A stretch of DNA of 64,000 bases, from positions 1 through 64,000 of the IMG/VR virus record IMGVR_UViG_3300032242_002123. One strand, given 5' to 3'. The translations under genes were made by a program, and so were the position numbers. This stretch comes from a virus. Within the stretch, counting starts at the first letter, position 1, and each line of letters opens with the position of its first letter. The notes beneath the pieces were generated by a model. It was given only the letters and a program-made list of their open reading frames with translations, did no database searches and was not told the origin of the DNA. Positions 1 through 64,000 of this stretch are shown one piece after another.

Positions 1-215
1 AGTACCAGTAGGAGAAGGAGCACCGCTTAATGATGGAGTTCCAGTTATTGTTGGTGTAGCACGAGGAGTACCAGTAGGAGAAGGAGCACCGCTTAATGAT
101 GGAGTTCCAGTTATTGTTGGTGTTGGAGTAACTGTTCTAGTAAGAGTTGGTGTTGGAGTAACTGTTCTAGTAAGAGTTGGAGTTGGGGTAACTGTTTTAG
201 TAACAGTTTGAGTGG
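1..215 (-). repeat. In-gene tandem repeats coding Pro/Thr linker
   Basis: A 66-bp unit beginning at position 1 recurs at position 67 (22 residues). Next to it is a roughly 30-bp unit (about 121-210, 10 residues) repeated with small changes. Both keep the reading frame of the minus-strand gene, so they are coding repeats that can change linker length. They are not a CRISPR array. Confidence 0.8.
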
Positions 216-558
216 GAGTAGGAGTAGTTTTAGGAGTTCTAGATATTGTTACAGTAGGAGTAGGTGAAGGTGCAATTGTTGTTGCTGATACTATGTTTGA
301 AAACTGACTAATATTATTAGCGGCACCAAAGAAATATATAGTATATGGATTTAATCCTGTAAACGTAAATGTTGATTGTGGTTTTTGTATAGCTGCAAAA
401 ACAGCAGTACCAAATACTGATGGATTGTTATTTTTAAATAATCTAAGATTAGAACCAAGTGTATTTTGATTTTGACCATAACTACTAATACTAATAGTAA
501 TAGAATTTGGTGTTACACTTGATATTGTAATGATGGGAGGTAAGATGGGATATGACAT
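1..558 (-). CDS. Pro/Thr-repeat fibre-type surface protein, C-terminal part outside the window
   Basis: The minus strand is open from an ATG at 558-556 to the window edge with no stop, giving at least 186 residues. Residues 1 to about 93 look like a beta-sandwich (fibronectin-III-like) domain. From about residue 94 the chain becomes Pro/Thr repeats (PTPTLTRTV-type units, then a 22-residue unit containing SLSGAPSPTG). The same kind of Pro/Thr linker occurs in the adhesins at 6143 and 12542, which suggests a virion surface or tail-fibre role. This is inference from composition; the function is not recognised. It is transcribed away from the tRNA region. Confidence 0.75.
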   Translation of the reverse strand, partial: MSYPILPPIITISSVTPNSITISISSYGQNQNTLGSNLRLFKNNNPSVFGTAVFAAIQKPQSTFTFTGLNPYTIYFFGAANNISQFSNIVSATTIAPSPTPTVTISRTPKTTPTPTQTVTKTVTPTPTLTRTVTPTPTLTRTVTPTPTITGTPSLSGAPSPTGTPRATPTITGTPSLSGAPSPTGT

Positions 559-639
559 ATATTATACTTAATCCAAAATAAATACATTTTTTAAAAAAAA
601 ATACTCTTTACAATTAAAAAAATTACTATAAGATATTAA

Positions 640-840
640 TACATCTGGTAGGTAGCAGATCACCAGAATAAGGTAAAACTGAGTTGCTAGATTGGTGATT
701 AGAAGTTTTATCTAGGATGTAGAGCGAAGCTACGAGAGTGTTGACACATCCGATTAGAAAAATATCTAGCTAGACCGAAACTTAACGTTACACGTTGGGA
801 ATCAGTTGATAAGAGAACGAATTGCGCAATAAAATCTCTG
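640..840 (+). ncRNA. Candidate structured RNA with an H-type pseudoknot
   Basis: This stretch has no convincing ORF but pairs extensively. 659-665 pairs with 693-699 (7 bp). 671-679 pairs with 705-713 (9 bp, one G-U). The two helices interleave and form a pseudoknot. Further hairpins are 715-720/746-751, 784-788/792-796 and 812-816/835-839. It lies just upstream of a tRNA on the same strand. No known family was recognised: RNase P, group I intron and tmRNA signatures were looked for and not found. It may be comparable to the T4 stable RNAs encoded among tRNA genes. Strand is assumed from the neighbouring tRNA. Confidence 0.4.
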
Positions 841-857
841 AATACCTCGAATTTAAC

Positions 858-942
858 GGAAGTGTACTCAAGCGGTCTACGAGAACTTTTTACTAAACAG
901 TCGAGCCGAAAGGCTCCGAGGGTTCGAATCCCTCCACTTCCT
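858..942 (+). tRNA. Class II tRNA (Ser-like), anticodon apparently ACT
   Basis: A 7-bp acceptor stem (GGAAGTG with CACTTCC at 935-941), a D arm, a long variable arm (GAGCC-GAAA-GGCTC) and a perfect T arm with TTCGAAT loop are all present. The anticodon arm is imperfect: 885-889 with 897-901 contains one T-C mismatch, and the 7-nt loop TTACTAA gives anticodon ACT (Ser AGU). A34 here would be unusual. CCA is not encoded and the discriminator is T. It resembles the tRNA-Ser at 1187. Amino-acid identity is uncertain and it may be degenerate. Confidence 0.7.
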
Positions 943-955
943 GTTCTTTTTATTA

Positions 956-969
956 TGTAAGTATTTACA
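956..969 (+). promoter_or_regulatory. Late-type palindromic promoter element
   Basis: TGTAA-GTAT-TTACA ends on the A of the start codon at 969. It is one of the recurring TAA(G/A)TATT elements placed directly upstream of genes in this window. Confidence 0.5.
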
Positions 970-1100
970 TGGTAGACCCATTGACATCTGCTATGTGGGG
1001 ATTTATGCTTTTACCATTTGTCACATGTTGTATTTTTGCATGTTTAATAAAAATTGTTATTGCTATTGTCAAATATTTGTATAAAGTATTTAAACATTAA
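969..1100 (+). CDS. Small membrane protein (43 aa)
   Basis: A 43-residue ORF between two tRNA genes. About residues 10-37 form one long hydrophobic segment with two adjacent cysteines (VTCCIFACLIKIV), followed by a Lys-rich tail, so it is probably a single-pass inner-membrane peptide. The start is supported by the late-type element TGTAAGTATTTACA immediately in front. The stop lies 1 nt before tRNA-Cys. Small phage membrane proteins often act in lysis control or superinfection exclusion, but no family is recognised here. Confidence 0.6.
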   Translation: MVDPLTSAMWGFMLLPFVTCCIFACLIKIVIAIVKYLYKVFKH

Positions 1101-1101
1101 T

Positions 1102-1179
1102 GCGTCAATGCCTGAGAAGTCCAAAGGAAGAGTCTGCAAAACTCTAAAGCCGTAGGTGCAAATCCTACTTGACGTTCCA
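1102..1179 (+). tRNA. tRNA-Cys(GCA), CCA encoded
   Basis: The acceptor stem is GCGTCAA/TTGACGT with a terminal G-U pair. The anticodon loop CTGCAAA gives GCA. The T stem is GTAGG/CCTAC. Discriminator T is followed by a genomic CCA at 1177-1179. Confidence 0.9.
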
Positions 1180-1186
1180 TTTTAAA

Positions 1187-1274
1187 GGAAGTGTGTCTGA
1201 GCGGTTGAAAGAGTCAGTCTTGAAAACTGAAATACAGAAATGTATCGTGGGTTCGAATCCCACCGCTTCCTCCA
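1187..1274 (+). tRNA. tRNA-Ser(TGA), CCA encoded
   Basis: Class II tRNA with acceptor GGAAGTG/CGCTTCC, anticodon stem TCAGT/ACTGA, loop CTTGAAA (anticodon TGA), a long variable arm, T loop TTCGAAT and genomic CCA at 1272-1274. It follows tRNA-Cys by 7 nt. Confidence 0.92.
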
Positions 1275-1318
1275 ATTGTTTTTTTTTAAATGGGAAAATA
1301 TTTGATAAGTAATTATCA

Positions 1319-1654
1319 ATGAATAATAAATTCAAATCATTAACAGAAGCATATAAGGATGTTTACATAAAAGAAGGAATCGGACAATCAATTGGTGACT
1401 TTGCAAAAAGAACAGGAATCATAAATGGTGATCCTGATTTTTATTCAAGAGAACGCCAAAAGGCACAAGAAAGAGCAACTGCACATGAAGCAGAAGATAG
1501 AGCTAAAAAAGCGGGTGTAGAAAACAATAATCGTATACTTGATATAACAAATGAATATTTAGATAGAATTACAAATGAATATTTAAATGATTTTCCACTT
1601 TGGCCTAAAATAAGACAGGAATTGTCACAAGTTTTGAATAAGTATAGAAAATAA
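1319..1654 (+). CDS. Putative virion cargo protein with capsid-targeting-like N-terminus (111 aa)
   Basis: A highly charged, mostly helical 111-residue protein of no recognised family. Its N-terminus (KSLTEAYKDVYIKEG) fits the pattern of T4 internal-protein targeting peptides, with an I-K-E|G site that matches the (L/I)-x-E cleavage rule of the T4 prohead protease. The next two genes have comparable N-termini and follow after 4 nt each, so the three look like one unit. A dyad (TTGATAA-GTAA-TTATCAA) containing the late-type element overlaps the start codon and there is no Shine-Dalgarno sequence. Packaging as cargo is inference. Confidence 0.6.
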   Translation: MNNKFKSLTEAYKDVYIKEGIGQSIGDFAKRTGIINGDPDFYSRERQKAQERATAHEAEDRAKKAGVENNNRILDITNEYLDRITNEYLNDFPLWPKIRQELSQVLNKYRK

Positions 1655-1658
1655 TTTT

Positions 1659-2744
1659 ATGAACAAAGACGATTTATTATTAAGTGAAGCATATGCCAGA
1701 ATCCAAAATGAAGGTACTGGTGCTAGAATAAACTACATGGGTCAAGGCGTTGGTGCTGCTGCCAGTAATCTTTGGCAGGGTTTAAAAGCAAAAGGTGCTA
1801 ATGCATTAGCTGGAAGACATGTAGTAGATGCTCCAACACAAACAGCAGGTCAAGCATATCAGGCAGCGGGTGGTAAATGGCTTGTTGATGATTTCGTTAA
1901 AAAAGCTCAAGCTGAAATTACTGATTTTTATAGTGATGCAAAAGCAATGGGCGTAGATGCAAGTAACATTGAAGCAATTAAAAAAACTCATCCACAAATT
2001 GCAGATCAATTACAAAAAGTAACTGGTCTTTTAGATTTCTTAAAAGGTGGTGGCGGACAAGCTCCTGCTGGTCAAGATCAACAACAAGCTCCTGCTGGTC
2101 AAGATCAACAACAAGCTCCTGCTACACAGACTCCTGCTGGTCAAGAACCACAAGCCGCAGCAGCTGAAACTCCAAAGGAAGAGCCTAAATCATTAGAAGC
2201 TAGTACACCAAGTGGAACTGGACCATTAGCTGTCGTTAAACATGGTGCTGGTGATGGTAATAGTAATTATACTAATCAAGAAAAAAATATAACCCCCACA
2301 CAGGAAGAAGAACCTCCAGTTGAAAAAGCTTTTACACCACCGCCTGTACAAGATGCTGAATTAGTTACACAAAAAACTGGTGGGACACCAGAAATTGCTC
2401 GTAATGAGATGGAACAACAATTTGGCCCATCAAAACAAGCTTATCAATCAACCACACCAGAAGGTCAAACCGTTAGTGCTTCTAGATCAGAATTAGGTCA
2501 AGGAAATGATGTTGGAAACCCAAATAAATATACCAAAAAAGCTGATGGTTGGTATCAAGGTAGTGCTAAAGTTGGTGATCCTAAAGCAAAAATACTTGAT
2601 GATCTCTGGCAAAAACAAAATAAAGGTACACAACAATCTTCTCCAAAACAAAGCGGTGGCTTAAAAACAGCTGCCCAAATAGGAGCACAAGGTGGAAATA
2701 AAACCAAAGTAAACGAAGCTTTTAGATTCTGGAGGAAATTTTAA
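1659..2744 (+). CDS. Putative virion cargo or structural protein, Gln/Ala/Pro-rich (361 aa)
   Basis: The N-terminus (DDLLLSEAYARIQNEG) resembles the targeting peptides of the neighbouring genes. A mixed helical region follows to about residue 130. Then comes a low-complexity Gln/Pro/Ala segment with a 9-residue repeat (QAPAGQDQQ, period 27 bp in DNA near 2055-2120), and a hydrophilic C-terminal half. No enzymatic motif is visible. It is the second gene of the 1319-4158 unit. The protein may be packaged in the head or be a flexible structural protein; neither is shown by the sequence alone. Confidence 0.6.
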   Translation: MNKDDLLLSEAYARIQNEGTGARINYMGQGVGAAASNLWQGLKAKGANALAGRHVVDAPTQTAGQAYQAAGGKWLVDDFVKKAQAEITDFYSDAKAMGVDASNIEAIKKTHPQIADQLQKVTGLLDFLKGGGGQAPAGQDQQQAPAGQDQQQAPATQTPAGQEPQAAAAETPKEEPKSLEASTPSGTGPLAVVKHGAGDGNSNYTNQEKNITPTQEEEPPVEKAFTPPPVQDAELVTQKTGGTPEIARNEMEQQFGPSKQAYQSTTPEGQTVSASRSELGQGNDVGNPNKYTKKADGWYQGSAKVGDPKAKILDDLWQKQNKGTQQSSPKQSGGLKTAAQIGAQGGNKTKVNEAFRFWRKF

Positions 2745-2748
2745 TTTT

Positions 2749-4158
2749 ATGAAAGACAGAGACGCAAAAATATTAATGGAAAGATATAGCTTTATTAAAG
2801 AAGAACAACAAGCTTCTGCTAATAAAGATCAAGTCGGTCAACAGGTTGCAGGAAAGTTTAATGAACTTCTTCCATCTTGGCAAAAAACCGCAGAACAATT
2901 TAAAGCTGAATATAGTGCTTTAAAAACACCAGAAGAAAAAGAAAAGTTTTTTAAAGAAAAGGTTCTTCCTGCAATTAATAATGCAACAAAACAAGATCAA
3001 GGACAACAACAAGGTCAAGCACCTCAACAACAACTTAATCAATCATATGAATATATAGGCAATCTTGTAAATGAAGGTTGGCTTGATAAACTTAGATCTA
3101 GAGCATCAGGTGCTTATGGTGCATTACAGGGACCACAACCCGGTGATACATCCGGTAAAGCAACTGATTATCAAACAGGAAAAATCAATAAGCGTTTTGA
3201 AATTTTACAAAGAACAATAGGTAAACAATTAAAAGAACTTCAAAGAGATCTTGGAACCACAAAAAATTCAGATCCAGAAACTAAAAAGAGAGTTGCTGAT
3301 CTTATCACATCTTTAGATAGTCAAGCAGGTATTAAACCAGTTGAAACAACATTAGGTAATGTTGCTCATGCTGCTGGAAGAGTTCAAGAATTTATTGGTA
3401 AAGGTATATTAGCTGCTCCTTTTATAATGGTATCTGGTGCTATTGCTGGATTAACTGGTGCAACTGGTGCAGCTTATGGTGCTATAAAAGGTGGTATTGC
3501 TGGTGCTTCAATTTATGCAATTAAAACATTACTTGACGGTAAACAACCAACAGCAAAAGGTACAGCATTAGCCGCTGGTGCTGGTGCTGTTATTGGTGCT
3601 GCAACAATGGGTATTATTGATAACTTTGATAAGATTAAACAAGCATTTAGTTCATTGGGTGATCTTAATCCATTTGGTCATGGTACTGGTGCTGGTACAG
3701 ACGTTCCACAATTTAGAGTTAATCCACAATTAGCTCCTGATACATCTGGATTACAGGTGCAGGGAAATCCTAACTTTGTTGCACCGGGAACAACTCATGT
3801 AACTCCGGGTGTAACATGGGATGGACAACAACAAATACCATCAGGTGATGAATTTACAAGACTTCATGGTGGTGCCGAAAATTTCTCTGCACATCTTGAT
3901 CAAGCTAAAGATGCTTTAGCAAAGGTTTTAGATTCTAAAGGTATTATGGGAACAAGTGGTGGTCAAAGTGTTGCATCACCTCATATCATGAATTCAATGG
4001 AACCTTTAGGTAAATTAATAGGTCATAAATTAACATCCACTGATTATAATACTATAATGCAATGGGCGCAACAACAAGATCCAGAAATTTTAAAACAAAT
4101 TCAACACTCTGGACAAAAAGCCATTGTTAATACATTAAGATCTGTTTTACATAAATAA
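2749..4158 (+). CDS. Putative ejected or internal virion protein with hydrophobic core (469 aa)
   Basis: It starts with a targeting-like peptide (KILMERYSFIKEE, I-K-E site), and a second similar site occurs near residue 105 (IGNLVNEG). Two Gly/Ala-rich hydrophobic stretches, about residues 220-262 and 273-290, could cross or insert into a membrane. The C-terminal third is soluble and Gly/Gln-rich. A hydrophobic, small-residue core in a packaged protein would suit a membrane-active ejected protein, but this is inference. Third gene of the unit, 4 nt after the previous stop. Confidence 0.55.
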   Translation: MKDRDAKILMERYSFIKEEQQASANKDQVGQQVAGKFNELLPSWQKTAEQFKAEYSALKTPEEKEKFFKEKVLPAINNATKQDQGQQQGQAPQQQLNQSYEYIGNLVNEGWLDKLRSRASGAYGALQGPQPGDTSGKATDYQTGKINKRFEILQRTIGKQLKELQRDLGTTKNSDPETKKRVADLITSLDSQAGIKPVETTLGNVAHAAGRVQEFIGKGILAAPFIMVSGAIAGLTGATGAAYGAIKGGIAGASIYAIKTLLDGKQPTAKGTALAAGAGAVIGAATMGIIDNFDKIKQAFSSLGDLNPFGHGTGAGTDVPQFRVNPQLAPDTSGLQVQGNPNFVAPGTTHVTPGVTWDGQQQIPSGDEFTRLHGGAENFSAHLDQAKDALAKVLDSKGIMGTSGGQSVASPHIMNSMEPLGKLIGHKLTSTDYNTIMQWAQQQDPEILKQIQHSGQKAIVNTLRSVLHK

Positions 4159-4219
4159 AGTTTTTATTGAAATTTAATCTTGCTTTTTAACTACAACTCC
4201 GTTAGTATTGTGAATCATA

Positions 4220-4294
4220 CGGAGTGTAGCACAGCTTGGCTAGTGCGCTTGGTTTGGGACCAAGAGGTCGCAGGTTCGAATCCTGTCACTCCGA
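4220..4294 (+). tRNA. tRNA-Pro(TGG)
   Basis: Acceptor CGGAGTG/CACTCCG, anticodon stem CTTGG/CCAAG with loop TTTGGGA (TGG), T loop TTCGAAT, discriminator A. CCA is not encoded. Confidence 0.92.
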
Positions 4295-4299
4295 TTTAA

Positions 4300-4374
4300 T
4301 GTTGAGTAGCACAAAGGTAGTGCGTCAAACTGTTAATTTGATGGTTGTAGGTTCGAATCCTACCTCAACAGCCA
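4300..4374 (+). tRNA. tRNA-Asn(GTT), CCA encoded
   Basis: Acceptor TGTTGAG/CTCAACA, anticodon stem TCAAA/TTTGA with loop CTGTTAA (GTT), T stem GTAGG/CCTAC, discriminator G and genomic CCA. It is 5 nt after tRNA-Pro. Confidence 0.93.
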
Positions 4375-4383
4375 AATCTGTCC

Positions 4384-4412
4384 TTGACAAAAGGACACAT
4401 TTCGCATAATCT
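4384..4412 (+). promoter_or_regulatory. Sigma70-like promoter giving a leaderless transcript
   Basis: TTGACA (4384-4389), a 17-nt spacer and TAATCT (4407-4412), with only 6 nt before the ATG at 4419. TGTCCTT (4380-4386), AAGGACA (4391-4397) and TGTCCTT (4412-4418) flank and overlap the promoter, like an operator or duplicated site. Confidence 0.65.
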
Positions 4413-4418
4413 GTCCTT

Positions 4419-5138
4419 ATGGCAAGAATTAAATTCATAGCATCATCAAAAGATTATTACGATATTTTTACTCGTCCAACTCCTGCATATAATTCTCGTC
4501 CTTCTTGGTATAACAAAATGCAATCATATGCAGATGGTAAGAAAGGTGTTGATTTATATGGAGATCCAACAAGTACGGTAAAGAAATGTATGCCAGTATT
4601 CGATATGATGACTGCTGGTTATCATATAACATTACCTTGTGATGTTTGGATTACAAATGATGGAACGACTGTTAGCTTTAAACCATCATCCGATGATATA
4701 CGTTTAATAACTGGTCAAAGAAAAGATCAATATGAACATTATCATATAGACAAAGAATATCATGAAATGGTTTTCAAATGGATTAACAATTGGATTGTGA
4801 ATACTCCGAAAGGTTGGTCTTGTCTTTTTGTTCACCCATATCATTATGAAGATGTTCCATTTCGTACATTATCTGGTATGGTGGATACTGACAAATATCC
4901 TGCTCCTGTAAATTTTCCATTTCTTTTTAGAAAGGATTTTGAGGGTCTTATTCCAAAGGGTACACCAATTGTTCAGATCATTCCTTTTAAAAGAGAGAAG
5001 ATGACTCATGAATATAATTATGATATTGGATTTTTTAAAAAGCTTTGGGATAAAGCTCATACTGAATTCTTCAATCGTTATGGAAAGAATTTTAGAGAAA
5101 AGAAAGTTTATGAAGAAAAAAAATGTCCTTTCGCATGA
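4419..5138 (+). CDS. Conserved phage protein of unknown function (239 aa)
   Basis: A soluble, aromatic-rich 239-residue protein with many His, Tyr and Trp residues (for example HYHIDKEYHEMVFKW and HPYHYEDVPF). No catalytic motif can be assigned. The pattern is reminiscent of uncharacterised proteins in T4-like phages. The start is fixed by the leaderless promoter directly upstream. The stop overlaps the next start as ATGA, so the genes at 4419, 5135 and 5608 form an operon. Confidence 0.75.
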   Translation: MARIKFIASSKDYYDIFTRPTPAYNSRPSWYNKMQSYADGKKGVDLYGDPTSTVKKCMPVFDMMTAGYHITLPCDVWITNDGTTVSFKPSSDDIRLITGQRKDQYEHYHIDKEYHEMVFKWINNWIVNTPKGWSCLFVHPYHYEDVPFRTLSGMVDTDKYPAPVNFPFLFRKDFEGLIPKGTPIVQIIPFKREKMTHEYNYDIGFFKKLWDKAHTEFFNRYGKNFREKKVYEEKKCPFA

Positions 5139-5611
5139 TAGAATTAAATATACCAGATAAATTAATAAAATTAGCCAAAGAAAGATCAGATAAACTTGGC
5201 GTACTTAAAAATAGTATTACAGGTGGGGAAGGTAATGTTGCAGGTTATATCGGTCAGATGTTAATTAAACTTTATCTTGATGGTGAAGATGTCGATGCTT
5301 ATGATTTTGATGTAGTTAAAAATAAAATTCGTTATGAAGTAAAAACAAAAAGATGTGGACCTCCACCTAAACCTGAATATGCATGTAGTATTTGTGCGCA
5401 TAACGCAAGACAAGATTGTGATTATTATGTATTTGTTCGTGTTAGAAATGATTATAAAAAAGCTTGGATATTAGGTAAAAAGAAAGCAAAACAATATTTA
5501 AACGAATCAATATATTGCAAAAAAGGAGAAATTGACCCCGATTCAAATTTAGGCTGGACATTTAAAGAAAATTGCTATAACCTAAAGATCAATCAATTAG
5601 AACAAATATGA
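5135..5611 (+). CDS. PD-(D/E)XK-like nuclease (158 aa)
   Basis: The core reads AYDFDVV, then NKIRYEVKTKR: an acidic residue followed by E-V-K, the usual arrangement of the PD-(D/E)XK nuclease fold. An upstream helix (GNVAGYIGQMLIKLYL) holds a possible first acidic or polar residue. A Cys cluster (CGPPPKPEYACSICAHNARQ) may bind a metal. DNA cleavage is inferred from the fold pattern only. The ATG at 5135 overlaps the previous stop as ATGA and is preferred to the ATG at 5123. The gene after it starts by the same kind of overlap. Confidence 0.65.
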   Translation: MIELNIPDKLIKLAKERSDKLGVLKNSITGGEGNVAGYIGQMLIKLYLDGEDVDAYDFDVVKNKIRYEVKTKRCGPPPKPEYACSICAHNARQDCDYYVFVRVRNDYKKAWILGKKKAKQYLNESIYCKKGEIDPDSNLGWTFKENCYNLKINQLEQI

Positions 5612-5820
5612 AAGCTGATTCAATCATCCAAGAAGTAGAAGCATTAATCTCTGCTCACCTTAAAATGGCAACAAGACATGAATTACCAGAAATTAAAATC
5701 AGTAGTGCAAGAGCAAGAATGCTTATGAATGATATTTTGGCATATAAAAAAGAAAAATCTAGGGCTGCATCCAAACATATTAAAAAGGAACCAGCTTGGT
5801 TGGAAGAAAAATGGATATAA
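5608..5820 (+). CDS. Small hypothetical protein (70 aa)
   Basis: A 70-residue, basic, mainly helical protein, start overlapping the nuclease stop as ATGA. No domain recognised. Being translationally coupled to the nuclease gene suggests a related function, but nothing more can be said. Confidence 0.65.
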   Translation: MKADSIIQEVEALISAHLKMATRHELPEIKISSARARMLMNDILAYKKEKSRAASKHIKKEPAWLEEKWI

Positions 5821-5834
5821 AATAAACGTTTCAT

Positions 5835-5852
5835 AGATAAGTAATATTATCT
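5835..5852 (+). promoter_or_regulatory. Late-type palindromic promoter element
   Basis: AGATAA-GTAATA-TTATCT forms a perfect 6-bp dyad that abuts the ATG at 5853. Confidence 0.5.
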
Positions 5853-6128
5853 ATGTCATTTCAATATCTTCCTTTATCTGCTCATTTAACCGCTGCTCCA
5901 AAAGATCATTCTTGGGTAGAAGTAGATAATTCTCTTCCTTTATTTGCACAAGTAACTTATCAAACAGGTACTTGGCAAATTCCTGAATTTGATAATATTT
6001 CTATTACAAATGATGGAAGTGGAAATCCTTTGCAATATGATTATTCAAAGAACGGAACAATTGTTGCAACTCTTTCTTGCACATACGATGGTAGCAATTA
6101 TCTGACAAATATTCAGCAGATATTATAA
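5853..6128 (+). CDS. Small fibre-associated protein (91 aa)
   Basis: An all-beta-looking 91-residue protein. Its first 40 residues resemble the start of the protein at 8845: both contain SW, then PLFAQ(V/A)TY and a Thr. This points to a shared attachment or assembly module in the adhesin cluster. It is followed after 14 nt by the Cys-rich adhesin. A dyad late-type element sits directly at the start codon and no Shine-Dalgarno sequence is present. Confidence 0.65.
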   Translation: MSFQYLPLSAHLTAAPKDHSWVEVDNSLPLFAQVTYQTGTWQIPEFDNISITNDGSGNPLQYDYSKNGTIVATLSCTYDGSNYLTNIQQIL

Positions 6129-6142
6129 AGGAGATTGTGTAA

Positions 6143-8164
6143 ATGGACTGCACAGATCCAAATAATATAACATGTGATTGTAGTCTATTAAATGATTTCG
6201 GTTACTGTAATGGTGAAGTTATACCAGATTCTTTTGGAGGCTTTTGTGAAAACGATTGTATTACAAATGGTCCATATTGTTGTTTTACTGGTAGTAATGG
6301 TATTTGTCAAAATCAATATTCTCTATTGACTTATTGTTATCCAGAAATAGATCCTAACGGGACTCCTTGTACAGCAGAGGATCTAGATGCTCTTAGATAT
6401 TGTTTTGGAACTTGCAACGACCAGTACGCTTGCGGAGAAGATCAATACGGATGCCTTTTTGATTATGTTGGCAGTGGTTGTGGAATAGATATTTGTGGAA
6501 GTTATGGTAGCAATAATTGCGGAGGAGTTACCGACCCATGCCAATGCGGATGCCAAAGTTATGATGATTTTAGTGTCTGTGGTGGATCTTGTTTTTATAT
6601 TGATGGAGTTTGTGGAGAGAGTGGTGGTGTATGTCAATATGATCTAGGTTGTGGATGCGGTAATCATGCTCCTTATTCTGGAACTTCAAATTGCGATTTA
6701 TGTAATTGTGGTGGGGGTGATCCATGTTCTGATTTTGGTTGCGGTTGTGGAAATCCAAATGTTCCGGGTTGTAATATTTTAGGCTCTTGTAACTATAGTC
6801 AATCTGCTGGTTGTGATGATGGAAGTTGTTATTGGGGTTGCAATGATATTAATGCAAGAAACTATCATAATGATTGCAACTCTTGCTGGTATGTAGATTG
6901 TAATGATATTTTTGCTTGTAACTATGATCAAAATTCTTTTGGACCTAACGAATGTACATATCCAATAGATTTACTTCACAATTGCGATGGAAGTTGTAAT
7001 CAAACTAATGATGACTGTAATGTATGTGGAGGTTCTTGTTTTAGTGGTTGCTGTGTTAACGGTAACGGTAACGGTGGTTCTTGTGGTTCCACTAATGTAA
7101 CAGATTATTTTGGTAATGGCTGCTGTAGTGATACAATAGGAACAGATATTTTAGGTAATAGTCTCTGTAATGGTTATGGTCCTTATTGCACTGATGCTAC
7201 AGCTTGTAGTGAAGATATTAATGGTTGTTTTTATAAAGCATGTAATGGGAATTGTACAAGTCGCACCAAAACACTTTGGCCTAATTGCGCTCAACCTTCA
7301 ATACAGCCTTCTGTGCTTGTTTCTTATAAAGTAGGAGCATTACCAGTTCCGAAAAACCCAAATGATCCAGCACTTAAAAATGTTCTTCTTGCACAAAATA
7401 CAAATTTCCCATTGATACTTCAAGCTGGTTTGGGGTCTACACCTAGACCCTCACACACCCCAACACCTACACCGTCATCAACTCCGACACCTACACCAAC
7501 ACCTACTCCAACACCTACTCCAACTCCAACACCACTACCGTTAGGTGTTGTACCATTCAGAACAGTAGGTGCTGATACATTTACGGTTCCGTCTGGAGTA
7601 TTTGGACTAAGTGCTTTAGTTGTCGCTGGTGGTGGTGCAAGTAATGGTGGTGCTGGTGGTTTAATTTTTGAAACACTGAGTGTTACTCCGGGTGATATAA
7701 TCAATGTTTTTGTAGGTGATGGCGGAACCGCTGGCAATAATGGTCAAAATTCCATTTTTGGTTCTTTAACTGCTATTGGTGGTGGTTCTGGTGCTGGTGG
7801 TTTTGGTAATGGACATGATGGTGGTTCTGGTGGTGGTGCTGCTGCTTTTGGTGGGCCACATACTGGCGGTGTTAATACACCAAATCAAGGACATAGAGGT
7901 GGGAACGCTGAAGGAATATCTCACGGTGGTGGTGGTGGTGCTGGTGGTGTTGGTCAGAATGGTACTTATTCCGGTAGCGGTAATGGTGGTAGAGGATTGT
8001 CATTTGATATATCTGGAACACCTACATATTATGCTGGTGGTGGTGGTGTAGTTGGTGGTCTTGGTGGTGGAGGAAGTAGTGGTCAAGATGGTTCCCCAAA
8101 TACTGGTGGTGGTGGAGGTTTTCGTGCAAATGGAGGATCTGGTATTGTTATTATAAAATATTAA
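6143..8164 (+). CDS. Cys-rich, Pro/Thr-linked, Gly-rich adhesin (673 aa)
   Basis: Three parts are visible. Residues 1-390 hold roughly 80 cysteines in irregular repeats, including units like FACNYDQNSFGPNECTY and GCDDGSCYWGC that recall Cys-containing repeats of secreted Bacteroidota proteins. About residues 432-467 are a PTPTPT linker. About 475-673 form a glycine-rich domain (poly-Gly runs) of the type found in phage receptor-binding tips. It is probably a tail fibre or receptor-binding protein. A Shine-Dalgarno AAGGAG (6128-6133) sits 9 nt before the start, unusual in this window. High Cys content is odd for a protein folded in bacterial cytoplasm. Confidence 0.75.
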   Translation: MDCTDPNNITCDCSLLNDFGYCNGEVIPDSFGGFCENDCITNGPYCCFTGSNGICQNQYSLLTYCYPEIDPNGTPCTAEDLDALRYCFGTCNDQYACGEDQYGCLFDYVGSGCGIDICGSYGSNNCGGVTDPCQCGCQSYDDFSVCGGSCFYIDGVCGESGGVCQYDLGCGCGNHAPYSGTSNCDLCNCGGGDPCSDFGCGCGNPNVPGCNILGSCNYSQSAGCDDGSCYWGCNDINARNYHNDCNSCWYVDCNDIFACNYDQNSFGPNECTYPIDLLHNCDGSCNQTNDDCNVCGGSCFSGCCVNGNGNGGSCGSTNVTDYFGNGCCSDTIGTDILGNSLCNGYGPYCTDATACSEDINGCFYKACNGNCTSRTKTLWPNCAQPSIQPSVLVSYKVGALPVPKNPNDPALKNVLLAQNTNFPLILQAGLGSTPRPSHTPTPTPSSTPTPTPTPTPTPTPTPTPLPLGVVPFRTVGADTFTVPSGVFGLSALVVAGGGASNGGAGGLIFETLSVTPGDIINVFVGDGGTAGNNGQNSIFGSLTAIGGGSGAGGFGNGHDGGSGGGAAAFGGPHTGGVNTPNQGHRGGNAEGISHGGGGGAGGVGQNGTYSGSGNGGRGLSFDISGTPTYYAGGGGVVGGLGGGGSSGQDGSPNTGGGGGFRANGGSGIVIIKY

Positions 8165-8177
8165 TGTAAATAAATAC

Positions 8178-8417
8178 ATGCAAGAACCAAACTTATCTAC
8201 CAAAATAGTTAGTCTCGGAAAAGCAATTATGAATGAAACAAAAGCAATAGTCCAAGGACAAGAACCAGTTAGTAATGATGAACAAGTCAGAAGACTTAAT
8301 ATTTGCATGGGTTGTGCATATTACGATAATGGAAAATGTTTAATTTGTGGTTGTAATATGAATTTAAAAACTGGATTACGTTCCGCAAATTGTCCTCATA
8401 CTCCACCGAAATGGTAA
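8178..8417 (+). CDS. Small Cys-cluster protein, zinc-knuckle type (79 aa)
   Basis: Residues about 42-79 read C-x2-C-x7-C-x2-C-G-C, then a Cys near NCPH and a terminal PPKW. The four to six cysteines suggest a zinc site. A paralogue with the same C-terminal design (CGC, NCP, GKW) lies at 46708 behind the hub gene. Both are small and sit next to tail genes, so a virion assembly role is possible; function unknown. The sequence TAAATAAATAC just before the start resembles the late element. Confidence 0.7.
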   Translation: MQEPNLSTKIVSLGKAIMNETKAIVQGQEPVSNDEQVRRLNICMGCAYYDNGKCLICGCNMNLKTGLRSANCPHTPPKW

Positions 8418-8552
8418 AAAATATTATTGATTTTTATTTTTCAAAGATAAATATAACAAACCGATAAACGATTAAACCCAAGCTCAAATGCAATTTGAAA
8501 GCAAATGAATGAGGGACTTCGCTAAAGTACATAACCAAACAAAAATAAAATT

Positions 8553-8747
8553 ATGTCAATTCAACTTCAAGCTCAACCAAAGGCAGCTAACGCTGCTCTT
8601 TCTGAAGCTGATGTAGCTGCTATTGTTACAGCACTTTCAGGTGTAGTAACTCTCCCAGAGGGTGAAACATTTGCTAATGTTTTAGCATTAAACGTTACCA
8701 TTCAGCCAACAGGTACAGGTGTCTTAAATGTACGTTTCAATAAGTAA
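8553..8747 (+). CDS. Small abundant-type virion protein candidate (64 aa)
   Basis: A 64-residue protein starting MSIQLQAQPKAANAALSEAD. Its N-terminus matches those at 12205 (MSINVVTQPQQTVSLSA) and 12542 (MSIQLPKINFNQLSA). It stands alone between a long, foldable leader (8440-8552, following a GATAAATAT element) and an intrinsic terminator, an arrangement suited to high expression. Possibly a fibre-associated or decoration protein. No family recognised. Confidence 0.65.
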   Translation: MSIQLQAQPKAANAALSEADVAAIVTALSGVVTLPEGETFANVLALNVTIQPTGTGVLNVRFNK

Positions 8748-8768
8748 CATTTAAAATATAAAGGTCAC

Positions 8769-8806
8769 AAACACCCCGAAGTTAAATCTTTGGGGTGTTT
8801 TTGTTT
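8769..8806 (+). terminator. Intrinsic terminator
   Basis: Stem ACACCCC (8771-8777) with GGGGTGT (8792-8798), partly extended inward, followed by a T-rich tract. It closes the 64-aa gene. Confidence 0.85.
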
Positions 8807-8844
8807 ATGAAACGTTACTATTCAAGTATAAGTATTTTCAATAT

Positions 8845-9354
8845 ATGAATCTCACGCCAAAAGTTTCCCAAATTCCATATAATCCGAATGTTGCCCTTAA
8901 TAATTCTTGGATTACGATTGAAAATGATCAAAATAGACCTTTATTTGCACAGGCTACATATATTACTAATGTTCAGGATATTGATTATCAAATTGGGTTA
9001 TTAATAAATGAAATAAAAGAATTAAATAACCGTAATGGATTTGATGTTATTGATGATACTAATCCACATTTTGGTGATTATTCAATTCTTAAATTAATAG
9101 CGGATACAAAGTTTACAGATGTTAGTGCGAATAATGCAACGGTAGGAAATCTTTCTGCATACGAATTACCACAAGGTTTTGAATTAAATGGAAGAATTAA
9201 AGGATTCCAATTACAATACGGTGCTGTTATTGCATATAAAGAACTAGATGAATATCGTTTTGATAACAGTGTTATTGGTATTGATGGAAAAGAACTTGTT
9301 TCCCTAACAGGTGATGCGTTAAATCCTGTAGCGATTGTAACTATTACTCCTTAA
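8845..9354 (+). CDS. Fibre-cluster protein (169 aa)
   Basis: The first 40 residues share SW...PLFAQATY with the protein at 5853, a likely common attachment module. The rest is mixed alpha/beta with no recognised motif. It lies between two fibre-type genes, suggesting an adaptor or short-fibre function. The element ATAAGTATT is 12 nt before the ATG and there is no Shine-Dalgarno sequence. Confidence 0.6.
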   Translation: MNLTPKVSQIPYNPNVALNNSWITIENDQNRPLFAQATYITNVQDIDYQIGLLINEIKELNNRNGFDVIDDTNPHFGDYSILKLIADTKFTDVSANNATVGNLSAYELPQGFELNGRIKGFQLQYGAVIAYKELDEYRFDNSVIGIDGKELVSLTGDALNPVAIVTITP

Positions 9355-9401
9355 TATTTTTAATTGAATTGGTATAAACTCAAGGTAAATATTCATATAT
9401 T

Positions 9402-12092
9402 ATGGCAACAACAACAAAAACATTCCCAAGCTTCACAACAAATACAACACCGACTTCTGGTGATTATTTAGTAGGTTATTTCGCAGATGGTTCACAAGAA
9501 TTCAAAGCAACAGTAAACACTATCGGTGCAAATGTATCCGATGCAAGTGGTAATATTGTTGCAAGACAAGGTAATAACACAGCTTCTGGTGGTTATACAG
9601 TAGTTGCTGGTGGTAAAAATAATAATGTTGGAACTTGCTATGACGTAATTGCTGGTGGTCTTCAAAACACTGTTAATGTAGGCCCAACAAATACATATGG
9701 ATGTTCATTTGTTGGTGGTGGTTTTAATAATACCGTTGATGGTCAAGCTTCAGTAATTGTTGGTGGTGCAAATAATCATATAGATAATGATGCATGTTAC
9801 AGTACTGTTGTTGGTGGTTCTGATAACTCAGCAAAATTTAATAATTCATTCGTAGGTGGTGGTTGTAATAACGTTGCTGGAACCCAACATGCAGTAGTAG
9901 TTGGTGGTAAAGATAACGTTTCTTGTAGTACAGCAAGTGGCCCTCAAAACTCACCTTTCGTTGGTGCTGGTCATGATAACAAAGCTTGTGGTTATTGGAA
10001 TCCAGTAGTAGTTGGTGGTGCTTATAACTGTGCAACAGGAAGTAATACCTTTGTTGGTGGTGGTTGTAGAAATCGTGCACAAGGTTATCATTCAGTAGTT
10101 ACTGGTGGTAATGATAATACAGCTTATAATAGTAATGATACCATTTCTGGTGGTGGTGATAATAAAACATGTAGCACTGAGTGGGGTGGTAATACAATTT
10201 CTGGTGGTTATTCTAACTGCACTGGTGATAATGTGGGAACTGGTTCCGCAACAATTGGTGGCGGTGGACAAAATTCCGCTTCTGGATATTATTCAACAAT
10301 TGGTGGTGGTTATAATAACTATACTAATGATGAATGTACAACAGTTGCTGGTGGTGCAGATAACTCGGTTTATGATATTTATTCAACAGTTGGTGGTGGT
10401 AGAATAAACCATGTTTATGGTTCTTGTTCAACAATTGCTGGTGGTGCTTATAACTATATTAACGGTCAAGCAGCAACAATCGGTGGTGGACATGCAAACT
10501 ATGCAACTGATGAACATGCAGCAATTTTTGCTGGTGCTCATAACTGTGCAGACGCTTTAAATGCAACAGTAGTTGGTGGTTATCGTAACTGTGCATTAGG
10601 TCAAGATTCATTTGTTGGTGCTGGTCAACATAATACAGCCTTTGGTTATTCCGCAACAATTGCTGGTGGTTGCTGTAACTATGCTGGTGATGCTAATATC
10701 TTTAATGGTGGTGCAACAGTTGGTGGTGGTTGGTGTAATGCTGCCGTAGCTTGCTTTGGTGGTGCAACAATTGCTGGTGGTCACAATAACATTGCAATTG
10801 GTTGTTGGAATCCAACAGTCGGTGGTGGTAGTAAGAACGTAGCAGTTGGTAGTAACACAACAGTTTCTGGTGGTTATTGCAACCATGCTTACGGTTATCA
10901 CTCAATTGTTGCTGGTGGTACATGTAACTCTGCTACTGGTAATCATGCATCAATCGGTGGTGGTTATTGCAACGTTGCTGGTGCTATTGAATGTATCTAT
11001 GTAGATTCATCAGTTCCTACCTCTTCTGGTTGGTTCTATGGACAATCTTGTGGTGGAGATTGGTATCTTGCAAAGGAAAACGGAGATGCTTGCATTGTTC
11101 GTGTTAATAGTGGATTAAAGCAATGTTGGAATCTTGTTGATAACCAAGAAGAGACTATATCTTTTTATAATGATAATTTCTTAGAAAATGATGCTTGGTA
11201 TGCCTGTCATAATTATACTTTAAATTATGTTAGCACAAATCGTTCATATGATTCAACAGTTGGTGGTGGTTATTGCAATATTGCATTAGGTACTGATGAT
11301 ACTGTTTCTGGTGGTTCTTACAACGTAACAACTGGTAGTTTTGCTTATACTTGCGCACCGAATGCAATTAGCTGTGGTAATACAAATACAATTTCTGGTG
11401 GTTATGGTAATTCAACAGTATTAGGTTCTTGTAACACAATTTCTGGCGGTTACGGAAACGGTGGCATATTCAATGTTGGTACAACAATTTCTGGTGGTTA
11501 TAACAATACTGCTTTTGGTTCCGAACTTTCAACAATTGGTGGTGGTAAAAATAACTTTGTAACTGATGTTTATACAACAGTTTCAGGTGGTTGCGGAAAC
11601 TCTGCTGTAAGTTGCAAAGCAACAGTAAGTGGTGGTGCTCATAACCATGCAACTGGTCAATATTCAGTAATCGCTGGTGGTGGTCATCATTGTGCATCTG
11701 GTAGACATTCAACAATTGCTGGTGGTCGTTGTAACATAGCTTCAGGTAATTGTTCATCAATCCTTGGTGGTATTAATAATAGTACAGATGAATATGACAA
11801 TGCTCATATTATTGGTTCTGGTATCACAGCAAATAAACCTAACTTCACTTTTGTTAATAACTTAGATGTTGATGGTGAGGTATATGTCGGTGATACTATT
11901 AATACTAATGCTGTCTATGGTGGTAGTACCTTATCATTAGGTGTATCTGGTCAAGAAGTTATTAAAGCTGATAACCACTCTGGTAAAAGAGCTATTACAT
12001 ATCTTAGAATGACAAGTCAAAACGGTCTTTCATCATTCAATGTTACAATTGACAATTCTGGTCAATTAGTAGCAACTAGAAATGATGCATAA
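9402..12092 (+). CDS. YadA-head-like repeat tail fibre (896 aa)
   Basis: After about 50 N-terminal residues, most of the protein is a long series of short repeats of the form GGG-x-x-N-x-A-x-G-x-x-S-T-(I/V), each one or two turns. This is the hallmark of left-handed parallel beta-roll or trimeric YadA-type head repeats. One non-repeat insertion lies near residues 530-620. The last 110 residues (from about VNNLDVDGEVYVGDTI) look like a phage fibre C-terminal foot or chaperone-like region. About 35-40 cysteines recur at equivalent repeat positions, often directly before Asn (GGYCN, GGGCNN). Probable long tail fibre. The TAAATATT element lies 10 nt upstream of the ATG. Confidence 0.75.
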   Translation: MATTTKTFPSFTTNTTPTSGDYLVGYFADGSQEFKATVNTIGANVSDASGNIVARQGNNTASGGYTVVAGGKNNNVGTCYDVIAGGLQNTVNVGPTNTYGCSFVGGGFNNTVDGQASVIVGGANNHIDNDACYSTVVGGSDNSAKFNNSFVGGGCNNVAGTQHAVVVGGKDNVSCSTASGPQNSPFVGAGHDNKACGYWNPVVVGGAYNCATGSNTFVGGGCRNRAQGYHSVVTGGNDNTAYNSNDTISGGGDNKTCSTEWGGNTISGGYSNCTGDNVGTGSATIGGGGQNSASGYYSTIGGGYNNYTNDECTTVAGGADNSVYDIYSTVGGGRINHVYGSCSTIAGGAYNYINGQAATIGGGHANYATDEHAAIFAGAHNCADALNATVVGGYRNCALGQDSFVGAGQHNTAFGYSATIAGGCCNYAGDANIFNGGATVGGGWCNAAVACFGGATIAGGHNNIAIGCWNPTVGGGSKNVAVGSNTTVSGGYCNHAYGYHSIVAGGTCNSATGNHASIGGGYCNVAGAIECIYVDSSVPTSSGWFYGQSCGGDWYLAKENGDACIVRVNSGLKQCWNLVDNQEETISFYNDNFLENDAWYACHNYTLNYVSTNRSYDSTVGGGYCNIALGTDDTVSGGSYNVTTGSFAYTCAPNAISCGNTNTISGGYGNSTVLGSCNTISGGYGNGGIFNVGTTISGGYNNTAFGSELSTIGGGKNNFVTDVYTTVSGGCGNSAVSCKATVSGGAHNHATGQYSVIAGGGHHCASGRHSTIAGGRCNIASGNCSSILGGINNSTDEYDNAHIIGSGITANKPNFTFVNNLDVDGEVYVGDTINTNAVYGGSTLSLGVSGQEVIKADNHSGKRAITYLRMTSQNGLSSFNVTIDNSGQLVATRNDA

Positions 12093-12138
12093 AAAGTTAC
12101 TAGAAATAGTAACAAATAAAGATAAATATTAATAGAAA

Positions 12139-12179
12139 GGAATCGCCCCCTGCGAGTGCAGGGGGGATAAAACGATTCC
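12139..12179 (+). promoter_or_regulatory. Strong 5' leader hairpin of the 79-aa gene
   Basis: GGAATCG pairs with CGATTCC (7 bp), and inside it CCCCCTGC pairs with GCAGGGGG (8 bp) closed by a GAGT loop, with a 7-nt bulge on the 3' side. It begins shortly after a GATAAATATTA element and about 26 nt remain before the ATG. A stabilising 5' mRNA structure is the simplest reading. Confidence 0.75.
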
Positions 12180-12204
12180 ATAAACAACTAACCAATATAC
12201 ACAC

Positions 12205-12444
12205 ATGAGCATAAATGTCGTAACACAACCTCAACAGACTGTATCTCTCTCCGCAGTAGAAGTAATTGCAGTAAGAGATCTTTTCAACGAGAAGACAATC
12301 ATCGCCAGAATCAAAGGTCTCCCAAGACCAGTTGTTCTCTGGACAGGTGAAGCAGATTACACAGCCGCTGGTGATTGGACAAACGCAACTGCAACAGCAA
12401 AAGCTACAGCAGTTCTTTCCTTGTCCTCAATCCCTTGGGCATAA
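12205..12444 (+). CDS. Small, probably very highly expressed protein (79 aa)
   Basis: A 79-residue protein starting MSINVVTQPQQTVSLSAVEV, related at its N-terminus to the products at 8553 and 12542. Codon use is richer in C-ending codons (ATC, CTC, GCC, AAC) than in neighbouring genes, as expected for strong expression. The gene has its own late-type element, a strong leader hairpin and a strong terminator. The role may be virion decoration or fibre association; not recognised. Confidence 0.7.
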   Translation: MSINVVTQPQQTVSLSAVEVIAVRDLFNEKTIIARIKGLPRPVVLWTGEADYTAAGDWTNATATAKATAVLSLSSIPWA

Positions 12445-12469
12445 GTTAACAATAACTTAAAAACACAGA

Positions 12470-12501
12470 AAGACACTCTTTAATTAGAGTGTCTTTTTTT
12501 T
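12470..12501 (+). terminator. Intrinsic terminator
   Basis: AAGACACTCT-TTAATT-AGAGTGTCTT, a perfect 10-bp stem running into a T tract. Confidence 0.92.
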
Positions 12502-12541
12502 AAAAAAAGAGTTTATACAAATGATAAATATTAATGTACCC

Positions 12542-14179
12542 ATGAGCATACAACTACCAAAAATAAACTTCAATCAATTATCCGCAGTGGATATTAATAG
12601 TATAAACCCTAATGATGTTATTAACTATAATAATAGTTGTCAACCAGCTATAAGGTGGTTATATACTGCTGAAGATGGTAAAGATCTTGAAGGAAAAACT
12701 GGATCATTAAGAAATGGAGATCCATTACCAAAAGGAAAAGTTAATCCAGATATAAATCCAAACGTAACAACAACTGTATTAGCAAGTTCTATAGATTGGT
12801 CTTTACAAAGTTATTATTATGGATGGGGTGATGTTGTTAGTAATGCAAATCAAGGTGATAAAGCTTTAGGTGATGGTCAAACAATTGTTATAGTTAATAA
12901 ATTCGGATCTAAATATGCATTGCAAGATTTGCAAACCTTTGCGGCAAATTATCCCAGTATGCCAGCACCTAAACTTCAAATAATTAATTTAGAAGATGTA
13001 TATCCTAGTCTTGGTAAATTTAGTTGGGATTATTTTAAAAATAGTAATGATCAAGAATTAAAAAGAGCAGCAGTTGGATGGGCTTCGGAGACTAGTTTAG
13101 ATTTACAAGCTGCTTGGATGATGGCACCCAAAGCTAATATAATTTTAGTTGTTACTCCATATGCATCAGGTTGTGATACTACACTTCTTGGTATGCAGTA
13201 TGCAATTAATAGCCTTAGTGCAAAAAATATATCATGCAGCTGGGGGTATGATGAAAGAGACTTAATTTCACAAAATAAATCTTCAATACAATATACACAT
13301 CCTACTTTCTTTTTTGATGATAATAGTACTATGAGATTTGCATCATTATCAGGAATAGAATTTGTTATATATTTTGAACATTTTGTTCTTGAAAAAAGAA
13401 TATGTTCTTATACTGTTGCAACTGGTGATAAAGGTGGTCAGTTAATGTATCCAGCATCATCTCCTAATTCTTTAGCAATTGGTGGTACACAATTTTATAA
13501 TACTTATGAAAATAATGTTTCTACTGGACTTTTTAATGAAACCTTATGGCCTCATGCAGCTTGTGGTGTAACTAATTTTTTCAATAGACCATCATATCAA
13601 GATTCTTTTAACTTAAATACAAGAAGATCAGTACCCGATATATCTTATAATTCCGGAACTGGCGTTCAAATATTTTTCACCAATCCTTTTAATGCTCTTG
13701 GAACTGGCACATACATATATTCAGCCGGGACAAGTGCAGCTACACCACAAATAGCATCATTTTTGGCTGTATTAAAAGCAACCAATTCTTTATCTGCTTT
13801 GAACGATCCAACAATTAAAAATTTATTTTATGGTAATGCTAGAAGCAATTATTCTTTATATTTTAATGATATAAAAACAGGAACTACTGCTAATGAAGGT
13901 TATCAGAATCAATCAGCTGCAAATGGATTTGATGTTGCTACTGGATTAGGAAGTCCAAAAATTAATAAATTTGTTACTTTTATACCATCAAGTCCAACTC
14001 CAACTCCAACTAAAACCAAAACACCTACTCCAACTCCAACTCCAACTAAAACATCTACACCAACTCCAACTAAAACACCAACTCCAACTAAAACACCAAC
14101 TCCAACTAAAACACCAACTCCAACTAAAACACCTACTCCAACTAAAACACCTACTCCTACTGCTACTAGACGTAGATAA
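12542..14179 (+). CDS. Sedolisin-like (S53 family) serine-carboxyl protease with Pro/Thr tail (545 aa)
   Basis: All S53 signatures are present. E183 and D187 lie in ASETSLDLQAAW (Glu-x3-Asp). D296 is in ATGDKGG, followed by YPASSPNSLAIGGT. The nucleophile S398 is in AGTSAATP. A calcium-site-like C-terminal segment ends in GFDVATGLGSP. A Ser-Glu-Asp peptidase of this type cleaves proteins, usually at acid pH. There is no long propeptide and no signal peptide: the first 20 residues instead match the small proteins at 8553 and 12205. The C-terminus is a (PTPTKT)n tail ending in TATRRR. The ATG at 12542 is preferred to 12521, which overlaps the GATAAATATTA element. Probably a virion-bound protease near tail fibres; location is inferred. 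Confidence 0.85.
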   Translation: MSIQLPKINFNQLSAVDINSINPNDVINYNNSCQPAIRWLYTAEDGKDLEGKTGSLRNGDPLPKGKVNPDINPNVTTTVLASSIDWSLQSYYYGWGDVVSNANQGDKALGDGQTIVIVNKFGSKYALQDLQTFAANYPSMPAPKLQIINLEDVYPSLGKFSWDYFKNSNDQELKRAAVGWASETSLDLQAAWMMAPKANIILVVTPYASGCDTTLLGMQYAINSLSAKNISCSWGYDERDLISQNKSSIQYTHPTFFFDDNSTMRFASLSGIEFVIYFEHFVLEKRICSYTVATGDKGGQLMYPASSPNSLAIGGTQFYNTYENNVSTGLFNETLWPHAACGVTNFFNRPSYQDSFNLNTRRSVPDISYNSGTGVQIFFTNPFNALGTGTYIYSAGTSAATPQIASFLAVLKATNSLSALNDPTIKNLFYGNARSNYSLYFNDIKTGTTANEGYQNQSAANGFDVATGLGSPKINKFVTFIPSSPTPTPTKTKTPTPTPTPTKTSTPTPTKTPTPTKTPTPTKTPTPTKTPTPTKTPTPTATRRR

Positions 14180-14193
14180 TTTAAATAAAATAG

Positions 14194-14222
14194 TTGACTT
14201 CACGAAACATCCCATCTATTAT
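14194..14222 (+). promoter_or_regulatory. Sigma70-like promoter overlapped by a palindrome
   Basis: TTGACT (14194-14199), 17-nt spacer, TATTAT (14217-14222), then 7 nt to the ATG at 14230. An inverted repeat at 14208-14232 (CATCCCATCTA and TAGGTGGGATG, loop TTA) covers the -10 region and the start codon. It could be an operator, an mRNA hairpin, or part of a terminator for the protease gene. Confidence 0.65.
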
Positions 14223-14229
14223 AGGTGGG

Positions 14230-15228
14230 ATGATTTCTTTTGTAGACATAATTGTTGGCCTTGCTTGGGGTGATGAGGGCAAGGGTAAAATATCAAGTGC
14301 ATTAGCCAAAGACTATGACATGGTTTGTCGTTGGAATGGCGGACCAAATGCTGGTCATACTGTTTATATTGAAGACAAGAAATATAAAACTCATTTAATT
14401 CCATCTGGTGTTTTTCATAATAAATTATCAATTATTGGACCTAATTGTGTAATTAATATAGACAAATTTTATGAAGAACTTGATTATCTTAAAGAAAACG
14501 GTTTTGATATCTCTTTGGTCAAGATTCATCCTAATGCTCATGTCATTACACAGGATCATATATCATATGATGTAAATGTCCTTAAACCTAAACTTGGCAC
14601 TACAGGTCAAGGTATTGCTCCTTGTTATGCTGACAAAATGGTTCGTTCCGGTTTACAGATTAAAAATTATATCACATCGAATTTCCTATGGGATGGAAAA
14701 CTTTCAGGAAAGATCCTTTGCGAAGGAGCACAATCTGTTTGGCTTGATATTAATCATGGAAATTATCCATATGTGACAAGTAGTGAGACTCTTCCATATG
14801 CCGCTTGTTCTCTTGGATTCTCACCAAAGAAGATTCGTGATATTTACGGTATAGCTAAAATCTATGATACTAAAAGTGGCGTAGATCCTTTGTTTCCTGA
14901 ATCTCTTTGGGAGAATGAAGAACTTAATAAAATTATAGAAGCGGGTGGAGAAGTTGGAACTACTACTGGTAGAAAAAGACTCGTGAATTATCTCAATATT
15001 CCTTTATTATTAGAGGCTATTAATATATCAGGCGTTACAAAGGTTATTATTAATAAATGTGATGTACTAGAGTCTCTAGGTATTTACAAACTTCTTATCA
15101 ATCAAGTTCGTACATATAGTTGCTTTGAAGAAGTAAAAGATGTTATTAGTCTTTATATTTCTAATGGAAACGTCAATGGCATCACAGAAAATGATATTGT
15201 ATTTTCCGGAGATGTAACTAAGATATAA
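14230..15228 (+). CDS. purA: Adenylosuccinate synthetase homologue, short form (332 aa)
   Basis: GTP-dependent joining of IMP and aspartate to adenylosuccinate is the known PurA reaction. Visible motifs are WGDEGKGK with the catalytic Asp, NGGPNAGHT with the catalytic His, GTTGQGIAPCYADK, CEGAQSVWLDINHGNYPYVTSS, the Asp-binding loop VGTTTGRKR and a guanine-site INKCDVL. At 332 residues it is about 100 shorter than typical bacterial PurA, like archaeal PurA and phage PurZ. The Asp in WGDEGKG favours PurA chemistry over PurZ, where this residue is reported to be changed. Purine supply for phage DNA is the likely role. A leaderless promoter lies directly upstream. Confidence 0.88.
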   Translation: MISFVDIIVGLAWGDEGKGKISSALAKDYDMVCRWNGGPNAGHTVYIEDKKYKTHLIPSGVFHNKLSIIGPNCVINIDKFYEELDYLKENGFDISLVKIHPNAHVITQDHISYDVNVLKPKLGTTGQGIAPCYADKMVRSGLQIKNYITSNFLWDGKLSGKILCEGAQSVWLDINHGNYPYVTSSETLPYAACSLGFSPKKIRDIYGIAKIYDTKSGVDPLFPESLWENEELNKIIEAGGEVGTTTGRKRLVNYLNIPLLLEAINISGVTKVIINKCDVLESLGIYKLLINQVRTYSCFEEVKDVISLYISNGNVNGITENDIVFSGDVTKI

Positions 15229-15242
15229 TATATAAATTTAAT

Positions 15243-15314
15243 TGCCTTGTAGTGTAACTGGTAGCACCAATCTCTTTGAAAGATTTAGTTTAGGATCGTA
15301 CCCTAACGAGGCAG
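15243..15314 (+). tRNA. tRNA-Gln(TTG)
   Basis: Acceptor TGCCTTG/CGAGGCA, anticodon stem AATCT/AGATT with loop CTTTGAA (TTG), discriminator G, CCA not encoded. Its 3' end overlaps the tail of an antisense HNH gene by 12 nt. Confidence 0.9.
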
Positions 15315-16049
15315 TAGTTTATTAAGAGCATTTTGTTTTTGCCAATAACCAATTTTTGGTAAAAATATATTATTTTTTATACAATGTTTTTTTATAGCAT
15401 TATCACTAACATTTAATTTTTTTGATAATTTTATTAAAGGGTATTTTAAAACCATATTAGATAATGTATTATTATTGGGCCAAATAATTTTAGTAGGTCT
15501 TGGTTTATTATATTTTTCTTTTTTATTTTTAATAGATATTTTACTTTTTGAAGATTTACCAGCAAATGTATCAGTTTGACTATGGCAATTAGGACAAAGA
15601 AAACAAAGATTTTCTAATCTATTATCATCAGATATTCCATTTATATGTTCTAATTGTAGAACCAATTTTTTATTATTCCAATTTCCATTATTATTACAAT
15701 CTCTACATTCCCAATTTAGTAAATTAAATTTTAATAAATATTTTTTTAAATGACCTCTAGTTTTATTAGATTTTTCTGTTAACCATTCTTTTTTAAAAAT
15801 TTCTTTAGTAACTTTTCTACTATCAATAGAGGATTCTTCCCTACTCATAAAATGAGAAGTATCTAATTCTAATTCTATAATTCTTTGTTTAACTGTTCTA
15901 TTATTTCCTCCTTTATTTTTTAAATCAAAATGAGCTAAAACTTGTGTTGTTGTTTTTGAATTATTTACAAGATTTATAAAATCTTTATCAGATATTTTCC
16001 AAATAGGACTCCATCTATTTTTCTTTTTGGTAGTATAAATATTTTGCAT
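15303..16049 (-). CDS. HNH homing endonuclease (248 aa)
   Basis: The centre of the protein has WECRDC, then LQLEHINGISDDNRLENLCFLCPNCHSQ (positions about 128-160). This is an HNH nuclease core (E-H, N, H) framed by two CxxC zinc knuckles. The C-terminus has a helix-turn-helix-like segment (LIKLSKKLNVSDNAIKKH), common in homing endonucleases. It lies antisense between tRNA-Gln and tRNA-Tyr, and its stop codon is inside the tRNA-Gln gene, so it looks like a mobile gene inserted at a tRNA. The ATG at 16049 follows a GTAAGTATAAGTAT element and is preferred to the one at 16088. Confidence 0.88.
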   Translation of the reverse strand: MQNIYTTKKKNRWSPIWKISDKDFINLVNNSKTTTQVLAHFDLKNKGGNNRTVKQRIIELELDTSHFMSREESSIDSRKVTKEIFKKEWLTEKSNKTRGHLKKYLLKFNLLNWECRDCNNNGNWNNKKLVLQLEHINGISDDNRLENLCFLCPNCHSQTDTFAGKSSKSKISIKNKKEKYNKPRPTKIIWPNNNTLSNMVLKYPLIKLSKKLNVSDNAIKKHCIKNNIFLPKIGYWQKQNALNKLLPR

Positions 16050-16110
16050 TATACTTATACTTACAATTAAGATTTGACATTTCAACAAAAAAAGTATATA
16101 TTATACAAAT

Positions 16111-16195
16111 GGGTAGATCGCATAGCGGCAATTGCTGGAGACTGTAAATCTCCTCTCCTTGGAGTTCGAAGGTTCGAGTCCTTCTCTGCCCACCA
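16111..16195 (+). tRNA. tRNA-Tyr(GTA), CCA encoded
   Basis: Class II type with acceptor GGGTAGA/TCTGCCC, anticodon stem GGAGA/TCTCC with loop CTGTAAA (GTA), a variable arm, T loop TTCGAGT and genomic CCA. Confidence 0.93.
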
Positions 16196-16204
16196 TTTTA
16201 TAAA

Positions 16205-16231
16205 TTGACAAATTATATGTAATGTTATATC
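16205..16231 (+). promoter_or_regulatory. Sigma70-like promoter giving a near-leaderless transcript
   Basis: TTGACA (16205-16210), a short 15-nt spacer, TATATC (16226-16231), then 8 nt to the ATG at 16240. Confidence 0.45.
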
Positions 16232-16239
16232 ATTCCAAG

Positions 16240-16929
16240 ATGTCGAAAATTAAGTATAAAATTAAAGAAATACACCCTAAAGTATTCCTCGTAACAATAG
16301 ATAACTCATATGATCTTACAATGACATTTTGTCGAGTTCAAGAATTTTATGAATCTCCATATAAAGAAATTAGAGGCAAAGCCTTTAATATGATAGAATT
16401 TCAAAGAATATATGCAACGAGAAGAAATGAGAATTTCTTTTCATACCCAATTGATTGGGCAGGATTTAATATTCCTTCAAATGTAATTGAAGATTTCTTT
16501 GATAAATTTTATGCTAATTTTGATAAAAATGATTATAATATCTATGATAAAACATTTGAAGATATACATCTTAAAATTACAAATGAATTAAAAGAAGGTG
16601 ATTCTTATTATGTCATAGGTTCAGATCCAAAAAATAAAGATACAATCAATCATGAATTGTCTCATGCTTTTTATTACTTGTATCCTGATTATAAAAAGCA
16701 AGCGGATAAGATTATAAGTAAAATTCCAGATAAGAGTTTTAATAAAATAAAAAATACTTTATATGATCTTGGTTACAACTCCAAAGTTATTAAAGATGAA
16801 GTGCAAGCTTATCTTGCAAATGATTATGATACAATTACTCAAGATATAAAACTTGGTGGCAAACAAAAGAATATCATTGACAATATTAAGAATGAGCTTA
16901 AAGTATTAAATAATAAAATGCACGAGTAG
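16240..16929 (+). CDS. Putative zinc metallopeptidase-like protein (229 aa)
   Basis: Residues about 143-152 read INHELSHAFYYLYP, an HExxH zinc-peptidase motif in a helix. DEVQAYLA about 50 residues later could supply a third ligand. The rest is not recognised, and substrate and location are unknown. The ATG at 16240 fits the promoter spacing better than 16222. The last three codons (ATG-CAC-GAG, then TAG) overlap the first 10 nt of tRNA-Val. A smaller HExxH protein occurs at 25125. Confidence 0.65.
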   Translation: MSKIKYKIKEIHPKVFLVTIDNSYDLTMTFCRVQEFYESPYKEIRGKAFNMIEFQRIYATRRNENFFSYPIDWAGFNIPSNVIEDFFDKFYANFDKNDYNIYDKTFEDIHLKITNELKEGDSYYVIGSDPKNKDTINHELSHAFYYLYPDYKKQADKIISKIPDKSFNKIKNTLYDLGYNSKVIKDEVQAYLANDYDTITQDIKLGGKQKNIIDNIKNELKVLNNKMHE

Positions 16930-16994
16930 CTCAATGGTAGAGCGTTTGCCTTACACGCAAAATGTTGGGGGTTCGATACCCTCCTCGTGTACCA
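16920..16994 (+). tRNA. tRNA-Val(TAC), CCA encoded
   Basis: Acceptor GCACGAG/CTCGTGT, anticodon stem TTTGC/GCAAA with loop CTTACAC (TAC), T loop TTCGATA, discriminator A and genomic CCA. Its first 10 nt are also the end of the upstream coding sequence. Confidence 0.92.
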
Positions 16995-17017
16995 GTTCTT
17001 TGATAAGTATAATTTAT

Positions 17018-17470
17018 GGGGGCGTACTGGCTTCGACTTAATTGTTAAAAGTTATGTATGCATGTGGTAGTTGATCAGTTGGCTACCTTAAAAGCTGATC
17101 GAAAAAATAAATGCAGAAGACAACACTGATGCAATCTTAGCTGAAGCTGAGTATATCTTCAACAACGCCGCAGAATTCCTCTGTGGAGTCGAGGAAGAGA
17201 CCCTCCTCGCAGCATAAGAACCGAAAGTAATCCTATTAAACCTTTCGGTAAATAACAATAGGTTAAAGTGGTACTTGTGACACTTGTAAAATAAGTGCAA
17301 GGGGTAGTATGTGGTCCTTATTCACACATACAGGTAGGTCTCTAAACATAGATAGGTTGGCAACGCCTCGTTACCTTTAGACAACGAAAGTACGAAGTTT
17401 GTCCAAACATGTGAAGAATGCATAATCATTAATATTAAACACAGGGGTTCGACTCCCCTCGCCTCCACCA
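17018..17470 (+). ncRNA. ssrA: tmRNA (one-piece ssrA)
   Basis: The tRNA-like ends are clear. The 5' end GGGGGCG...CTGGCTTCGAC pairs with 3' CGCCTCC, with a T arm (GGGGTTCGACTCCCC) and encoded CCA. The tag frame from GCA at 17113 runs 34 codons to TAA at 17215-17217 and ends ...TLLAA, the usual degradation signal for Clp proteases. PK1 is GGTAG/CTACC interleaved with GATCAG/CTGATC. A hairpin CGAGGA/TCCTCG precedes the stop. PK2 is CCGAAAG/CTTTCGG interleaved with CCTATT/AATAGG. It should rescue stalled ribosomes together with host SmpB. The exact resume codon is inferred from the frame. Confidence 0.95.
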
Positions 17471-17474
17471 TTTC

Positions 17475-17545
17475 GGGGAATTAGTTTAGTGCTAAAACAC
17501 CGCACTTGCACTGCGGATTCAAGGGTTGAATTCCCTTATTCTCCA
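17475..17545 (+). tRNA. tRNA-Ala(TGC)
   Basis: Acceptor GGGGAAT/ATTCTCC, anticodon stem CCGCA/TGCGG with loop CTTGCAC (TGC), discriminator A, CCA not encoded. It starts 4 nt after the tmRNA. The T-loop TTGAATT is slightly atypical. Confidence 0.9.
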
Positions 17546-17614
17546 GTATGGTTTTATCAAAGTTTAAATAATTGTGTATTAAAAAAATAGTTGATTGACC
17601 TTTTAAAGAAAATA

Positions 17615-17622
17615 TATAAATA
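17615..17622 (+). promoter_or_regulatory. T4-type late promoter octamer
   Basis: An exact TATAAATA lies 5 nt before the ATG at 17628. This is the best match in the window to the T4 late consensus. Confidence 0.55.
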
Positions 17623-17627
17623 ATACA

Positions 17628-18221
17628 ATGAAAACAATTTTATGTGATTTGATGAAAGAATTTGGTAGTGATAAAAGTACATGGCATTCTTATACAGAAG
17701 TATATAATAATATTTTTGAAAAATTTATAGGAAAAAATATTAATCTATTTGAAGTGGGATTGGGTACAAACAATATAGAGGTAGCTTCTAACATGGGTAG
17801 TGAAGGTAAACCCGGTGCATCTTTGAGAGCATGGAAAGAATATTTTAAAAATGCAAATATTTATGGTGCTGATATAGATAAAAATATTTTATTCTCTGAA
17901 GAGAATATTAAAACTTATTATGTAGATCAATATTCAGATTCTGATATAGCTGCATTATGGAATAATGAAGATTTGAAAAATATTGAATTTGATATTATCA
18001 TAGATGATGGAATTCATGAATTAAAAGGTAATATTAATTTTTTGAAAAATAGTTTACATAAACTTAAAAAAGGTGGATATTATGTAATTGAAGATATTAT
18101 CAGTCATGCTGTTGGAAATTATGAAGACTCTTTAAAATCTTTAAATTGTGAATATAAAATTTTAGATTTAAGAAATGCACATAATTCGTGTGATAATATA
18201 CTGGTAATAATAACAATATAA
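17628..18221 (+). CDS. Class I SAM-dependent methyltransferase-like protein (197 aa)
   Basis: A Rossmann-type layout is visible: motif I region LFEVGLGTNN, an acidic strand end YGADIDK (about residue 84), then DIIIDDGIHELKGN and GGYYVIEDI. These match class I methyltransferases related to cephalosporin or macrolide tailoring enzymes. The methyl acceptor cannot be told. In phages such genes can modify sugars, DNA or surface structures. A T4-like late octamer lies just upstream. Confidence 0.75.
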   Translation: MKTILCDLMKEFGSDKSTWHSYTEVYNNIFEKFIGKNINLFEVGLGTNNIEVASNMGSEGKPGASLRAWKEYFKNANIYGADIDKNILFSEENIKTYYVDQYSDSDIAALWNNEDLKNIEFDIIIDDGIHELKGNINFLKNSLHKLKKGGYYVIEDIISHAVGNYEDSLKSLNCEYKILDLRNAHNSCDNILVIITI

Positions 18222-18247
18222 TTTATCAGTATATGGTAAATTACATT

Positions 18248-18275
18248 TTGACAAACAAATAAATTCTGTTAATAT
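18248..18275 (+). promoter_or_regulatory. Sigma70-like promoter giving a near-leaderless transcript
   Basis: TTGACA (18248-18253), 16-nt spacer, TAATAT (18270-18275), then 8 nt to the ATG at 18284. Confidence 0.65.
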
Positions 18276-18283
18276 TAAACATT

Positions 18284-18916
18284 ATGGGAATGTTCGATAA
18301 TATTACATGTGAAATGCCTCTTCCTTTAAATAAGAAAGAGCAAGCAAAGTTTTCCAATATAAAATGGAAAGATATTTACTTTCAGACAAAAAATACTGAT
18401 TGCACAATGTCAACCTATGCTATTAAAAAAGGTAAACTTTATGGTTTACACATTAAAGGAGAAAATGTTCGTATAATTTCCGAAGAAGAAGAAAAAAAGA
18501 TTAAAAAGCAAGGTCGTTTCTGCTGGCCTTATGAATTTAAAGAAAAGTCTAGAAAATATAAACTTGAAAAATTTACTGGTGATATTTATTTTTATGATTC
18601 AATCTTTGATGAAGTAGGAAATGAATATTGGGCAGAATTTGTCGGAAAGTTTGTAAACGGTGTTCTTCAAGGAAAACTAAAAAAAGTCGAGATTCGTTTG
18701 TCACAGACTGCACAAGATATAAAAAAAAATAATGATGAATGGGAAGCTCGTATAGAAACAGAGAAAAAAAAATTCTATAATAAATTTCGTAGTTTTATGA
18801 ACAAAATTACTTTTAACAATTGGAGATATATTTGGTGGGGTATTGGAAAATATATTCGTAAGGTTCATAATACAATTGGAAATTTTGATATTTTTATTAA
18901 TAGATATATAGCATGA
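18284..18916 (+). CDS. Conserved phage protein, MGMFD-type (210 aa)
   Basis: The N-terminus MGMFDNITCEMPLPLN is a recognisable opening of uncharacterised phage proteins. A charged middle region and a basic, aromatic C-terminus (FNNWRYIWWGIGKYIRKV) follow; the latter may associate with membrane. No catalytic motif is seen. The stop overlaps the next start (ATGATGA), so it is coupled to the lipoprotein gene downstream. Confidence 0.7.
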   Translation: MGMFDNITCEMPLPLNKKEQAKFSNIKWKDIYFQTKNTDCTMSTYAIKKGKLYGLHIKGENVRIISEEEEKKIKKQGRFCWPYEFKEKSRKYKLEKFTGDIYFYDSIFDEVGNEYWAEFVGKFVNGVLQGKLKKVEIRLSQTAQDIKKNNDEWEARIETEKKKFYNKFRSFMNKITFNNWRYIWWGIGKYIRKVHNTIGNFDIFINRYIA

Positions 18917-19185
18917 TGAAAAGGATATTATTAATATTTTTTCTAATTACAACAAGTTGTACATATGATCAACCTGTTTATAATGGAACTTATTATGCTA
19001 ATAATAATAATTCAAATGCTGCACCAGTTGTAAGATATCCTACAACTACAACTATTGTAAACACATATGCTCCTTATTGGTCATATCCTTATTATCAAGG
19101 ATATTACGGTGGATATGGCTATGGTGGTTGGGCAGGTTATTACGGATGGGGTGGATATAGATGGGGTGGTTGTTATGGTTGGTAA
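18913..19185 (+). CDS. Small lipoprotein, Gly/Tyr/Trp-rich (90 aa)
   Basis: A typical lipoprotein signal (MMKRILLIFFLITTSC) with the lipobox Cys at residue 16. The mature part has an Asn/Thr-rich linker and a C-terminal half dominated by Tyr, Gly and Trp (YYGGYGYGGWAGYYGWGGY). It is expected to be anchored in a membrane of the infected cell. Known phage lipoproteins often block superinfection; here that is only a guess. Coupled to the preceding gene. Confidence 0.7.
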   Translation: MMKRILLIFFLITTSCTYDQPVYNGTYYANNNNSNAAPVVRYPTTTTIVNTYAPYWSYPYYQGYYGGYGYGGWAGYYGWGGYRWGGCYGW

Positions 19186-19211
19186 AAGCCTTATAAATGT
19201 GTTTTTTTAAT

Positions 19212-19228
19212 AATGTAAGTATTACATT
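19212..19228 (+). promoter_or_regulatory. Late-type palindromic promoter element
   Basis: AATGTAA-GTA-TTACATT, a perfect 7-bp dyad abutting the ATG at 19229. Confidence 0.5.
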
Positions 19229-19447
19229 ATGGAGGCACCAAAAATTGATAAACATGATGAAAGATGGTCAGGTTATTTCAAGGGTGAAAAGGAAGCACAG
19301 GATCATCTTGATAGTGAATTAAAACATCTTAGTAAAGATAATTTAATAATAAGTGCCAGAAAAGAACTCAACATTAAAGGTAAAGCTTTTAATGGATTAT
19401 TGTTATATAGGTTTTTTGTAAAAACAGCAGAAAAAGATAATACTTAA
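19229..19447 (+). CDS. Small hypothetical protein (72 aa)
   Basis: A charged, helical 72-residue protein; nothing recognised. The start is supported by the dyad late-type element immediately upstream. The next gene follows after 14 nt and has its own AATACTT/AAGTATT dyad. Confidence 0.6.
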   Translation: MEAPKIDKHDERWSGYFKGEKEAQDHLDSELKHLSKDNLIISARKELNIKGKAFNGLLLYRFFVKTAEKDNT

Positions 19448-19461
19448 AGATAAGTATTTCC

Positions 19462-19848
19462 ATGAATAGAAAAGATTTAGTATCATTAATGGAAGCCTAT
19501 GAGGATATTATCCTTGATAAAGAAGCTGAATTATCACCAGAAGATGAAGGTATTCATGGTGTTGAAATTGGTTTAGGTGAAGAACCCACAGATGAAATAG
19601 ACTATTCAGACGATTCATCAGAAGAACCTACTGGTGAATCAGAAGCCGATTTAGATACACTCGAAGATTTTGAAGAAGAGAAGAATAAAATGGTAGAAGC
19701 TCACCTTCATACAATCCGTTCACACGCTCACGAGATTCATGGTTGTTTAGAAAGAGGTGCTCTTATTGAACCTTGGATGGAAGAAAAAATTGCTATTGCA
19801 AATGATTACATTGTACACGTTGCAAATGCAATTATGTATAAAAAGTAA
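19462..19848 (+). CDS. Acidic head-core or cargo-like virion protein (128 aa)
   Basis: The N-terminus (RKDLVSLMEAYEDIILDKE) resembles those of the putative cargo proteins at 1319-4158. An extremely acidic linker follows (about residues 20-75), then a helical C-terminal domain containing HAHEIHGCLERG and IEPWMEEKIAIANDYI. That C-terminal pattern recurs in T4-like phage structural proteins, as far as I recall. It may be a scaffold, core or internal protein. The dyad AATACTT...AAGTATT lies just before the start. Confidence 0.6.
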   Translation: MNRKDLVSLMEAYEDIILDKEAELSPEDEGIHGVEIGLGEEPTDEIDYSDDSSEEPTGESEADLDTLEDFEEEKNKMVEAHLHTIRSHAHEIHGCLERGALIEPWMEEKIAIANDYIVHVANAIMYKK

Positions 19849-19850
19849 TC

Positions 19851-19879
19851 TTGACTTATTAGTTCATACCTGATATATA
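19851..19879 (+). promoter_or_regulatory. Sigma70-like promoter giving a near-leaderless transcript
   Basis: TTGACT (19851-19856), 17-nt spacer, TATATA (19874-19879), then 5 nt to the ATG at 19885. Confidence 0.6.
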
Positions 19880-19884
19880 AAGGT

Positions 19885-20301
19885 ATGGAAAATAGAATAT
19901 CATGGGAAGAGTATGCCCTTAAAATAGCGGATGTAGCCGCACTTCGTTCAGAAGACCCATATATGAAAGTGGGTTCTTGTGTTTTAGATGAAAATAAAAT
20001 GATTGTTGGTGTGGGATACAATGGTCTAGCTCCCGGTAAGGATGTAACACCTGTGTTTTGGCATGACAGGGATGAAAGAAGAAAATATATGATTCATGCA
20101 GAAGCCAATGCTTTATCCCTTGTTCCTCGTGGAAAGGGTGTTTTATTGGCCTGTACGCTGCTTCCTTGCGGTTCCTGTGCAACTTTAATAGCTGGACATG
20201 GTATCAAGAAAGTTGTTTATAGAGAGACTTATAAACGTGATACTTCATCAACAGAGATATTTGATTTTTACGGAATTACTTGCACTCAATATGATCGATA
20301 A
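19885..20301 (+). CDS. dCMP deaminase (138 aa)
   Basis: Zinc-dependent deamination of dCMP to dUMP feeds dTMP synthesis. The family motif IHAEANAL (His-Ala-Glu, about residue 72) and the zinc cysteines PCGSC (about residue 94) are intact, and the length is normal for the bacterial or phage enzyme. It fits with the ribonucleotide reductase genes a few kb away. A sigma70-like promoter is directly upstream. Confidence 0.92.
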   Translation: MENRISWEEYALKIADVAALRSEDPYMKVGSCVLDENKMIVGVGYNGLAPGKDVTPVFWHDRDERRKYMIHAEANALSLVPRGKGVLLACTLLPCGSCATLIAGHGIKKVVYRETYKRDTSSTEIFDFYGITCTQYDR

Positions 20302-20419
20302 AATTAAAGATATAATAGTTATTATTGGTTTATTTGCAATCATTGGTTTGATTATAAATAATTTTCCTATTTTTTTCCTTGTCATCCTTATTCTTTTATT
20401 GTTAAATAGTCTTCTATGA
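20291..20419 (+). CDS. Small hydrophobic membrane protein (42 aa)
   Basis: A 42-residue protein starting MIDKIKDIIVIIGLF with two adjacent hydrophobic helices (IIVIIGLFAIIGLII and IFFLVILILLLLNSLL). The start lies inside the end of the dCMP deaminase gene (11-nt overlap) and its stop overlaps the next start as ATGA. A longer reading from upstream would overlap the deaminase and is not preferred. Confidence 0.6.
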   Translation: MIDKIKDIIVIIGLFAIIGLIINNFPIFFLVILILLLLNSLL

Positions 20420-21042
20420 AAAACAAAAAGACCAAAAAAGTTAAAGCCATCAAACCCAAAAAGATTAAGAAGTTAAAAGTTTCTAAAAAGAAAGGGAATG
20501 GTATCCCTGATAATCAAATAGAAAACCTTGCCAAATGGCTTGCTTATCACAAGGAACATGGAAAGCTTCCTCATAATAGGATCATCTGTTCTAATTGCAG
20601 GATGGATTATATCGGCCTTAAAGGTATTGGTATGAGTTGGGCTATGAAGAAGTTCAACAACGATCTCAATAGGGTTTTAACTGAATCTATTTGTAAATCC
20701 TGCGTTGATATTCTCTCCCCAAAGGAAGCTAAAGAACCAAAGGAAAAAGTTGCAACTGTTTTAACTAGGGAAGAGATGCAAGCTCGTCGTGATGCTATTA
20801 GCGAGTCTTTACCAAAGATTGATTTCCATAAGGATGCTAGGATTTACGATATCGCTAAAGACAAAGATAAATGCAAGGAATACACATATTTCTCTTGTCA
20901 TCGTCCTGACATTTATCTTGATCATGGATGTGCAGAATGCGTATTACAGAAGCATTGTGCGGCTCCTATTAAGGATATCAATAGGAAGCCTGAAGATCGT
21001 AGGCCCAAGTTTAAAAAGGCTGTGTTTAAACCTAAAACATAA
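20416..21042 (+). CDS. Basic protein with Cys pairs (208 aa)
   Basis: A very Lys-rich N-terminus (about 30 residues) is followed by ICSNCRMDY and SICKSC, which together form a four-Cys zinc site (about residues 58-98). A second Cys/His-rich region (SCHRPDIYLDHGCAEC) lies near 155-185. Nucleic-acid binding is likely from charge and zinc sites; no family recognised. Coupled to the membrane peptide gene by ATGA. Confidence 0.65.
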   Translation: MKNKKTKKVKAIKPKKIKKLKVSKKKGNGIPDNQIENLAKWLAYHKEHGKLPHNRIICSNCRMDYIGLKGIGMSWAMKKFNNDLNRVLTESICKSCVDILSPKEAKEPKEKVATVLTREEMQARRDAISESLPKIDFHKDARIYDIAKDKDKCKEYTYFSCHRPDIYLDHGCAECVLQKHCAAPIKDINRKPEDRRPKFKKAVFKPKT

Positions 21043-21059
21043 TACGATAAGTATTATGT
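21037..21059 (+). promoter_or_regulatory. Late-type palindromic promoter element
   Basis: ACATAATAC-GATAA-GTATTATGT, a perfect 9-bp dyad ending 1 nt before the ATG at 21061. It is the longest of the dyad elements seen and could also form an RNA hairpin. Confidence 0.5.
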
Positions 21060-21060
21060 A

Positions 21061-21270
21061 ATGATACACGAATTTAATAATCCAATACCTGTAATTACAG
21101 ATTTAGGAGATGGTTACATAATTTATGTAACAAATGGTGGTACTTTTGAAAATGATATTTTTACCGTTGTTTTAGAAAACGGTGGCATTATCAGACACTT
21201 TAGAAGCGATCAAGTTAAAGTTCATCAAAACTTAACATTTGATATTAAAAAGAAATCAATTCAAGAATAA
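21061..21270 (+). CDS. Small hypothetical beta-rich protein (69 aa)
   Basis: A 69-residue protein with alternating hydrophobic strands (YIIYVTNGGTFENDIFTVVL), like a small SH3- or OB-like barrel. Function unknown. Its last 15 nt overlap the end of the convergent HNH gene. Confidence 0.6.
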   Translation: MIHEFNNPIPVITDLGDGYIIYVTNGGTFENDIFTVVLENGGIIRHFRSDQVKVHQNLTFDIKKKSIQE

Positions 21271-21834
21271 TTCCCACTCTTTTATCTTATGTTTATTCTT
21301 AATATAATGAGATGAAGGCATATATTTTGGAGCAAGGGGTTTCTTAATAAGTTTTAGTCCTGCCTCTTCTGGTGTCCTGTCTGCTTTCTTTGCATTGACT
21401 TCCTTATGAGTAAGGACACAATTATCCCAAGAAGTTTTACCACCTCTACTTCTAGGAATGATATGATCAACATTACCTTCATTTTTAGAAAGCTTTTTAC
21501 CTGTATATTGACAAATACCTTGATCTCTATTCCAAACCGCACTCAGAGAGAATTTAGGGCGTTTAAGAGGCACTCTATCAAACTTACAAAGAACAATAAC
21601 CTTTGGGATTTTAATATCCCCTCTAATTGTTGATATATAATCAGAAGTCTCATCCTTTGGCAAATTAACCCAATCATTCCATCGATAAGGAATCATATTA
21701 TCTTCTCCTAAAATATCTAAGCCTGTCGCAGCATCAGTATACATCATTGATAATGCTTCTGATGGTGATTTAACGTGAATTGCTTGCCAGTTGCGATTAA
21801 GTACAAGTACGGTAGTTCTATTAAGATGACTCAT
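21256..21834 (-). CDS. HNH endonuclease (192 aa)
   Basis: The N-terminal VLVLNRNWQAI and the core ICQYTGKKL...GNVDHIIPRSRGGKTSWDNCVLTH give the DH-N-H pattern of HNH nucleases (about residues 112-145). Instead of a CxxC knuckle it has QYTGK. It resembles the common stand-alone bacterial and phage HNH proteins, so it could be a homing or a packaging- or defence-related nuclease. It is divergent from the gene at 21886 and a minus-strand insert in a plus-strand region. Confidence 0.88.
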   Translation of the reverse strand: MSHLNRTTVLVLNRNWQAIHVKSPSEALSMMYTDAATGLDILGEDNMIPYRWNDWVNLPKDETSDYISTIRGDIKIPKVIVLCKFDRVPLKRPKFSLSAVWNRDQGICQYTGKKLSKNEGNVDHIIPRSRGGKTSWDNCVLTHKEVNAKKADRTPEEAGLKLIKKPLAPKYMPSSHYIKNKHKIKEWELFLN

Positions 21835-21885
21835 AAAAGATTAAATTATATATAAAAACTTATCTTTCGTCAATAAGTAATAAAT

Positions 21886-22413
21886 ATGACATTTTTAGAA
21901 TATTGGCAAAATATCTTAGAAGAAGAACTCTCTAGATATCAAATACTTGACCTTAGAAAAGCTTTCTTTGAAATAAGAAGGCTCAAAGAAACTAAACAAC
22001 TTGATAAGGCTGTTGCTCGTTATAATGAACTATTAAAAAATGCATATGAAACTGTTCAAGAATATCTACATTCCGGTGATATCGAAGTTGAAGATTTTGT
22101 AAGAGAAGTTTTACCTGCAATTTTACAATATAGCAGACCAAGAGAATATTCAGCACCAACTGTAAAAAAACAAGAAGCTGATCCTGATTTATTACAGGCA
22201 TTAAGACATGTTAATAATCTTTTTGCTATGGGTAAATTAAATTCTGTGATTAATTTCTTATCCGATATATACACAGAAGATCCAGCATCTTATGCGGATT
22301 TTATTAGATTTGCAAAATCTTATGCTATGAAATCCGGTAAGACATTTCGTGAAAAAGTATTCCCAAGAGTGTTAGAAATACACCCTGAATTGGGAATACT
22401 TAAACAAGATTAA
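21886..22413 (+). CDS. Helical hypothetical protein (175 aa)
   Basis: Mostly alpha-helical with Leu/Arg heptad-like stretches (about residues 1-60), a short linker and a C-terminal helical domain (FAMGKLNSVINFLSDIY). No family recognised. ATAAGTAATAA lies just upstream of the ATG. Its stop codon shares the TTAA tetramer with the stop of the convergent nrdA gene. Confidence 0.65.
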   Translation: MTFLEYWQNILEEELSRYQILDLRKAFFEIRRLKETKQLDKAVARYNELLKNAYETVQEYLHSGDIEVEDFVREVLPAILQYSRPREYSAPTVKKQEADPDLLQALRHVNNLFAMGKLNSVINFLSDIYTEDPASYADFIRFAKSYAMKSGKTFREKVFPRVLEIHPELGILKQD

Positions 22414-24080
22414 GCTTCGCAGCTTTTGCAAGTCATAATTGAACGAGCAAGTTCCTTTGCAGGATTGGTTGATCTCTGATAATAAAGTGACTTAATACCC
22501 TGTTCCCAAGCAAAAATGATAAGTTCATTAACTGCTTTTGGTGGTGTGCCAGCAGGTATAAGCATATTTAAACTTTGACCTTGATCAATATACTTCTGAC
22601 GAGAAGCAGCTTGGATGATAATTTCCTTCTGTGAAGTCTCTTCAAATGTCTTGAATACATCTTTCTCTTCTTGTGTAAGATACTCAACATGTTGAACTGA
22701 TCCGCTATGCTTGAGAATGTCCATCCAAGTATCATCATCATTTTTCCCCTTTTCTTTCAAGAGTTTCTTGAGATAAGGATTCTTATACGAGAACTTTCCT
22801 TTGGCTAAATCCTTTACATAATAGTTACTATTGTTTGGCTCAATAGATGGGCTAACTTGACCTAAAATGAATGAGGATGACGTTGTAGGGGCTACAGCAA
22901 GCGTTGTAGTGTTTCTGCGACCATAACCTTTAAGGAGTAATGGCTCACCAAATATCTGCGCAAGTTCAACAGATGCTTTATCTGCTCTCTCACGAATAGT
23001 TTTCCAAATTGTTGTATTAAGAAGTTTTGCTTCCATTGACTCAAATGCAATCATCTTTGATTGAAGAAGTGAATGCCAACCAAGAACACCGAGACCTAAT
23101 GCACGATGATTGATTGCAAACTTACGAGGAGCTTCCATAAATTTCATTCCTTCAGTTTTGTTGATAAATTCTGTCATGACTGCATCTAAAAAGAAAATCA
23201 TAGTCTCTACTGCATCAGTATCTTTCCATTCTTCCCATCTTTCCAAATTCATCGACGAGAGATCACAAACAAATGATTCATCATCACTATTTGGAAGCAT
23301 GATTTCTGTACAAAGATTTGATTGAGTAATTTTTAATTTCTTATCTTTGTAAACTTGCGGTGCTTGATTGTTTACATTATCGGTAAAGAAAATATAAGGA
23401 TAACCAGACTCAAATCTTTTCTTGAGTACCAACCCCCAAATTCTTCTTTTTTCTTTATCTCCATCAGTCATGGATTTCATCCATTCATCAGTAATAGTAA
23501 CACCTATTGAAAGATCCTGAATTTCATTTCCTTCACCTCTGATTTTTAGAAACTCTTCAATGTCACCATGATCAATTGGAAGATATGCAGCAAAAGATCC
23601 ACGACGAACATTACCCTGAGATACAACGCTCATAAGCTTGTTGTAAAGTTCCATGAAATGGATTGATCCAGTGGATTCACCACCAGAAGAAATCTCTGTT
23701 CCTCTTGCTCTGAGATCACCAAAATAAGCAGATGTTCCACCACCGTTTTTTGTCATAATTCCAACCTCTGCAACCTTATTCAAAATACCTGCCATTGTGT
23801 CAGGAATATGAGAACCAAAACAAGAAATAGGAAGACCTCTCTTGCGACCAAAGTTTGACCAAATAGGAGAAGCAAGAGAATAAAATCCTCTATGCATGTA
23901 GTCTTCAAACTTCTTTGCAAATTTTGTATCACCTGTAAACTCTACTAATAGTTTTTGTGCAGCTTTTGCAATGTCAGAAATTCTTTGCTCTGGTGTTTCA
24001 TCTTCTAACAAATATCCTCTTTGGAGGAACTTTCTAGAATCTTTGTTAAGCCAATAAATTTCTTGTGTTTCAGTACTCAT
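22410..24080 (-). CDS. nrdA: Ribonucleotide reductase large subunit without ATP cone (556 aa)
   Basis: Reduces NDPs to dNDPs with NrdB. Key residues are visible: SCFG (redox Cys), NGGGTS, NLCTEI (thiyl-radical Cys), PTTSSS, the radical-transfer Tyr pair in KSLYYQRS, and the C-terminal CKSC shuttle pair. The protein begins almost directly at the catalytic barrel, so the N-terminal ATP-cone domain of about 100 residues found in E. coli and T4 NrdA is missing. This implies no dATP feedback at that site. Encoded 43 nt downstream of nrdB on the same strand. Confidence 0.93.
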   Translation of the reverse strand: MSTETQEIYWLNKDSRKFLQRGYLLEDETPEQRISDIAKAAQKLLVEFTGDTKFAKKFEDYMHRGFYSLASPIWSNFGRKRGLPISCFGSHIPDTMAGILNKVAEVGIMTKNGGGTSAYFGDLRARGTEISSGGESTGSIHFMELYNKLMSVVSQGNVRRGSFAAYLPIDHGDIEEFLKIRGEGNEIQDLSIGVTITDEWMKSMTDGDKEKRRIWGLVLKKRFESGYPYIFFTDNVNNQAPQVYKDKKLKITQSNLCTEIMLPNSDDESFVCDLSSMNLERWEEWKDTDAVETMIFFLDAVMTEFINKTEGMKFMEAPRKFAINHRALGLGVLGWHSLLQSKMIAFESMEAKLLNTTIWKTIRERADKASVELAQIFGEPLLLKGYGRRNTTTLAVAPTTSSSFILGQVSPSIEPNNSNYYVKDLAKGKFSYKNPYLKKLLKEKGKNDDDTWMDILKHSGSVQHVEYLTQEEKDVFKTFEETSQKEIIIQAASRQKYIDQGQSLNMLIPAGTPPKAVNELIIFAWEQGIKSLYYQRSTNPAKELARSIMTCKSCEA

Positions 24081-24123
24081 AAATCAGTTATCTATCTTAT
24101 CAAATTGCTAATGAATAGCAATC

Positions 24124-25095
24124 TTAAAATAAGTCTGATTCGTCAAATGATTGATTCTTTTTTGCGTATTCTGTTGGACGAGAATGAAAAAAGTCTGTCA
24201 TGTTATTTCCAAGAAGTTCTTCTTCGAACCATTTAGTTTTACTTAATAGTTCTTTATTAATTTCAAACACAGGCTTGAATTTAATTTGAATGAGAGAATC
24301 ATTGATACGATTCTTGATAAACTCTTTAAGAATTGGAGCAGTTAAGTTTTCTTCTTTAATACCATTGACCATCCAATCAACAATTTCTGATTCGGATTCA
24401 AATGCCATTTTTGCTTCATGTGCAATCTTCTCTTCAAGTTCTGCATCAAAAAGTTCTGGATACTCTTCTCTAATTGTATTAATGATTCTGGTTCCAACAA
24501 GACCATGAATCTGTTCTTCGTTACGAGTATATTTTACTTGCTGATCAGTATCTTTTAGAACGTTCTTAAAACGAGCAAACCAATTAATAACATAGAATTG
24601 TGAGAACAAAGAAACATTCTCAACAAATAATGTGAATAAGATGAGAGCATATAGATATTGCTTCTTGGAATCTTTATAAAATCTGTGAGTATATTTTCTA
24701 AGATATTTGACACGACCTTCGATCCAATCTAGCTTTAAATTCTTTTCAAAAATATCTTCAAGACCAAGAGCAGAAATTAATCTTTCGTATGCATTATTGT
24801 GAATAACTTCTACATTTGCCATTACATATCCAAGATCCGAAAGTGATGGATGGGGAAGATTCTCTCCGAGCTTTGCCCAAAATGTTTTGACTGCAATTTC
24901 AATCTGACCAATAGCAGAAAGAGTGCGAATAACAATTTCTCTTTCTTGATCATTCAAATTTACTTTGAATTGTTGAACATCTGATTTAAAATTAAATTCT
25001 TTGTCTGTCCAGAAGCCATTGTGCATTGCTTCTATGAATTCTTCTGTCCAAGGATAGTTGTTAGGTTTACGGCTTATTTGTTCTTCGAATATCAT
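24124..25095 (-). CDS. nrdB: Ribonucleotide reductase small subunit (323 aa)
   Basis: The ferritin-like radical subunit. Metal ligands fit the order E (IGQIEIAVKTF), E and H in NVEVIHNNAY, E in FVENVSLF, and E, H in RNEEQIHG. The Tyr in EVIHNNAY is seven residues after the ligand Glu, as for the E. coli Tyr122 radical. The first ligand seems to be Glu rather than the usual Asp. AGTAAGTAATA is upstream. Together with NrdA, dCMP deaminase and dNMP kinase it supplies dNTPs. Confidence 0.92.
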   Translation of the reverse strand: MIFEEQISRKPNNYPWTEEFIEAMHNGFWTDKEFNFKSDVQQFKVNLNDQEREIVIRTLSAIGQIEIAVKTFWAKLGENLPHPSLSDLGYVMANVEVIHNNAYERLISALGLEDIFEKNLKLDWIEGRVKYLRKYTHRFYKDSKKQYLYALILFTLFVENVSLFSQFYVINWFARFKNVLKDTDQQVKYTRNEEQIHGLVGTRIINTIREEYPELFDAELEEKIAHEAKMAFESESEIVDWMVNGIKEENLTAPILKEFIKNRINDSLIQIKFKPVFEINKELLSKTKWFEEELLGNNMTDFFHSRPTEYAKKNQSFDESDLF

Positions 25096-25124
25096 AAAAT
25101 TGTCTATTACTTACTAAAATTATA

Positions 25125-25535
25125 TCAGCGTGTGACACGTTTCACAACACTTTTATTTTTCTTTTTTAATTTTTTTTTCTTGTTTGCTTTTCTTGTTTTG
25201 AAAATCTTTTTTGTCAGTTCGCTTTTGTAAAGTTTGATGGAAACATATTTCATGAATTGAGCTATTTCCAACATTGTTAATTTGTTTATCATTCGAGATT
25301 CGACACGCAAAACTCTAGTTTCACTCCATTCGGGATATAGATAATGAAGACATTCATGATATGCTGTTCTTATTGGGGATTTTCTATGATCTACTAATAA
25401 AACATCATCTTCGTATCTACACCATCCATAAATTCCTAATTTTTTAAATACCATAAATTCAGGAGGCTTTCTCCTGATGAGATTAACACATCTGGTATGA
25501 TACAGACTTAATTGTTTTTTGGTTAATCTTTCCAT
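25125..25535 (-). CDS. Minimal HExxH metallopeptidase-like protein (136 aa)
   Basis: TAYHECLHYLYPEW carries an HExxH zinc motif (about residue 60) and SETRVLRVE downstream may give a third ligand, as in very small phage zinc-peptidase-like proteins. The last 30 residues are almost all Lys/Arg, suggesting nucleic-acid or membrane contact. Substrate unknown. CTATAAGTATTATGT abuts the start codon. Confidence 0.65.
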   Translation of the reverse strand: MERLTKKQLSLYHTRCVNLIRRKPPEFMVFKKLGIYGWCRYEDDVLLVDHRKSPIRTAYHECLHYLYPEWSETRVLRVESRMINKLTMLEIAQFMKYVSIKLYKSELTKKIFKTRKANKKKKLKKKNKSVVKRVTR

Positions 25536-25537
25536 AC

Positions 25538-25548
25538 ATAATACTTAT
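25538..25548 (-). promoter_or_regulatory. Late-type promoter element (minus strand)
   Basis: Read on minus, ATAAGTATTAT lies 2 nt before the start codon at 25535. Confidence 0.5.
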
Positions 25549-25627
25549 AGGCTGGGTATCATGCAATATTTTACACCAAAAGTCAATATTTTATTGCTTT
25601 TCAAACAAAACCAGTTAAAGTAGTTAC

Positions 25628-26872
25628 ATGCTTTCAGTAAAACAACAAAATATTATTAAAGTTAATCAAGAACGCAATTATTTCAGAGAAGAAATGTCTA
25701 ATGATTTTCCCATAAGAAATTATATAACAGAGACTTATGGATATATGCCGTGTTTTGTTTATCCTGATGATACATTTTCTGATGAGATTTTAACATTTTT
25801 TATTAAAAATGGCGAATATATTAATTCATCTTTAAATGGCGATTTGAAGGATATTTCGGAAAATATTTTAGATGGATTTAAGAATGGTTTTTTTTGGTTT
25901 AAATATAAAGATGTTTTTGCAAAAATTTCAGTAAAAAGCGAAAATGATGATGGTGAAGATACGCTTTTTGGTAGTAATTTAAATAACGCAAGATCTATTG
26001 TTGATTCTGTTCTTGGTACAAATGAAAATAAAGATTCAGATAAAAAGTTAGAAAAAAAGACTTATAGTTTGATGATTTGCACTGCTTCTAGTTCACAAAA
26101 AAACGTATTAAAAGATTTCATGCCTTTTGTTGTAAACACCGAACACAAGACTAAAGTTCATATTTTTATCAAGAATCAATATGGTGAATATACATTTGAA
26201 CCAATTTCGGTTAATCTTCCAAAGGATTTGGATTTGGAATTGAATTACGGTAAAGAGTTTTTGGATATAGATAAGAAGGTACAGGAAAGACTTTCGCAAA
26301 AAGCTAGTGGTTTATTCATGTTTCATGGTATGCCCGGAACTGGAAAGACAACTTATATAAAATATCTTGCAGATAAAGTTAATAGGGATTTCATTTATAT
26401 CCCAACAACAATGATTGAAAGTTTTACTTCTGATCCAAATTGCCTACACACTTTAATATCAAAACCAAATTCTGTTATTATTTTGGAAGATGCTGAAAAA
26501 GCAATCTTGAAAAGACAGGGAGATGGTATGGATTCATCAGCAGTATCCGCCCTATTAAACTTATCAGATGGTATTTTAAGCGATATATTAAAGACATCCG
26601 TTGTATTAACATACAACTGCCCTAAACAAGATGTCGATGATGCACTCAAAAGAAAAGGAAGACTTCAAGTTGAATACGAGTTCGGTGCATTATCCGTTGA
26701 TGATGCAAAGAAACTTGCAAAGAAATTAAAATATCCAAAGAAATTTATTGACGATAAGATCATTAATCCTTTAACAATTAGTGAAATATATAATTTAGAA
26801 AAAGAAGTAGAATTTTATGCAAAAAACGGAAAGAAAGAAAAATCAGACAGGATCATTGGCTTTGGAAAATAA
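25628..26872 (+). CDS. AAA+ ATPase, BCS1-like (414 aa)
   Basis: The C-terminal half has Walker A GMPGTGKTT (about residue 235), Walker B SVIILEDAE (about 280) and an arginine-bearing stretch LKRKGRLQVEYEF. The N-terminal 220 residues are unique, as is typical of the phage and Bcs1-type AAA proteins that remodel proteins. The target is unknown. The gene overlaps the following nuclease gene. A weak promoter (TTGCTT-N16-TAAAGT) ends 6 nt before the ATG. Confidence 0.85.
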   Translation: MLSVKQQNIIKVNQERNYFREEMSNDFPIRNYITETYGYMPCFVYPDDTFSDEILTFFIKNGEYINSSLNGDLKDISENILDGFKNGFFWFKYKDVFAKISVKSENDDGEDTLFGSNLNNARSIVDSVLGTNENKDSDKKLEKKTYSLMICTASSSQKNVLKDFMPFVVNTEHKTKVHIFIKNQYGEYTFEPISVNLPKDLDLELNYGKEFLDIDKKVQERLSQKASGLFMFHGMPGTGKTTYIKYLADKVNRDFIYIPTTMIESFTSDPNCLHTLISKPNSVIILEDAEKAILKRQGDGMDSSAVSALLNLSDGILSDILKTSVVLTYNCPKQDVDDALKRKGRLQVEYEFGALSVDDAKKLAKKLKYPKKFIDDKIINPLTISEIYNLEKEVEFYAKNGKKEKSDRIIGFGK

Positions 26873-27668
26873 TTTTGATTCACTTGTATGCTTGGATGAA
26901 TGTTTTGCAGACATTAAGTTTTTTGCAAAAAATCACAAGTATACTATTGGTGATCAACCTGCAAAAACATCAGTATCAGGAGCTATCAAGAAATATGAAA
27001 AGCCTTTTGATACACAAAGAGTTGCTGGATTTGTTGCTAAGAAAAATGGACAAACTATAAATGAAGTCCTTAAAGAATGGGATTATAAAAGAGAATATTC
27101 TTGTCATAAAGGATCTGAATTTCATTTGTTTGTTGAAAATTTCTTAGAAAGAAAAAAAATAACTTTAGATAAAGAAGCATTTATTGCATTTCTGGATATT
27201 AATAATACTCCATATAATGAAAGCGTTGTTGCGGAGTATTATAATGATATGGCATTGCTCATTAAAAATTTCATGAACTTTTATGATTGGTGGAAAACTG
27301 ATCATATGCTTTTGAAATCAGAATTTGTAATTGGTGATAAGGAAACTGGTCTCTGTGGAACTATTGATAATCTATCATATAATAAGATTACAAAGAAGTT
27401 TGATATATTTGATTATAAGACAAACAAAGAAATTAAATTAGAAAACCCAAGAGGTGATACTTTACTTGAACCTTTTACTCATCTACAAAGCTGTGAACTT
27501 GTTAAATACAGTTTGCAGCTTTGGTTATATCGTTTAATACTAGAAAAGAATTCTCCATTTGAAATAGGTGATGCATACATAGTATGGGTTGCAGGGGCTG
27601 ATGATTATCAATTAATACCAGTACTTGATTTAAAAAAAGAAGCAGAAATTATTTTGAATAATATTTAA
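26817..27668 (+). CDS. RecB-like PD-(D/E)XK exonuclease (up to 283 aa)
   Basis: Cas4/RecB-type motifs: HKGSEFHLFVE (motif I-like His/Glu), GLCGTIDNL (catalytic Asp), IFDYKTNKE (D-x-K) and the trailing QLWLYRL, here VKYSLQLWLY. It probably degrades or processes DNA ends during recombination or host DNA breakdown. The start is uncertain: ATG 26817 overlaps the ATPase gene by 56 nt; TTG at 26857 or 26863 would give a shorter overlap. Confidence 0.82.
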   Translation: MQKTERKKNQTGSLALENNFDSLVCLDECFADIKFFAKNHKYTIGDQPAKTSVSGAIKKYEKPFDTQRVAGFVAKKNGQTINEVLKEWDYKREYSCHKGSEFHLFVENFLERKKITLDKEAFIAFLDINNTPYNESVVAEYYNDMALLIKNFMNFYDWWKTDHMLLKSEFVIGDKETGLCGTIDNLSYNKITKKFDIFDYKTNKEIKLENPRGDTLLEPFTHLQSCELVKYSLQLWLYRLILEKNSPFEIGDAYIVWVAGADDYQLIPVLDLKKEAEIILNNI

Positions 27669-27704
27669 TTTTTTAAAAAAAATATAGAAATGGGATAGAC
27701 TGAG

Positions 27705-27720
27705 TGTAAATATTATTACA
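27705..27720 (+). promoter_or_regulatory. Late-type palindromic promoter element
   Basis: TGTAA-ATATTA-TTACA, 5 nt before the ATG at 27726. Confidence 0.5.
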
Positions 27721-27725
27721 AACAT

Positions 27726-28619
27726 ATGGACCCACTAGCAAACGCATACTTAAAAATCGTCAATGAATCCGTTAAGGAATTAGAAACCACAGGCACTGTT
27801 AAAACTGATCTTCAGATTAACAAAGGTGCTTTTGGACATGCTGACGATAAAGCAAAGAAATTCTTTTCAAATTCTGGACCTGAAGATTCTGAAGGTACTG
27901 AAGATGTGGAAGATCCAAAGGAAGCTGATGCTCACCTAACAGCAAGTAAGCAAAATGATGGTACACCTAAAAAGCTTGATAATTCTTCAAGAAATCCATT
28001 TGATGCACTTTATAACAAAATAATTTCCGAAGAAGGTATCATGGATTTTTCAACTGATACAGAAAATCCAGAAGATAGCTCATTTGAGCCATCTGAAGGT
28101 GATGGTCTTGAAGATAATGATGAATTCGGTGAAGATGAAGAAGAGGGTGATGAGGGTCATGAAGATTCAGAAGACCAAGTAACATTCACACTTGATCGTG
28201 AAACAGCTGAAAAGCTTCATTCAGTTCTTGGTGAAATCCTTGGTGGTGAAGGTGAAGAACATGAGAGCGAAGAATCAGAAGACGAAGAAGAAGCTGAACA
28301 TGATTTCGGTGGTTCCGAAGAAGGTGAAGATGAAGGCGAAGAAGAATCCACACAGGGTGGAGCAATGCCTTTCGGCGAAGCAACTGATCTTGAAGAACTC
28401 AGTCCTGAAAAAGGAAAGACTCTCACAAAGAAATCAAACATCTCAGTAAAAGGTGCAGTTCCAGTTACAAAAAAGAAAGCTGTAACTCCTGCAACTGGCA
28501 GAGGTTTTGACGGTAAGTTAAAAGCACATTCAACCTCCGGTGCTATCAGTAAGCTCCAAAGCAAAAAGCAGGATGTTGGTGGTGTAAAGACAGGAAAATT
28601 CTTGTTCGATAACGAATAA
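27726..28619 (+). CDS. Acidic prohead-core or scaffold-like protein (297 aa)
   Basis: It begins PLANAYLKIVNES, a targeting-like peptide, and a second copy of the pattern appears near residue 94 (FDALYNKIISEEG, I-S-E site). The middle is very rich in Glu and Asp (about residues 110-215) and the C-terminal 70 residues are basic. Such charge segregation and internal (I/L)-x-E sites recall T4 prohead core and scaffold proteins cut by the prohead protease. Inference only. Followed by a strong terminator, so probably well expressed. Confidence 0.6.
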   Translation: MDPLANAYLKIVNESVKELETTGTVKTDLQINKGAFGHADDKAKKFFSNSGPEDSEGTEDVEDPKEADAHLTASKQNDGTPKKLDNSSRNPFDALYNKIISEEGIMDFSTDTENPEDSSFEPSEGDGLEDNDEFGEDEEEGDEGHEDSEDQVTFTLDRETAEKLHSVLGEILGGEGEEHESEESEDEEEAEHDFGGSEEGEDEGEEESTQGGAMPFGEATDLEELSPEKGKTLTKKSNISVKGAVPVTKKKAVTPATGRGFDGKLKAHSTSGAISKLQSKKQDVGGVKTGKFLFDNE

Positions 28620-28646
28620 TTACTTCTACCAATTGGTATAATAAGA

Positions 28647-28672
28647 AGCCCCACTGTATAGTGGGGTTTTTT
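28647..28672 (+). terminator. Intrinsic terminator
   Basis: CCCCACT-GTAT-AGTGGGG followed by six T residues, immediately after the acidic core-like gene. Confidence 0.92.
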
Positions 28673-28687
28673 ATTGTAAGTATAAAT

Positions 28688-29101
28688 GTGAATTTTAAAC
28701 AATACGTTTTAAGAGAATTTTTTGATGGTCTCAAATTGAGTAAAGGAGAGAAAGAGCATACAAAAGCTGGTTTAAATACTGGTAAAGAGCATCATAAACG
28801 CTTGGGTAGAATGATGAATATGGGTGATAGAAAGTCTTTTAATTTTGTAGCAAAATCACAATCTAGACATAATAAAATGTTGCATCCTAAAATACAAAGA
28901 TGTCAAACTATTAGAAAAAATATACCTTTAACGGAACCTGAAGCAATTGATATAATGAAAAAATATTCACTATGTCCAACTCATGAAGAGCCAAGAAAAG
29001 CAATCAAACAAACAGGTGTTAATTTACATATGATACAACCAAAAGTTTACATATTATCATTTCAAGGAGTACCAAATGGAAACATTAAGATATCTCAATA
29101 A
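28688..29101 (+). CDS. Basic hypothetical protein (137 aa), GTG start
   Basis: A His/Lys-rich protein (LKLSKGEKEHTKAGLNTGKE) of unknown function, possibly nucleic-acid binding. The GTG at 28688 follows GTAAGTATAAAT. An earlier GTG at 28661 lies inside the terminator stem and is rejected. Its end overlaps the gp14-like gene by 26 nt. Confidence 0.65.
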   Translation: MNFKQYVLREFFDGLKLSKGEKEHTKAGLNTGKEHHKRLGRMMNMGDRKSFNFVAKSQSRHNKMLHPKIQRCQTIRKNIPLTEPEAIDIMKKYSLCPTHEEPRKAIKQTGVNLHMIQPKVYILSFQGVPNGNIKISQ

Positions 29102-29705
29102 AGGAATTAATTCCAACGAAAGAACCAATTTTGATAATTGGTGGTATGAACAAATTAACATTTATGGTCAAGATGTTATTTACTATAATAATAAAGCATC
29201 GTTGAGTGCCATGAATGTTCTTTACGGTGAAGAACCAGATGCTGGATTTATGGCAGGTAAAAACATGACTGTTTTACTCAATGTTACAAATGATTCTTAT
29301 ATACTTTCGAAATTTGGTATTATAGCAGATAGTGATATGAGTGGAGTTATACATCCAAGACATTTTACAGCCATTTATGGACTTTCTAGTGAGCCTAAAA
29401 ACGGTGATTTAATGAAGCTTGAAGAGTTTGGTATAGACCGTATTAATTATCCAAAAAGAGGACCGACTATTTATGAATTAACTGAAGTTGTTGATGAATT
29501 TCAATTAAATGCATTGGGTGGTCACTATGTATGGTTCTTCAAGGCCAAGCGTTACGATTACAGCTTCGAAGATGGATCGCCCGGATCTGGAAATGGAAAT
29601 AATCCTAATAATGATAATGACGCATTAGAAGCACTTGCTGATTCTAACTTCAATTATCCTGAAGAAAACCCATGTAGTAATACTGGTGTTTATGGTGAAT
29701 ATTGA
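29076..29705 (+). CDS. Neck protein, T4 gp14-like (209 aa)
   Basis: T4 gp14 joins head and tail. The visible likeness is the pattern INIYGQDVIYY, then NVLYGEEPDAGF, then LSKFGIIADSD and GDLMKLEEFG, matching the order in gp14-type neck proteins (YGEDxxSxF, then SKFG, then GD). The C-terminus is a Gly/Asn/Asp-rich tail. AAGGAG lies 6 nt before the ATG, a clear Shine-Dalgarno, consistent with a downstream gene in an operon. Confidence 0.7.
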   Translation: METLRYLNKGINSNERTNFDNWWYEQINIYGQDVIYYNNKASLSAMNVLYGEEPDAGFMAGKNMTVLLNVTNDSYILSKFGIIADSDMSGVIHPRHFTAIYGLSSEPKNGDLMKLEEFGIDRINYPKRGPTIYELTEVVDEFQLNALGGHYVWFFKAKRYDYSFEDGSPGSGNGNNPNNDNDALEALADSNFNYPEENPCSNTGVYGEY

Positions 29706-29974
29706 TAATTTTCTGAATTAACTTCTTGCTCATTATAACACACATCAATATTATGTTCTGTTTTAAGAATTTTCCTTAAAATTAAATCTTCAGTTGAAGA
29801 TATATATTTCATAATCGCCAAAGGGGGAAGATCAATTTTATTAAAAGGAATTTTTTTATCCTCTGCCTTATCAGCAATATAATTAACTGCTTCATATAAA
29901 GCTATCCATCTAGCCCATTTAGACGATTCTTCGTGTATTACTTTCCAATTTTTCATATTATTCTTTTTCATCAA
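29690..29974 (-). CDS. Small helical protein (94 aa)
   Basis: A soluble 94-residue protein of unknown function (KWARWIALYEAVNYIADKAE). It starts inside the end of the upstream minus-strand gene (17-nt overlap) and its end overlaps the end of the convergent gp14-like gene by 16 nt. Confidence 0.6.
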   Translation of the reverse strand: MMKKNNMKNWKVIHEESSKWARWIALYEAVNYIADKAEDKKIPFNKIDLPPLAIMKYISSTEDLILRKILKTEHNIDVCYNEQEVNSENYQYSP

Positions 29975-30383
29975 TTAATGGTACACCTGTTAAAGACGGA
30001 ATATTAACGGATTCTGTAATCCTTGCAACTGTAAAATTAATATTAACTAAATTTTTCTTTTTACACTTTTCACAATCAAATTCTATTCTTTCGTTTTGAT
30101 TAGGTAGGAATGTCATTATGTTTATATCTTTACAATAAGCACATTCCAAAAATGTAGATAAAGGTTCTAACATATCTAATTCTTTTTGTCTTGTTTTTTG
30201 TATAAAATAATTTGATATCAAATTACCAGCAAAAGAAAAAAGAATATATTGGAATACAAAAAACAATAAAAATGATGCCCAAAAACTTAAATGGAACAAA
30301 TAACAAGCCAATGCTCCTATGGCTGAAATAAACACCACTGTAAATGTGGATTTAATAATATCTAACAATGATTTATCTTTCAT
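29958..30383 (-). CDS. Membrane protein with zinc-ribbon tail (141 aa)
   Basis: Two hydrophobic helices (about residues 12-32 and 35-55) are followed by a soluble domain with CAYC and CEKC, forming a four-Cys zinc site. It probably sits in the host inner membrane with the zinc domain in the cytoplasm. Role unknown. Confidence 0.65.
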   Translation of the reverse strand: MKDKSLLDIIKSTFTVVFISAIGALACYLFHLSFWASFLLFFVFQYILFSFAGNLISNYFIQKTRQKELDMLEPLSTFLECAYCKDINIMTFLPNQNERIEFDCEKCKKKNLVNINFTVARITESVNIPSLTGVPLIDEKE

Positions 30384-30423
30384 ACCTAAAATATAACATA
30401 AGACATTTATGATGTCAATTGTT

Positions 30424-30933
30424 TTATGCAGGTACTTTTATAGCTATTGTTGTATTAATTGTAGGTACAGATTGAGGATTAATTCTCTGATCTGGTGTGT
30501 TAGGAATTGGATTTTGAGAAGGTTGCGGTCCTGCTATGTTAAGTTTTTCTAAAGAAAGACCTACTTCTTTTATTAATTTTAAAGCATGTTTAGATTTTTT
30601 AAACATATCAATAAGTTCGGCTTTAGATTCTTTATTTAAAGATGGATTTTGTTTAATGCATTGTGACATCTTATTCATACCTGTCATTAAAAGAACAAAA
30701 CTATCTGCAATATCACTTGTTACTGTTTGTAAAGGCCAAGGCCAACTTACAGGACCATCGGGAGCGGGTTCTGTTAAATCCCCAGCAGTTCCACCTCTTT
30801 GATATGGATAATCATATCCACCTGTTTTAGAACCGGACATTGGAGCAAAATCCTTGCGGGGTGGAGAACTATATGCACCATAGCCACCTCCTCCACCATT
30901 GTAGATTTCTTCAATGATTCCGTTTAAATCCAT
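30424..30933 (-). CDS. Gly- and Pro-rich protein with helical middle (169 aa)
   Basis: The N-terminal 70 residues are Gly/Tyr/Pro-rich and disordered-looking, a helical segment spans about 75-130, and the C-terminus is Pro/Asn-rich. Its opening (DLNGIIEEIY) could be another targeting-like peptide but is weaker than the others. Directly abuts the zinc-ribbon gene upstream (start at 30933, stop of the other at 30934). Confidence 0.6.
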   Translation of the reverse strand: MDLNGIIEEIYNGGGGGYGAYSSPPRKDFAPMSGSKTGGYDYPYQRGGTAGDLTEPAPDGPVSWPWPLQTVTSDIADSFVLLMTGMNKMSQCIKQNPSLNKESKAELIDMFKKSKHALKLIKEVGLSLEKLNIAGPQPSQNPIPNTPDQRINPQSVPTINTTIAIKVPA

Positions 30934-31116
30934 TTATTTTATGTTTCCGATTCTAGAAAGATTATTACAACGTCCACATGTCCAACGGCATTCTTTTACA
31001 ATTTGCTTTGTCTTTGGATCAGTTTTTTCTGTAATTCTACCTTGAACATTGGCACCACAAAATGAGCAAGCTATTGGACGATTTTCGAGTGTTTGATACT
31101 GAGGAGTATTATTCAT
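30934..31116 (-). CDS. Small zinc-ribbon protein (60 aa)
   Basis: CSFCGANV and CGRCNN, plus a third Cys before WTCGRC, give a treble-clef or zinc-ribbon of 60 residues. Likely nucleic-acid or protein binding. GTAAGTAAGTATATATT precedes the start. Confidence 0.65.
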   Translation of the reverse strand: MNNTPQYQTLENRPIACSFCGANVQGRITEKTDPKTKQIVKECRWTCGRCNNLSRIGNIK

Positions 31117-31125
31117 AATATATAC

Positions 31126-31977
31126 TTACTTACCTTCTGATGGTTTCCAACCTTCTTTATTGTCATGTTTAGGTTGATCTTGAATATACAATTCTTTAAA
31201 CTTGTGAGTGATAAACTTGCAAAGCTCAGAACGAACAATATCTTCTTCGCCTAATTCCATACAGAATATACCTTGTGCTTTTGCTTCATCATTATCGAAT
31301 AAATGATAAACTTTATCAAATCCCGATTTGCCATATGGAAGATCACTTTGCTCTGGATCGCCACAAAGAAATACTTTTGAGAATTCTCCGATACGACTCA
31401 TGAGAGTATGAATTTCTTTTTTAGAAAAGTTTTGAACTTCATCAGCACAAACAAATTTAGCAGAAAAATGAAGACCTCTTGCAAAATTTATTGGACAGAT
31501 TGTTAAACGATTATCCTTTTGGAGCCTGTCTAATTGAGCTTTGCAAAGTAATTCTTCAAACTTGTCATGGAATGGTGTAAGGTAAACTGCAATCTTTTCA
31601 TCAAGAGTTCCCGGTAAGAAACCAAGTTTAGAATCTGATGATTCAACTGCTGATCTAACTAATACCATATCGGAAATCCTCTTCATATTAAGAAGAGTTA
31701 ATCCACAATACATTGCAAGAGTTGTTTTGGATGTACCTGCTGGACCTTTGAGTAAAAGAACTTTTGTTCCTTTATCTAAAAATCTTGCAATAATTTCTTT
31801 TTGTTTATTAGTCCAAGGTAAATTTTTTATTGTTAAATCAAAAGAGATTTTATCTCTTTGAAAAACATAAGGCGAATTATCGTCTTGTTTTCCCACTTCG
31901 GGGCTTGTTGTTACATTACGGACTCTTCCAGATTGAGGTCTGTCAGAACCCTTTTTGGGGCGCATTTTTTTGCTCAT
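31126..31977 (-). CDS. phoH: PhoH-like ATPase (283 aa)
   Basis: Walker A GPAGTSKTT (about residue 79), SAVESSDSKLGFLPGTLDEK typical of PhoH, Walker B FVCADEVQNF and GDPEQSD are all in place. PhoH-like proteins are common in T4-like phages; their role (RNA or phosphate-stress related) is unsettled. The disordered N-terminus of about 40 residues is basic. A near-palindrome (TAATCCATAATGGATTA) lies just upstream of the start. Confidence 0.9.
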   Translation of the reverse strand: MSKKMRPKKGSDRPQSGRVRNVTTSPEVGKQDDNSPYVFQRDKISFDLTIKNLPWTNKQKEIIARFLDKGTKVLLLKGPAGTSKTTLAMYCGLTLLNMKRISDMVLVRSAVESSDSKLGFLPGTLDEKIAVYLTPFHDKFEELLCKAQLDRLQKDNRLTICPINFARGLHFSAKFVCADEVQNFSKKEIHTLMSRIGEFSKVFLCGDPEQSDLPYGKSGFDKVYHLFDNDEAKAQGIFCMELGEEDIVRSELCKFITHKFKELYIQDQPKHDNKEGWKPSEGK

Positions 31978-32001
31978 AAATTATAATCCATTATGGATTA
32001 A

Positions 32002-32421
32002 TTAAAGACCTTGTAAATTTCCACCTTGTGTTGATGATGTATTACTAGAAACACCATAACTTGTTGGTGATTTTTGTTGCTGTTGTTGTGCAGCATTTTG
32101 ATTTGGCTTTTGTTGATTATTGTTTTGTGTATCTGCAATAGGTACTTTTTTATCTTTCAATCTATCCAATAATTCTGTTTTTTCCGAGTCATTCAAACTT
32201 GTGATATCAGTTTTTGTATTTGGATCAAGAATATCTGCTACTTTAGCATGAAGAGTATCTGGATTTTGAGCATTTGAAATAGCATTCATTGTATCAGATA
32301 ATCCTTTCTTCTCACTGGCTGGTAAATTCATTTTGGCTAAAGCATCACCAATTTTTTGGGGATTAAATGTTATTTGATCTTCTGTTAAGTACTTTTTAAA
32401 AACATTATCGAATTTACTCAT
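32002..32421 (-). CDS. Putative virion cargo protein (139 aa)
   Basis: The N-terminus SKFDNVFKKYLTEDQ gives an L-T-E site like the cargo group. The middle is helical and the C-terminal 45 residues are Gln/Asn/Ser-rich and disordered. No enzymatic motif. AGTATAAGTAATTAA is upstream of the ATG. Cargo assignment is inferred from the N-terminus. Confidence 0.55.
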   Translation of the reverse strand: MSKFDNVFKKYLTEDQITFNPQKIGDALAKMNLPASEKKGLSDTMNAISNAQNPDTLHAKVADILDPNTKTDITSLNDSEKTELLDRLKDKKVPIADTQNNNQQKPNQNAAQQQQQKSPTSYGVSSNTSSTQGGNLQGL

Positions 32422-32443
32422 GACATTAATTACTTATACTATA

Positions 32444-32713
32444 TTACCAATCTTTACAAGCCTGATATTTCGGAGTACCGGGTTTAGCTGATGAACACTT
32501 GTGTCTGGCACGAAATGATTTTCTTCTTTTTGGATTATTTTTTCCTACTCTAACTCCAGCTTGTCCCCAATGAATTCTTTTATATCCACCTTTTGGGTTC
32601 TTAACACATTTCATCCACTTTTTTCCTTTTCTAGTGGAATGTGTTTTTTGTGTTGTTTTTGTGCAGTTTGCTTCTGTAAGTAATGATGATACTAATAAAT
32701 CGAATTTGTTCAT
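32444..32713 (-). CDS. Basic cargo-like protein (89 aa)
   Basis: The start MNKFDLLVSSLLTEANC ends in an L-T-E|A site like that of T4 internal proteins. The remainder is very basic with five or six Cys (KKWMKCVKNPKGGYKRIHWG, KRRKSFRARHKC), suited to binding packaged DNA. The ATG at 32713 follows AATAAGTAATAAT and is preferred to 32731. Confidence 0.65.
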   Translation of the reverse strand: MNKFDLLVSSLLTEANCTKTTQKTHSTRKGKKWMKCVKNPKGGYKRIHWGQAGVRVGKNNPKRRKSFRARHKCSSAKPGTPKYQACKDW

Positions 32714-32790
32714 ATTATTACTTATTCTCAAAGTTTTTAAAATAAAAAATCGAAAGTGGTAAAAATCAAAGATAAATAGTATTAAGAAAT

Positions 32791-35025
32791 ATGTCTACTT
32801 TAACCATAACATCACCGGGTGTACAAATCAACGAAGTCGATCTCAGTATCATCTCTAGACCCATTGGGGCTACTGACGTACTTGTAACTGGCTTCGCCCC
32901 ACAAGGACCAACAGAAGAATTAGTAAATATCGGAAGTGTTTCCGAATTTGAAGAAGTATTTGGTACTCCTACAAATGCTGCCGAAAGATACCTTTATTAT
33001 ACATCCAGACAAATTTTATCACAATCTCCTGCAAATCTTTTAGTATCCAGAATGCCTTATGGTTCTGGTGCAGGTGAAGGTTATACAAATTCATATAGTG
33101 CTTTAGTATATCCTATTGCAGCTGATCAATCCAATTATTCAACATCAACTGCATTTACACTTGGTGAGCCTGTATCAATATTATTAACAGATGATCAATA
33201 TTATGATATTGTATCAAATAATATTTCTTGGAATGATACAGCTGGATTATCAACAACTGGTTATATTGATATTGGAAATGCTGGATTAATTGTATTAAAT
33301 ACTTCAAAAACTGCTGTTAATGATCTTTATGAAGGTTATTATGTTGGTATTTCTGATAATAGAAATTTCAACCCTTCTTCCAAATTTGATTCAATTAAAG
33401 GATTACAAACTGTAACTGATCAAATGGATGGTTTACAAACACTTACAGATGTACCTTCTGCAAGATGTAGTTTCACTTTCACGCAAGCATCTTCAGCTTT
33501 CGGTAAAGATAGTTTATCAAAAGTTATTGAACATTATCCAGTTGGTTATGATTTTGCATCAGAATCATTCAAGGATAGTTTAGTTGTAATGGTTTTCAAA
33601 ATTAAGTCAACTCGCTATAATCAAGATACATTTACATTAGATTATGCAGTTGCTGAAGCATACACAGGTTCATTGAATGCTGGTAGAACTCAAAATAACC
33701 CATATGGTGGAGCACCAACATCATTCTTTTTGGATACTGTTGTAAGTAATAAATCACCAAATATAAAGGTTATCACAAATCCTTATATTTCTTCAGTTGG
33801 TACATGGACAAAAACCGAAACAGATGTTACAAAGAAAGAGTATGGAAAAGCTGTTCCAGCTAAATCTGTTGTATTAAATGATTCAGCAAAATACGCATTC
33901 GCAAATGGTGTTCATGTAAGTTCAACAAATGATGAAACACATGATATTGGTAATGTTGTTACAAAGCTTTCAAGACTTTTAACAAGATTATCAAATGATG
34001 ATACAACAAACATTGATATAGTTGCAGATGCTGGATTATCAACAATTTGGGCAAGTGCATGGGCTAGAAAAAATGATGCAAATTTCTCAGATGAAAATTA
34101 TTATAAATTCGATGAACTTTATAATTTAAATCTTGATGGTATTAAATATAATAATAATACAACAATACCAGACGGATTAGCATATGAAGGTTATCAAGCA
34201 ATAACAGAACAATTTGTTGCTTTTGCCGAAGCAAAGAAAGATCATGTTTTTGTATCAGATCCACTTAGACATATCTTTGTTCAAGGTGAAAATGCCAAAA
34301 CATCAGGTAGAAAAAGTTATGTTTTCTCAAATGATATCTATTGGCCTTTAAATAATCTTTATACTAATATTCAAAGTAGTTATGTTGCAACATATGGTAA
34401 CTGGGTAAAATCAACAGATATCTATACAAGTAAAGCTGTATGGCTTCCTGCTTCTGGATATGTAACAGCTATAATTGCAAAAACATCACAAGTAACATAT
34501 CCTTGGATTGCACCAGCTGGTTTCAATAAAGGTACATTAACAAATGTTCTTGATTTGGGTGTAAATCCAACTCAGAAACAAAGAGATTTACTTTATAAGA
34601 TCAACGTTAACCCAATTGCTTATTTCAATCAAGATGGATTTGTTGTATACGGTCAAAAGACAATGTATCGTAAACCATCAGCATTTGATAGAATCAATGT
34701 TCGTAGATTATTCTTAACATTAGAGAAAGAAACACAAAGATTACTCAAGTATTATGTGTTTGAACCAAATGATTTCTCAACAAGAAGTCGCTTGAAGGGT
34801 GCATTAGTTCCAATCTTTGATCAAGCTAAATTAAATGATGGTTGTTATGACTATCTTTTAGTTTGCGATACAACTAATAATACACCTAATGTAATCGACA
34901 ACAACGAGTTGAAGATATCAATCTACGTCCAGCCTGTAAGAGCCGCTGAGTTTATCTTAGCTGACTTCATTGCTACAAGAACTGGTGTTAACTTCTCTGA
35001 ACTTATCGCAGGAGGACAAGGTTAA
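32791..35025 (+). CDS. Tail sheath protein, gp18-like (744 aa)
   Basis: The contractile sheath subunit. The N-terminus ITSPGVQINEVDLS is the standard sheath opening. The C-terminus (LYKINVNPIAYFNQDGFVVY, then FDRINVRRLFLTLEK) is the conserved sheath domain that contacts the tube. At 744 residues it is longer than T4 gp18 (659), with extra outer domains in the middle. The tube gene follows after 53 nt, as in T4. A GATAAATAGTATTA element is upstream. Confidence 0.95.
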   Translation: MSTLTITSPGVQINEVDLSIISRPIGATDVLVTGFAPQGPTEELVNIGSVSEFEEVFGTPTNAAERYLYYTSRQILSQSPANLLVSRMPYGSGAGEGYTNSYSALVYPIAADQSNYSTSTAFTLGEPVSILLTDDQYYDIVSNNISWNDTAGLSTTGYIDIGNAGLIVLNTSKTAVNDLYEGYYVGISDNRNFNPSSKFDSIKGLQTVTDQMDGLQTLTDVPSARCSFTFTQASSAFGKDSLSKVIEHYPVGYDFASESFKDSLVVMVFKIKSTRYNQDTFTLDYAVAEAYTGSLNAGRTQNNPYGGAPTSFFLDTVVSNKSPNIKVITNPYISSVGTWTKTETDVTKKEYGKAVPAKSVVLNDSAKYAFANGVHVSSTNDETHDIGNVVTKLSRLLTRLSNDDTTNIDIVADAGLSTIWASAWARKNDANFSDENYYKFDELYNLNLDGIKYNNNTTIPDGLAYEGYQAITEQFVAFAEAKKDHVFVSDPLRHIFVQGENAKTSGRKSYVFSNDIYWPLNNLYTNIQSSYVATYGNWVKSTDIYTSKAVWLPASGYVTAIIAKTSQVTYPWIAPAGFNKGTLTNVLDLGVNPTQKQRDLLYKINVNPIAYFNQDGFVVYGQKTMYRKPSAFDRINVRRLFLTLEKETQRLLKYYVFEPNDFSTRSRLKGALVPIFDQAKLNDGCYDYLLVCDTTNNTPNVIDNNELKISIYVQPVRAAEFILADFIATRTGVNFSELIAGGQG

Positions 35026-35078
35026 TTTAAAAATATAAATTAATTGTGCATTCTAAAGATAAATATTAATATAAAATT

Positions 35079-35624
35079 ATGGCAGGATTATTTGACACAC
35101 AAGGAATAGAAAACTTCTACGATACAGCTATTGTTAACGATTTTGCTCGTCAAAATCTTTTCAGAGTAGTATCACTTGGAGGTACAAACTTCACACAACA
35201 AGAGTTACTTTATGTAACTACAACATCGCTCCCCGGAAGAGCAATTACAAACGTACAAGTTCCTTTCATGGGACTTCAGTTTAATGTTCCCGGTACAGCA
35301 AACTATCCTAATAGTGGTGGATGGCAAGTCACATTTAGACTTCCTTCAAACCTTTCTGTTAGAGGTAAGTTCGAAGATTGGACAAAGTTTATTTTCGATG
35401 ATCAAATAACATCAGGTGCTTATAGTATTCCTAATAAGGGTCCGCAATCACAAGTTATATTAGCTCTTCTTGATAAGAATGGTATTCCAATCAGAACTTA
35501 TACATTGTTCGGTGCATATTGCCAAGCTGTTGGAGATTTAACAGTAAATCTTACATCCGCTGGTGAAATCCTCGAACAACAAGCAACACTCGCTTACCAA
35601 TACTGGAGATTAACATCCATCTAA
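35079..35624 (+). CDS. Tail tube protein, gp19-like (181 aa)
   Basis: At 181 residues, close to T4 gp19 (163). The pattern LPGRAITNVQVPFMGLQFNV, then WQVTFRLPSNLSVRGKFEDW, is typical of the tube fold. It forms the inner tube through which DNA passes. The GATAAATATTA element lies 13 nt before the ATG and there is no Shine-Dalgarno sequence. Confidence 0.9.
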   Translation: MAGLFDTQGIENFYDTAIVNDFARQNLFRVVSLGGTNFTQQELLYVTTTSLPGRAITNVQVPFMGLQFNVPGTANYPNSGGWQVTFRLPSNLSVRGKFEDWTKFIFDDQITSGAYSIPNKGPQSQVILALLDKNGIPIRTYTLFGAYCQAVGDLTVNLTSAGEILEQQATLAYQYWRLTSI

Positions 35625-35654
35625 TAAAACCGTAAATAAGGCGTAAGTATTATT

Positions 35655-36353
35655 ATGCCACAAGGAAGTCCTTACGAGTATTATTTAGAGCTTTTAGGTA
35701 AATGGCCTACGTCTATTGCGTTGGCTAGTCAATGGCTTGTACATATCAATTTTGATAATGTAAGCGGTTTAATGTCTAATCTACAAGGTTCTATTAAGAA
35801 TAGAGAACTTTCGCAATGGCAACTTAATAATGGTGTAACTCAAAAATTAATAGATGGTTCTTTACAACATTCAGATGGAAATTTAACTGGTTGTATATTT
35901 GCACGACAAGTAAGTTTACCGGGTGATGCAATAGATGCATCTAATCAAGGTTTAGATTATGGTGGATTTATGGCACCTGCTACTGCTAATAATAGATCTA
36001 AATATGAACCTTTTTCAATAACATTGGTTGAAACTAATGCTTCTTTTTTAGATTTTGTAATAAGACCTTGGCTTATAATGGTAGGATATAATGGTTTAGT
36101 TGCTAGAAACCCCAAAACACCAAAATATGTTAAAGCTTCTTATATAAATGTAGTAATGTACTCTAAAATAGGACATGGAAACGGTATGGGTATAAGAAAA
36201 ATATATTCATTTCAAAATGCAGCACCCATATCTATTGGTGGTGAAACTTATTCTTATACCGAAGAAGGTTTAAGATATAGTGATGTTAAATTTATATACG
36301 ATAGATATTCTATTTTAGATGGTGATAGTGGAACTTATATAAACTTACCATAA
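35655..36353 (+). CDS. Tube-fold tail protein (232 aa)
   Basis: A second protein with the tube-like pattern (CIFARQVSLPGDAI, FSITLVETNASFLDFVIRPW, IRKIYSFQNAAPISI). It probably makes a tube-baseplate or tube-terminator ring rather than the main tube. GTAAGTATTATT directly precedes the ATG. Confidence 0.7.
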   Translation: MPQGSPYEYYLELLGKWPTSIALASQWLVHINFDNVSGLMSNLQGSIKNRELSQWQLNNGVTQKLIDGSLQHSDGNLTGCIFARQVSLPGDAIDASNQGLDYGGFMAPATANNRSKYEPFSITLVETNASFLDFVIRPWLIMVGYNGLVARNPKTPKYVKASYINVVMYSKIGHGNGMGIRKIYSFQNAAPISIGGETYSYTEEGLRYSDVKFIYDRYSILDGDSGTYINLP

Positions 36354-36361
36354 GTTAATAC

Positions 36362-37339
36362 ATGGAATATTACAATTATAGTGTGGATTTACCCTACACT
36401 AAAACCAAAATATATTACAGGGAGATAAATACCCAAGAGCAATTATTATTGGCAAAGGCTAATATCAGTATACCCAATAATAAAGAATCTCTATATGATT
36501 ATAGTCAATTTGCGTTTGAAGTGATTTTAAATTGCGTAAAAAATAAAGAAGATTTTTATAAAATAAACATAGTTGAATATGTTTTATTTTTAGTAAAACT
36601 CAGAATAATAAGCATTGGTGCTACAATGGATTTTTTATTAAAAACAGGAGAAGATACTAAAACTAAAACTAAAATACAAATTGATCTTAGAAAATATCTA
36701 GTTAATCTTTACAACGCTTCAAATTATTTTGAAACTGATTCAGTGATTATTGAAAATAATTTAGAAATAAAATTAAATTGGCCTGATATAAAATCCATAT
36801 TAACTTTTAATGATATTTGTTTGAGTAATCAAACCCAATATGAAATGTTAAATGATTCTTTATGTGAATATATTGAATATGTAAAAATAGACGGTAAACA
36901 TAAACTTATTTTTAATGCAATGAATCAAAAAGAGAAGGTTAAACTTTTTGAAAAGATACCTTTAAAATTAAAAGATAAATTACAACAAAAAATAATAGAA
37001 GCTTCCAAGATATTATCGGAATATAATTTGTTTCAAGTTTCATTTTTTGACGATTATAGATTTAATTTTTATAATTTAAGTTTTATAGAACATATAAAAA
37101 TGTTTTTTTCGTATGATTTAAAATCACTATATCAAGAAATCTATTTTCTTTCTAATTATAAACTATCACCATCTTATATATTGAGTATTTCTCAATCTGA
37201 GAGAAAAATATACATGTCAATTATAGAAGATCAAAATAAAAAAGATCAAAAATCTTCAAGTAATTCGGGTGATGGTGAAAGTTATAGTGATGCTGTAAAA
37301 AAATTAGCACTTGAATTTGGGGATGAAATGCCTAAATAA
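36362..37339 (+). CDS. Baseplate hub assembly protein, gp26/gp51-like (325 aa)
   Basis: The N-terminal pattern (PYTKTKIYYREINTQEQLLL, INIVEYVLFLVKLRIISIG) resembles the T4 gp26/gp51 group of hub assembly proteins or tail chaperones. The protein is Lys/Ile/Asn-rich and helical. It is followed by a similar protein at 37346, a possible tandem duplication. Assignment rests on remote likeness and position before the tape measure. Confidence 0.55.
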   Translation: MEYYNYSVDLPYTKTKIYYREINTQEQLLLAKANISIPNNKESLYDYSQFAFEVILNCVKNKEDFYKINIVEYVLFLVKLRIISIGATMDFLLKTGEDTKTKTKIQIDLRKYLVNLYNASNYFETDSVIIENNLEIKLNWPDIKSILTFNDICLSNQTQYEMLNDSLCEYIEYVKIDGKHKLIFNAMNQKEKVKLFEKIPLKLKDKLQQKIIEASKILSEYNLFQVSFFDDYRFNFYNLSFIEHIKMFFSYDLKSLYQEIYFLSNYKLSPSYILSISQSERKIYMSIIEDQNKKDQKSSSNSGDGESYSDAVKKLALEFGDEMPK

Positions 37340-37345
37340 TATATT

Positions 37346-38164
37346 ATGGAAGAAAATACAACTGAAAATGTAATTTTAGACTTTAATAGTGCTTTAACTG
37401 CACTCGAAAAGGTATCAGAATCGTTCAAAGTAGAAGTTTGGATACCCTCAATTGCTTCATATTTGACCTTTAAAGAGCTAGATGCCAAGCAACAGAAGTC
37501 TTTACTTAACGCAGCAATGGATACCTCAGTGTATAATACAGGCTTTATAAAGGCATTCTATAACATTTTAAACGAAAACCTTCTGTCTGATGGGGTTTTA
37601 ATAGATTCGCTTACTTTAACTGATAAAACATGTATTGCTTTGACTCTTAAAAATCAAATTTCCAATCAAATTAATGTAGTTTTTGATGAAGCCAAAGATA
37701 TTTCAAAAAAGTATGATTTAAATGAGATTTTGGGAAAATTTAAAGGTTATAAAACACCTGAATCTACCATTTTAGAATCAAAAAGTAACGATTTCACTCT
37801 TAAAGTTGAAGTATTATTACCAACAATTAAGGTTGAAGTTGATTATGATAGTCAAATAAAAGACAATAAGAAGACAGAAGACTTAAAAAATAACGAAGAT
37901 ATTAAAAAATTAGTCACTGATGCGTTTTTAGGTGAAACTTCTAAGTTTATAAACAAAGTTTGGATCAATAATGAAGAAGTAATTCTTAGTTCTTTGAAAT
38001 TTGAACAGAGAATTAAACTCATTGAGAAGCTCCCAAGTAACTTAATACAGAAAATTATTGAAACTATTTCACTTTGGAAGAAAGAATTGGATGAAATCCT
38101 CACCGTTAAACATGAGGAGTATGTTAAAACCATTAGTATTGATAGCTTATTGTTTTTAAACTAA
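37346..38164 (+). CDS. Second hub assembly or tail chaperone-like protein (272 aa)
   Basis: It shares with the preceding gene product the arrangement of a short strand, a hydrophobic segment (YLTFKELDAKQQKSLLNAAM) and helices. It sits directly before the tape-measure gene, the usual place for tail assembly chaperones. Charged coiled stretches (about residues 165-200) are present. Exact function not established. Confidence 0.5.
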   Translation: MEENTTENVILDFNSALTALEKVSESFKVEVWIPSIASYLTFKELDAKQQKSLLNAAMDTSVYNTGFIKAFYNILNENLLSDGVLIDSLTLTDKTCIALTLKNQISNQINVVFDEAKDISKKYDLNEILGKFKGYKTPESTILESKSNDFTLKVEVLLPTIKVEVDYDSQIKDNKKTEDLKNNEDIKKLVTDAFLGETSKFINKVWINNEEVILSSLKFEQRIKLIEKLPSNLIQKIIETISLWKKELDEILTVKHEEYVKTISIDSLLFLN

Positions 38165-38191
38165 ACCTAACATATTATAATAAGTAGTATT

Positions 38192-40633
38192 GTGGATAAT
38201 ACTGCTAATTTTAATACATTAATGTCAACGGAATCTAGCGTTGATACGCTTCATATTCTACTAAAAAAAGCAAAAGAATTAGCAGCTAATGATTTAGAGT
38301 ATTTAAGATTACAAAAAAAAGCAACAGACGATAAAATTGCTCAGATAAAGGGACAATCAGAAGAAGAAATAAAAGCCAATAATCGTGCTGAATTACTTCG
38401 TAAAGCACAAGAGCTTAGACAACAAGAATGGGAAGATCGTCAAATATCTGATTATCAAGAATCATTAAGAAGAGATGAAGATGTTAGAAAAAGACAAGAG
38501 AAACTTCAACAACTTGAAGATGAAAGAATGGAAAGAGAAACTACAGCGGCTGAAGAAGCAAAAAAATCTTCTCTTCTTACTGCTGTTCCTGATAATATAA
38601 AAAATGCAAAACCTCAAGAAGAAAAAGTAGATGATAAAAAGAAAGATGGTTTATTTTCAAGATTAAACGAAGGATATAAACAATTTACAGACACATTTAA
38701 AAATGCTAAAAAACAACAAGAAGATGGAGAACAAAAAAATCTTGGAGAAAAAACAAATAGAGTTTCTTTTAACCCTGAAGGCATAAAGATATTAAAGACA
38801 TTATTAATACCTTTATATACTGGTTTAAATGTTGGAGCACTTGATGGTAAATTAAAAGAATTAATAGAAAGACAAAAGGAAATAATAGTAAACACAAAAC
38901 CAAAAAATGGATTACTTGACATGTTAGGTAAACTTCTTTTAGTGGGTGGGGTTGCTGCTACTTTAGTAGGATTATTTTGGCCTAAAATAAAAGATTGGCT
39001 TGAAAAGAAAATGGGAGTTAATCTTGATTTCTTAGAAAAATTTAGAGGTATTGTTGAAGGTATTGGAAAATTCTTCACAATGGGTGGACTAAAAATTACA
39101 TTTGGTGGTGCTTTCAAAGTAATAGGAGGAGTTATTAAAAGTTTTGGTGAACTAATTGAAACTGGATTAACTGTTGCTTTTAAATCAATATTCTCTGGTG
39201 GTGCAGCTGTTGGAGAGGCTGCTGGTGGTATAGCAAAAGCTGGAACTGGATTTAAAGGTTTATTACCAAAAATAGCTGCTGGTTTATTTAAAGGTCTAGG
39301 TGCTACTGTATTAAAAGGTATACCTGTAATTGGTGGACTTATAAGTTTAGGTTTTGCTATTAGTAGATTTAAATCAGGTGATTGGGTTGGAGGAGTTATT
39401 GATTTGGTTGGCGGTATAGCAAATTTCTTGGAACTTATACCCGGATTGGGATTAATACCAATGGCAATATCACTTGGTGCGACTGCTCTTAATACGTTTT
39501 TAGATTTTAAAGCTGGTGGGGAGAAAAATAGTCAAAGTAAAAAACTAGGTGCAATTGGTGGGTTATTTTTAGGTTTTTGGAATTTATTAAAAAAAATTCC
39601 AGTTATTGGAACCGTATTAACATTTGCTGAAGGTACAGGTCAATTTTTTACAAGTTTAATTACTGGTAATATGAGTGGTGTAAAAGATGGTTTATCTAAA
39701 ATGGCAGAAATGCCATTTGTTGGTTTAACTGTATGGCCCTTATTAGCATTACTTGATAGTGCTAAAACTGATTCACAAGGTAAGATTAATGGATTTGATT
39801 TAAGTAGTTTTTGGAAAAATTTTAAAATGAGAGTTGGTAAGACTATATTAAGTTGGTTTAGTTGGTTACCAAAATCTTGGCAGAAAGGTATAGCTGATTT
39901 AATGGGAGTTCCGTTTGAAGGTGGTAATGAAAAAGAGGGTGATGAGGGCGCAGGTACATCACAAGCTGAGAAAAAACTTGCTTCTGATAAAGCGAAACTT
40001 GCTGATTTTAATTTGGCTCATGGTGAAAAGGGTGGAGATGCCAAAGAACGTGCAGAATTAGAAAATGCTGTAAAGCAAGGTCAGGGACAAGTTGATGGTG
40101 CAAAAACATCAGGTCAACTTGAAGATGAAAAATATAAAAAATTAAAAGTAGAATACGAAAGTCAAAAAACAGAATTTGAAAAATACGATAAGGAGTCGGG
40201 TAATAATGCACCTGAAGAGCGTATGGATAAACAAGAAGCAATGTTAAAATCTAAGAAAGCATTGATAGATTATGAAAAAAATAAGAAATCAACTTTAACA
40301 GCTATACCACAAAACGCTCCTAATAATAATCAATCTTATCAACCTGCTCCGGTTGAACCACAAGTTTCAACAACACCAGAAAATGGTATTACTAAAATGA
40401 ATAGTGCTTTAAATGATAATTTAATGAAAACATTTTCTATGTTATCGGATAGATTAGCAACAAGTGTTGGTGATACATCTCAAGGTCCAACTATAATAAA
40501 CAATACTACGCAATCTGCGCCTTCACATGATAATACAAAAGAATATTTGTTTAAACCAGTTAGAGATGTGAATTACGATAAGAGAATGTCTTGGTGGGGT
40601 AATTCAATGAATTATAGGGCTACTTTACCTTAA
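38192..40633 (+). CDS. Tail tape-measure protein (813 aa), GTG start
   Basis: A long coiled-coil N-terminus (about residues 15-130), several Gly/Ala-rich hydrophobic segments in the middle (about 245-520) and a second charged coiled region near 590-690 are typical of a tape-measure protein that sets tail length and is ejected. It is longer than T4 gp29 (590). The GTG start at 38192 follows ATAAGTAGTATT. Confidence 0.85.
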   Translation: MDNTANFNTLMSTESSVDTLHILLKKAKELAANDLEYLRLQKKATDDKIAQIKGQSEEEIKANNRAELLRKAQELRQQEWEDRQISDYQESLRRDEDVRKRQEKLQQLEDERMERETTAAEEAKKSSLLTAVPDNIKNAKPQEEKVDDKKKDGLFSRLNEGYKQFTDTFKNAKKQQEDGEQKNLGEKTNRVSFNPEGIKILKTLLIPLYTGLNVGALDGKLKELIERQKEIIVNTKPKNGLLDMLGKLLLVGGVAATLVGLFWPKIKDWLEKKMGVNLDFLEKFRGIVEGIGKFFTMGGLKITFGGAFKVIGGVIKSFGELIETGLTVAFKSIFSGGAAVGEAAGGIAKAGTGFKGLLPKIAAGLFKGLGATVLKGIPVIGGLISLGFAISRFKSGDWVGGVIDLVGGIANFLELIPGLGLIPMAISLGATALNTFLDFKAGGEKNSQSKKLGAIGGLFLGFWNLLKKIPVIGTVLTFAEGTGQFFTSLITGNMSGVKDGLSKMAEMPFVGLTVWPLLALLDSAKTDSQGKINGFDLSSFWKNFKMRVGKTILSWFSWLPKSWQKGIADLMGVPFEGGNEKEGDEGAGTSQAEKKLASDKAKLADFNLAHGEKGGDAKERAELENAVKQGQGQVDGAKTSGQLEDEKYKKLKVEYESQKTEFEKYDKESGNNAPEERMDKQEAMLKSKKALIDYEKNKKSTLTAIPQNAPNNNQSYQPAPVEPQVSTTPENGITKMNSALNDNLMKTFSMLSDRLATSVGDTSQGPTIINNTTQSAPSHDNTKEYLFKPVRDVNYDKRMSWWGNSMNYRATLP

Positions 40634-40635
40634 CG

Positions 40636-40647
40636 TAATAAATATTA
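40636..40647 (+). promoter_or_regulatory. Late-type palindromic promoter element
   Basis: TAATA-AA-TATTA, 4 nt before the ATG at 40652. Confidence 0.5.
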
Positions 40648-40651
40648 TATA

Positions 40652-41767
40652 ATGAGTGTGATAACAGATTTATGGAATGAATCAAGTTCATGGGCTATTA
40701 ATAGCAGCATGAAGAATGAATATTTTTCTGCTGAACCTAGACAATCATCATTTTTAGGTATAAAAAGTACAGCTTATAGTACATTAAAATCAGTAAACGG
40801 TACAGTTGATGTCTGGAAAGACATGTATTGGTCAAATTCTGGTAGTAAGGATGAAGTTCCATCTATACATGCAATAGAACACGAATTAAGATATGGAACT
40901 ACTGCAACTCAATTTGCTAATCTTTTAAGTGAATTAGGTAAAGGATTATTTAATTCTAATCATACTGTTGATAGTTTTGTTAATTTGTATGCGGCAAAAC
41001 CAACAGGATTTACATATAATTTTCCTTGGTTATTAAATAGTGGATCTAATTTAAAAACTATAACAAATTCATGGGCTAAAACGGAAGGCTTGGGTGATAT
41101 GTTATCATCAATGGGTGGTACTGGAGGTTCTGGTGGTAAAGCTGGTCTTGGTGATTTATTGGGAACTGCTGTTGGTGTTGTAATTGGTGCAGTAACTCCG
41201 GGGTTTGGATTTGAAGATACAAAAGCTTATGGTGGTACAAATGAACAACAGATAACTATAACATTTCCGTTATATAATACTTTAGATGCACAATCTGCAT
41301 ATAGACATTTTACATTTATAAATCTTTTTACATTTCAAAATTTAAAAACAAGAACATCTTTAATGTCCTTTATACCACCAAAAATATACACAGTAGATTC
41401 TGGTGCTTTGGGTGGTGTATATATGGCAGCTGCTGTTGTTAGTGATTTTAAAGTAGATAGTATTGGTACAACAAGAGCAATGAGTGATTGGGGTGGTTAT
41501 GGTTCAACCAGTATATTAATACCTGAAGCTTATAAAGTTAGTATAACTTTTACAGATCTTCTTTCACAAAGTTCAAATGTATTTGCTGGTACTATGGGTG
41601 GAACTAAAGTGAAAATTACTAATGGATTAGGGGTACAAGATGCCATTAAAGAATTAGCATCAACCGATCCTAATACACAACCTCAAGTAAATGCCGTTCA
41701 ACCTCAAACTGCACCAAATATACAATTAAATTCACCAATTCTTAATACAGGTTCAACGTTTAAATGA
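40652..41767 (+). CDS. Baseplate/tail-tube junction protein, gp48/gp54-like (371 aa)
   Basis: The C-terminal half has a tube-like pattern (ITFPLYNT, FTFINLFTFQN, SLMSFIPPKIYTVD, ILIPEAYKVSITFTDLL). Such proteins cap the baseplate and start tube assembly. The N-terminal half contains a Gly-rich hydrophobic segment (about residues 150-185). It sits between the tape measure and the gp53-like gene. Which of gp48 or gp54 it matches cannot be decided. Confidence 0.65.
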   Translation: MSVITDLWNESSSWAINSSMKNEYFSAEPRQSSFLGIKSTAYSTLKSVNGTVDVWKDMYWSNSGSKDEVPSIHAIEHELRYGTTATQFANLLSELGKGLFNSNHTVDSFVNLYAAKPTGFTYNFPWLLNSGSNLKTITNSWAKTEGLGDMLSSMGGTGGSGGKAGLGDLLGTAVGVVIGAVTPGFGFEDTKAYGGTNEQQITITFPLYNTLDAQSAYRHFTFINLFTFQNLKTRTSLMSFIPPKIYTVDSGALGGVYMAAAVVSDFKVDSIGTTRAMSDWGGYGSTSILIPEAYKVSITFTDLLSQSSNVFAGTMGGTKVKITNGLGVQDAIKELASTDPNTQPQVNAVQPQTAPNIQLNSPILNTGSTFK

Positions 41768-41777
41768 TAATTAAAAT

Positions 41778-42134
41778 ATGAAACAAGTTGATTTTCCAGA
41801 TTTACCTCAGTTATCTCTCTATAGATATGAGAATTTTTTAAATATCTATACGGATAATGACGGTACACGTTTTTATAATTTATTAAGATCGATTAATATA
41901 TTCCCTGCAACTGATAGTTCAGTTGAAATCAATTATGATGTTAATTTAAATGATACTTGGTTATATATTTCTTACAAATATTACGGAACAATATATTTAT
42001 GGTGGTTAGTTTGTGAATATAATAGAGTAAAAGACCCAACAAAACAACCCGAAGCAGGAACAACTATAAAATTACTTAAAAAAGATTATGCATGGGCTGT
42101 TATTTCTAATTTAAATTCACAAATTAGTAATTAA
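41778..42134 (+). CDS. Baseplate wedge protein with LysM-like fold, gp53-like (118 aa)
   Basis: NDTWLYISYKYYGTIYLWWL followed by VCEYNRVKDPTKQPEAG matches the LysM-type core seen in gp53-like wedge proteins. It joins baseplate wedges. The last 11 nt overlap the end of an antisense gene. Confidence 0.8.
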   Translation: MKQVDFPDLPQLSLYRYENFLNIYTDNDGTRFYNLLRSINIFPATDSSVEINYDVNLNDTWLYISYKYYGTIYLWWLVCEYNRVKDPTKQPEAGTTIKLLKKDYAWAVISNLNSQISN

Positions 42135-42522
42135 AAAAATCATTTAAATCAAAATAAAATCTAACATAAGCTATTTTTTTAGTATTTTTAGTTTTTTTAC
42201 CTATTGAATAAGAATATATTATATTTTTTATTTTAAACATGTTTTGTTTTTGCATTATTTCATCAAATATATGTAATTCCATTTCAACTTCTGAATGATT
42301 AACATAGTAATCAATTATATCTTGTTCTGTAATTGATTCTAATATATCGTTTGTTTTTAATTCATTTAATTTATTTTTAAATTTCAACCACAATCCTTTT
42401 TTATCAAATAAACTTAATCTATAAATAGGCCATTTACTAATATAATTTAAAATTAAATCTTTTTTACCTAATATTATATTTGTTTCTTCTTCTTTGGGGG
42501 TCGATTTATTCATATTTCCCAT
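42124..42522 (-). CDS. Hypothetical protein on the minus strand inside the tail module (132 aa)
   Basis: A charged 132-residue protein with no recognised domain. It is the only short minus-strand gene between gp53-like and terminase genes, a possible late insertion. Its start shares one palindromic element with the terminase gene on the other strand. Confidence 0.6.
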   Translation of the reverse strand: MGNMNKSTPKEEETNIILGKKDLILNYISKWPIYRLSLFDKKGLWLKFKNKLNELKTNDILESITEQDIIDYYVNHSEVEMELHIFDEIMQKQNMFKIKNIIYSYSIGKKTKNTKKIAYVRFYFDLNDFFNY

Positions 42523-42532
42523 AAGTATTTAT
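42521..42532. promoter_or_regulatory. Shared divergent late-type element
   Basis: ATAAGTATTTAT reads ATAAATACTTAT on the other strand, so both directions fit the late-type motif. It lies 7 nt before the terminase ATG (42540) and overlaps the minus-strand ATG (42522). Confidence 0.55.
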
Positions 42533-42539
42533 TAGTCAA

Positions 42540-44423
42540 ATGCCAAGAAAGAAAAAAACAGAGGAAATATCACCTTTAGATAATCTTAATACAGAAGATA
42601 TTTTAATTGATGGTAATTTTTATAAAGGTAATGAAAATCTTTTAAGAGGTAAAGCTCAAATTAAATGGACACCAGAGATGATCGAAGAGATCAAACTCTG
42701 TGCAAAAAAAGTTTTACATTTTGCTGAAGAATATTTTTATATTATTACCGAAGAAGGTAAAGAAAAAATTACTTTATACAAATATCAGAAACAACTTTTA
42801 AAAGCTTTTAATAGTAATAGATTTAATGTGGTGCTTTCCAGCCGTCAGAGTGGAAAAACAACTACAATCACCATTTATGCTCTTTGGATGGTGTGTTTCC
42901 AAGAAGATAAGAGAGTAACAATTGTTGCAAATAAAGAAAGTACGGCAAAAGAAATTTATGCTCGTATTAAAATGTCATTTGAAGAACTTCCAATTTGGAT
43001 GAAACCATCTGTAAAGTCCTTTAGAAATGATGGATTTGATCTAGAAAATGGTTCAAGAATAACCGTTGCATCAACATCAACATCTTCTGCTCGTGGAACG
43101 ACAAGTAATCTCCTCATTATTGACGAAATGGCACATTGTCAAAATGAACTCATGAAAGAATTGTGGAAATCTGCTATTCCTATTATTTCTTCCATGAAAA
43201 AATCACAACTTGTGGTTATCAGTACACCTAATGGTGTTGATAATAAATTTTATGAACTGGTAGAACAAGCTAAAAAACCTAATAGTGATTGGCATTTGGA
43301 AACAGTTAACTGGTGGGACGTTCCCGGTAGAGACGAACAATGGAAAAAAGAAGCAATGGATGCTATTGGTTCAAAAGAAGACTTTGATCAAGAGTATGGA
43401 AATGTATTCCATGAAAAAGGAAAGACTGCTATTGATCCTGAATTACTTGAACAATTAAAAGCACAATGTAGAGAACCTATACTTGTCATGGATAATGGTT
43501 CTTATAAAGTTTTCAATGAACCAAATCCAGAAAGTTTCTATGCAATTGGTGTTGATGTTGGAGAAGGTATAGGAAGATCAAATACAGTTGCACAAATATT
43601 AGATTTTTCCGATTTAACAAGGATAAAACAAGTTGCAATTTATTCTACAAATCAAATGAGTCCTTTCCATTTTGGAACAAGACTTATGGGTATTCTGGAT
43701 GATTGGGGTAGACCTCCTATTTTAGTTGAAAATAATAACAATGGACAACAGGTATTGGATGTTTTATGTCATACTCATAACTATGAATCAGTAGTTTCTT
43801 ACCAATTTGATGGTATGAGTAAACATTATAATAAAGAAGCAAGATTTGGTATTCATAATCATACTAATACTCGTTATAGAGGTGTTACAAATTTTAGATA
43901 TTGGGCTAATAGTTTAAAAGCTTTAGAACTATATGATATGGATACGCTATTAGAACTTAGTAATTTTGTTAGACATCCTAATTTTACATTTAGTAAACGA
44001 AAAGATGAAGATTTAGACGATAGAGTTTTATCTTTAATATGGGGTTTATTCATTTTAGATCCAGCAATTGCTTTAAAATATTACAATATTATTGAAACTG
44101 ATGATCAAGGTAGACCTTTAAAAATACAACCTCTTATTGATAATTCAGATTTAATAAAGAAAAGCCCACTTTGTTACGGTCAAATATCTAGTTTTAAGAA
44201 AAATAACAATTTAATAAATACTGGTGTTAGTTTTGTAGGTAAATTTGATATGAAAGCTCCTATAACTATGGAACAAGAAGCAATAGAACTTCAAAGTTGG
44301 CTTTCTAATTGGGGTAATGTTGGTCCTCAACCACCATCAGTTGATTCAATTGATAGAGATAAAATGGACGGTAAAGATAAATTATATAATGGGGAAGAAT
44401 GGAGACCCGCAATAATAATATGA
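42540..44423 (+). CDS. Terminase large subunit, gp17-like (627 aa)
   Basis: The ATPase motor and nuclease for DNA packaging. Walker A SSRQSGKTTT (about residue 99), Walker B NLLIIDEMAH (about 192), a coupling motif VISTPNG, and a nuclease Asp in GVDVGEG (about 336) with a later Asp pair (DEDLDDRV) are present. Length is near T4 gp17 (610), and no intein is visible. The stop overlaps the next start (ATGA). Confidence 0.95.
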   Translation: MPRKKKTEEISPLDNLNTEDILIDGNFYKGNENLLRGKAQIKWTPEMIEEIKLCAKKVLHFAEEYFYIITEEGKEKITLYKYQKQLLKAFNSNRFNVVLSSRQSGKTTTITIYALWMVCFQEDKRVTIVANKESTAKEIYARIKMSFEELPIWMKPSVKSFRNDGFDLENGSRITVASTSTSSARGTTSNLLIIDEMAHCQNELMKELWKSAIPIISSMKKSQLVVISTPNGVDNKFYELVEQAKKPNSDWHLETVNWWDVPGRDEQWKKEAMDAIGSKEDFDQEYGNVFHEKGKTAIDPELLEQLKAQCREPILVMDNGSYKVFNEPNPESFYAIGVDVGEGIGRSNTVAQILDFSDLTRIKQVAIYSTNQMSPFHFGTRLMGILDDWGRPPILVENNNNGQQVLDVLCHTHNYESVVSYQFDGMSKHYNKEARFGIHNHTNTRYRGVTNFRYWANSLKALELYDMDTLLELSNFVRHPNFTFSKRKDEDLDDRVLSLIWGLFILDPAIALKYYNIIETDDQGRPLKIQPLIDNSDLIKKSPLCYGQISSFKKNNNLINTGVSFVGKFDMKAPITMEQEAIELQSWLSNWGNVGPQPPSVDSIDRDKMDGKDKLYNGEEWRPAIII

Positions 44424-45010
44424 TACAAACACCACTTAACAGATCTAGGAGCGATAAATTTCAATTAATTTTGGATTTACCGCTTGCTTTAAAAAAGCTT
44501 TATAATTCAGCTGTAGGCGACAATTATAAAGTTGATCCTATTCAATTTTCCATATATGGTTCTCCTGTCCCCTCTATCAATGTACCCGCTATTGATGTTT
44601 CTTTTGGTGGGCAAATTTATAAAACATCTTCTTTTTCAAGACCTGCATATGACCCATTACAGATAAAATTTCTTGTAGATAGTGGTTATAAAAATTATTG
44701 GACACTTTGGAACTGGCTTAATCTTTTAAATAATTATAAAAAATCAACTTCTGATGCAGTAACAACAATTGAAAATTCAAAAATATTATCTCATCCAATG
44801 CATGAATATACTTCTAATTTTACAATTTATGGTTTGGATGAATTTAACAAACAAATAATATCTTTTAAATATACACATGTACTTCCTACTTCATTAAGTG
44901 AAATATCATATTCTAATCAAGAAGCAAATGAAATCAATTCAACAATAACATTTGTATTTAATCAATTAGAAGTTGAACTTATAAAAGATGTTGATCAAGT
45001 AAACTGTTAA
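44420..45010 (+). CDS. Tube-fold tail/baseplate protein (196 aa)
   Basis: The pattern FQLILDLPLALKKLY, SPVPSINVPAIDVSFGGQ, SSFSRPAYDPLQIKFLVDSG, WTLWNWLNLLN looks like a tube- or baseplate-tube protein. The ATG at 44420 overlaps the terminase stop and is preferred to 44399, inside the terminase gene. The third tube-like protein of the module. Confidence 0.65.
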   Translation: MIQTPLNRSRSDKFQLILDLPLALKKLYNSAVGDNYKVDPIQFSIYGSPVPSINVPAIDVSFGGQIYKTSSFSRPAYDPLQIKFLVDSGYKNYWTLWNWLNLLNNYKKSTSDAVTTIENSKILSHPMHEYTSNFTIYGLDEFNKQIISFKYTHVLPTSLSEISYSNQEANEINSTITFVFNQLEVELIKDVDQVNC

Positions 45011-45011
45011 T

Positions 45012-46706
45012 ATGGGATTATCTAATTTATCATATGCTGGTGGTTCATATGGAGCAAATCCAGAAAATTTACCTACTACATCACAGAATAGTTTGGGAAA
45101 TATGTCTAAACAGAAAGGAACTCTACATCAAATTAGAGATCAATTTTATTACATTGAAATTGCAATGTATAATCAAATTGAAGGACAAAAACCATTATAT
45201 GTTCCTTTCTTTTTTGTAGATTCTATTTCTATCCATGAATCAATATATAATTTTATAACAAAAGGTGAAATTGTATTGAATACTGATTTTGAAATATTTA
45301 CTAGAGGTTCTCAGGGTAAAGATGAAGTAAAAGCTCCTTATATAGATAGAACAGATGGTAGAAATAGAATTCATATTATAATTCGTCCTGTTGAGGTAAC
45401 TTCAGAAAATGATAATATTACTTTAGTAGATAATGATAAAAAATTTCCTAAAAAATATTGGGAACTTGATATGGATTTTGTTGTAATAGATATACAAGAT
45501 TTACCTATTCAAAATGCGCAAAGAAAACAAAGACGATATATTTTTGTAGAAGAAAGATATCAATTATTAAAAGAAAAAAATTTAGAATGGTCTTCTATTA
45601 CAATTGCAGCAAAACAATTAAAAAAGAAAAATGTAGAAATAAAAGATTCAGAAGGTGCTTTAAATCCAAATGATATATTAAAAGAATTTTTAACAATTGT
45701 ATCAACTAATAATAATACAATGCCAAAAATAAAAGTAGGTTTTGATAATAAAGGAACTATAGATAATCCAAATATTGATTTTGATAAAATTGATAATGCT
45801 AATTGGGATGCTGGTAAACCGGATAATAAAGCTCTTATTATACCAACTGCAAATTCAACAGCATTAGATGACTTATTTATGATTTTATCTCATTGTACAT
45901 CATCAGATGGATTTCCCGTAATACTTGATTATGGTAGAAATAGTGAAGAAAAAGGTTGGCAGTTAATTTCACTTTCAAAGTTTTTTGAAAAAGCATCAGA
46001 ACAACAAGTTGAAAGATTGATAGTGGAAGATGGTTTAATGCCAAATACTGATAATGATGAACCTCCACCGTATGTAGCAAGAGCAGATGATCAACCCGGT
46101 ACACAAACTAAAAATTTCACATCATTAGTGGCATCAAAAATACAAAAATATAGCTTTTCACCTATGGTAGCATTGGATGATGCCAGAATATTAAATTCAC
46201 CAACTGTATTTTTTGATGAACATACTGGTTCTTTTAATATTATCAAAAAAGATAACACTGCACAAAATGTAATAAGCAAATTAAAGGAATTAGCTACTAA
46301 AGGGTTATATACATTTAAAAATAAATCAGCAACAAAACCTCAAATTGTTATTAATTTAAATCAGACGAAAAAAACTGGTCAAATGACAAAATATGAACAT
46401 GCCATAAATGGTCCTTATGGTTTAAAAACAGCACCTTTAAATCAAATGATTCTAGATGCTATATTTTTAAATCAATCTTTGGCGTTTCAGTGTCCCGGTT
46501 TAACAATAAGAACTCCCGGTAAATTTGTATTTGTTGATAGACTTGGTTCAAGTGAAACAAATCCTTTTGATGATAGATTTTTAGGTCAATGGTTTGTAAC
46601 AAGCGTTTCTCATTTGTTTACACAATCAACATATGTGACTGAACTTGTAGGTAATAAGATTGATAGCTTTTCAACTTTATGGCCTGAAGAAGATAGTAAA
46701 TATTAA
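45012..46706 (+). CDS. Baseplate hub protein, gp27-like (564 aa)
   Basis: An N-terminal domain with IEIAMYNQIEGQKPLYVPFF and a C-terminal tube-like domain ending GQWFVTSVSHLFTQSTYVTE fit the hub proteins that link tube and spike. It directly follows the tube-fold gene and precedes the peptidase and spike genes, as expected for the hub. Assignment is by context and pattern. Confidence 0.65.
   Translation: MGLSNLSYAGGSYGANPENLPTTSQNSLGNMSKQKGTLHQIRDQFYYIEIAMYNQIEGQKPLYVPFFFVDSISIHESIYNFITKGEIVLNTDFEIFTRGSQGKDEVKAPYIDRTDGRNRIHIIIRPVEVTSENDNITLVDNDKKFPKKYWELDMDFVVIDIQDLPIQNAQRKQRRYIFVEERYQLLKEKNLEWSSITIAAKQLKKKNVEIKDSEGALNPNDILKEFLTIVSTNNNTMPKIKVGFDNKGTIDNPNIDFDKIDNANWDAGKPDNKALIIPTANSTALDDLFMILSHCTSSDGFPVILDYGRNSEEKGWQLISLSKFFEKASEQQVERLIVEDGLMPNTDNDEPPPYVARADDQPGTQTKNFTSLVASKIQKYSFSPMVALDDARILNSPTVFFDEHTGSFNIIKKDNTAQNVISKLKELATKGLYTFKNKSATKPQIVINLNQTKKTGQMTKYEHAINGPYGLKTAPLNQMILDAIFLNQSLAFQCPGLTIRTPGKFVFVDRLGSSETNPFDDRFLGQWFVTSVSHLFTQSTYVTELVGNKIDSFSTLWPEEDSKY
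46696..46706 (+). promoter_or_regulatory. Late-type promoter element
   Basis: GTAAATATTAA overlaps the hub stop codon and ends 1 nt before the ATG at 46708. Confidence 0.45.
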
Positions 46707-46707
46707 T

Positions 46708-47019
46708 ATGGACAAGAATAATTTAAGAAATGCTATACAGCAAAATAGAATGAAAGATTTGGCTTCTTCTAATAAACCTAATTATCCATCAATACCACAA
46801 ATGGCTAAAAATTTAGGCAATGATATTATTAAAAATGTTCAAAGTGTTGCAGCTGGAAATCCTTTAAATGCAGATCAAGCAGAAGGTAATAGAAGAAAAT
46901 CTATTTGTAGTTCTTGTGAGTTCTTTAATAAAGAACAAGATAGATGTACAAAATGTGGTTGTTATATGGCAGTTAAAGCTTATCTTAAAGCTTCAAATTG
47001 TCCTATTGGCAAGTGGTAG
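46708..47019 (+). CDS. Small Cys-cluster protein, paralogue of 8178 (103 aa)
   Basis: The C-terminal 40 residues read C-x2-C-x8-C-x2-C-G-C, then ASNCPIGKW, nearly the same design as the product at 8178. The N-terminal half is helical with an Asn/Lys-rich start. A zinc-binding knuckle is likely. The ATG at 46708 is preferred because a late-type element ends directly before it. Convergent overlap of 27 nt with the dNMP kinase gene. Confidence 0.7.
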   Translation: MDKNNLRNAIQQNRMKDLASSNKPNYPSIPQMAKNLGNDIIKNVQSVAAGNPLNADQAEGNRRKSICSSCEFFNKEQDRCTKCGCYMAVKAYLKASNCPIGKW

Positions 47020-47595
47020 ATAGTATTCATCAATAATCCATTTTGCTTGTTGATTAATAAGTTCTCTATGTTCTGAACTTTGTTCATCTAAAGAGTCCCA
47101 AACTACCTCGAAGTCTGCTATATTTTTAATAATACAATTATTAACCTTTTCAGTTTCATTTGCATCAAAAACTCCTTTCCTTTCTACAAAAATAAGAAGT
47201 CCATTTACTTCATTTTTTAACCAATAAACTTCATCACTTGGATATTGTACATAACGAATATCAGGTAAAATGTTAATGCAATTGGGCTTAGGTTCAAAAC
47301 GATCAATAAAATACCTACCTTGTGTTTTCTTTCTTTGCATCTTGCCATATTCAACAAGTAATGGACGCATGAATTCTTTTTCATCTGAATCTTCAGTAAA
47401 AGCATCAAGTTCAAAATTATCCATTAAAACGTCAAATAAATCAGCTTTTACCTGATCGCCAGCTATGGATTTGCGAACTGCTTCCATGTTTATTTTAGCA
47501 AATTCTCTAATTAAAGCACGACAAAGAGTATCTTTTCCTGCTCTAGCAGCACCAGCTATACCAATAGGAGGGTATGAAAATTGATCTTTTAGCAT
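46993..47595 (-). CDS. Deoxynucleoside monophosphate kinase, T4 gp1-like (200 aa)
   Basis: P-loop GAARAGKDTL at residues 14-23, followed by helical substrate-binding segments (VEYGKMQRKKTQGRYFIDRF) and DIRYVQYPSDE. This matches the T4 gene 1 type kinase that phosphorylates dNMPs. It is a metabolic gene inserted antisense between tail genes. Confidence 0.82.
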   Translation of the reverse strand: MLKDQFSYPPIGIAGAARAGKDTLCRALIREFAKINMEAVRKSIAGDQVKADLFDVLMDNFELDAFTEDSDEKEFMRPLLVEYGKMQRKKTQGRYFIDRFEPKPNCINILPDIRYVQYPSDEVYWLKNEVNGLLIFVERKGVFDANETEKVNNCIIKNIADFEVVWDSLDEQSSEHRELINQQAKWIIDEYYLPLANRTI

Positions 47596-47622
47596 AAATA
47601 TAGTATATACTAAAACAATACC

Positions 47623-49407
47623 ATGTCAACAATTCAAATTAGTAACATATATAATAGTTTAAATCAAAAAGTAGAAATAAAACCACCATCTGGAGATGTA
47701 ACTGGATTAGGTTTAGGTGTTTCAGTTGGTCAACAAACAGGAAGTGGTATCGAAACACAAGTATCAAATCCAAATGTACCAAATCCAAACGCAAATAATG
47801 CTACATCTAGTGTGGCTGTTGCAAATCAAGATGCAGAAGCTGTTGATAATTCAAATCCATTTAACCAACCTTTTAATACTGGTGCTGGTGGAGCAAATCC
47901 ATTTGATAAATCTCCTGTTTTTATTGCAACTACACATGATCCAGATCCAAATAAACCTGCAAACAATCCAAATGCTAGAAATGCAGCAGCAGTAAATGAT
48001 CCTAAACAAACAGGAAATCCAAAATCTGAAATAAATCAAGGTGGTAGTAAGCCTCATACCATAACAAATATCGAAATAAAAGAATTAGAAATTCAAACTA
48101 ATTTAACACTTTATCCTTATTTATTTGGAGGAGAATTAGCAAGAATTAGACATCAATTTTCTGGTTTAAATAGAGCTAAATATTATCTTTTATTGAACAT
48201 GCTTGTTTACGGATTTGATAATAAAATTTTAGAATCAGGTGCATATGGTAGTGAGAAATGTGTAATCGATCAAGCATTTTTAGATGATTTTTTAAGAATG
48301 GCTAAAATTCCACAATTACAAGAAGCGATTAAAAAAACACCAGCTTATGGAAAAGGTTCTTTTGATGAACTTGGTAAACTTGGAACAACTCAAGCTAATG
48401 CTAGTCATTTAGATGAAAGTCCAATTACTGGACCTTCACATGAACATCCTAATTTACTAACTGCTTTAATGGAAAAAATACATCCCGGTGCTATTGCTAA
48501 ATTAGAAGCATATTGCAACAAAGTAAGAACATCTGCTTATATGAGTTTACCAAAAAGAGCTTTTGCATCACTTCAAAAATTAGTTGCAGGTATTAATAAA
48601 GTTATTGCTTCTTTTGCTAAAATTATAAGTGATATTTATAATGGTATAATGTATTATATACAACAATTTTTTGCCTTAATAAATGGCATAATTGCAAAAA
48701 TACAACAATTATTAATGATGGTCATTGAGAGTATAATTCCTATGGATTTAATGTGTTTAATATCGCTTATATTAGGTAAAGCATTGAATGATATTCCATT
48801 TTTCTCTTCAATAATGAACATGTCAAATATATTGAATCAAGCCACAGGTGGTTTACAGTCATATATAAGTCAAGCTTTAGGAGGTGCAGGAGGTGGTATT
48901 GCTGCTTTTGCTAATAATCCATTTGCTGCTGTTAGTAGATTTTTACCACCACAAGTAAATCAAATTATACAACAAGTTAATTCATTTGCTTCAAATCCTG
49001 ATGCGTTTTTATCAACAGCTATAACAAATTACGGTTATGCATTGGCTGCAAAACAATCACAAGGGCAAATTTATAATTTATTAACACAAAAACTTGGATC
49101 AAATTTTGCAGCAATGCATCCAATAGCAAGTTTCTTGGGTGCTAATGGTGCAGGAAATCCACAAACACCATCACAACTTGGTCCTACTATTACCGATGAT
49201 GGTAAAAACGTTTATAGTCAACCTGTAAGTTCTGCTGATATTCCTAAAAATACACCCGGTGGTGGAACATCAGAAGCAACTGCTGCTGGTTTGGCTAATT
49301 CTAATTTTGGTGCAATGAGATCAAAAGCCGCTACTGATGCAATTGCAACTAGAACTATTTTTGATTCTGGTCTTAATCCAGCAGCTAATTATATCGGAAC
49401 GCAATAA
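47623..49407 (+). CDS. Tail/baseplate structural protein, unassigned (594 aa)
   Basis: The N-terminal 150 residues are Asn/Pro/Gly-rich and look disordered. The middle (about 155-420) is helical with hydrophobic stretches (YIQQFFALINGIIAKIQQLL, then LMCLISLILGKAL). The C-terminus is Gly/Ala-rich. Position between hub and peptidase-spike genes and on the same strand suggests a baseplate or ejected protein. No family recognised. Confidence 0.6.
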   Translation: MSTIQISNIYNSLNQKVEIKPPSGDVTGLGLGVSVGQQTGSGIETQVSNPNVPNPNANNATSSVAVANQDAEAVDNSNPFNQPFNTGAGGANPFDKSPVFIATTHDPDPNKPANNPNARNAAAVNDPKQTGNPKSEINQGGSKPHTITNIEIKELEIQTNLTLYPYLFGGELARIRHQFSGLNRAKYYLLLNMLVYGFDNKILESGAYGSEKCVIDQAFLDDFLRMAKIPQLQEAIKKTPAYGKGSFDELGKLGTTQANASHLDESPITGPSHEHPNLLTALMEKIHPGAIAKLEAYCNKVRTSAYMSLPKRAFASLQKLVAGINKVIASFAKIISDIYNGIMYYIQQFFALINGIIAKIQQLLMMVIESIIPMDLMCLISLILGKALNDIPFFSSIMNMSNILNQATGGLQSYISQALGGAGGGIAAFANNPFAAVSRFLPPQVNQIIQQVNSFASNPDAFLSTAITNYGYALAAKQSQGQIYNLLTQKLGSNFAAMHPIASFLGANGAGNPQTPSQLGPTITDDGKNVYSQPVSSADIPKNTPGGGTSEATAAGLANSNFGAMRSKAATDAIATRTIFDSGLNPAANYIGTQ

Positions 49408-49410
49408 ATT

Positions 49411-51177
49411 ATGGCTCAACAAGATCAATTACTTTTTGGAGTATATGTTGGTTTAGTTCTTGACACACAAGATCCTGATAATTTGGGTAGAGTTAAACTT
49501 ATAGTTCCCGGTAAAACTGGACCATTATTTGAGGGATGGAATAATCAAGTTGATGATATTTCATTTACTTCTGTAGAAAGTAAAATCTTTCCAACAGATG
49601 TATTAGAAAGATTATTAGGCGTTTTACCTTGGGCTAGACCATCAATGCCTTTATGGGGAGGAGGTACAGGATCTCCTGTTAATACAAGTAGTTATAACCC
49701 AATACCTATACCTACAGATTCTAGTCTTACTGGTAATAGCGGTAAGTTAGGTAGTAATGGAAATTTAGATAAAGGAAATAAAAATCAACTTGTTCCAGTA
49801 AGAGGTGAATCTAATGCTTATTTAAATCCAACTGTAGAAAATAAATATCAAGAATTAGTAGCAGCTGCAAAAAAAGATGGTGTTAATTTAGGAATAACTG
49901 ATTCATATCGATCATATTCAGAACAAGTACAAACAAAAATAAATAAAGGTAGTTTAGCTGCAACACCCGGAACTAGTAAACATGGATATGGTTTGGCTAT
50001 TGATTTTAAAGGAGGTGGTGGAACTTCTCAAGAACAAGCATATGATTGGTTAAAAAATAATGCTTCAAATTATGGATGGTCTAATTTTGTAGGCATGAAA
50101 GGACCAGATACTAGAGGAGAGGGTGGGTCGCAAAAAGAACCTTGGCATTGGCAAATAAATGAATCGGATTTACCAAAATATGAAAATCAAGCAGATGCAC
50201 TTGCTAATGCTAATGCTACTCCCGGTGCTTCAACTGAAAATCCTAATGGTAAAACTGATACTAGATCAGTTCCTGCATATGATGGTCTTAATAATAAAGA
50301 AGGTAAATTTGGTGGTGGTGTAAAAGATGTAGGAGGTAATGGTTGTTCTGGATCTAGTGGTAATCCTTTATCAAAAGATGAAGCATTGAATATTTCATCT
50401 AATTTAAATAAACAAATGGATGCTAATAATCAAAAAATTCTTGTTAAGGATGGTGTTATGGATGAAGCATCATTTAAAGCTTATGCTGTTGCTCGTTTAA
50501 AAAATTCACCATTATTATGTGCTGCTATTGATCCAGCCGAAGCAAAAAAATATCAAATGGGTACTACTAAAACACCTGAAGCTTGGGCTGAATTTGCATG
50601 GCAAACTGCACTTGCTGAAAATGGAGGTAAAGTAGTAAAAACGGATAAAGATATGTACACAGATCCCGGTGGTTCGTTTGGTGCATTTTCAAGTAGTCCA
50701 TCAAAAGCTTTTGATAAATCAATAGGCAAATTTGTTGATGGTGATGCTAAAAAATATGCTGGATATAATGATGTAACAGATCAAAAATTGCAATCTTCGC
50801 CTGAAATAGCAACTAATGTAATTTTATCAACAATTGAAAGTCAAGTTACTAGAAAGAATAGTATTGATACTTTAGATAATAGCGTTGATAAACTAAACGG
50901 CTCATTTGCATCAACAACTATGGCTGCATTACGAGGAGAAAAGGGAACTTTGACTGCTTCCAAAGGTGGTTCTTTAATACAAAGAATTACAAATATGGGA
51001 CAAAATTTAATGGGTAGTTTAAATATAGGAAGACCCGGTGGTCCAATTGGTACATTTTCAATACCAGCTGCTGGTTCCAAGGTTTGGGTAGCATTTGAAG
51101 CAGGAAGCCCTCAAAGACCAGTTTATCTTGGACAAGTATATGAACCTTCCAATATACAATCATTAACAGGAGGGTAA
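49411..51177 (+). CDS. Baseplate hub/lysin: split OB fold with inserted M15 peptidase (588 aa)
   Basis: The start is a gp5-type OB fold (LFGVYVGLVLDTQDPDNLGR, GVLPWARPSMPLWGGG). Its end reappears at about residues 540-580 (GTFSIPAAGSKVWVAFEAGS, RPVYLGQVY). Between them lie an M15 D-Ala-D-Ala-type peptidase (DSYRSYSEQ, the metal motif SKHGYGLAIDF, EPWHWQ; about 130-250) and a second, unassigned helical domain (about 310-480, AENGGKV). It probably digests peptidoglycan during injection, the role the lysozyme domain plays in T4 gp5. Confidence 0.85.
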   Translation: MAQQDQLLFGVYVGLVLDTQDPDNLGRVKLIVPGKTGPLFEGWNNQVDDISFTSVESKIFPTDVLERLLGVLPWARPSMPLWGGGTGSPVNTSSYNPIPIPTDSSLTGNSGKLGSNGNLDKGNKNQLVPVRGESNAYLNPTVENKYQELVAAAKKDGVNLGITDSYRSYSEQVQTKINKGSLAATPGTSKHGYGLAIDFKGGGGTSQEQAYDWLKNNASNYGWSNFVGMKGPDTRGEGGSQKEPWHWQINESDLPKYENQADALANANATPGASTENPNGKTDTRSVPAYDGLNNKEGKFGGGVKDVGGNGCSGSSGNPLSKDEALNISSNLNKQMDANNQKILVKDGVMDEASFKAYAVARLKNSPLLCAAIDPAEAKKYQMGTTKTPEAWAEFAWQTALAENGGKVVKTDKDMYTDPGGSFGAFSSSPSKAFDKSIGKFVDGDAKKYAGYNDVTDQKLQSSPEIATNVILSTIESQVTRKNSIDTLDNSVDKLNGSFASTTMAALRGEKGTLTASKGGSLIQRITNMGQNLMGSLNIGRPGGPIGTFSIPAAGSKVWVAFEAGSPQRPVYLGQVYEPSNIQSLTGG

Positions 51178-51185
51178 TTAATAAT

Positions 51186-53261
51186 ATGGCAACACCTCCT
51201 ACATTAAATCAAACAGATGGTTCCATTCAAATCAATTCTCAAATTGATGAAATGCATGGAACTGAATCTGTTACTAGTATGAGAATAGATCCAAATGGAT
51301 CTACTGTAATAGAAGATTTATCACATTATACAAGTCAAGATAAATTTGGAAATATATATTTTACAAATTCAGATGGTATTACACACAAAACACCAAATAA
51401 TTATGCAACTTTTGTTGAGGGTAATGCTTTTCATTCGGTTTTTGGTGATTACCAAAAAGCTCTTCATGGTAGTGATTATGAAAAAATTGACGGTGATAAA
51501 CAATCAACTTCAGGAGAACAAGGACCAACACAAGTTGAAGCTGCAAAAAAATTACAAGAAGCTACTCGTAAAATAGATGATAAAAAAATAGATACTATAA
51601 AGAAAACAGCTGGTACAAAAGTGGAATGTCCAAATTGTGCAAATGAAATTGCATCTGATCAGGGGATGTGTTTAATTGAATTGGCTTGTAAAATAATAAG
51701 AATAGGTATCCCAAATTTTCCATATCCTCTTGATATTATTGAAAAATTTTTAAACTTTTTAGGTATACCACTTTTAACACCTGAACCTATTAAAAAATTA
51801 AATGGTGGTAAAGGTTGTGGTAGTCCGGGTTGTAAATCTGGTATGGTAGAAACCATGCAAAAACCTATTCAGACTGCAAATGAACAAGCTGCAAGTGATT
51901 TAAAAAGTCAACAAAAAGAATTAGAAGGATATCAAAAAGATATGGGTAAGGGTGGTATACAAATGATAGGTCCAACTATGGCAGATTTGGGCATATATGC
52001 TGGTCACACTGAAACCATGAATGTAGCAAAAACAGTTGCTACTAATGATAATATCTATCATACAAATGTATTTAAATTAGGAATGGCAGAAGATAAAAAA
52101 TATGGTCTTATTCCTAAAACTCAAGGTAATTGTAAAGTAGCTGTTTATTCTAGTCCAATTCCAAATCCCGGTAGCTTGTTTATACAAGCAACTGAAAAAC
52201 TTAAAGTTGTTGTAGGATCTCCCGGTATTGATGTTAACACTACTGGTAAAATTACAGTAAATGGTTCTTGGGTAGATGTGAGTTCTGCTGAAGGTGAATT
52301 AAATTTATATTCAAATAATTTAACAACTTTAAAAGGTAAAAATATTATACTTGATGCTAAAGATAGATCTGGTGATAGTGGTATAAGATTAGAAGCAGAT
52401 AATACTATGGTTGCTGGTGCATTAAGTGTATCTGGTGATTTAGCAGTTAAAGGATCATTTGTATTAGATGGTGGTATACATTGTACACATATTACAGCAC
52501 CCGGTGAGCGTATAAACAGTGAACCAACAGGTGATGCGCATCAAGTACATTCAGGGGCAACATGGAATAATCCAGTAAACGGGATGCAAGCAACTATATA
52601 TGACCGTTATGATAAGTCTTTAAAAGTAATTGGTAGAGATATATACAATACATTGTCTTTAGGTATTTTAAGACCAGCTGAAATTAAAACATTAATAGAA
52701 GAAACATATCATAGTATTTTACTTGCTATTCCTGTTGATAATACAGGTTTACCAACAGGATTTTCAATACCTACAAATGCACCAGCGGGTTCACCAGCAG
52801 GTGGACCTTTAATGGTAGTTGGTACTGGTATTACTTCAAAGGGGGATGCTGTTGTGTTAACATATGCCTATGTTTTTCCAACACAAATTATACCAGTATT
52901 CAATTTCCCTCATAATCATAATTCTCCCGGTAATGATCACTCGCATGGTTATACAGGTATACAAGCTAGTGTTACTGGTAATACAAAAAACGCAAGAGAA
53001 GCAAGTCCTGAACCAAGTCATGTTCCAACACCAGCTAAAACATCAGGAATAGGTACAAAACCCGGTCATAAAAGTATGGGAGACTTATGTATTCCTTGTA
53101 TAAATTTAGGTGGTGGTAAACATGGTTCTAGTCCCGCAAGTAAATATGGATTGGGTAATGACCCATATGGTGGTACAAATTATGTACAAACTGATGGTAC
53201 TTTTACACCAGATGGGAATTTAGTTCCACCCCCAAGTATAGATATTGGATGTGTGGGTTAA
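51186..53261 (+). CDS. Central spike-like protein (691 aa)
   Basis: An N-terminal segment (VTSMRIDPNGSTVIED, KFGNIYFTNSDG), a Cys-containing zinc-like site (CPNCANEI, with GCGSPGC) and a long repetitive beta region (about 350-450: LFIQATEKLKVVVG, GKITVNGSWVDVSS) resemble gp5 C-terminal or gpV spike beta-helices. A His-rich segment (FPHNHNSPGNDHSHGYTG) near residue 575 could bind metal at a spike tip. Shares a TTAA with the convergent gene at 53258. Confidence 0.7.
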   Translation: MATPPTLNQTDGSIQINSQIDEMHGTESVTSMRIDPNGSTVIEDLSHYTSQDKFGNIYFTNSDGITHKTPNNYATFVEGNAFHSVFGDYQKALHGSDYEKIDGDKQSTSGEQGPTQVEAAKKLQEATRKIDDKKIDTIKKTAGTKVECPNCANEIASDQGMCLIELACKIIRIGIPNFPYPLDIIEKFLNFLGIPLLTPEPIKKLNGGKGCGSPGCKSGMVETMQKPIQTANEQAASDLKSQQKELEGYQKDMGKGGIQMIGPTMADLGIYAGHTETMNVAKTVATNDNIYHTNVFKLGMAEDKKYGLIPKTQGNCKVAVYSSPIPNPGSLFIQATEKLKVVVGSPGIDVNTTGKITVNGSWVDVSSAEGELNLYSNNLTTLKGKNIILDAKDRSGDSGIRLEADNTMVAGALSVSGDLAVKGSFVLDGGIHCTHITAPGERINSEPTGDAHQVHSGATWNNPVNGMQATIYDRYDKSLKVIGRDIYNTLSLGILRPAEIKTLIEETYHSILLAIPVDNTGLPTGFSIPTNAPAGSPAGGPLMVVGTGITSKGDAVVLTYAYVFPTQIIPVFNFPHNHNSPGNDHSHGYTGIQASVTGNTKNAREASPEPSHVPTPAKTSGIGTKPGHKSMGDLCIPCINLGGGKHGSSPASKYGLGNDPYGGTNYVQTDGTFTPDGNLVPPPSIDIGCVG

Positions 53262-54280
53262 ACCGAAGCACACGAAACAGTAACTGGAGTACTAGTATGT
53301 GCAATCTGTTTAGATGTAACAGAATTAACAAAAGTATTGATTTGATTTAATCTTTCTTCAAATGTTCCAGTACTGTTATAAGTAGTCGAACCATCATCAA
53401 AGAAATTTGTCATTAAATATGAATAGTAATCATCTGCTGCTTTAGTATCAGTTAAAAATGATTTATAATTTGGTATATTAGATGATGCTGCAAATGCTAA
53501 TTTGACATTAAACATATCAGTTAAAGTACTATGTTGAGTTATTGTACCAAGTCCCAATAAACAACCAACTTTTATACCAACATCGACATAATATTTCACA
53601 TATAATTTTCCACTATTATTACTCAATGTTACAATTAATGCTGATGGCGATTGATATACATCAACTTGTTTATTATAATTTAAAAAATATTTATTAATAA
53701 ATGCTACAAAATCACTTGCACAAGCATCTTTTGCATTTGACACATAAGTTTTAACAAAGTTAATAACTTCAGATGCATCAAATGGTTTCATTAACTCTTC
53801 CATTGTTTGAGTTACAGGAGGAACTGTTATAGCACCATACTGATATGGTTTTTGACCTGTTAAATCTAAAGATAATAATGCATTTATGGATTCTGAAATT
53901 TTAATAGGAGTACCATCAGCTGTACAAATATAATTATCTATAACTTGAGAACCTCCATTTTGTCTTACTTCTGTTTGAGTTATCATTCTTGGTAAGAAAT
54001 GTACAAAAGTTTGTGTCATTGTCTCTCCCAATGAAACTCTAGGATCACCAACTGCTGTTAATGGACTAAAATCGGTAAAGGGTGTTATATCAAAAGGCGT
54101 AACAGGGTCTGTTAAAAGCCCTGTAGCATTAGGATCTGTTGCCATTGTTAACAAATCACATAAAAAAGGAAGAATGTTGTAATTTGGGTCTAAATGCTGT
54201 GCACTACCAATAGGATAAGAAGACCTATTTGGGTATTTTGTTGTATCAATACATGTTGGATCTATTAAATTTTCGTTCAT
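53258..54280 (-). CDS. Unassigned, probably structural protein (340 aa)
   Basis: A beta-rich protein with many Thr, Ser and Asp, starting MNENLIDPTCIDTTKYPNRS. It has no signal peptide or enzymatic motif. Encoded on the minus strand at the border between tail and replication blocks, with small genes upstream that end within a few nt of it. Function unknown. Confidence 0.6.
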   Translation of the reverse strand: MNENLIDPTCIDTTKYPNRSSYPIGSAQHLDPNYNILPFLCDLLTMATDPNATGLLTDPVTPFDITPFTDFSPLTAVGDPRVSLGETMTQTFVHFLPRMITQTEVRQNGGSQVIDNYICTADGTPIKISESINALLSLDLTGQKPYQYGAITVPPVTQTMEELMKPFDASEVINFVKTYVSNAKDACASDFVAFINKYFLNYNKQVDVYQSPSALIVTLSNNSGKLYVKYYVDVGIKVGCLLGLGTITQHSTLTDMFNVKLAFAASSNIPNYKSFLTDTKAADDYYSYLMTNFFDDGSTTYNSTGTFEERLNQINTFVNSVTSKQIAHTSTPVTVSCASV

Positions 54281-54281
54281 A

Positions 54282-54668
54282 TTAATCGTCTAAAAAATTC
54301 TCGTGTTGTTGTTTTAAAAATATGGTTTTAAGAAATTCCATTACAGCATCTCTATCTTTTGCAGTTTTAAAATTTTGAACTATAACTCTATCTCCTTCTG
54401 TATTATATCCAAATACTAGAAATGAATCTAAATATTCACCAACTATACTTTTCAAAAGAGTTAAATCTCTTTTAGTAATCATGTTATTTTGAGTATTATC
54501 TTTTAACCATTTATCTAAACTTTTTTGAAGTTCTAAATTATTGACAGCAGAAAAAACTTTATCATTTAAGATTTTAATCTCTTCTTTAGTCATACCTTGA
54601 CTTTTAACAGAAGTGTTTTCTGATGAAAGAGAAGGTATTTTAGTACTCTTTTTTCTTTTATTTGTCAT
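54282..54668 (-). CDS. Small conserved-type phage protein (128 aa)
   Basis: A basic N-terminus, a helical middle (LTLLKSIVGEYLDSFLVFGY) and a hydrophilic end. It resembles short T4-like-phage proteins that lie next to the sliding-clamp gene, but no name can be given. It starts within the previous gene (11-nt overlap). Confidence 0.6.
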   Translation of the reverse strand: MTNKRKKSTKIPSLSSENTSVKSQGMTKEEIKILNDKVFSAVNNLELQKSLDKWLKDNTQNNMITKRDLTLLKSIVGEYLDSFLVFGYNTEGDRVIVQNFKTAKDRDAVMEFLKTIFLKQQHENFLDD

Positions 54669-54981
54669 TATACTGAGTCGCCTTATTATTTATATTAAAT
54701 TTAACAAGATACTCTATAACTGTTTCAATCGAACTGGTTTTTAATTTAAATCTATCAGGTATAAATTGACCACCATCATGCATTTCAAAAAATTCTTCTC
54801 CAAAAGAATTATGATTATTAAAACATGTTATAAATACAGATGAAAATCTAGGATCTACAACAACTGTCCATGATCTAGAATCATGTTCAGCATAATCAGT
54901 AAAAACCTTATCAGTTACATACCCACTATCACGCAAACGCTTAATGAAGTATCCTACAGTTGTTAACTTGTTTTTTGACAT
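54658..54981 (-). CDS. Conserved T4-like-phage hypothetical protein (107 aa)
   Basis: The pattern SRSWTVVVDPRFSSVFITCF, then FFEMHDGGQFIPDRFKLKTS, is familiar from uncharacterised proteins of T4-like marine phages. It is downstream of gp45 in the same direction. Function unknown. TTATTTAT directly precedes the ATG. Confidence 0.7.
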   Translation of the reverse strand: MSKNKLTTVGYFIKRLRDSGYVTDKVFTDYAEHDSRSWTVVVDPRFSSVFITCFNNHNSFGEEFFEMHDGGQFIPDRFKLKTSSIETVIEYLVKFNINNKATQYNDK

Positions 54982-55004
54982 ATAAATAATTTATCACAAA
55001 TAAA

Positions 55005-55760
55005 CTATTTAACAAGTGCTGATATGATATATTTTAATTGAGTATTATCATCCTCTTGGGTTTCAAATAAGAAAACTTTAAATTCGTTATTGATTTTAAC
55101 TTTAATAGAAGTCTTGCTACTAGCTAGAAGCTTAAAGACCTCTATTTTAACTGACATTGGCGATAGTAAAGCTTGTCCGGTGTACTCGTTAGAAACTAGC
55201 AAAGAAACATTATCGACATTTTGAAGGGTTTTATCGTCAATTTCAGCAAATACCTTATCATCTTTAGTATAAAAATATATTTTATTCACATCGTTAACAA
55301 ATGAATAAGCAGACATGATCTGTTTAATCTTTGTTAAAGAAATATCAAAGATAGTGTCATATGACAAAGAAGCAATCTTTTCAATGTTAACGGTTGATTC
55401 TTTAATAATATTATCATCCACAAGATGATATTTAAAATGATTGTTTTCACCAGTTGAACCATTTGAAGATTTACAAACAATATTATTGTCATTAAGAATG
55501 ATTTTAAATTCACCATCATCACCCAAACAATCTAATCCAGTTAGAAGTTTTTTAATATTAATAATATTAAGTTTTACTGGTGAAATACTCAAAGGCAAAG
55601 ATGTCTTTGCATAAAGAATAACACTATTATCACCAGACGAACAAAGTGTATATATTGAATCATTATTGTTCCTAAGAACACAAGATTCAGTAAGCCTGTT
55701 TACAGGCTTTAAAAGTTTTTCCAAAGATGTTTTTGGAATTGGTATTAGTGTTTCACTCAT
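55005..55760 (-). CDS. Sliding clamp, gp45-like (251 aa)
   Basis: A two-fold pseudo-symmetric beta protein of 251 residues (T4 gp45: 228). Segments such as LKLNIINIKKLLTGLDCL-type strands and the final LKYIISALVK are as expected. In T4 the clamp tethers the polymerase and activates late transcription with gp33 and gp55. Overlaps the upstream gene start region by 8 nt. Clamp-loader genes (gp44/gp62) are not in the window. Confidence 0.8.
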   Translation of the reverse strand: MSETLIPIPKTSLEKLLKPVNRLTESCVLRNNNDSIYTLCSSGDNSVILYAKTSLPLSISPVKLNIINIKKLLTGLDCLGDDGEFKIILNDNNIVCKSSNGSTGENNHFKYHLVDDNIIKESTVNIEKIASLSYDTIFDISLTKIKQIMSAYSFVNDVNKIYFYTKDDKVFAEIDDKTLQNVDNVSLLVSNEYTGQALLSPMSVKIEVFKLLASSKTSIKVKINNEFKVFLFETQEDDNTQLKYIISALVK

Positions 55761-56247
55761 TTGATTTGCTATTCTTAAAGTAGTTTAGCAGACCAGATAA
55801 GGATTTGTCAATATTTTTTAATGAATTTCTAATGCTATCAACATCACTACGAGATAATACTGTTATTTCATTTTTAGAAATAACATCTTTTATTTGTGGT
55901 ACTGATGGCATTGGATGCAATTTTAAATTGACAGGAACGTCATTAATCATTGCAGCTGGAATAGTTTGCGATTCTTGCGGTATAAACTGAGGGATTACAT
56001 CAGGAATTTGATTCTGAACATAATCTTCCGGTAAAGGTTCAGCAAAACCAGCTGGTACTTCTGTTAAGTACCTAGCTGGTGGTGCCTTACGTCTTGGATC
56101 TTTTACTTGCGCAACAAAACTGTTTATATCAATTTTGTTGGCAAGTGGACTGCTACCCCTTTGAGTCGCATACTGGTCAATCTTCTTGAGTTGTCCACCA
56201 ACCATAGCGGCAAGTTTTGCTGCTTCTAATGCGTCATCAGGGGTCAT
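55753..56247 (-). CDS. Hypothetical protein between gp32 and gp45 genes (164 aa)
   Basis: An N-terminal helix (DDALEAAKLAAMVGGQLKK), a Pro-rich middle and a C-terminal helix (RSDVDSIRNSLKNIDKSLSG). No catalytic motif. It sits 3 nt after the gp32 gene and overlaps the clamp gene, so it is co-expressed with replication proteins. Confidence 0.65.
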   Translation of the reverse strand: MTPDDALEAAKLAAMVGGQLKKIDQYATQRGSSPLANKIDINSFVAQVKDPRRKAPPARYLTEVPAGFAEPLPEDYVQNQIPDVIPQFIPQESQTIPAAMINDVPVNLKLHPMPSVPQIKDVISKNEITVLSRSDVDSIRNSLKNIDKSLSGLLNYFKNSKSNE

Positions 56248-56250
56248 ATA

Positions 56251-57120
56251 TTAAAGATCGTTAAGAATATCCTGCATTCTCTTCTCCTGCTCCGTAAGAG
56301 TAGAAGATGTGGTTGTAGTTTCAACCTCTTCAGTGGAAACCGTTTCAACATTAAAATCATCTCCATCATCATTAACAACTGGGGCTGCCTCAGAAGATGT
56401 TGAATCTTTGCCTAAGAAGTGAACATCAAGAAGTTCCTTAACCTCATTATAAGTCTTGGACTTAAATATGGTGTCATATGGTCTGAATGCAGAGTAAGCT
56501 GCATCAATTGATGAATCCGAATCAAGAGTATCAATCTTGGAAGATGATACAAACTTTGATGTTACATAAGATGGGTAACCACCTTCGTTCTTCTCAACCT
56601 TAATCTTGAGATTGCAACCATTGGAAGAAAGATCAAAGATCTTTGAACCAAACTCATCCTTATCATCACCAAAACGAGCAGCCTCAATGATCTTCTCAAG
56701 CTGTGCGCCAGCATTGAGATACTTGACCTGTCCTTGGTTAGAAGGATTTGATGGATCGGAGATGACGTATGCATTATAAAGCCACTTCTCTGACTTCTTG
56801 AGGGGCTTGATCTGGTCAATCAAAGTCTGATTCTTGGTTGCCCAAATCTTGGAACGATACTCACAGATAGGACACTTCTCCTTATAAGTGTTAGGACAAA
56901 GAACTGAAATCTTCTTGCCATGAACACAGCTATCAAAAATATGCTGTGCGTATTGATACCAGCTATTAGCGATATTCTCAACGTTCGGAACAAGACGAAC
57001 TATGTATGTCTTGTCTGACTCGAACTTCAAGAAATCCTTGAAAGCGGACTCTACGTTGTTTTTATTACTGAATGAATCCTTTAAGGAATCAAACAGGCTT
57101 GCGTTGTATTTGGTACTCAT
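56251..57120 (-). CDS. Single-stranded DNA-binding protein, gp32-like (289 aa)
   Basis: Zinc region CVHGKKISVLCPNTYKEKCP followed by CEYRSKIW, an OB-type core and an acidic Thr/Glu-rich C-terminus ending KRMQDILNDL match gp32 organisation (T4: 301 aa). It covers ssDNA and recruits other replication proteins. Codon use is richer in C-ending codons than in neighbours, as expected for an abundant protein. It has its own promoter inside the end of the gp59 gene. Confidence 0.9.
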   Translation of the reverse strand: MSTKYNASLFDSLKDSFSNKNNVESAFKDFLKFESDKTYIVRLVPNVENIANSWYQYAQHIFDSCVHGKKISVLCPNTYKEKCPICEYRSKIWATKNQTLIDQIKPLKKSEKWLYNAYVISDPSNPSNQGQVKYLNAGAQLEKIIEAARFGDDKDEFGSKIFDLSSNGCNLKIKVEKNEGGYPSYVTSKFVSSSKIDTLDSDSSIDAAYSAFRPYDTIFKSKTYNEVKELLDVHFLGKDSTSSEAAPVVNDDGDDFNVETVSTEEVETTTTSSTLTEQEKRMQDILNDL

Positions 57121-57127
57121 AATCTAT

Positions 57128-57796
57128 TTATATTATCACGTTTTGGTTGTTCGTCAACTCTTTTTCTACAAAAGATTTGATTTTATTTAAACCTTCTTTT
57201 AAAAATTGTTTTGCTTTTGGTGATTTATTGTATCTATCATAATAAGATACTAAAGTTTCGTAAAGATTATTTGCAAAAAGATAAAGTTCATCCTTTGGTA
57301 CATTGTTTAAAATAGGAAATACATCACCTAATTCAAATAAACAATAAGGATTTATCTTGTGTTCTCTATAATGATTGAGCCATGAATATATAAATCCGGT
57401 TTTATTGGTAATATATTTCTCAACTGGTATCTTCTTTTCAATACAAAACATACCAATGAACCTTAAACTCTCCTTAATATCATCCAGTTGTGCCTCTGGA
57501 TTACGATCTTCTTTTTGTTTTTGATACAAAGCATAATTTTTCAATGCTGATCTTGTTGTAAATGAATTCAAAGATGGATATTTGTCATTGGGATATAAAA
57601 AACTTGGAGCATCAAAGAACTCCTCACACTTTATATGAGGAAACTTTCTCAAAAATCCAGAAATTTTAACCAAAGAAGTAGCAATATTAGGATTAATATC
57701 GGAAAAATCCTTCCTTATTCTAAAAGGTTCACCCTTTCTATAGTTTTTCAAGTAACAATTGTATATTCTCTTGTCTAAATCGGTAAGATTAATCAT
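57128..57796 (-). CDS. Helicase loader, gp59-like (222 aa)
   Basis: At 222 residues, the same size as T4 gp59 (217). All-helical, with RIYNCYLKNYRKGEPFRIRK, LRKFPHIKCEEFFDAPSFLY and SWLNHYREHKINPYCLFEL typical of this family. It loads the gp41 helicase on gp32-covered DNA. Gene order (helicase, small gene, 59, 32) agrees with this. Overlaps the upstream gene by 4 nt. Confidence 0.85.
   Translation of the reverse strand: MINLTDLDKRIYNCYLKNYRKGEPFRIRKDFSDINPNIATSLVKISGFLRKFPHIKCEEFFDAPSFLYPNDKYPSLNSFTTRSALKNYALYQKQKEDRNPEAQLDDIKESLRFIGMFCIEKKIPVEKYITNKTGFIYSWLNHYREHKINPYCLFELGDVFPILNNVPKDELYLFANNLYETLVSYYDRYNKSPKAKQFLKEGLNKIKSFVEKELTNNQNVII
57130..57157 (-). promoter_or_regulatory. Sigma70-like promoter for gp32-like gene (minus)
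   Basis: On minus: TTGACG (57157-57152), 16-nt spacer, TAATAT (57135-57130), 9 nt to the ATG at 57120. It lies over the end of the gp59-like gene. A TATAAATA also overlaps the -10 region. Confidence 0.65.
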
Positions 57797-58086
57797 TTTT
57801 TATTCATTTTTGATCGAAATATCTTCTTATATACATTAGGAGTGGAACTTAAATATGCTCTTATGATACTTTGAAGGTTATATTCGCCCAATAATGCAAA
57901 GTATATCTTCTGAGTCTTCTTGTCGTCAACTAAAAACTTCAAAAAGTTTAAATAATTCATTTTTTTACCTTTGCAAATGCAAACAAAAGCACCAAATTTC
58001 ATAGTTATCTCTTCGAATTCTTCAATGTTTAATGCATTTGCTGGATTTGAAAGATCTTCTAGTTGTTGAGAAGAAGTTATAATCAT
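57793..58086 (-). CDS. Small protein in the gp33 position (97 aa)
   Basis: A 97-residue protein next to gp59, where T4 carries gene 33 (late-transcription coactivator, 112 aa). The central helices (EEFEEITMKFGAFVC, YLNFLKFLVDDKKTQ) do not give a decisive match. If it is gp33, it would act with the clamp on the late-type elements described here. Assignment is positional only. Confidence 0.45.
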   Translation of the reverse strand: MIITSSQQLEDLSNPANALNIEEFEEITMKFGAFVCICKGKKMNYLNFLKFLVDDKKTQKIYFALLGEYNLQSIIRAYLSSTPNVYKKIFRSKMNKK

Positions 58087-58106
58087 AGTATTAAGTTTTA
58101 TTTATT

Positions 58107-59525
58107 CTAGTTACTTAATTTATCAATTAAACTTAATGTATCTTCTATATTTGAACCAATTTCATCATCAAGATTCATTGTCATGTTAGGAGTAGTACTC
58201 TTAACACTAAATTGTCTAACTGAATCATCAGGTTCAGTCAATGAAAGGGTTGGATAATCAATATCAAGATGTGTGTATACCTCTCTAGGACCAAATCTAT
58301 TCTTCTCAATACCCATATGAATAATTCCAAGATCAGAATCACCCTCTTGTGTCCATATAGACATCATAGCATCGACTGTATGAGCTAGTCCCATTGATTC
58401 ACTAGTCTTACCCATGTCAGGTTGGGGTGTATTAATAGCTGCTCTATTGGCTTGAGTAGCTGAAATCAAAGGACAATTGAATTCATATGTCAATGCTCTC
58501 AATGATTCTGTAATTTTCTTAATAGATTCATATGAACTAAGACCAGCAACAGGTGGTGAAAGCAAATTAATATAGTCTACTATGATCGCATCAGGCTTAA
58601 TTCCCTTTTGAACCAGTTTATTGATATATGATTTAAGTTGAAGTACTGATAATGACTGAGGTGGGAACTCTTTAACTATTAATTTAGACTTACTGTTCTT
58701 AACCTTGTACTCATTAAGGTGTTTTTTAAGTGGATCGACCTGAAGTTTCAAATCATCAAATGGAATTCTAGACAGTTGAGCAGATATTCTCTTTGCATAA
58801 ACCTGTTCGGGCATTTCAAGGGAAATGAGTACAACTGTTTTGTTCTGATTAAGAATATTAGTAGCAATATTACCAAGAAATATCGATTTACCTACATTTG
58901 TCTGTCCAAAGAAGACATATAAAGCTCTACCTTCAGCCATAAAACCCCCTCCAAGGTGAGAATCAAGCCATTTCCAACCAGATGATATGGTATTAAACAC
59001 TTCACTGAGATCATTGCAATGTTTATCAATATCTTCAAGGTAATCCATACCAATATTATTGGTTAACGATATACCACAAGCCGTTTCAAACTTTTTTAAG
59101 ATTTTGGTAGCATCAATATTACCAGAATTAAGATCTAATGAGGTTTCAAGATGTGTACTAAGCACCGCTTTCTCCCTTAAAAACCTTTCTGTGTTTTTGA
59201 GTAATAATTCCTTGTTGTATTCCTTGTCAATTGAATGAAAAGATAAAATGGTCTGTTTAAGAGCATCCTTTTGTTCCTGATTAGCAAGGTGTGCGATTAG
59301 TTCGGTTTTATTAGGTGTATGTTTATTCTCAATATAGAAGTTTTTAAGAATTGTAAAGATTGTATTAATGTTTTTATCCTTAAAATAAATAGGATTAACA
59401 TAATCCAATATAGTTTCAAGGTAACTTTGATCAAACAAAGCATTATACATGACTATCTTTTCAAAATAGTCCAGATCCAAAGGTAAATTCTTCTCTAACA
59501 TAAGAGCATTATAGACTGCAACCAT
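58107..59525 (-). CDS. Replicative DNA helicase, gp41/DnaB-like (472 aa)
   Basis: Walker A FGQTNVGKSI (about residue 207), Walker B-type DAIIVDYINLL, and the DnaB motif SATQANRAA followed by TSESMGLAHTVD are intact. Size equals T4 gp41 (475). The hexameric helicase of the replication fork. The start is preceded by the perfect palindrome AGATTGCAATCT. Confidence 0.93.
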   Translation of the reverse strand: MVAVYNALMLEKNLPLDLDYFEKIVMYNALFDQSYLETILDYVNPIYFKDKNINTIFTILKNFYIENKHTPNKTELIAHLANQEQKDALKQTILSFHSIDKEYNKELLLKNTERFLREKAVLSTHLETSLDLNSGNIDATKILKKFETACGISLTNNIGMDYLEDIDKHCNDLSEVFNTISSGWKWLDSHLGGGFMAEGRALYVFFGQTNVGKSIFLGNIATNILNQNKTVVLISLEMPEQVYAKRISAQLSRIPFDDLKLQVDPLKKHLNEYKVKNSKSKLIVKEFPPQSLSVLQLKSYINKLVQKGIKPDAIIVDYINLLSPPVAGLSSYESIKKITESLRALTYEFNCPLISATQANRAAINTPQPDMGKTSESMGLAHTVDAMMSIWTQEGDSDLGIIHMGIEKNRFGPREVYTHLDIDYPTLSLTEPDDSVRQFSVKSTTPNMTMNLDDEIGSNIEDTLSLIDKLSN

Positions 59526-59547
59526 TTAGATTGCAATCTATAAATAA

Positions 59548-60651
59548 TCATTGCACTTCGTTTTTGAAAGTAAGTTCGGTTTTCAACTTTTCTTCAAGTA
59601 CAGGTAGAATTTTTGCCCATACTGCTTCATCAGTCTTCCAATCCTTAAAGAATCCAAGAACTTCACCATTGAAAGCATGTCTATGACCTTGTTTTTCAAG
59701 GATTCCGTATCCTTCGCACATTTCAAGTAAACCTGAATACTTGTTTAAACCTGTTCTAAAGTTCAAATACATCTCAGTCTCAAGAAATGGTGGTACAAAA
59801 CGATTTTTAGTCGTGAATGCTCTCAAAGTAAGACCATTAATATCTTTTGATAATGGTGTAACAGTATCATTAGAGTCTTTATTCTTACTATCACTTGATC
59901 TTTCAGCCTTCTTTGCCATCTGAACTATTACAGATGCCATATAAAGCGGTCCAGAGCCACCTGCTTGCTTCTTTAGAGCAGAAGGATGAAGTTGTGAAGG
60001 ATCATCGTAGATATGATTAGTAAAAATCACAGGACAATTAGCTTTCGATGCCGCTTGAGTGATTGCTCTTAACATACTCTTCAATGCTTTTGCACGATTT
60101 CCCATATCAGGGGTATCGGAACCCTCATCAATTTTCTTTTGTTCCTGTGTTGTAATTAAATTACCAAGGGAATCAATTACAATAAGAACCTTTCCTTGTA
60201 ATCCTTTCTCAATAACAGTCTGTAAAAACTTTACAACTTGATTTCTACATTGTTCAGTAAGTTGAGATGGTACATGTTTAATCTTTGAAGTATCGCAACC
60301 AAGTCTTTTTGCAGTATCCTCGTCCAATGCACCCTCAGTATCAAAATATGCAATATGCATACCCTTTAATACTTGAGCATTAGCCATAACTTTGTTGCAC
60401 ATTAAAGTTTTACCACAAGATTCGGGTCCAATAAAGCCTGTAAGTCTTCCCATTGGTATTCCACCGTAAAGGGAACCGGAAATAATTGCATTAAGTGCAT
60501 ATGATCCAGTATCAATCCAATCTTTAACATTGGATAAACTGTTCTCATCAAGAAATGCTGCTTCTGGATTAAGGTCATCTAGCACATTAAATGCGTCCAT
60601 AATGTCACCTGTTTTAACTTCTACGTCTTCTTCGTTTTTCTTTTTAGCCAT
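59548..60651 (-). CDS. uvsX: RecA/UvsX recombinase (367 aa)
   Basis: Walker A GPESCGKTLM (about residue 74), VLIVIDSLGNLITTQE (Walker B), CPVIFTNHIYDDP and GGSGPLYMASVIVQMA are characteristic of UvsX. Size is near that of T4 UvsX (391). Promotes strand exchange and recombination-dependent replication. Its promoter uses sequence inside the upstream terminator hairpin. Confidence 0.93.
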   Translation of the reverse strand: MAKKKNEEDVEVKTGDIMDAFNVLDDLNPEAAFLDENSLSNVKDWIDTGSYALNAIISGSLYGGIPMGRLTGFIGPESCGKTLMCNKVMANAQVLKGMHIAYFDTEGALDEDTAKRLGCDTSKIKHVPSQLTEQCRNQVVKFLQTVIEKGLQGKVLIVIDSLGNLITTQEQKKIDEGSDTPDMGNRAKALKSMLRAITQAASKANCPVIFTNHIYDDPSQLHPSALKKQAGGSGPLYMASVIVQMAKKAERSSDSKNKDSNDTVTPLSKDINGLTLRAFTTKNRFVPPFLETEMYLNFRTGLNKYSGLLEMCEGYGILEKQGHRHAFNGEVLGFFKDWKTDEAVWAKILPVLEEKLKTELTFKNEVQ

Positions 60652-60658
60652 ATAAAAT

Positions 60659-60686
60659 ATAATAACAGAAAATCCCAGACTGTCAA
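60659..60686 (-). promoter_or_regulatory. Sigma70-like promoter for uvsX, nested in a terminator
   Basis: On minus: TTGACA (60686-60681), 16-nt spacer, TATTAT (60664-60659), 7 nt to the ATG at 60651. The -35 hexamer forms the loop and part of the stem of the terminator hairpin at 60669-60703. Confidence 0.7.
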
Positions 60687-60703
60687 AGACAATCTGGGAT
60701 TTT
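60669..60703. terminator. Bidirectional intrinsic terminator
   Basis: AAAATCCCAGA pairs with TCTGGGATTTT (11 bp), extended inward after one mismatch by TGTC/GACA with loop AAA. A T tract follows on both strands. It closes the minus-strand gene at 60736-61122. Confidence 0.88.
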
Positions 60704-60735
60704 TTTGCTTCTAACGAGTATTGTGAAGGAGGTGA

Positions 60736-61122
60736 TTACTCGTCAAAAAGGTTTACAACCTTTGGTGCTTCCTCCGAAGGGGCAGCTGCATCAGGAGTTA
60801 CAAATGCATTCTGTGCATTGAACATCTGTGAATACTGACCTTGTAATCTGAAATCAAGGGCATCAATATCAGTGGTTACGATCTTGTCTGCCTCATAAGT
60901 GAGGACAACATCGCCCGTTTTGTCAGCTAAAAACTCTCTGAAAAAGAGAGGAAGAAGCTGAACTGACATCTTTCCATTATTGTCAGCAGGGACAATATGA
61001 AGAATAACCGGATTCTTAATTGAAACTTTTCCGTCTGCTGATGGAACTGTTTCACCTAGAACGGTTCTGCCGATTGTGTCAAGGATTACGATTAATTTGT
61101 TTGTTGTTGTTTCAGTTGTCAT
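60736..61122 (-). CDS. Conserved small beta-barrel-like phage protein (128 aa)
   Basis: A strand-rich protein (KLIVILDTIGRTVLGETV, VSIKNPVILHIVPAD, DVVLTYEADKIVTT) reminiscent of Sm/SH3-like small proteins of T4-like marine phages near replication genes; it ends with an acidic tail. C-ending codons and a dedicated strong terminator suggest high expression. Function unknown. Confidence 0.7.
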   Translation of the reverse strand: MTTETTTNKLIVILDTIGRTVLGETVPSADGKVSIKNPVILHIVPADNNGKMSVQLLPLFFREFLADKTGDVVLTYEADKIVTTDIDALDFRLQGQYSQMFNAQNAFVTPDAAAPSEEAPKVVNLFDE

Positions 61123-61180
61123 AATTGATATATAAATTTAACATACTTTGTAAGTTAATCAATAGGTAAATATTAAAATA

Positions 61181-61528
61181 ATGAAAAAAAATAAATTCAC
61201 AGATGAATATGGATATACATATGATTATGATGGTCCAGAATCTGATGATCCGAGAGGCGGTAATGATGTTTCTTTTGATATAAACATATATGATAAAGAT
61301 AAAAAATTGGTACATACCGGACATCTTTCTTATCCTAGTATTCCTTTTAAAGATCAACTTGAAAAAGATGCACTTGGGGAAGCTGAGAATATTATAGATG
61401 ATATAAGACCAAGAACACCAGAGGAATGGGCTGCTATTTTTAAAAAAATGAAAGAAGATCTTAATAAAGTTCAAGAAGAAAGTAAAAATTTATCATTTTT
61501 TAATTTTTTTCTTTTAAGAAACGGTTAA
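61181..61528 (+). CDS. Acidic hypothetical protein (115 aa)
   Basis: The opening FTDEYGYTYDYDGPESDDPR is very acidic. The C-terminus is helical and ends with a Phe-rich segment (NLSFFNFFLLRNG). Nothing recognised. GTAAATATTAA lies 6 nt upstream of the ATG. A plus-strand gene inside a minus-strand block. Confidence 0.6.
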   Translation: MKKNKFTDEYGYTYDYDGPESDDPRGGNDVSFDINIYDKDKKLVHTGHLSYPSIPFKDQLEKDALGEAENIIDDIRPRTPEEWAAIFKKMKEDLNKVQEESKNLSFFNFFLLRNG

Positions 61529-61575
61529 AAATTGGTTATATTTTTTTTGTAAATATTGATACGATATTTACATTT

Positions 61576-61692
61576 ATGAAATTTTTAAGTATATTTTTAA
61601 TTATATTTGGAATTTCATATCATCGAAATGAATGTCGTATACATGAAGGTTCATGTAGATGTTATAAAAAATTTAAGAAAGTAATTCTATAA
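61576..61692 (+). CDS. Very small membrane-type peptide (38 aa)
   Basis: MKFLSIFLIIFGISYHRNEC is a hydrophobic start, followed by CRIHEGSCRCYKK with three further Cys or basic residues. A TATTTACATTT sequence stands before the ATG, like other late-type starts. It overlaps the end of the polymerase gene by 20 nt. Real expression is uncertain because of its size. Confidence 0.45.
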   Translation: MKFLSIFLIIFGISYHRNECRIHEGSCRCYKKFKKVIL

Positions 61693-64000
61693 GATCTGTT
61701 GCTTCTTCGCAACCAACTGCTGGTGTGGGCCAGCCAATTACGCTAAATATCCTTGATATGACAGGTACTACGTTTTTATTAAACATAAACATATAATCGG
61801 GTTTAATAACCGCCAATAATTCCTTCGGATAGTAATCTATAAATCCTATTGTCTCGTAATTATAAGCATTTTTCTTGCAATAGAAAAATTTAATTTTAGT
61901 TCCACTGGAAATAACAGGATATTTTCCATCAACTCCTAATTTAACTAAAGCATCATTGAAATTCATTGAGCTTTTAGCCTGAATTGGTGTACCTTTACCA
62001 AAGTCATCAGCTTCTGTAACCATATTAGTCCATTTTTCAAAATTATTAATCTTCTTTCTGGTGGAAATTTCTTCTGGAGACATTTTTGAAAAACTTTCAA
62101 ATCCTTCTTGGAAGATATGAATAGCTTGTTTTCTGTTTTTTGATAATAATGCAGATTCTACAACATTTTTAAGTAATTCTTTTACTTCCTTTGAAAAGGT
62201 TGCCTGTGCAATAGCAATTCCTTTGTATTCAAACTCATTTGTTTTAACACCTTCCTTATCCAAAATATGAAGAATATAAAATTTCTTTGCTTGCAGTAAA
62301 GCTACGTCACAAATTTTTTCTCTTTTAAATACATATCTAGGATCAATAGATCTGAATTCATCTTTTGCCCATTCGTTAATGCCATCATTGAGTATTTTAC
62401 CATATTCATCAATTACTTGGTGAGCTTCTGGTGTAACTTCGTTATCTTTATGTAATTTTATACCTTTCGCTTTCAGTATTTCTTTAAAAGAAAAGAATTC
62501 ACTATCCGTATCCTGATAAATAAGAATATCTTCAAGTTTGCCAGAGAATCCAGATAGTTGAGCATGTTCATATATAATCTCTGGACCTTTTTTAACAACC
62601 GCCTGACCACTTAATGTAACACTTTCCGCATGATCAATATCAAACAAAGGTGAATAAATGTTTGAAAATACACCATAAATGGAATTAAGAAAAACTTTAT
62701 ACACATTTGATAAAATATCATTATCATTTGCCTCTTCTTCTAATTTTTCTTTAGCTTCTTTTGATTTTGCAGACTTTATCTTCTTTTTTGCATCAAGCAT
62801 TCTATTCTTCGCTTTGACTCTTTCTGTATAAAGTTTATCAATGAGAGTTGGAACAACTCCTTTAAACTTCTGTGTATATAAAACATCAGCTTTTGTTATG
62901 CAAAGTTTTTCAAGTTCTAGTATCTTTTCAAATTTATCTTTTGTAAGATCAATAATCTTATTGTTAGTCAATTTTAAAGTAACACCATCGTTATTTTTTG
63001 AAACTATTTTGCCAATTTTAGTTTCCGGTGAAATGTTAAGAGTGATAATTGTGTTTGGATACAAACTATTTGCATCATATGTTACAACATCTTCATATAA
63101 ACCCTTTACTGGTTCATAAACAAAACCACCAGCAAAATCTTGTTTAATATTTTCAATATTAAAAGTAGGAATAATCAAATCTTGTCTCAAGGCTTGATGT
63201 GCAACTGCACCTGTGATCATTGCAACCTTACCCATAGACTTTTGAAATGGTATGAACCCACGATATGAGAGATTGCGTACAAGTTTTAAGTATTTCAGCT
63301 TATTTTCAAGTTTAACAAGGAGTCTTACGTCTTGAATATTGTAATCTACAAACTTAAACCAATCAGTATCAGCCAAAGATGACAATGAAGTACTTCCAAT
63401 TGCTATCTTCGAATCTCCTAATTCGTATTCTGAAATATAATTCAATGACATTGATTCTCTTTTACCACCGCAAAGGGCTTCATAAAGATCCATATAATCC
63501 AAAATGCTAACACCACATATATGCCACCTATCCATAACTCTTCCGAGTTTATTCATTGCAGCTTCTTTCTGTAACCAAAGTCTTTTTACTGGTGATAAAC
63601 CATCTCTATAATCATCTTCAAATATTTTTGATAATCTATTCATGATATATGGAATATCATAACCATGAATATTCCAACCTGTAACAACATCAGGTGGATC
63701 TTTTCTCCAGAATCTCACAAAACTACTCAATAAATCTCTTTCATCCCTGCATTTGAAATATGTTACATCTTCTTCCATTGTGGAATAATTCTTACAGCCC
63801 CATGTGTAATATTTTTCTTCAATAGAATCATAAATTGTTATAAGATTTATAGGATCAGTAGCCGCTTCTGGTGTTGAAAAGTGATCAGTAGCATAAGTTT
63901 CAATATCAATATAAAATATCTTCAATGGTTGACTGCCAAAATCAGGCTTATCAATCTCATCTTTATATGTTTGAAGTAAAAACTGTTGCTGAACATCCAG
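61673..64000 (-). CDS. DNA polymerase family B, gp43-like, N-terminus outside the window
   Basis: The reading frame stays open past the ATG at 63925 to the edge, so the true start is beyond 64000. Exonuclease motifs FYIDIETY, NIHGYDIPY and NIQDVRLL and polymerase motifs A (DANSLYPN, about 63060-63085), B (NSIYGVFSN, about 62665) and C (YQDTDSEFF, about 62500-62525) are intact. It is the replicative polymerase and would work with the gp45-like clamp. At least 776 residues are visible, compared with 898 for T4 gp43. The region upstream of 63925 still reads as protein (QQQFLLQTYKDEIDKPDFG). Confidence 0.95.
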   Translation of the reverse strand: MDVQQQFLLQTYKDEIDKPDFGSQPLKIFYIDIETYATDHFSTPEAATDPINLITIYDSIEEKYYTWGCKNYSTMEEDVTYFKCRDERDLLSSFVRFWRKDPPDVVTGWNIHGYDIPYIMNRLSKIFEDDYRDGLSPVKRLWLQKEAAMNKLGRVMDRWHICGVSILDYMDLYEALCGGKRESMSLNYISEYELGDSKIAIGSTSLSSLADTDWFKFVDYNIQDVRLLVKLENKLKYLKLVRNLSYRGFIPFQKSMGKVAMITGAVAHQALRQDLIIPTFNIENIKQDFAGGFVYEPVKGLYEDVVTYDANSLYPNTIITLNISPETKIGKIVSKNNDGVTLKLTNNKIIDLTKDKFEKILELEKLCITKADVLYTQKFKGVVPTLIDKLYTERVKAKNRMLDAKKKIKSAKSKEAKEKLEEEANDNDILSNVYKVFLNSIYGVFSNIYSPLFDIDHAESVTLSGQAVVKKGPEIIYEHAQLSGFSGKLEDILIYQDTDSEFFSFKEILKAKGIKLHKDNEVTPEAHQVIDEYGKILNDGINEWAKDEFRSIDPRYVFKREKICDVALLQAKKFYILHILDKEGVKTNEFEYKGIAIAQATFSKEVKELLKNVVESALLSKNRKQAIHIFQEGFESFSKMSPEEISTRKKINNFEKWTNMVTEADDFGKGTPIQAKSSMNFNDALVKLGVDGKYPVISSGTKIKFFYCKKNAYNYETIGFIDYYPKELLAVIKPDYMFMFNKNVVPVISRIFSVIGWPTPAVGCEEATDLIELLS

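What the first reader, a model, noticed from the sequence alone, without database searches (positions are those of the whole stretch)
12542..14179. Sedolisin (S53) protease encoded among tail-fibre genes
The Glu183-x3-Asp187 pair, Asp296 in TGDKGG, Ser398 in GTSAATP, the SSPNSLAIGGT segment and the C-terminal VATGLGSP region match serine-carboxyl peptidases. The usual long propeptide is missing, and a (PTPTKT)n tail and a fibre-cluster N-terminal peptide are attached. I know of no common phage protein of this kind. It could cut host surface proteins during adsorption.
Basis: partly seen in the sequence, partly recalled or inferred. Interest (0 to 1): 0.85.

Follow-up and report, generated by a model that had tools for sequence, protein, structure and literature searches.

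The report
Sedolisin protease carried by T4-like phages
A large bacterial virus carries a complete sedolisin-type protein-cutting enzyme, and in related viruses the same enzyme is fused to huge fibre-like proteins, so these viruses may trim proteins on the surface of the bacteria they attack.

Summary
ORF 12542-14179 encodes an S53 (sedolisin/kumamolisin) peptidase. Glu183, Asp187, Asp296 and Ser398 are invariant across 69 relatives and align with Glu78/Asp82/Asp164/Ser278 of kumamolisin-As. The AlphaFold2 model's top 17 PDB matches are all S53 structures. The Pfam propeptide is absent; a short phage-type N-terminal segment stands in its place.

The window comes from a 70.8-kb record of a deep T4-like lineage. 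Four lineage contigs (163-226 kb) and two shorter contigs carry related enzymes. In L138-L142 the S53 domain heads a 1,567-3,337-aa protein with LamG, pentaxin or PKD domains or long Pro-Thr linkers; a further relative (G596) has 647 aa. The window's version is the shortest, ending in the bare PT linker. S53 identity (31-38%) is far below terminase identity (64-82%).

The gene is accessory and moves: G596 has an empty site here and S53 about 4 kb away. No S53 was found in 50,697 phage records, but 57 IMG/VR contigs carry it, in at least six transitions on the tree. Several other viral S53 genes abut tail-fibre genes.

Best reading: a late, probably virion-borne protease-adhesin that cuts host surface proteins. 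The enzyme is near certain. Virion location and substrate are inferred.

The parts
12542..14179 (+). S53 (sedolisin-type) peptidase gene, 545 aa; alternative start ATG at 12521 (552 aa)
   Evidence: the 12542 start lies just 3' of a late-promoter-like motif, which the 12521 start would overlap
12526..12533 (+). TAAATATT, late-promoter-like motif (T4-like type)
   Evidence: TAARTATT lies within 35 nt upstream of 9 of 57 ORFs against 0.38 at random positions; same ATAAATATTAAT string at 35059 before the gene at 35079; motif chosen after inspection
12479..12502 (+). Intrinsic-terminator-like hairpin (AAGACACTCTTTAATTAGAGTGTCTTTTTTTT) between the 79-aa gene and the S53 gene
   Evidence: Read directly from sequence
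12641..12781 (+). Phage-type N-terminal segment (residues 34-80, QPAIRWLYTAEDGKDLEGKTGSLRNGDPLP...) where a propeptide would be
   Evidence: Aligned with L139, L140, L141 N-termini; model confidence about 41-67, weak beta hairpin at 38-55; no PF09286 hit
12782..13981 (+). S53 catalytic domain (residues 81-480)
   Evidence: AF2 pLDDT mostly above 80; Foldseek top 17 PDB hits all S53
13088..13102 (+). Glu183-x3-Asp187 catalytic pair
   Evidence: Invariant in A4 and A6; aligned with E78/D82 of kumamolisin-As
13427..13429 (+). Asp296, oxyanion-hole aspartate
   Evidence: Invariant; aligned with D164 of kumamolisin-As
13733..13735 (+). Ser398 nucleophile in GTSAATP
   Evidence: Invariant; aligned with S278 of kumamolisin-As
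13868..13933 (+). Calcium-site region (Asp443 ... Asp464)
   Evidence: Near-invariant columns D443, G462, D464; aligned with D316...D338 of kumamolisin-As
13277..13408 (+). Expanded loop (residues 246-289) longer than in all close relatives
   Evidence: pLDDT under 50 for most of 246-270
13994..14176 (+). C-terminal (PTPTKT)n tail with no domain after it
   Evidence: Sequence; in L138 and G596 similar Pro-Thr linkers lead into further domains
12445..14190 (+). Approximate extent of the block absent from the closest relative (empty site in G596)
   Evidence: In G596 the 79-aa gene (91% identical) and the PurZ-like gene (76%) are adjacent
12205..12444 (+). Conserved 79-aa gene upstream; 91% identical in G596, 78% in L138
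6143..8164 (+). Gene with a PT linker followed by a Gly_rich_2 domain; linker type shared with the S53 tail
8845..9354 (+). Small gene conserved upstream of S53 in L138 (50% identical)
9402..12092 (+). Beta-roll repeat protein (VGGGxxN repeats), probable fibre or adhesin
   Evidence: Weak LbR match below Pfam cut-off

Best explanation
ORF 12542-14179 is an active-type S53 serine-carboxyl endopeptidase made late in infection by a T4-like contractile-tailed phage. Ser398 is the nucleophile, Glu183 and Asp187 the acid/base pair, Asp296 the oxyanion residue, and calcium binds at Asp443/Asp464 (residue assignment shown by alignment; activity inferred). It has no secretion signal (read by eye) and no inhibitory propeptide domain. 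It most likely reaches the outside as part of the virion, as a protease head on a Pro-Thr stalk like the giant fibre-like homologues of related phages, and cuts protein on the host surface (S-layer, adhesin, pilus, matrix or receptor protein) to expose the receptor or clear a path during adsorption (inferred). In this genome the distal adhesive part is missing, leaving protease plus stalk.
For: Catalytic residues invariant and mapped on kumamolisin-As. Fold matches S53 ahead of any other family. In L138-L142 the same domain is N-terminal in 1,567-3,337-aa proteins with Laminin_G_3 (E=1e-36), pentaxin or PKD domains or long PT linkers. The window shares the 79-aa gene and two other small genes with L138 in the same order. 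In L141 the S53 gene directly follows a gene matching T4-type baseplate wedge subunits. Viral S53 genes in other clades abut tail-fibre genes: L004, L033/L036 with a fibre-assembly gene, L024 beside a weak Mtd_N match. S53 diverges faster than core genes (31-38% against terminase 64-82%), as expected for a host-facing protein. Late-promoter-like motif upstream. GC3 of 0.12, in line with core genes at 0.15-0.16, so resident rather than chimeric.
Against: No direct evidence of virion incorporation. The gene is accessory (4 of 23 lineage contigs) and its position varies, so neighbourhood alone says little. The window copy lacks any C-terminal adhesive domain. Known S53 enzymes work at acid pH (PMC6278154), which need not suit this host's surroundings. 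Some other viral S53 genes (L014) lie among non-structural genes.
Confidence: 0.52

Rival explanations
1. The protease is not virion-bound. It builds up in the cytoplasm and is released at lysis, where it degrades extracellular or surface protein and helps progeny escape or spread.
For: No stalk-tip domain in the window copy; accessory, mobile position; S53 relatives in other phages lie away from structural genes; many bacterial relatives look like secreted enzymes.
Against: Homologues in the same lineage are fused to giant adhesin-like chains, hard to reconcile with a free enzyme; no signal peptide seen.
Confidence: 0.22
2. It is a processing protease for phage proteins: it cuts its own Pro-Thr stalk or a neighbouring fibre during assembly, comparable in role to self-cleaving tail-fibre chaperone domains.
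For: S53 sits at the N-terminus just before long flexible linkers in L138.
Against: Most lineage contigs lack it, so core assembly does not need it; no conserved cleavage motif identified; the window protein has nothing left to release.
Confidence: 0.1
3. It acts inside the cell on host or defence proteins as a host-takeover protease.
For: Located near accessory genes, tRNAs and a PurZ-like gene; no signal peptide seen.
Against: S53 enzymes prefer acid conditions (PMC6278154); fusion to LamG/PKD/PT domains points outward.
Confidence: 0.08
4. It is a catalytically dead S53 fold reused as a binding module.
For: Long divergent branch and an expanded loop.
Against: All four catalytic residues and the calcium aspartates are kept in the window protein and are invariant or near-invariant across the alignment despite strong divergence elsewhere.
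Confidence: 0.06

Closest known systems
Sedolisin / kumamolisin (peptidase family S53; PDB 1ga1, 1sio, 1gt9)
   Same: Fold, Ser-Glu-Asp plus oxyanion Asp, calcium aspartates, SSPN/GGT and GTSA motifs
   Different: Large activation prosegment absent; phage-type N-terminal segment; PT tail; expanded loop at 246-289; 19-25% identity in the structural alignments
S53 genes of Burkholderia (L051-L054) and Planctomycetota (L055, L059) in the same clade
   Same: Same wide clade (100/98), WAxESSLDVxWAHAIAP motif; some planctomycete copies also end in PTPTP stretches
   Different: 27-37% identity; Burkholderia copies start with a signal-peptide-like segment; chromosomal
S53 domains of giant fibre-like proteins in related T4-like phages (L138-L142) and G596
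   Same: One clade with the window protein (100/97, G596 not in the tree), N-terminal segment shared with L139-L141, PT linkers in L138 and G596, same virus lineage for L138, L140, L141 and G596
   Different: Relatives continue into LamG, pentaxin, PKD or other C-terminal regions; window copy ends after the linker
S53-annotated proteins of giant viruses (Terrestrivirus, Sylvanvirus, Homavirus, Barrevirus)
   Same: Best structural matches among viral proteins
   Different: Not phages; not linked to a tail
Virion-associated depolymerases of phages (reviewed in PMC5380687)
   Same: Proposed role: enzymatic clearing of the host surface during adsorption
   Different: Those act on carbohydrate; this would act on protein and is unrelated by sequence

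Membership tests
Peptidase family S53 (sedolisins) | Ser nucleophile, Glu-x3-Asp pair and oxyanion Asp in the sedolisin arrangement | tested here: met
   Invariant E183, D187, D296, S398; aligned with E78, D82, D164, S278 of kumamolisin-As. Distances in the model could not be measured (no coordinates given)
Peptidase family S53 (sedolisins) | Subtilisin-like fold closer to sedolisins than to subtilases | tested here: met
   Foldseek ranks 1-17 are sedolisin, kumamolisin or TPP1; S8 enzymes only from rank 18
Peptidase family S53 (sedolisins) | C-terminal calcium site | tested here: met
   D443, G462, D464 conserved and aligned with D316...D338; metal binding itself not tested
Peptidase family S53 (sedolisins) | Large N-terminal prosegment (Pro-kuma_activ); usual but not universal, core-only paralogues are reported (PMC6278154) | tested here: not met
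   No PF09286 hit, while the same search detects it in L004, L012, L016, L018; also undetected in the bacterial relative L051. Treated as typical rather than defining
Peptidase family S53 (sedolisins) | Proteolytic activity at acid pH | not testable with these tools
   Needs purified protein
Subtilases (S8) | Asp-His-Ser triad | tested here: not met
   Pfam PF00082 matches by fold, but the His position is replaced by the S53 Glu-x3-Asp arrangement
Known phage tail-fibre families (PHROGs) | Match to a tail-annotated family | tested here: not met
   Only the PT tail matches phrog_15511, unknown function
Virion-associated enzyme | Present in the virion | not testable with these tools
   Only genomic inference

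The most novel reading that the evidence does not exclude
Tailed phages have repeatedly captured serine-carboxyl (S53) peptidases and, at least in one T4-like lineage, mounted them without propeptide on giant fibre-like stalks as tail-borne proteases that cut host surface proteins: a protein-cutting counterpart of the carbohydrate depolymerases.
Probability: 0.4. Interest if true: 0.82.

Novelty: new variant of a known kind. Interest (0 to 1): 0.62.

Why it matters
Enzymes on phage tails are known mainly for cutting carbohydrate. A family of tail-linked proteases would give phages a way through S-layers, protein matrices and adhesins, and gives a concrete enzyme to assay. S53 was not found in isolate phage records yet occurs in at least 57 IMG/VR contigs, so isolate collections seem to have missed it. 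The enzymes without propeptide could also be useful as self-active sedolisins.

Tried and rejected
- Single-sequence searches for close relatives in viral contigs and phages found nothing. Family and subclade alignments were needed.
- Shared N-terminal fibre peptide: no support above shuffles.
- Ribosome-bypass or mobile-insert idea for a 16-codon stretch (EFVIYFEHFVLEKRIC) before SYTVATGD: dropped. The alignment with close relatives can equally place that stretch on the normal helix, AF2 draws a helix there, and the reading frame is open.
- Donor search in about 570 genomes of the planctomycete phylum and the Burkholderia class gave nothing closer than 37%.
- Synechococcus phage S-CAM1 tail fibre as a structural relative: weak (E=8e-3, TM 0.30). 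The listed regions were inspected without further support.
- The VKT..TW C-terminal repeats of L034-type S53 gave no tblastn match in phages.
- Literature: no paper on phage sedolisins found in the held library.

Full report
Observation. ORF 12542-14179 (alternative start 12521) encodes 545 residues. Pfam gives Peptidase_S8 E=1e-8 and phmmer gives sedolisin E=2.7e-10. A profile of the phage clade gives kumamolisin-As E=7.5e-34, and in the printed alignment E183, D187, D296, S398, D443 and D464 align with E78, D82, D164, S278, D316 and D338 (residue numbers counted from the alignment). The first four are invariant in 90- and 69-sequence alignments. AlphaFold2 models the domain with pTM about 0.8. 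Foldseek's first 17 PDB matches are sedolisin, kumamolisin or TPP1 structures. The coordinates were not exposed, so active-site distances were not measured.

Start and expression. TAARTATT occurs within 35 nt upstream of 9 of 57 ORFs, against 0.38 at random positions. The motif was chosen after looking at the sequence. TAAATATT lies at 12526-12533, just before ATG 12542. GC3 of the gene (0.12) is close to that of the sheath and terminase genes (0.15, 0.16), so a chimeric assembly is unlikely.

The virus. The window is part of a 70,782-bp IMG/VR record with a tail sheath, a baseplate hub, a terminase and a ribonucleotide reductase. The terminase matches T4-superfamily phages, best Sinorhizobium phage phiM9 at 36%. 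The host is unknown.

Family context. No S53 was found in 50,697 phage records with the window protein, sedolisin or kumamolisin halves, or a freshwater viral S53 as tblastn queries. IMG/VR yields 57 distinct contigs with S53 relatives. Some may include host DNA. On the tree, well-supported branches force at least six viral/bacterial changes. The window protein groups with L138, L139, L140 and L141 at 100/97. That clade sits in a wider group holding Burkholderia and Planctomycetota proteins.

Architecture in the same lineage. The L138, L140 and L141 genomes share 64-74% terminase and 55-59% sheath identity with the window. The L138 protein has 3,337 residues: S53 at the N-terminus, Pro-Thr linkers, three Laminin_G_3 matches and a Gly-rich end. 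L139 to L142 have 1,567-1,669 residues with S53 at the N-terminus; L139 has a pentaxin match and L141 PKD domains. The L141 gene follows a baseplate-wedge-like gene. The nearest relative, G596 (ribonucleotide reductase 95%), has 647 residues: S53, PT linker and a C-terminal region. The window copy is S53 plus a bare PT tail.

Position. L138 carries homologues of window genes 5853-6128, 8845-9354 and 12205-12444 in the same order upstream of its S53 gene. In G596 the 79-aa gene (91% identical) and the PurZ-like gene (76%) are adjacent, with no S53 between them, and S53 lies about 4 kb away after a tRNA-like sequence. S53 was found in 4 of 23 lineage contigs, 4 of the 7 that are at least 160 kb. 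It is therefore an accessory, movable gene, and the window neighbourhood alone is weak evidence for a fibre role.

Other viral S53 genes. L004 lies between tail-fibre and collar genes and keeps a propeptide. L033 and L036 follow tail-fibre genes, with a fibre-assembly gene nearby. L024 follows a gene with a weak Mtd_N match. L014, on a 448-kb contig, lies among non-structural genes. The association with tails recurs but is not universal.

Mechanism. Shown: fold, catalytic residues, absence of the Pfam prosegment, fusion to adhesin-like chains in relatives, faster divergence than core genes (31-38% against 64-82%). Inferred: activity, late expression, presence in the virion, host-surface substrate. 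Rivals are release at lysis, self-processing of fibres, an intracellular role and a dead fold; they are weighed in their own section.

Novelty. The enzyme family is known. Its use by tailed phages, joined to giant fibre-like proteins and without its usual prosegment, was not found described in the held papers. That library omits most subscription journals.

Noticed in passing
L039:8236-10656: A viral S53 gene carries an intein-like insertion of about 380 aa exactly at SWG|xPEDQW (CYDNETEVLT...VSWCGN|S), absent from the closely similar L043 protein.
   Followed up: no
window 16222-16929: 235-aa ORF with an HELSH (HExxH) metallopeptidase-like motif, no Pfam match, 56% identical homologue in G596.
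   Followed up: partly
window 14230-15228: PurA/PurZ-type adenylosuccinate synthetase gene (phrog_1211), possible link to modified DNA; partner genes not sought.
   Followed up: no
window 12205-12444: 79-aa gene with GC 0.45 and GC3 0.33 in a 0.32-GC genome, 91% identical in G596 and 78% in L138, where it is tandemly duplicated; function unknown.
   Followed up: partly
window 9402-12092: 896-aa Cys-containing VGGGxxN beta-roll repeat protein, weakly like ice-binding LbR repeats.
   Followed up: no
window 5853-6128 and 8845-9354: Two small genes share a short SWxxxxNxxPLFAQxTY motif; both have homologues near the L138 S53 gene.
   Followed up: partly
window 15303-16088: HNH-endonuclease-like ORF on the minus strand next to the PurZ-like gene; no match among the G596 ORFs compared.
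   Followed up: no
L139:5323-9807: 1,494-aa gene just upstream of S53 with a von Willebrand A domain and no phage match.
   Followed up: partly
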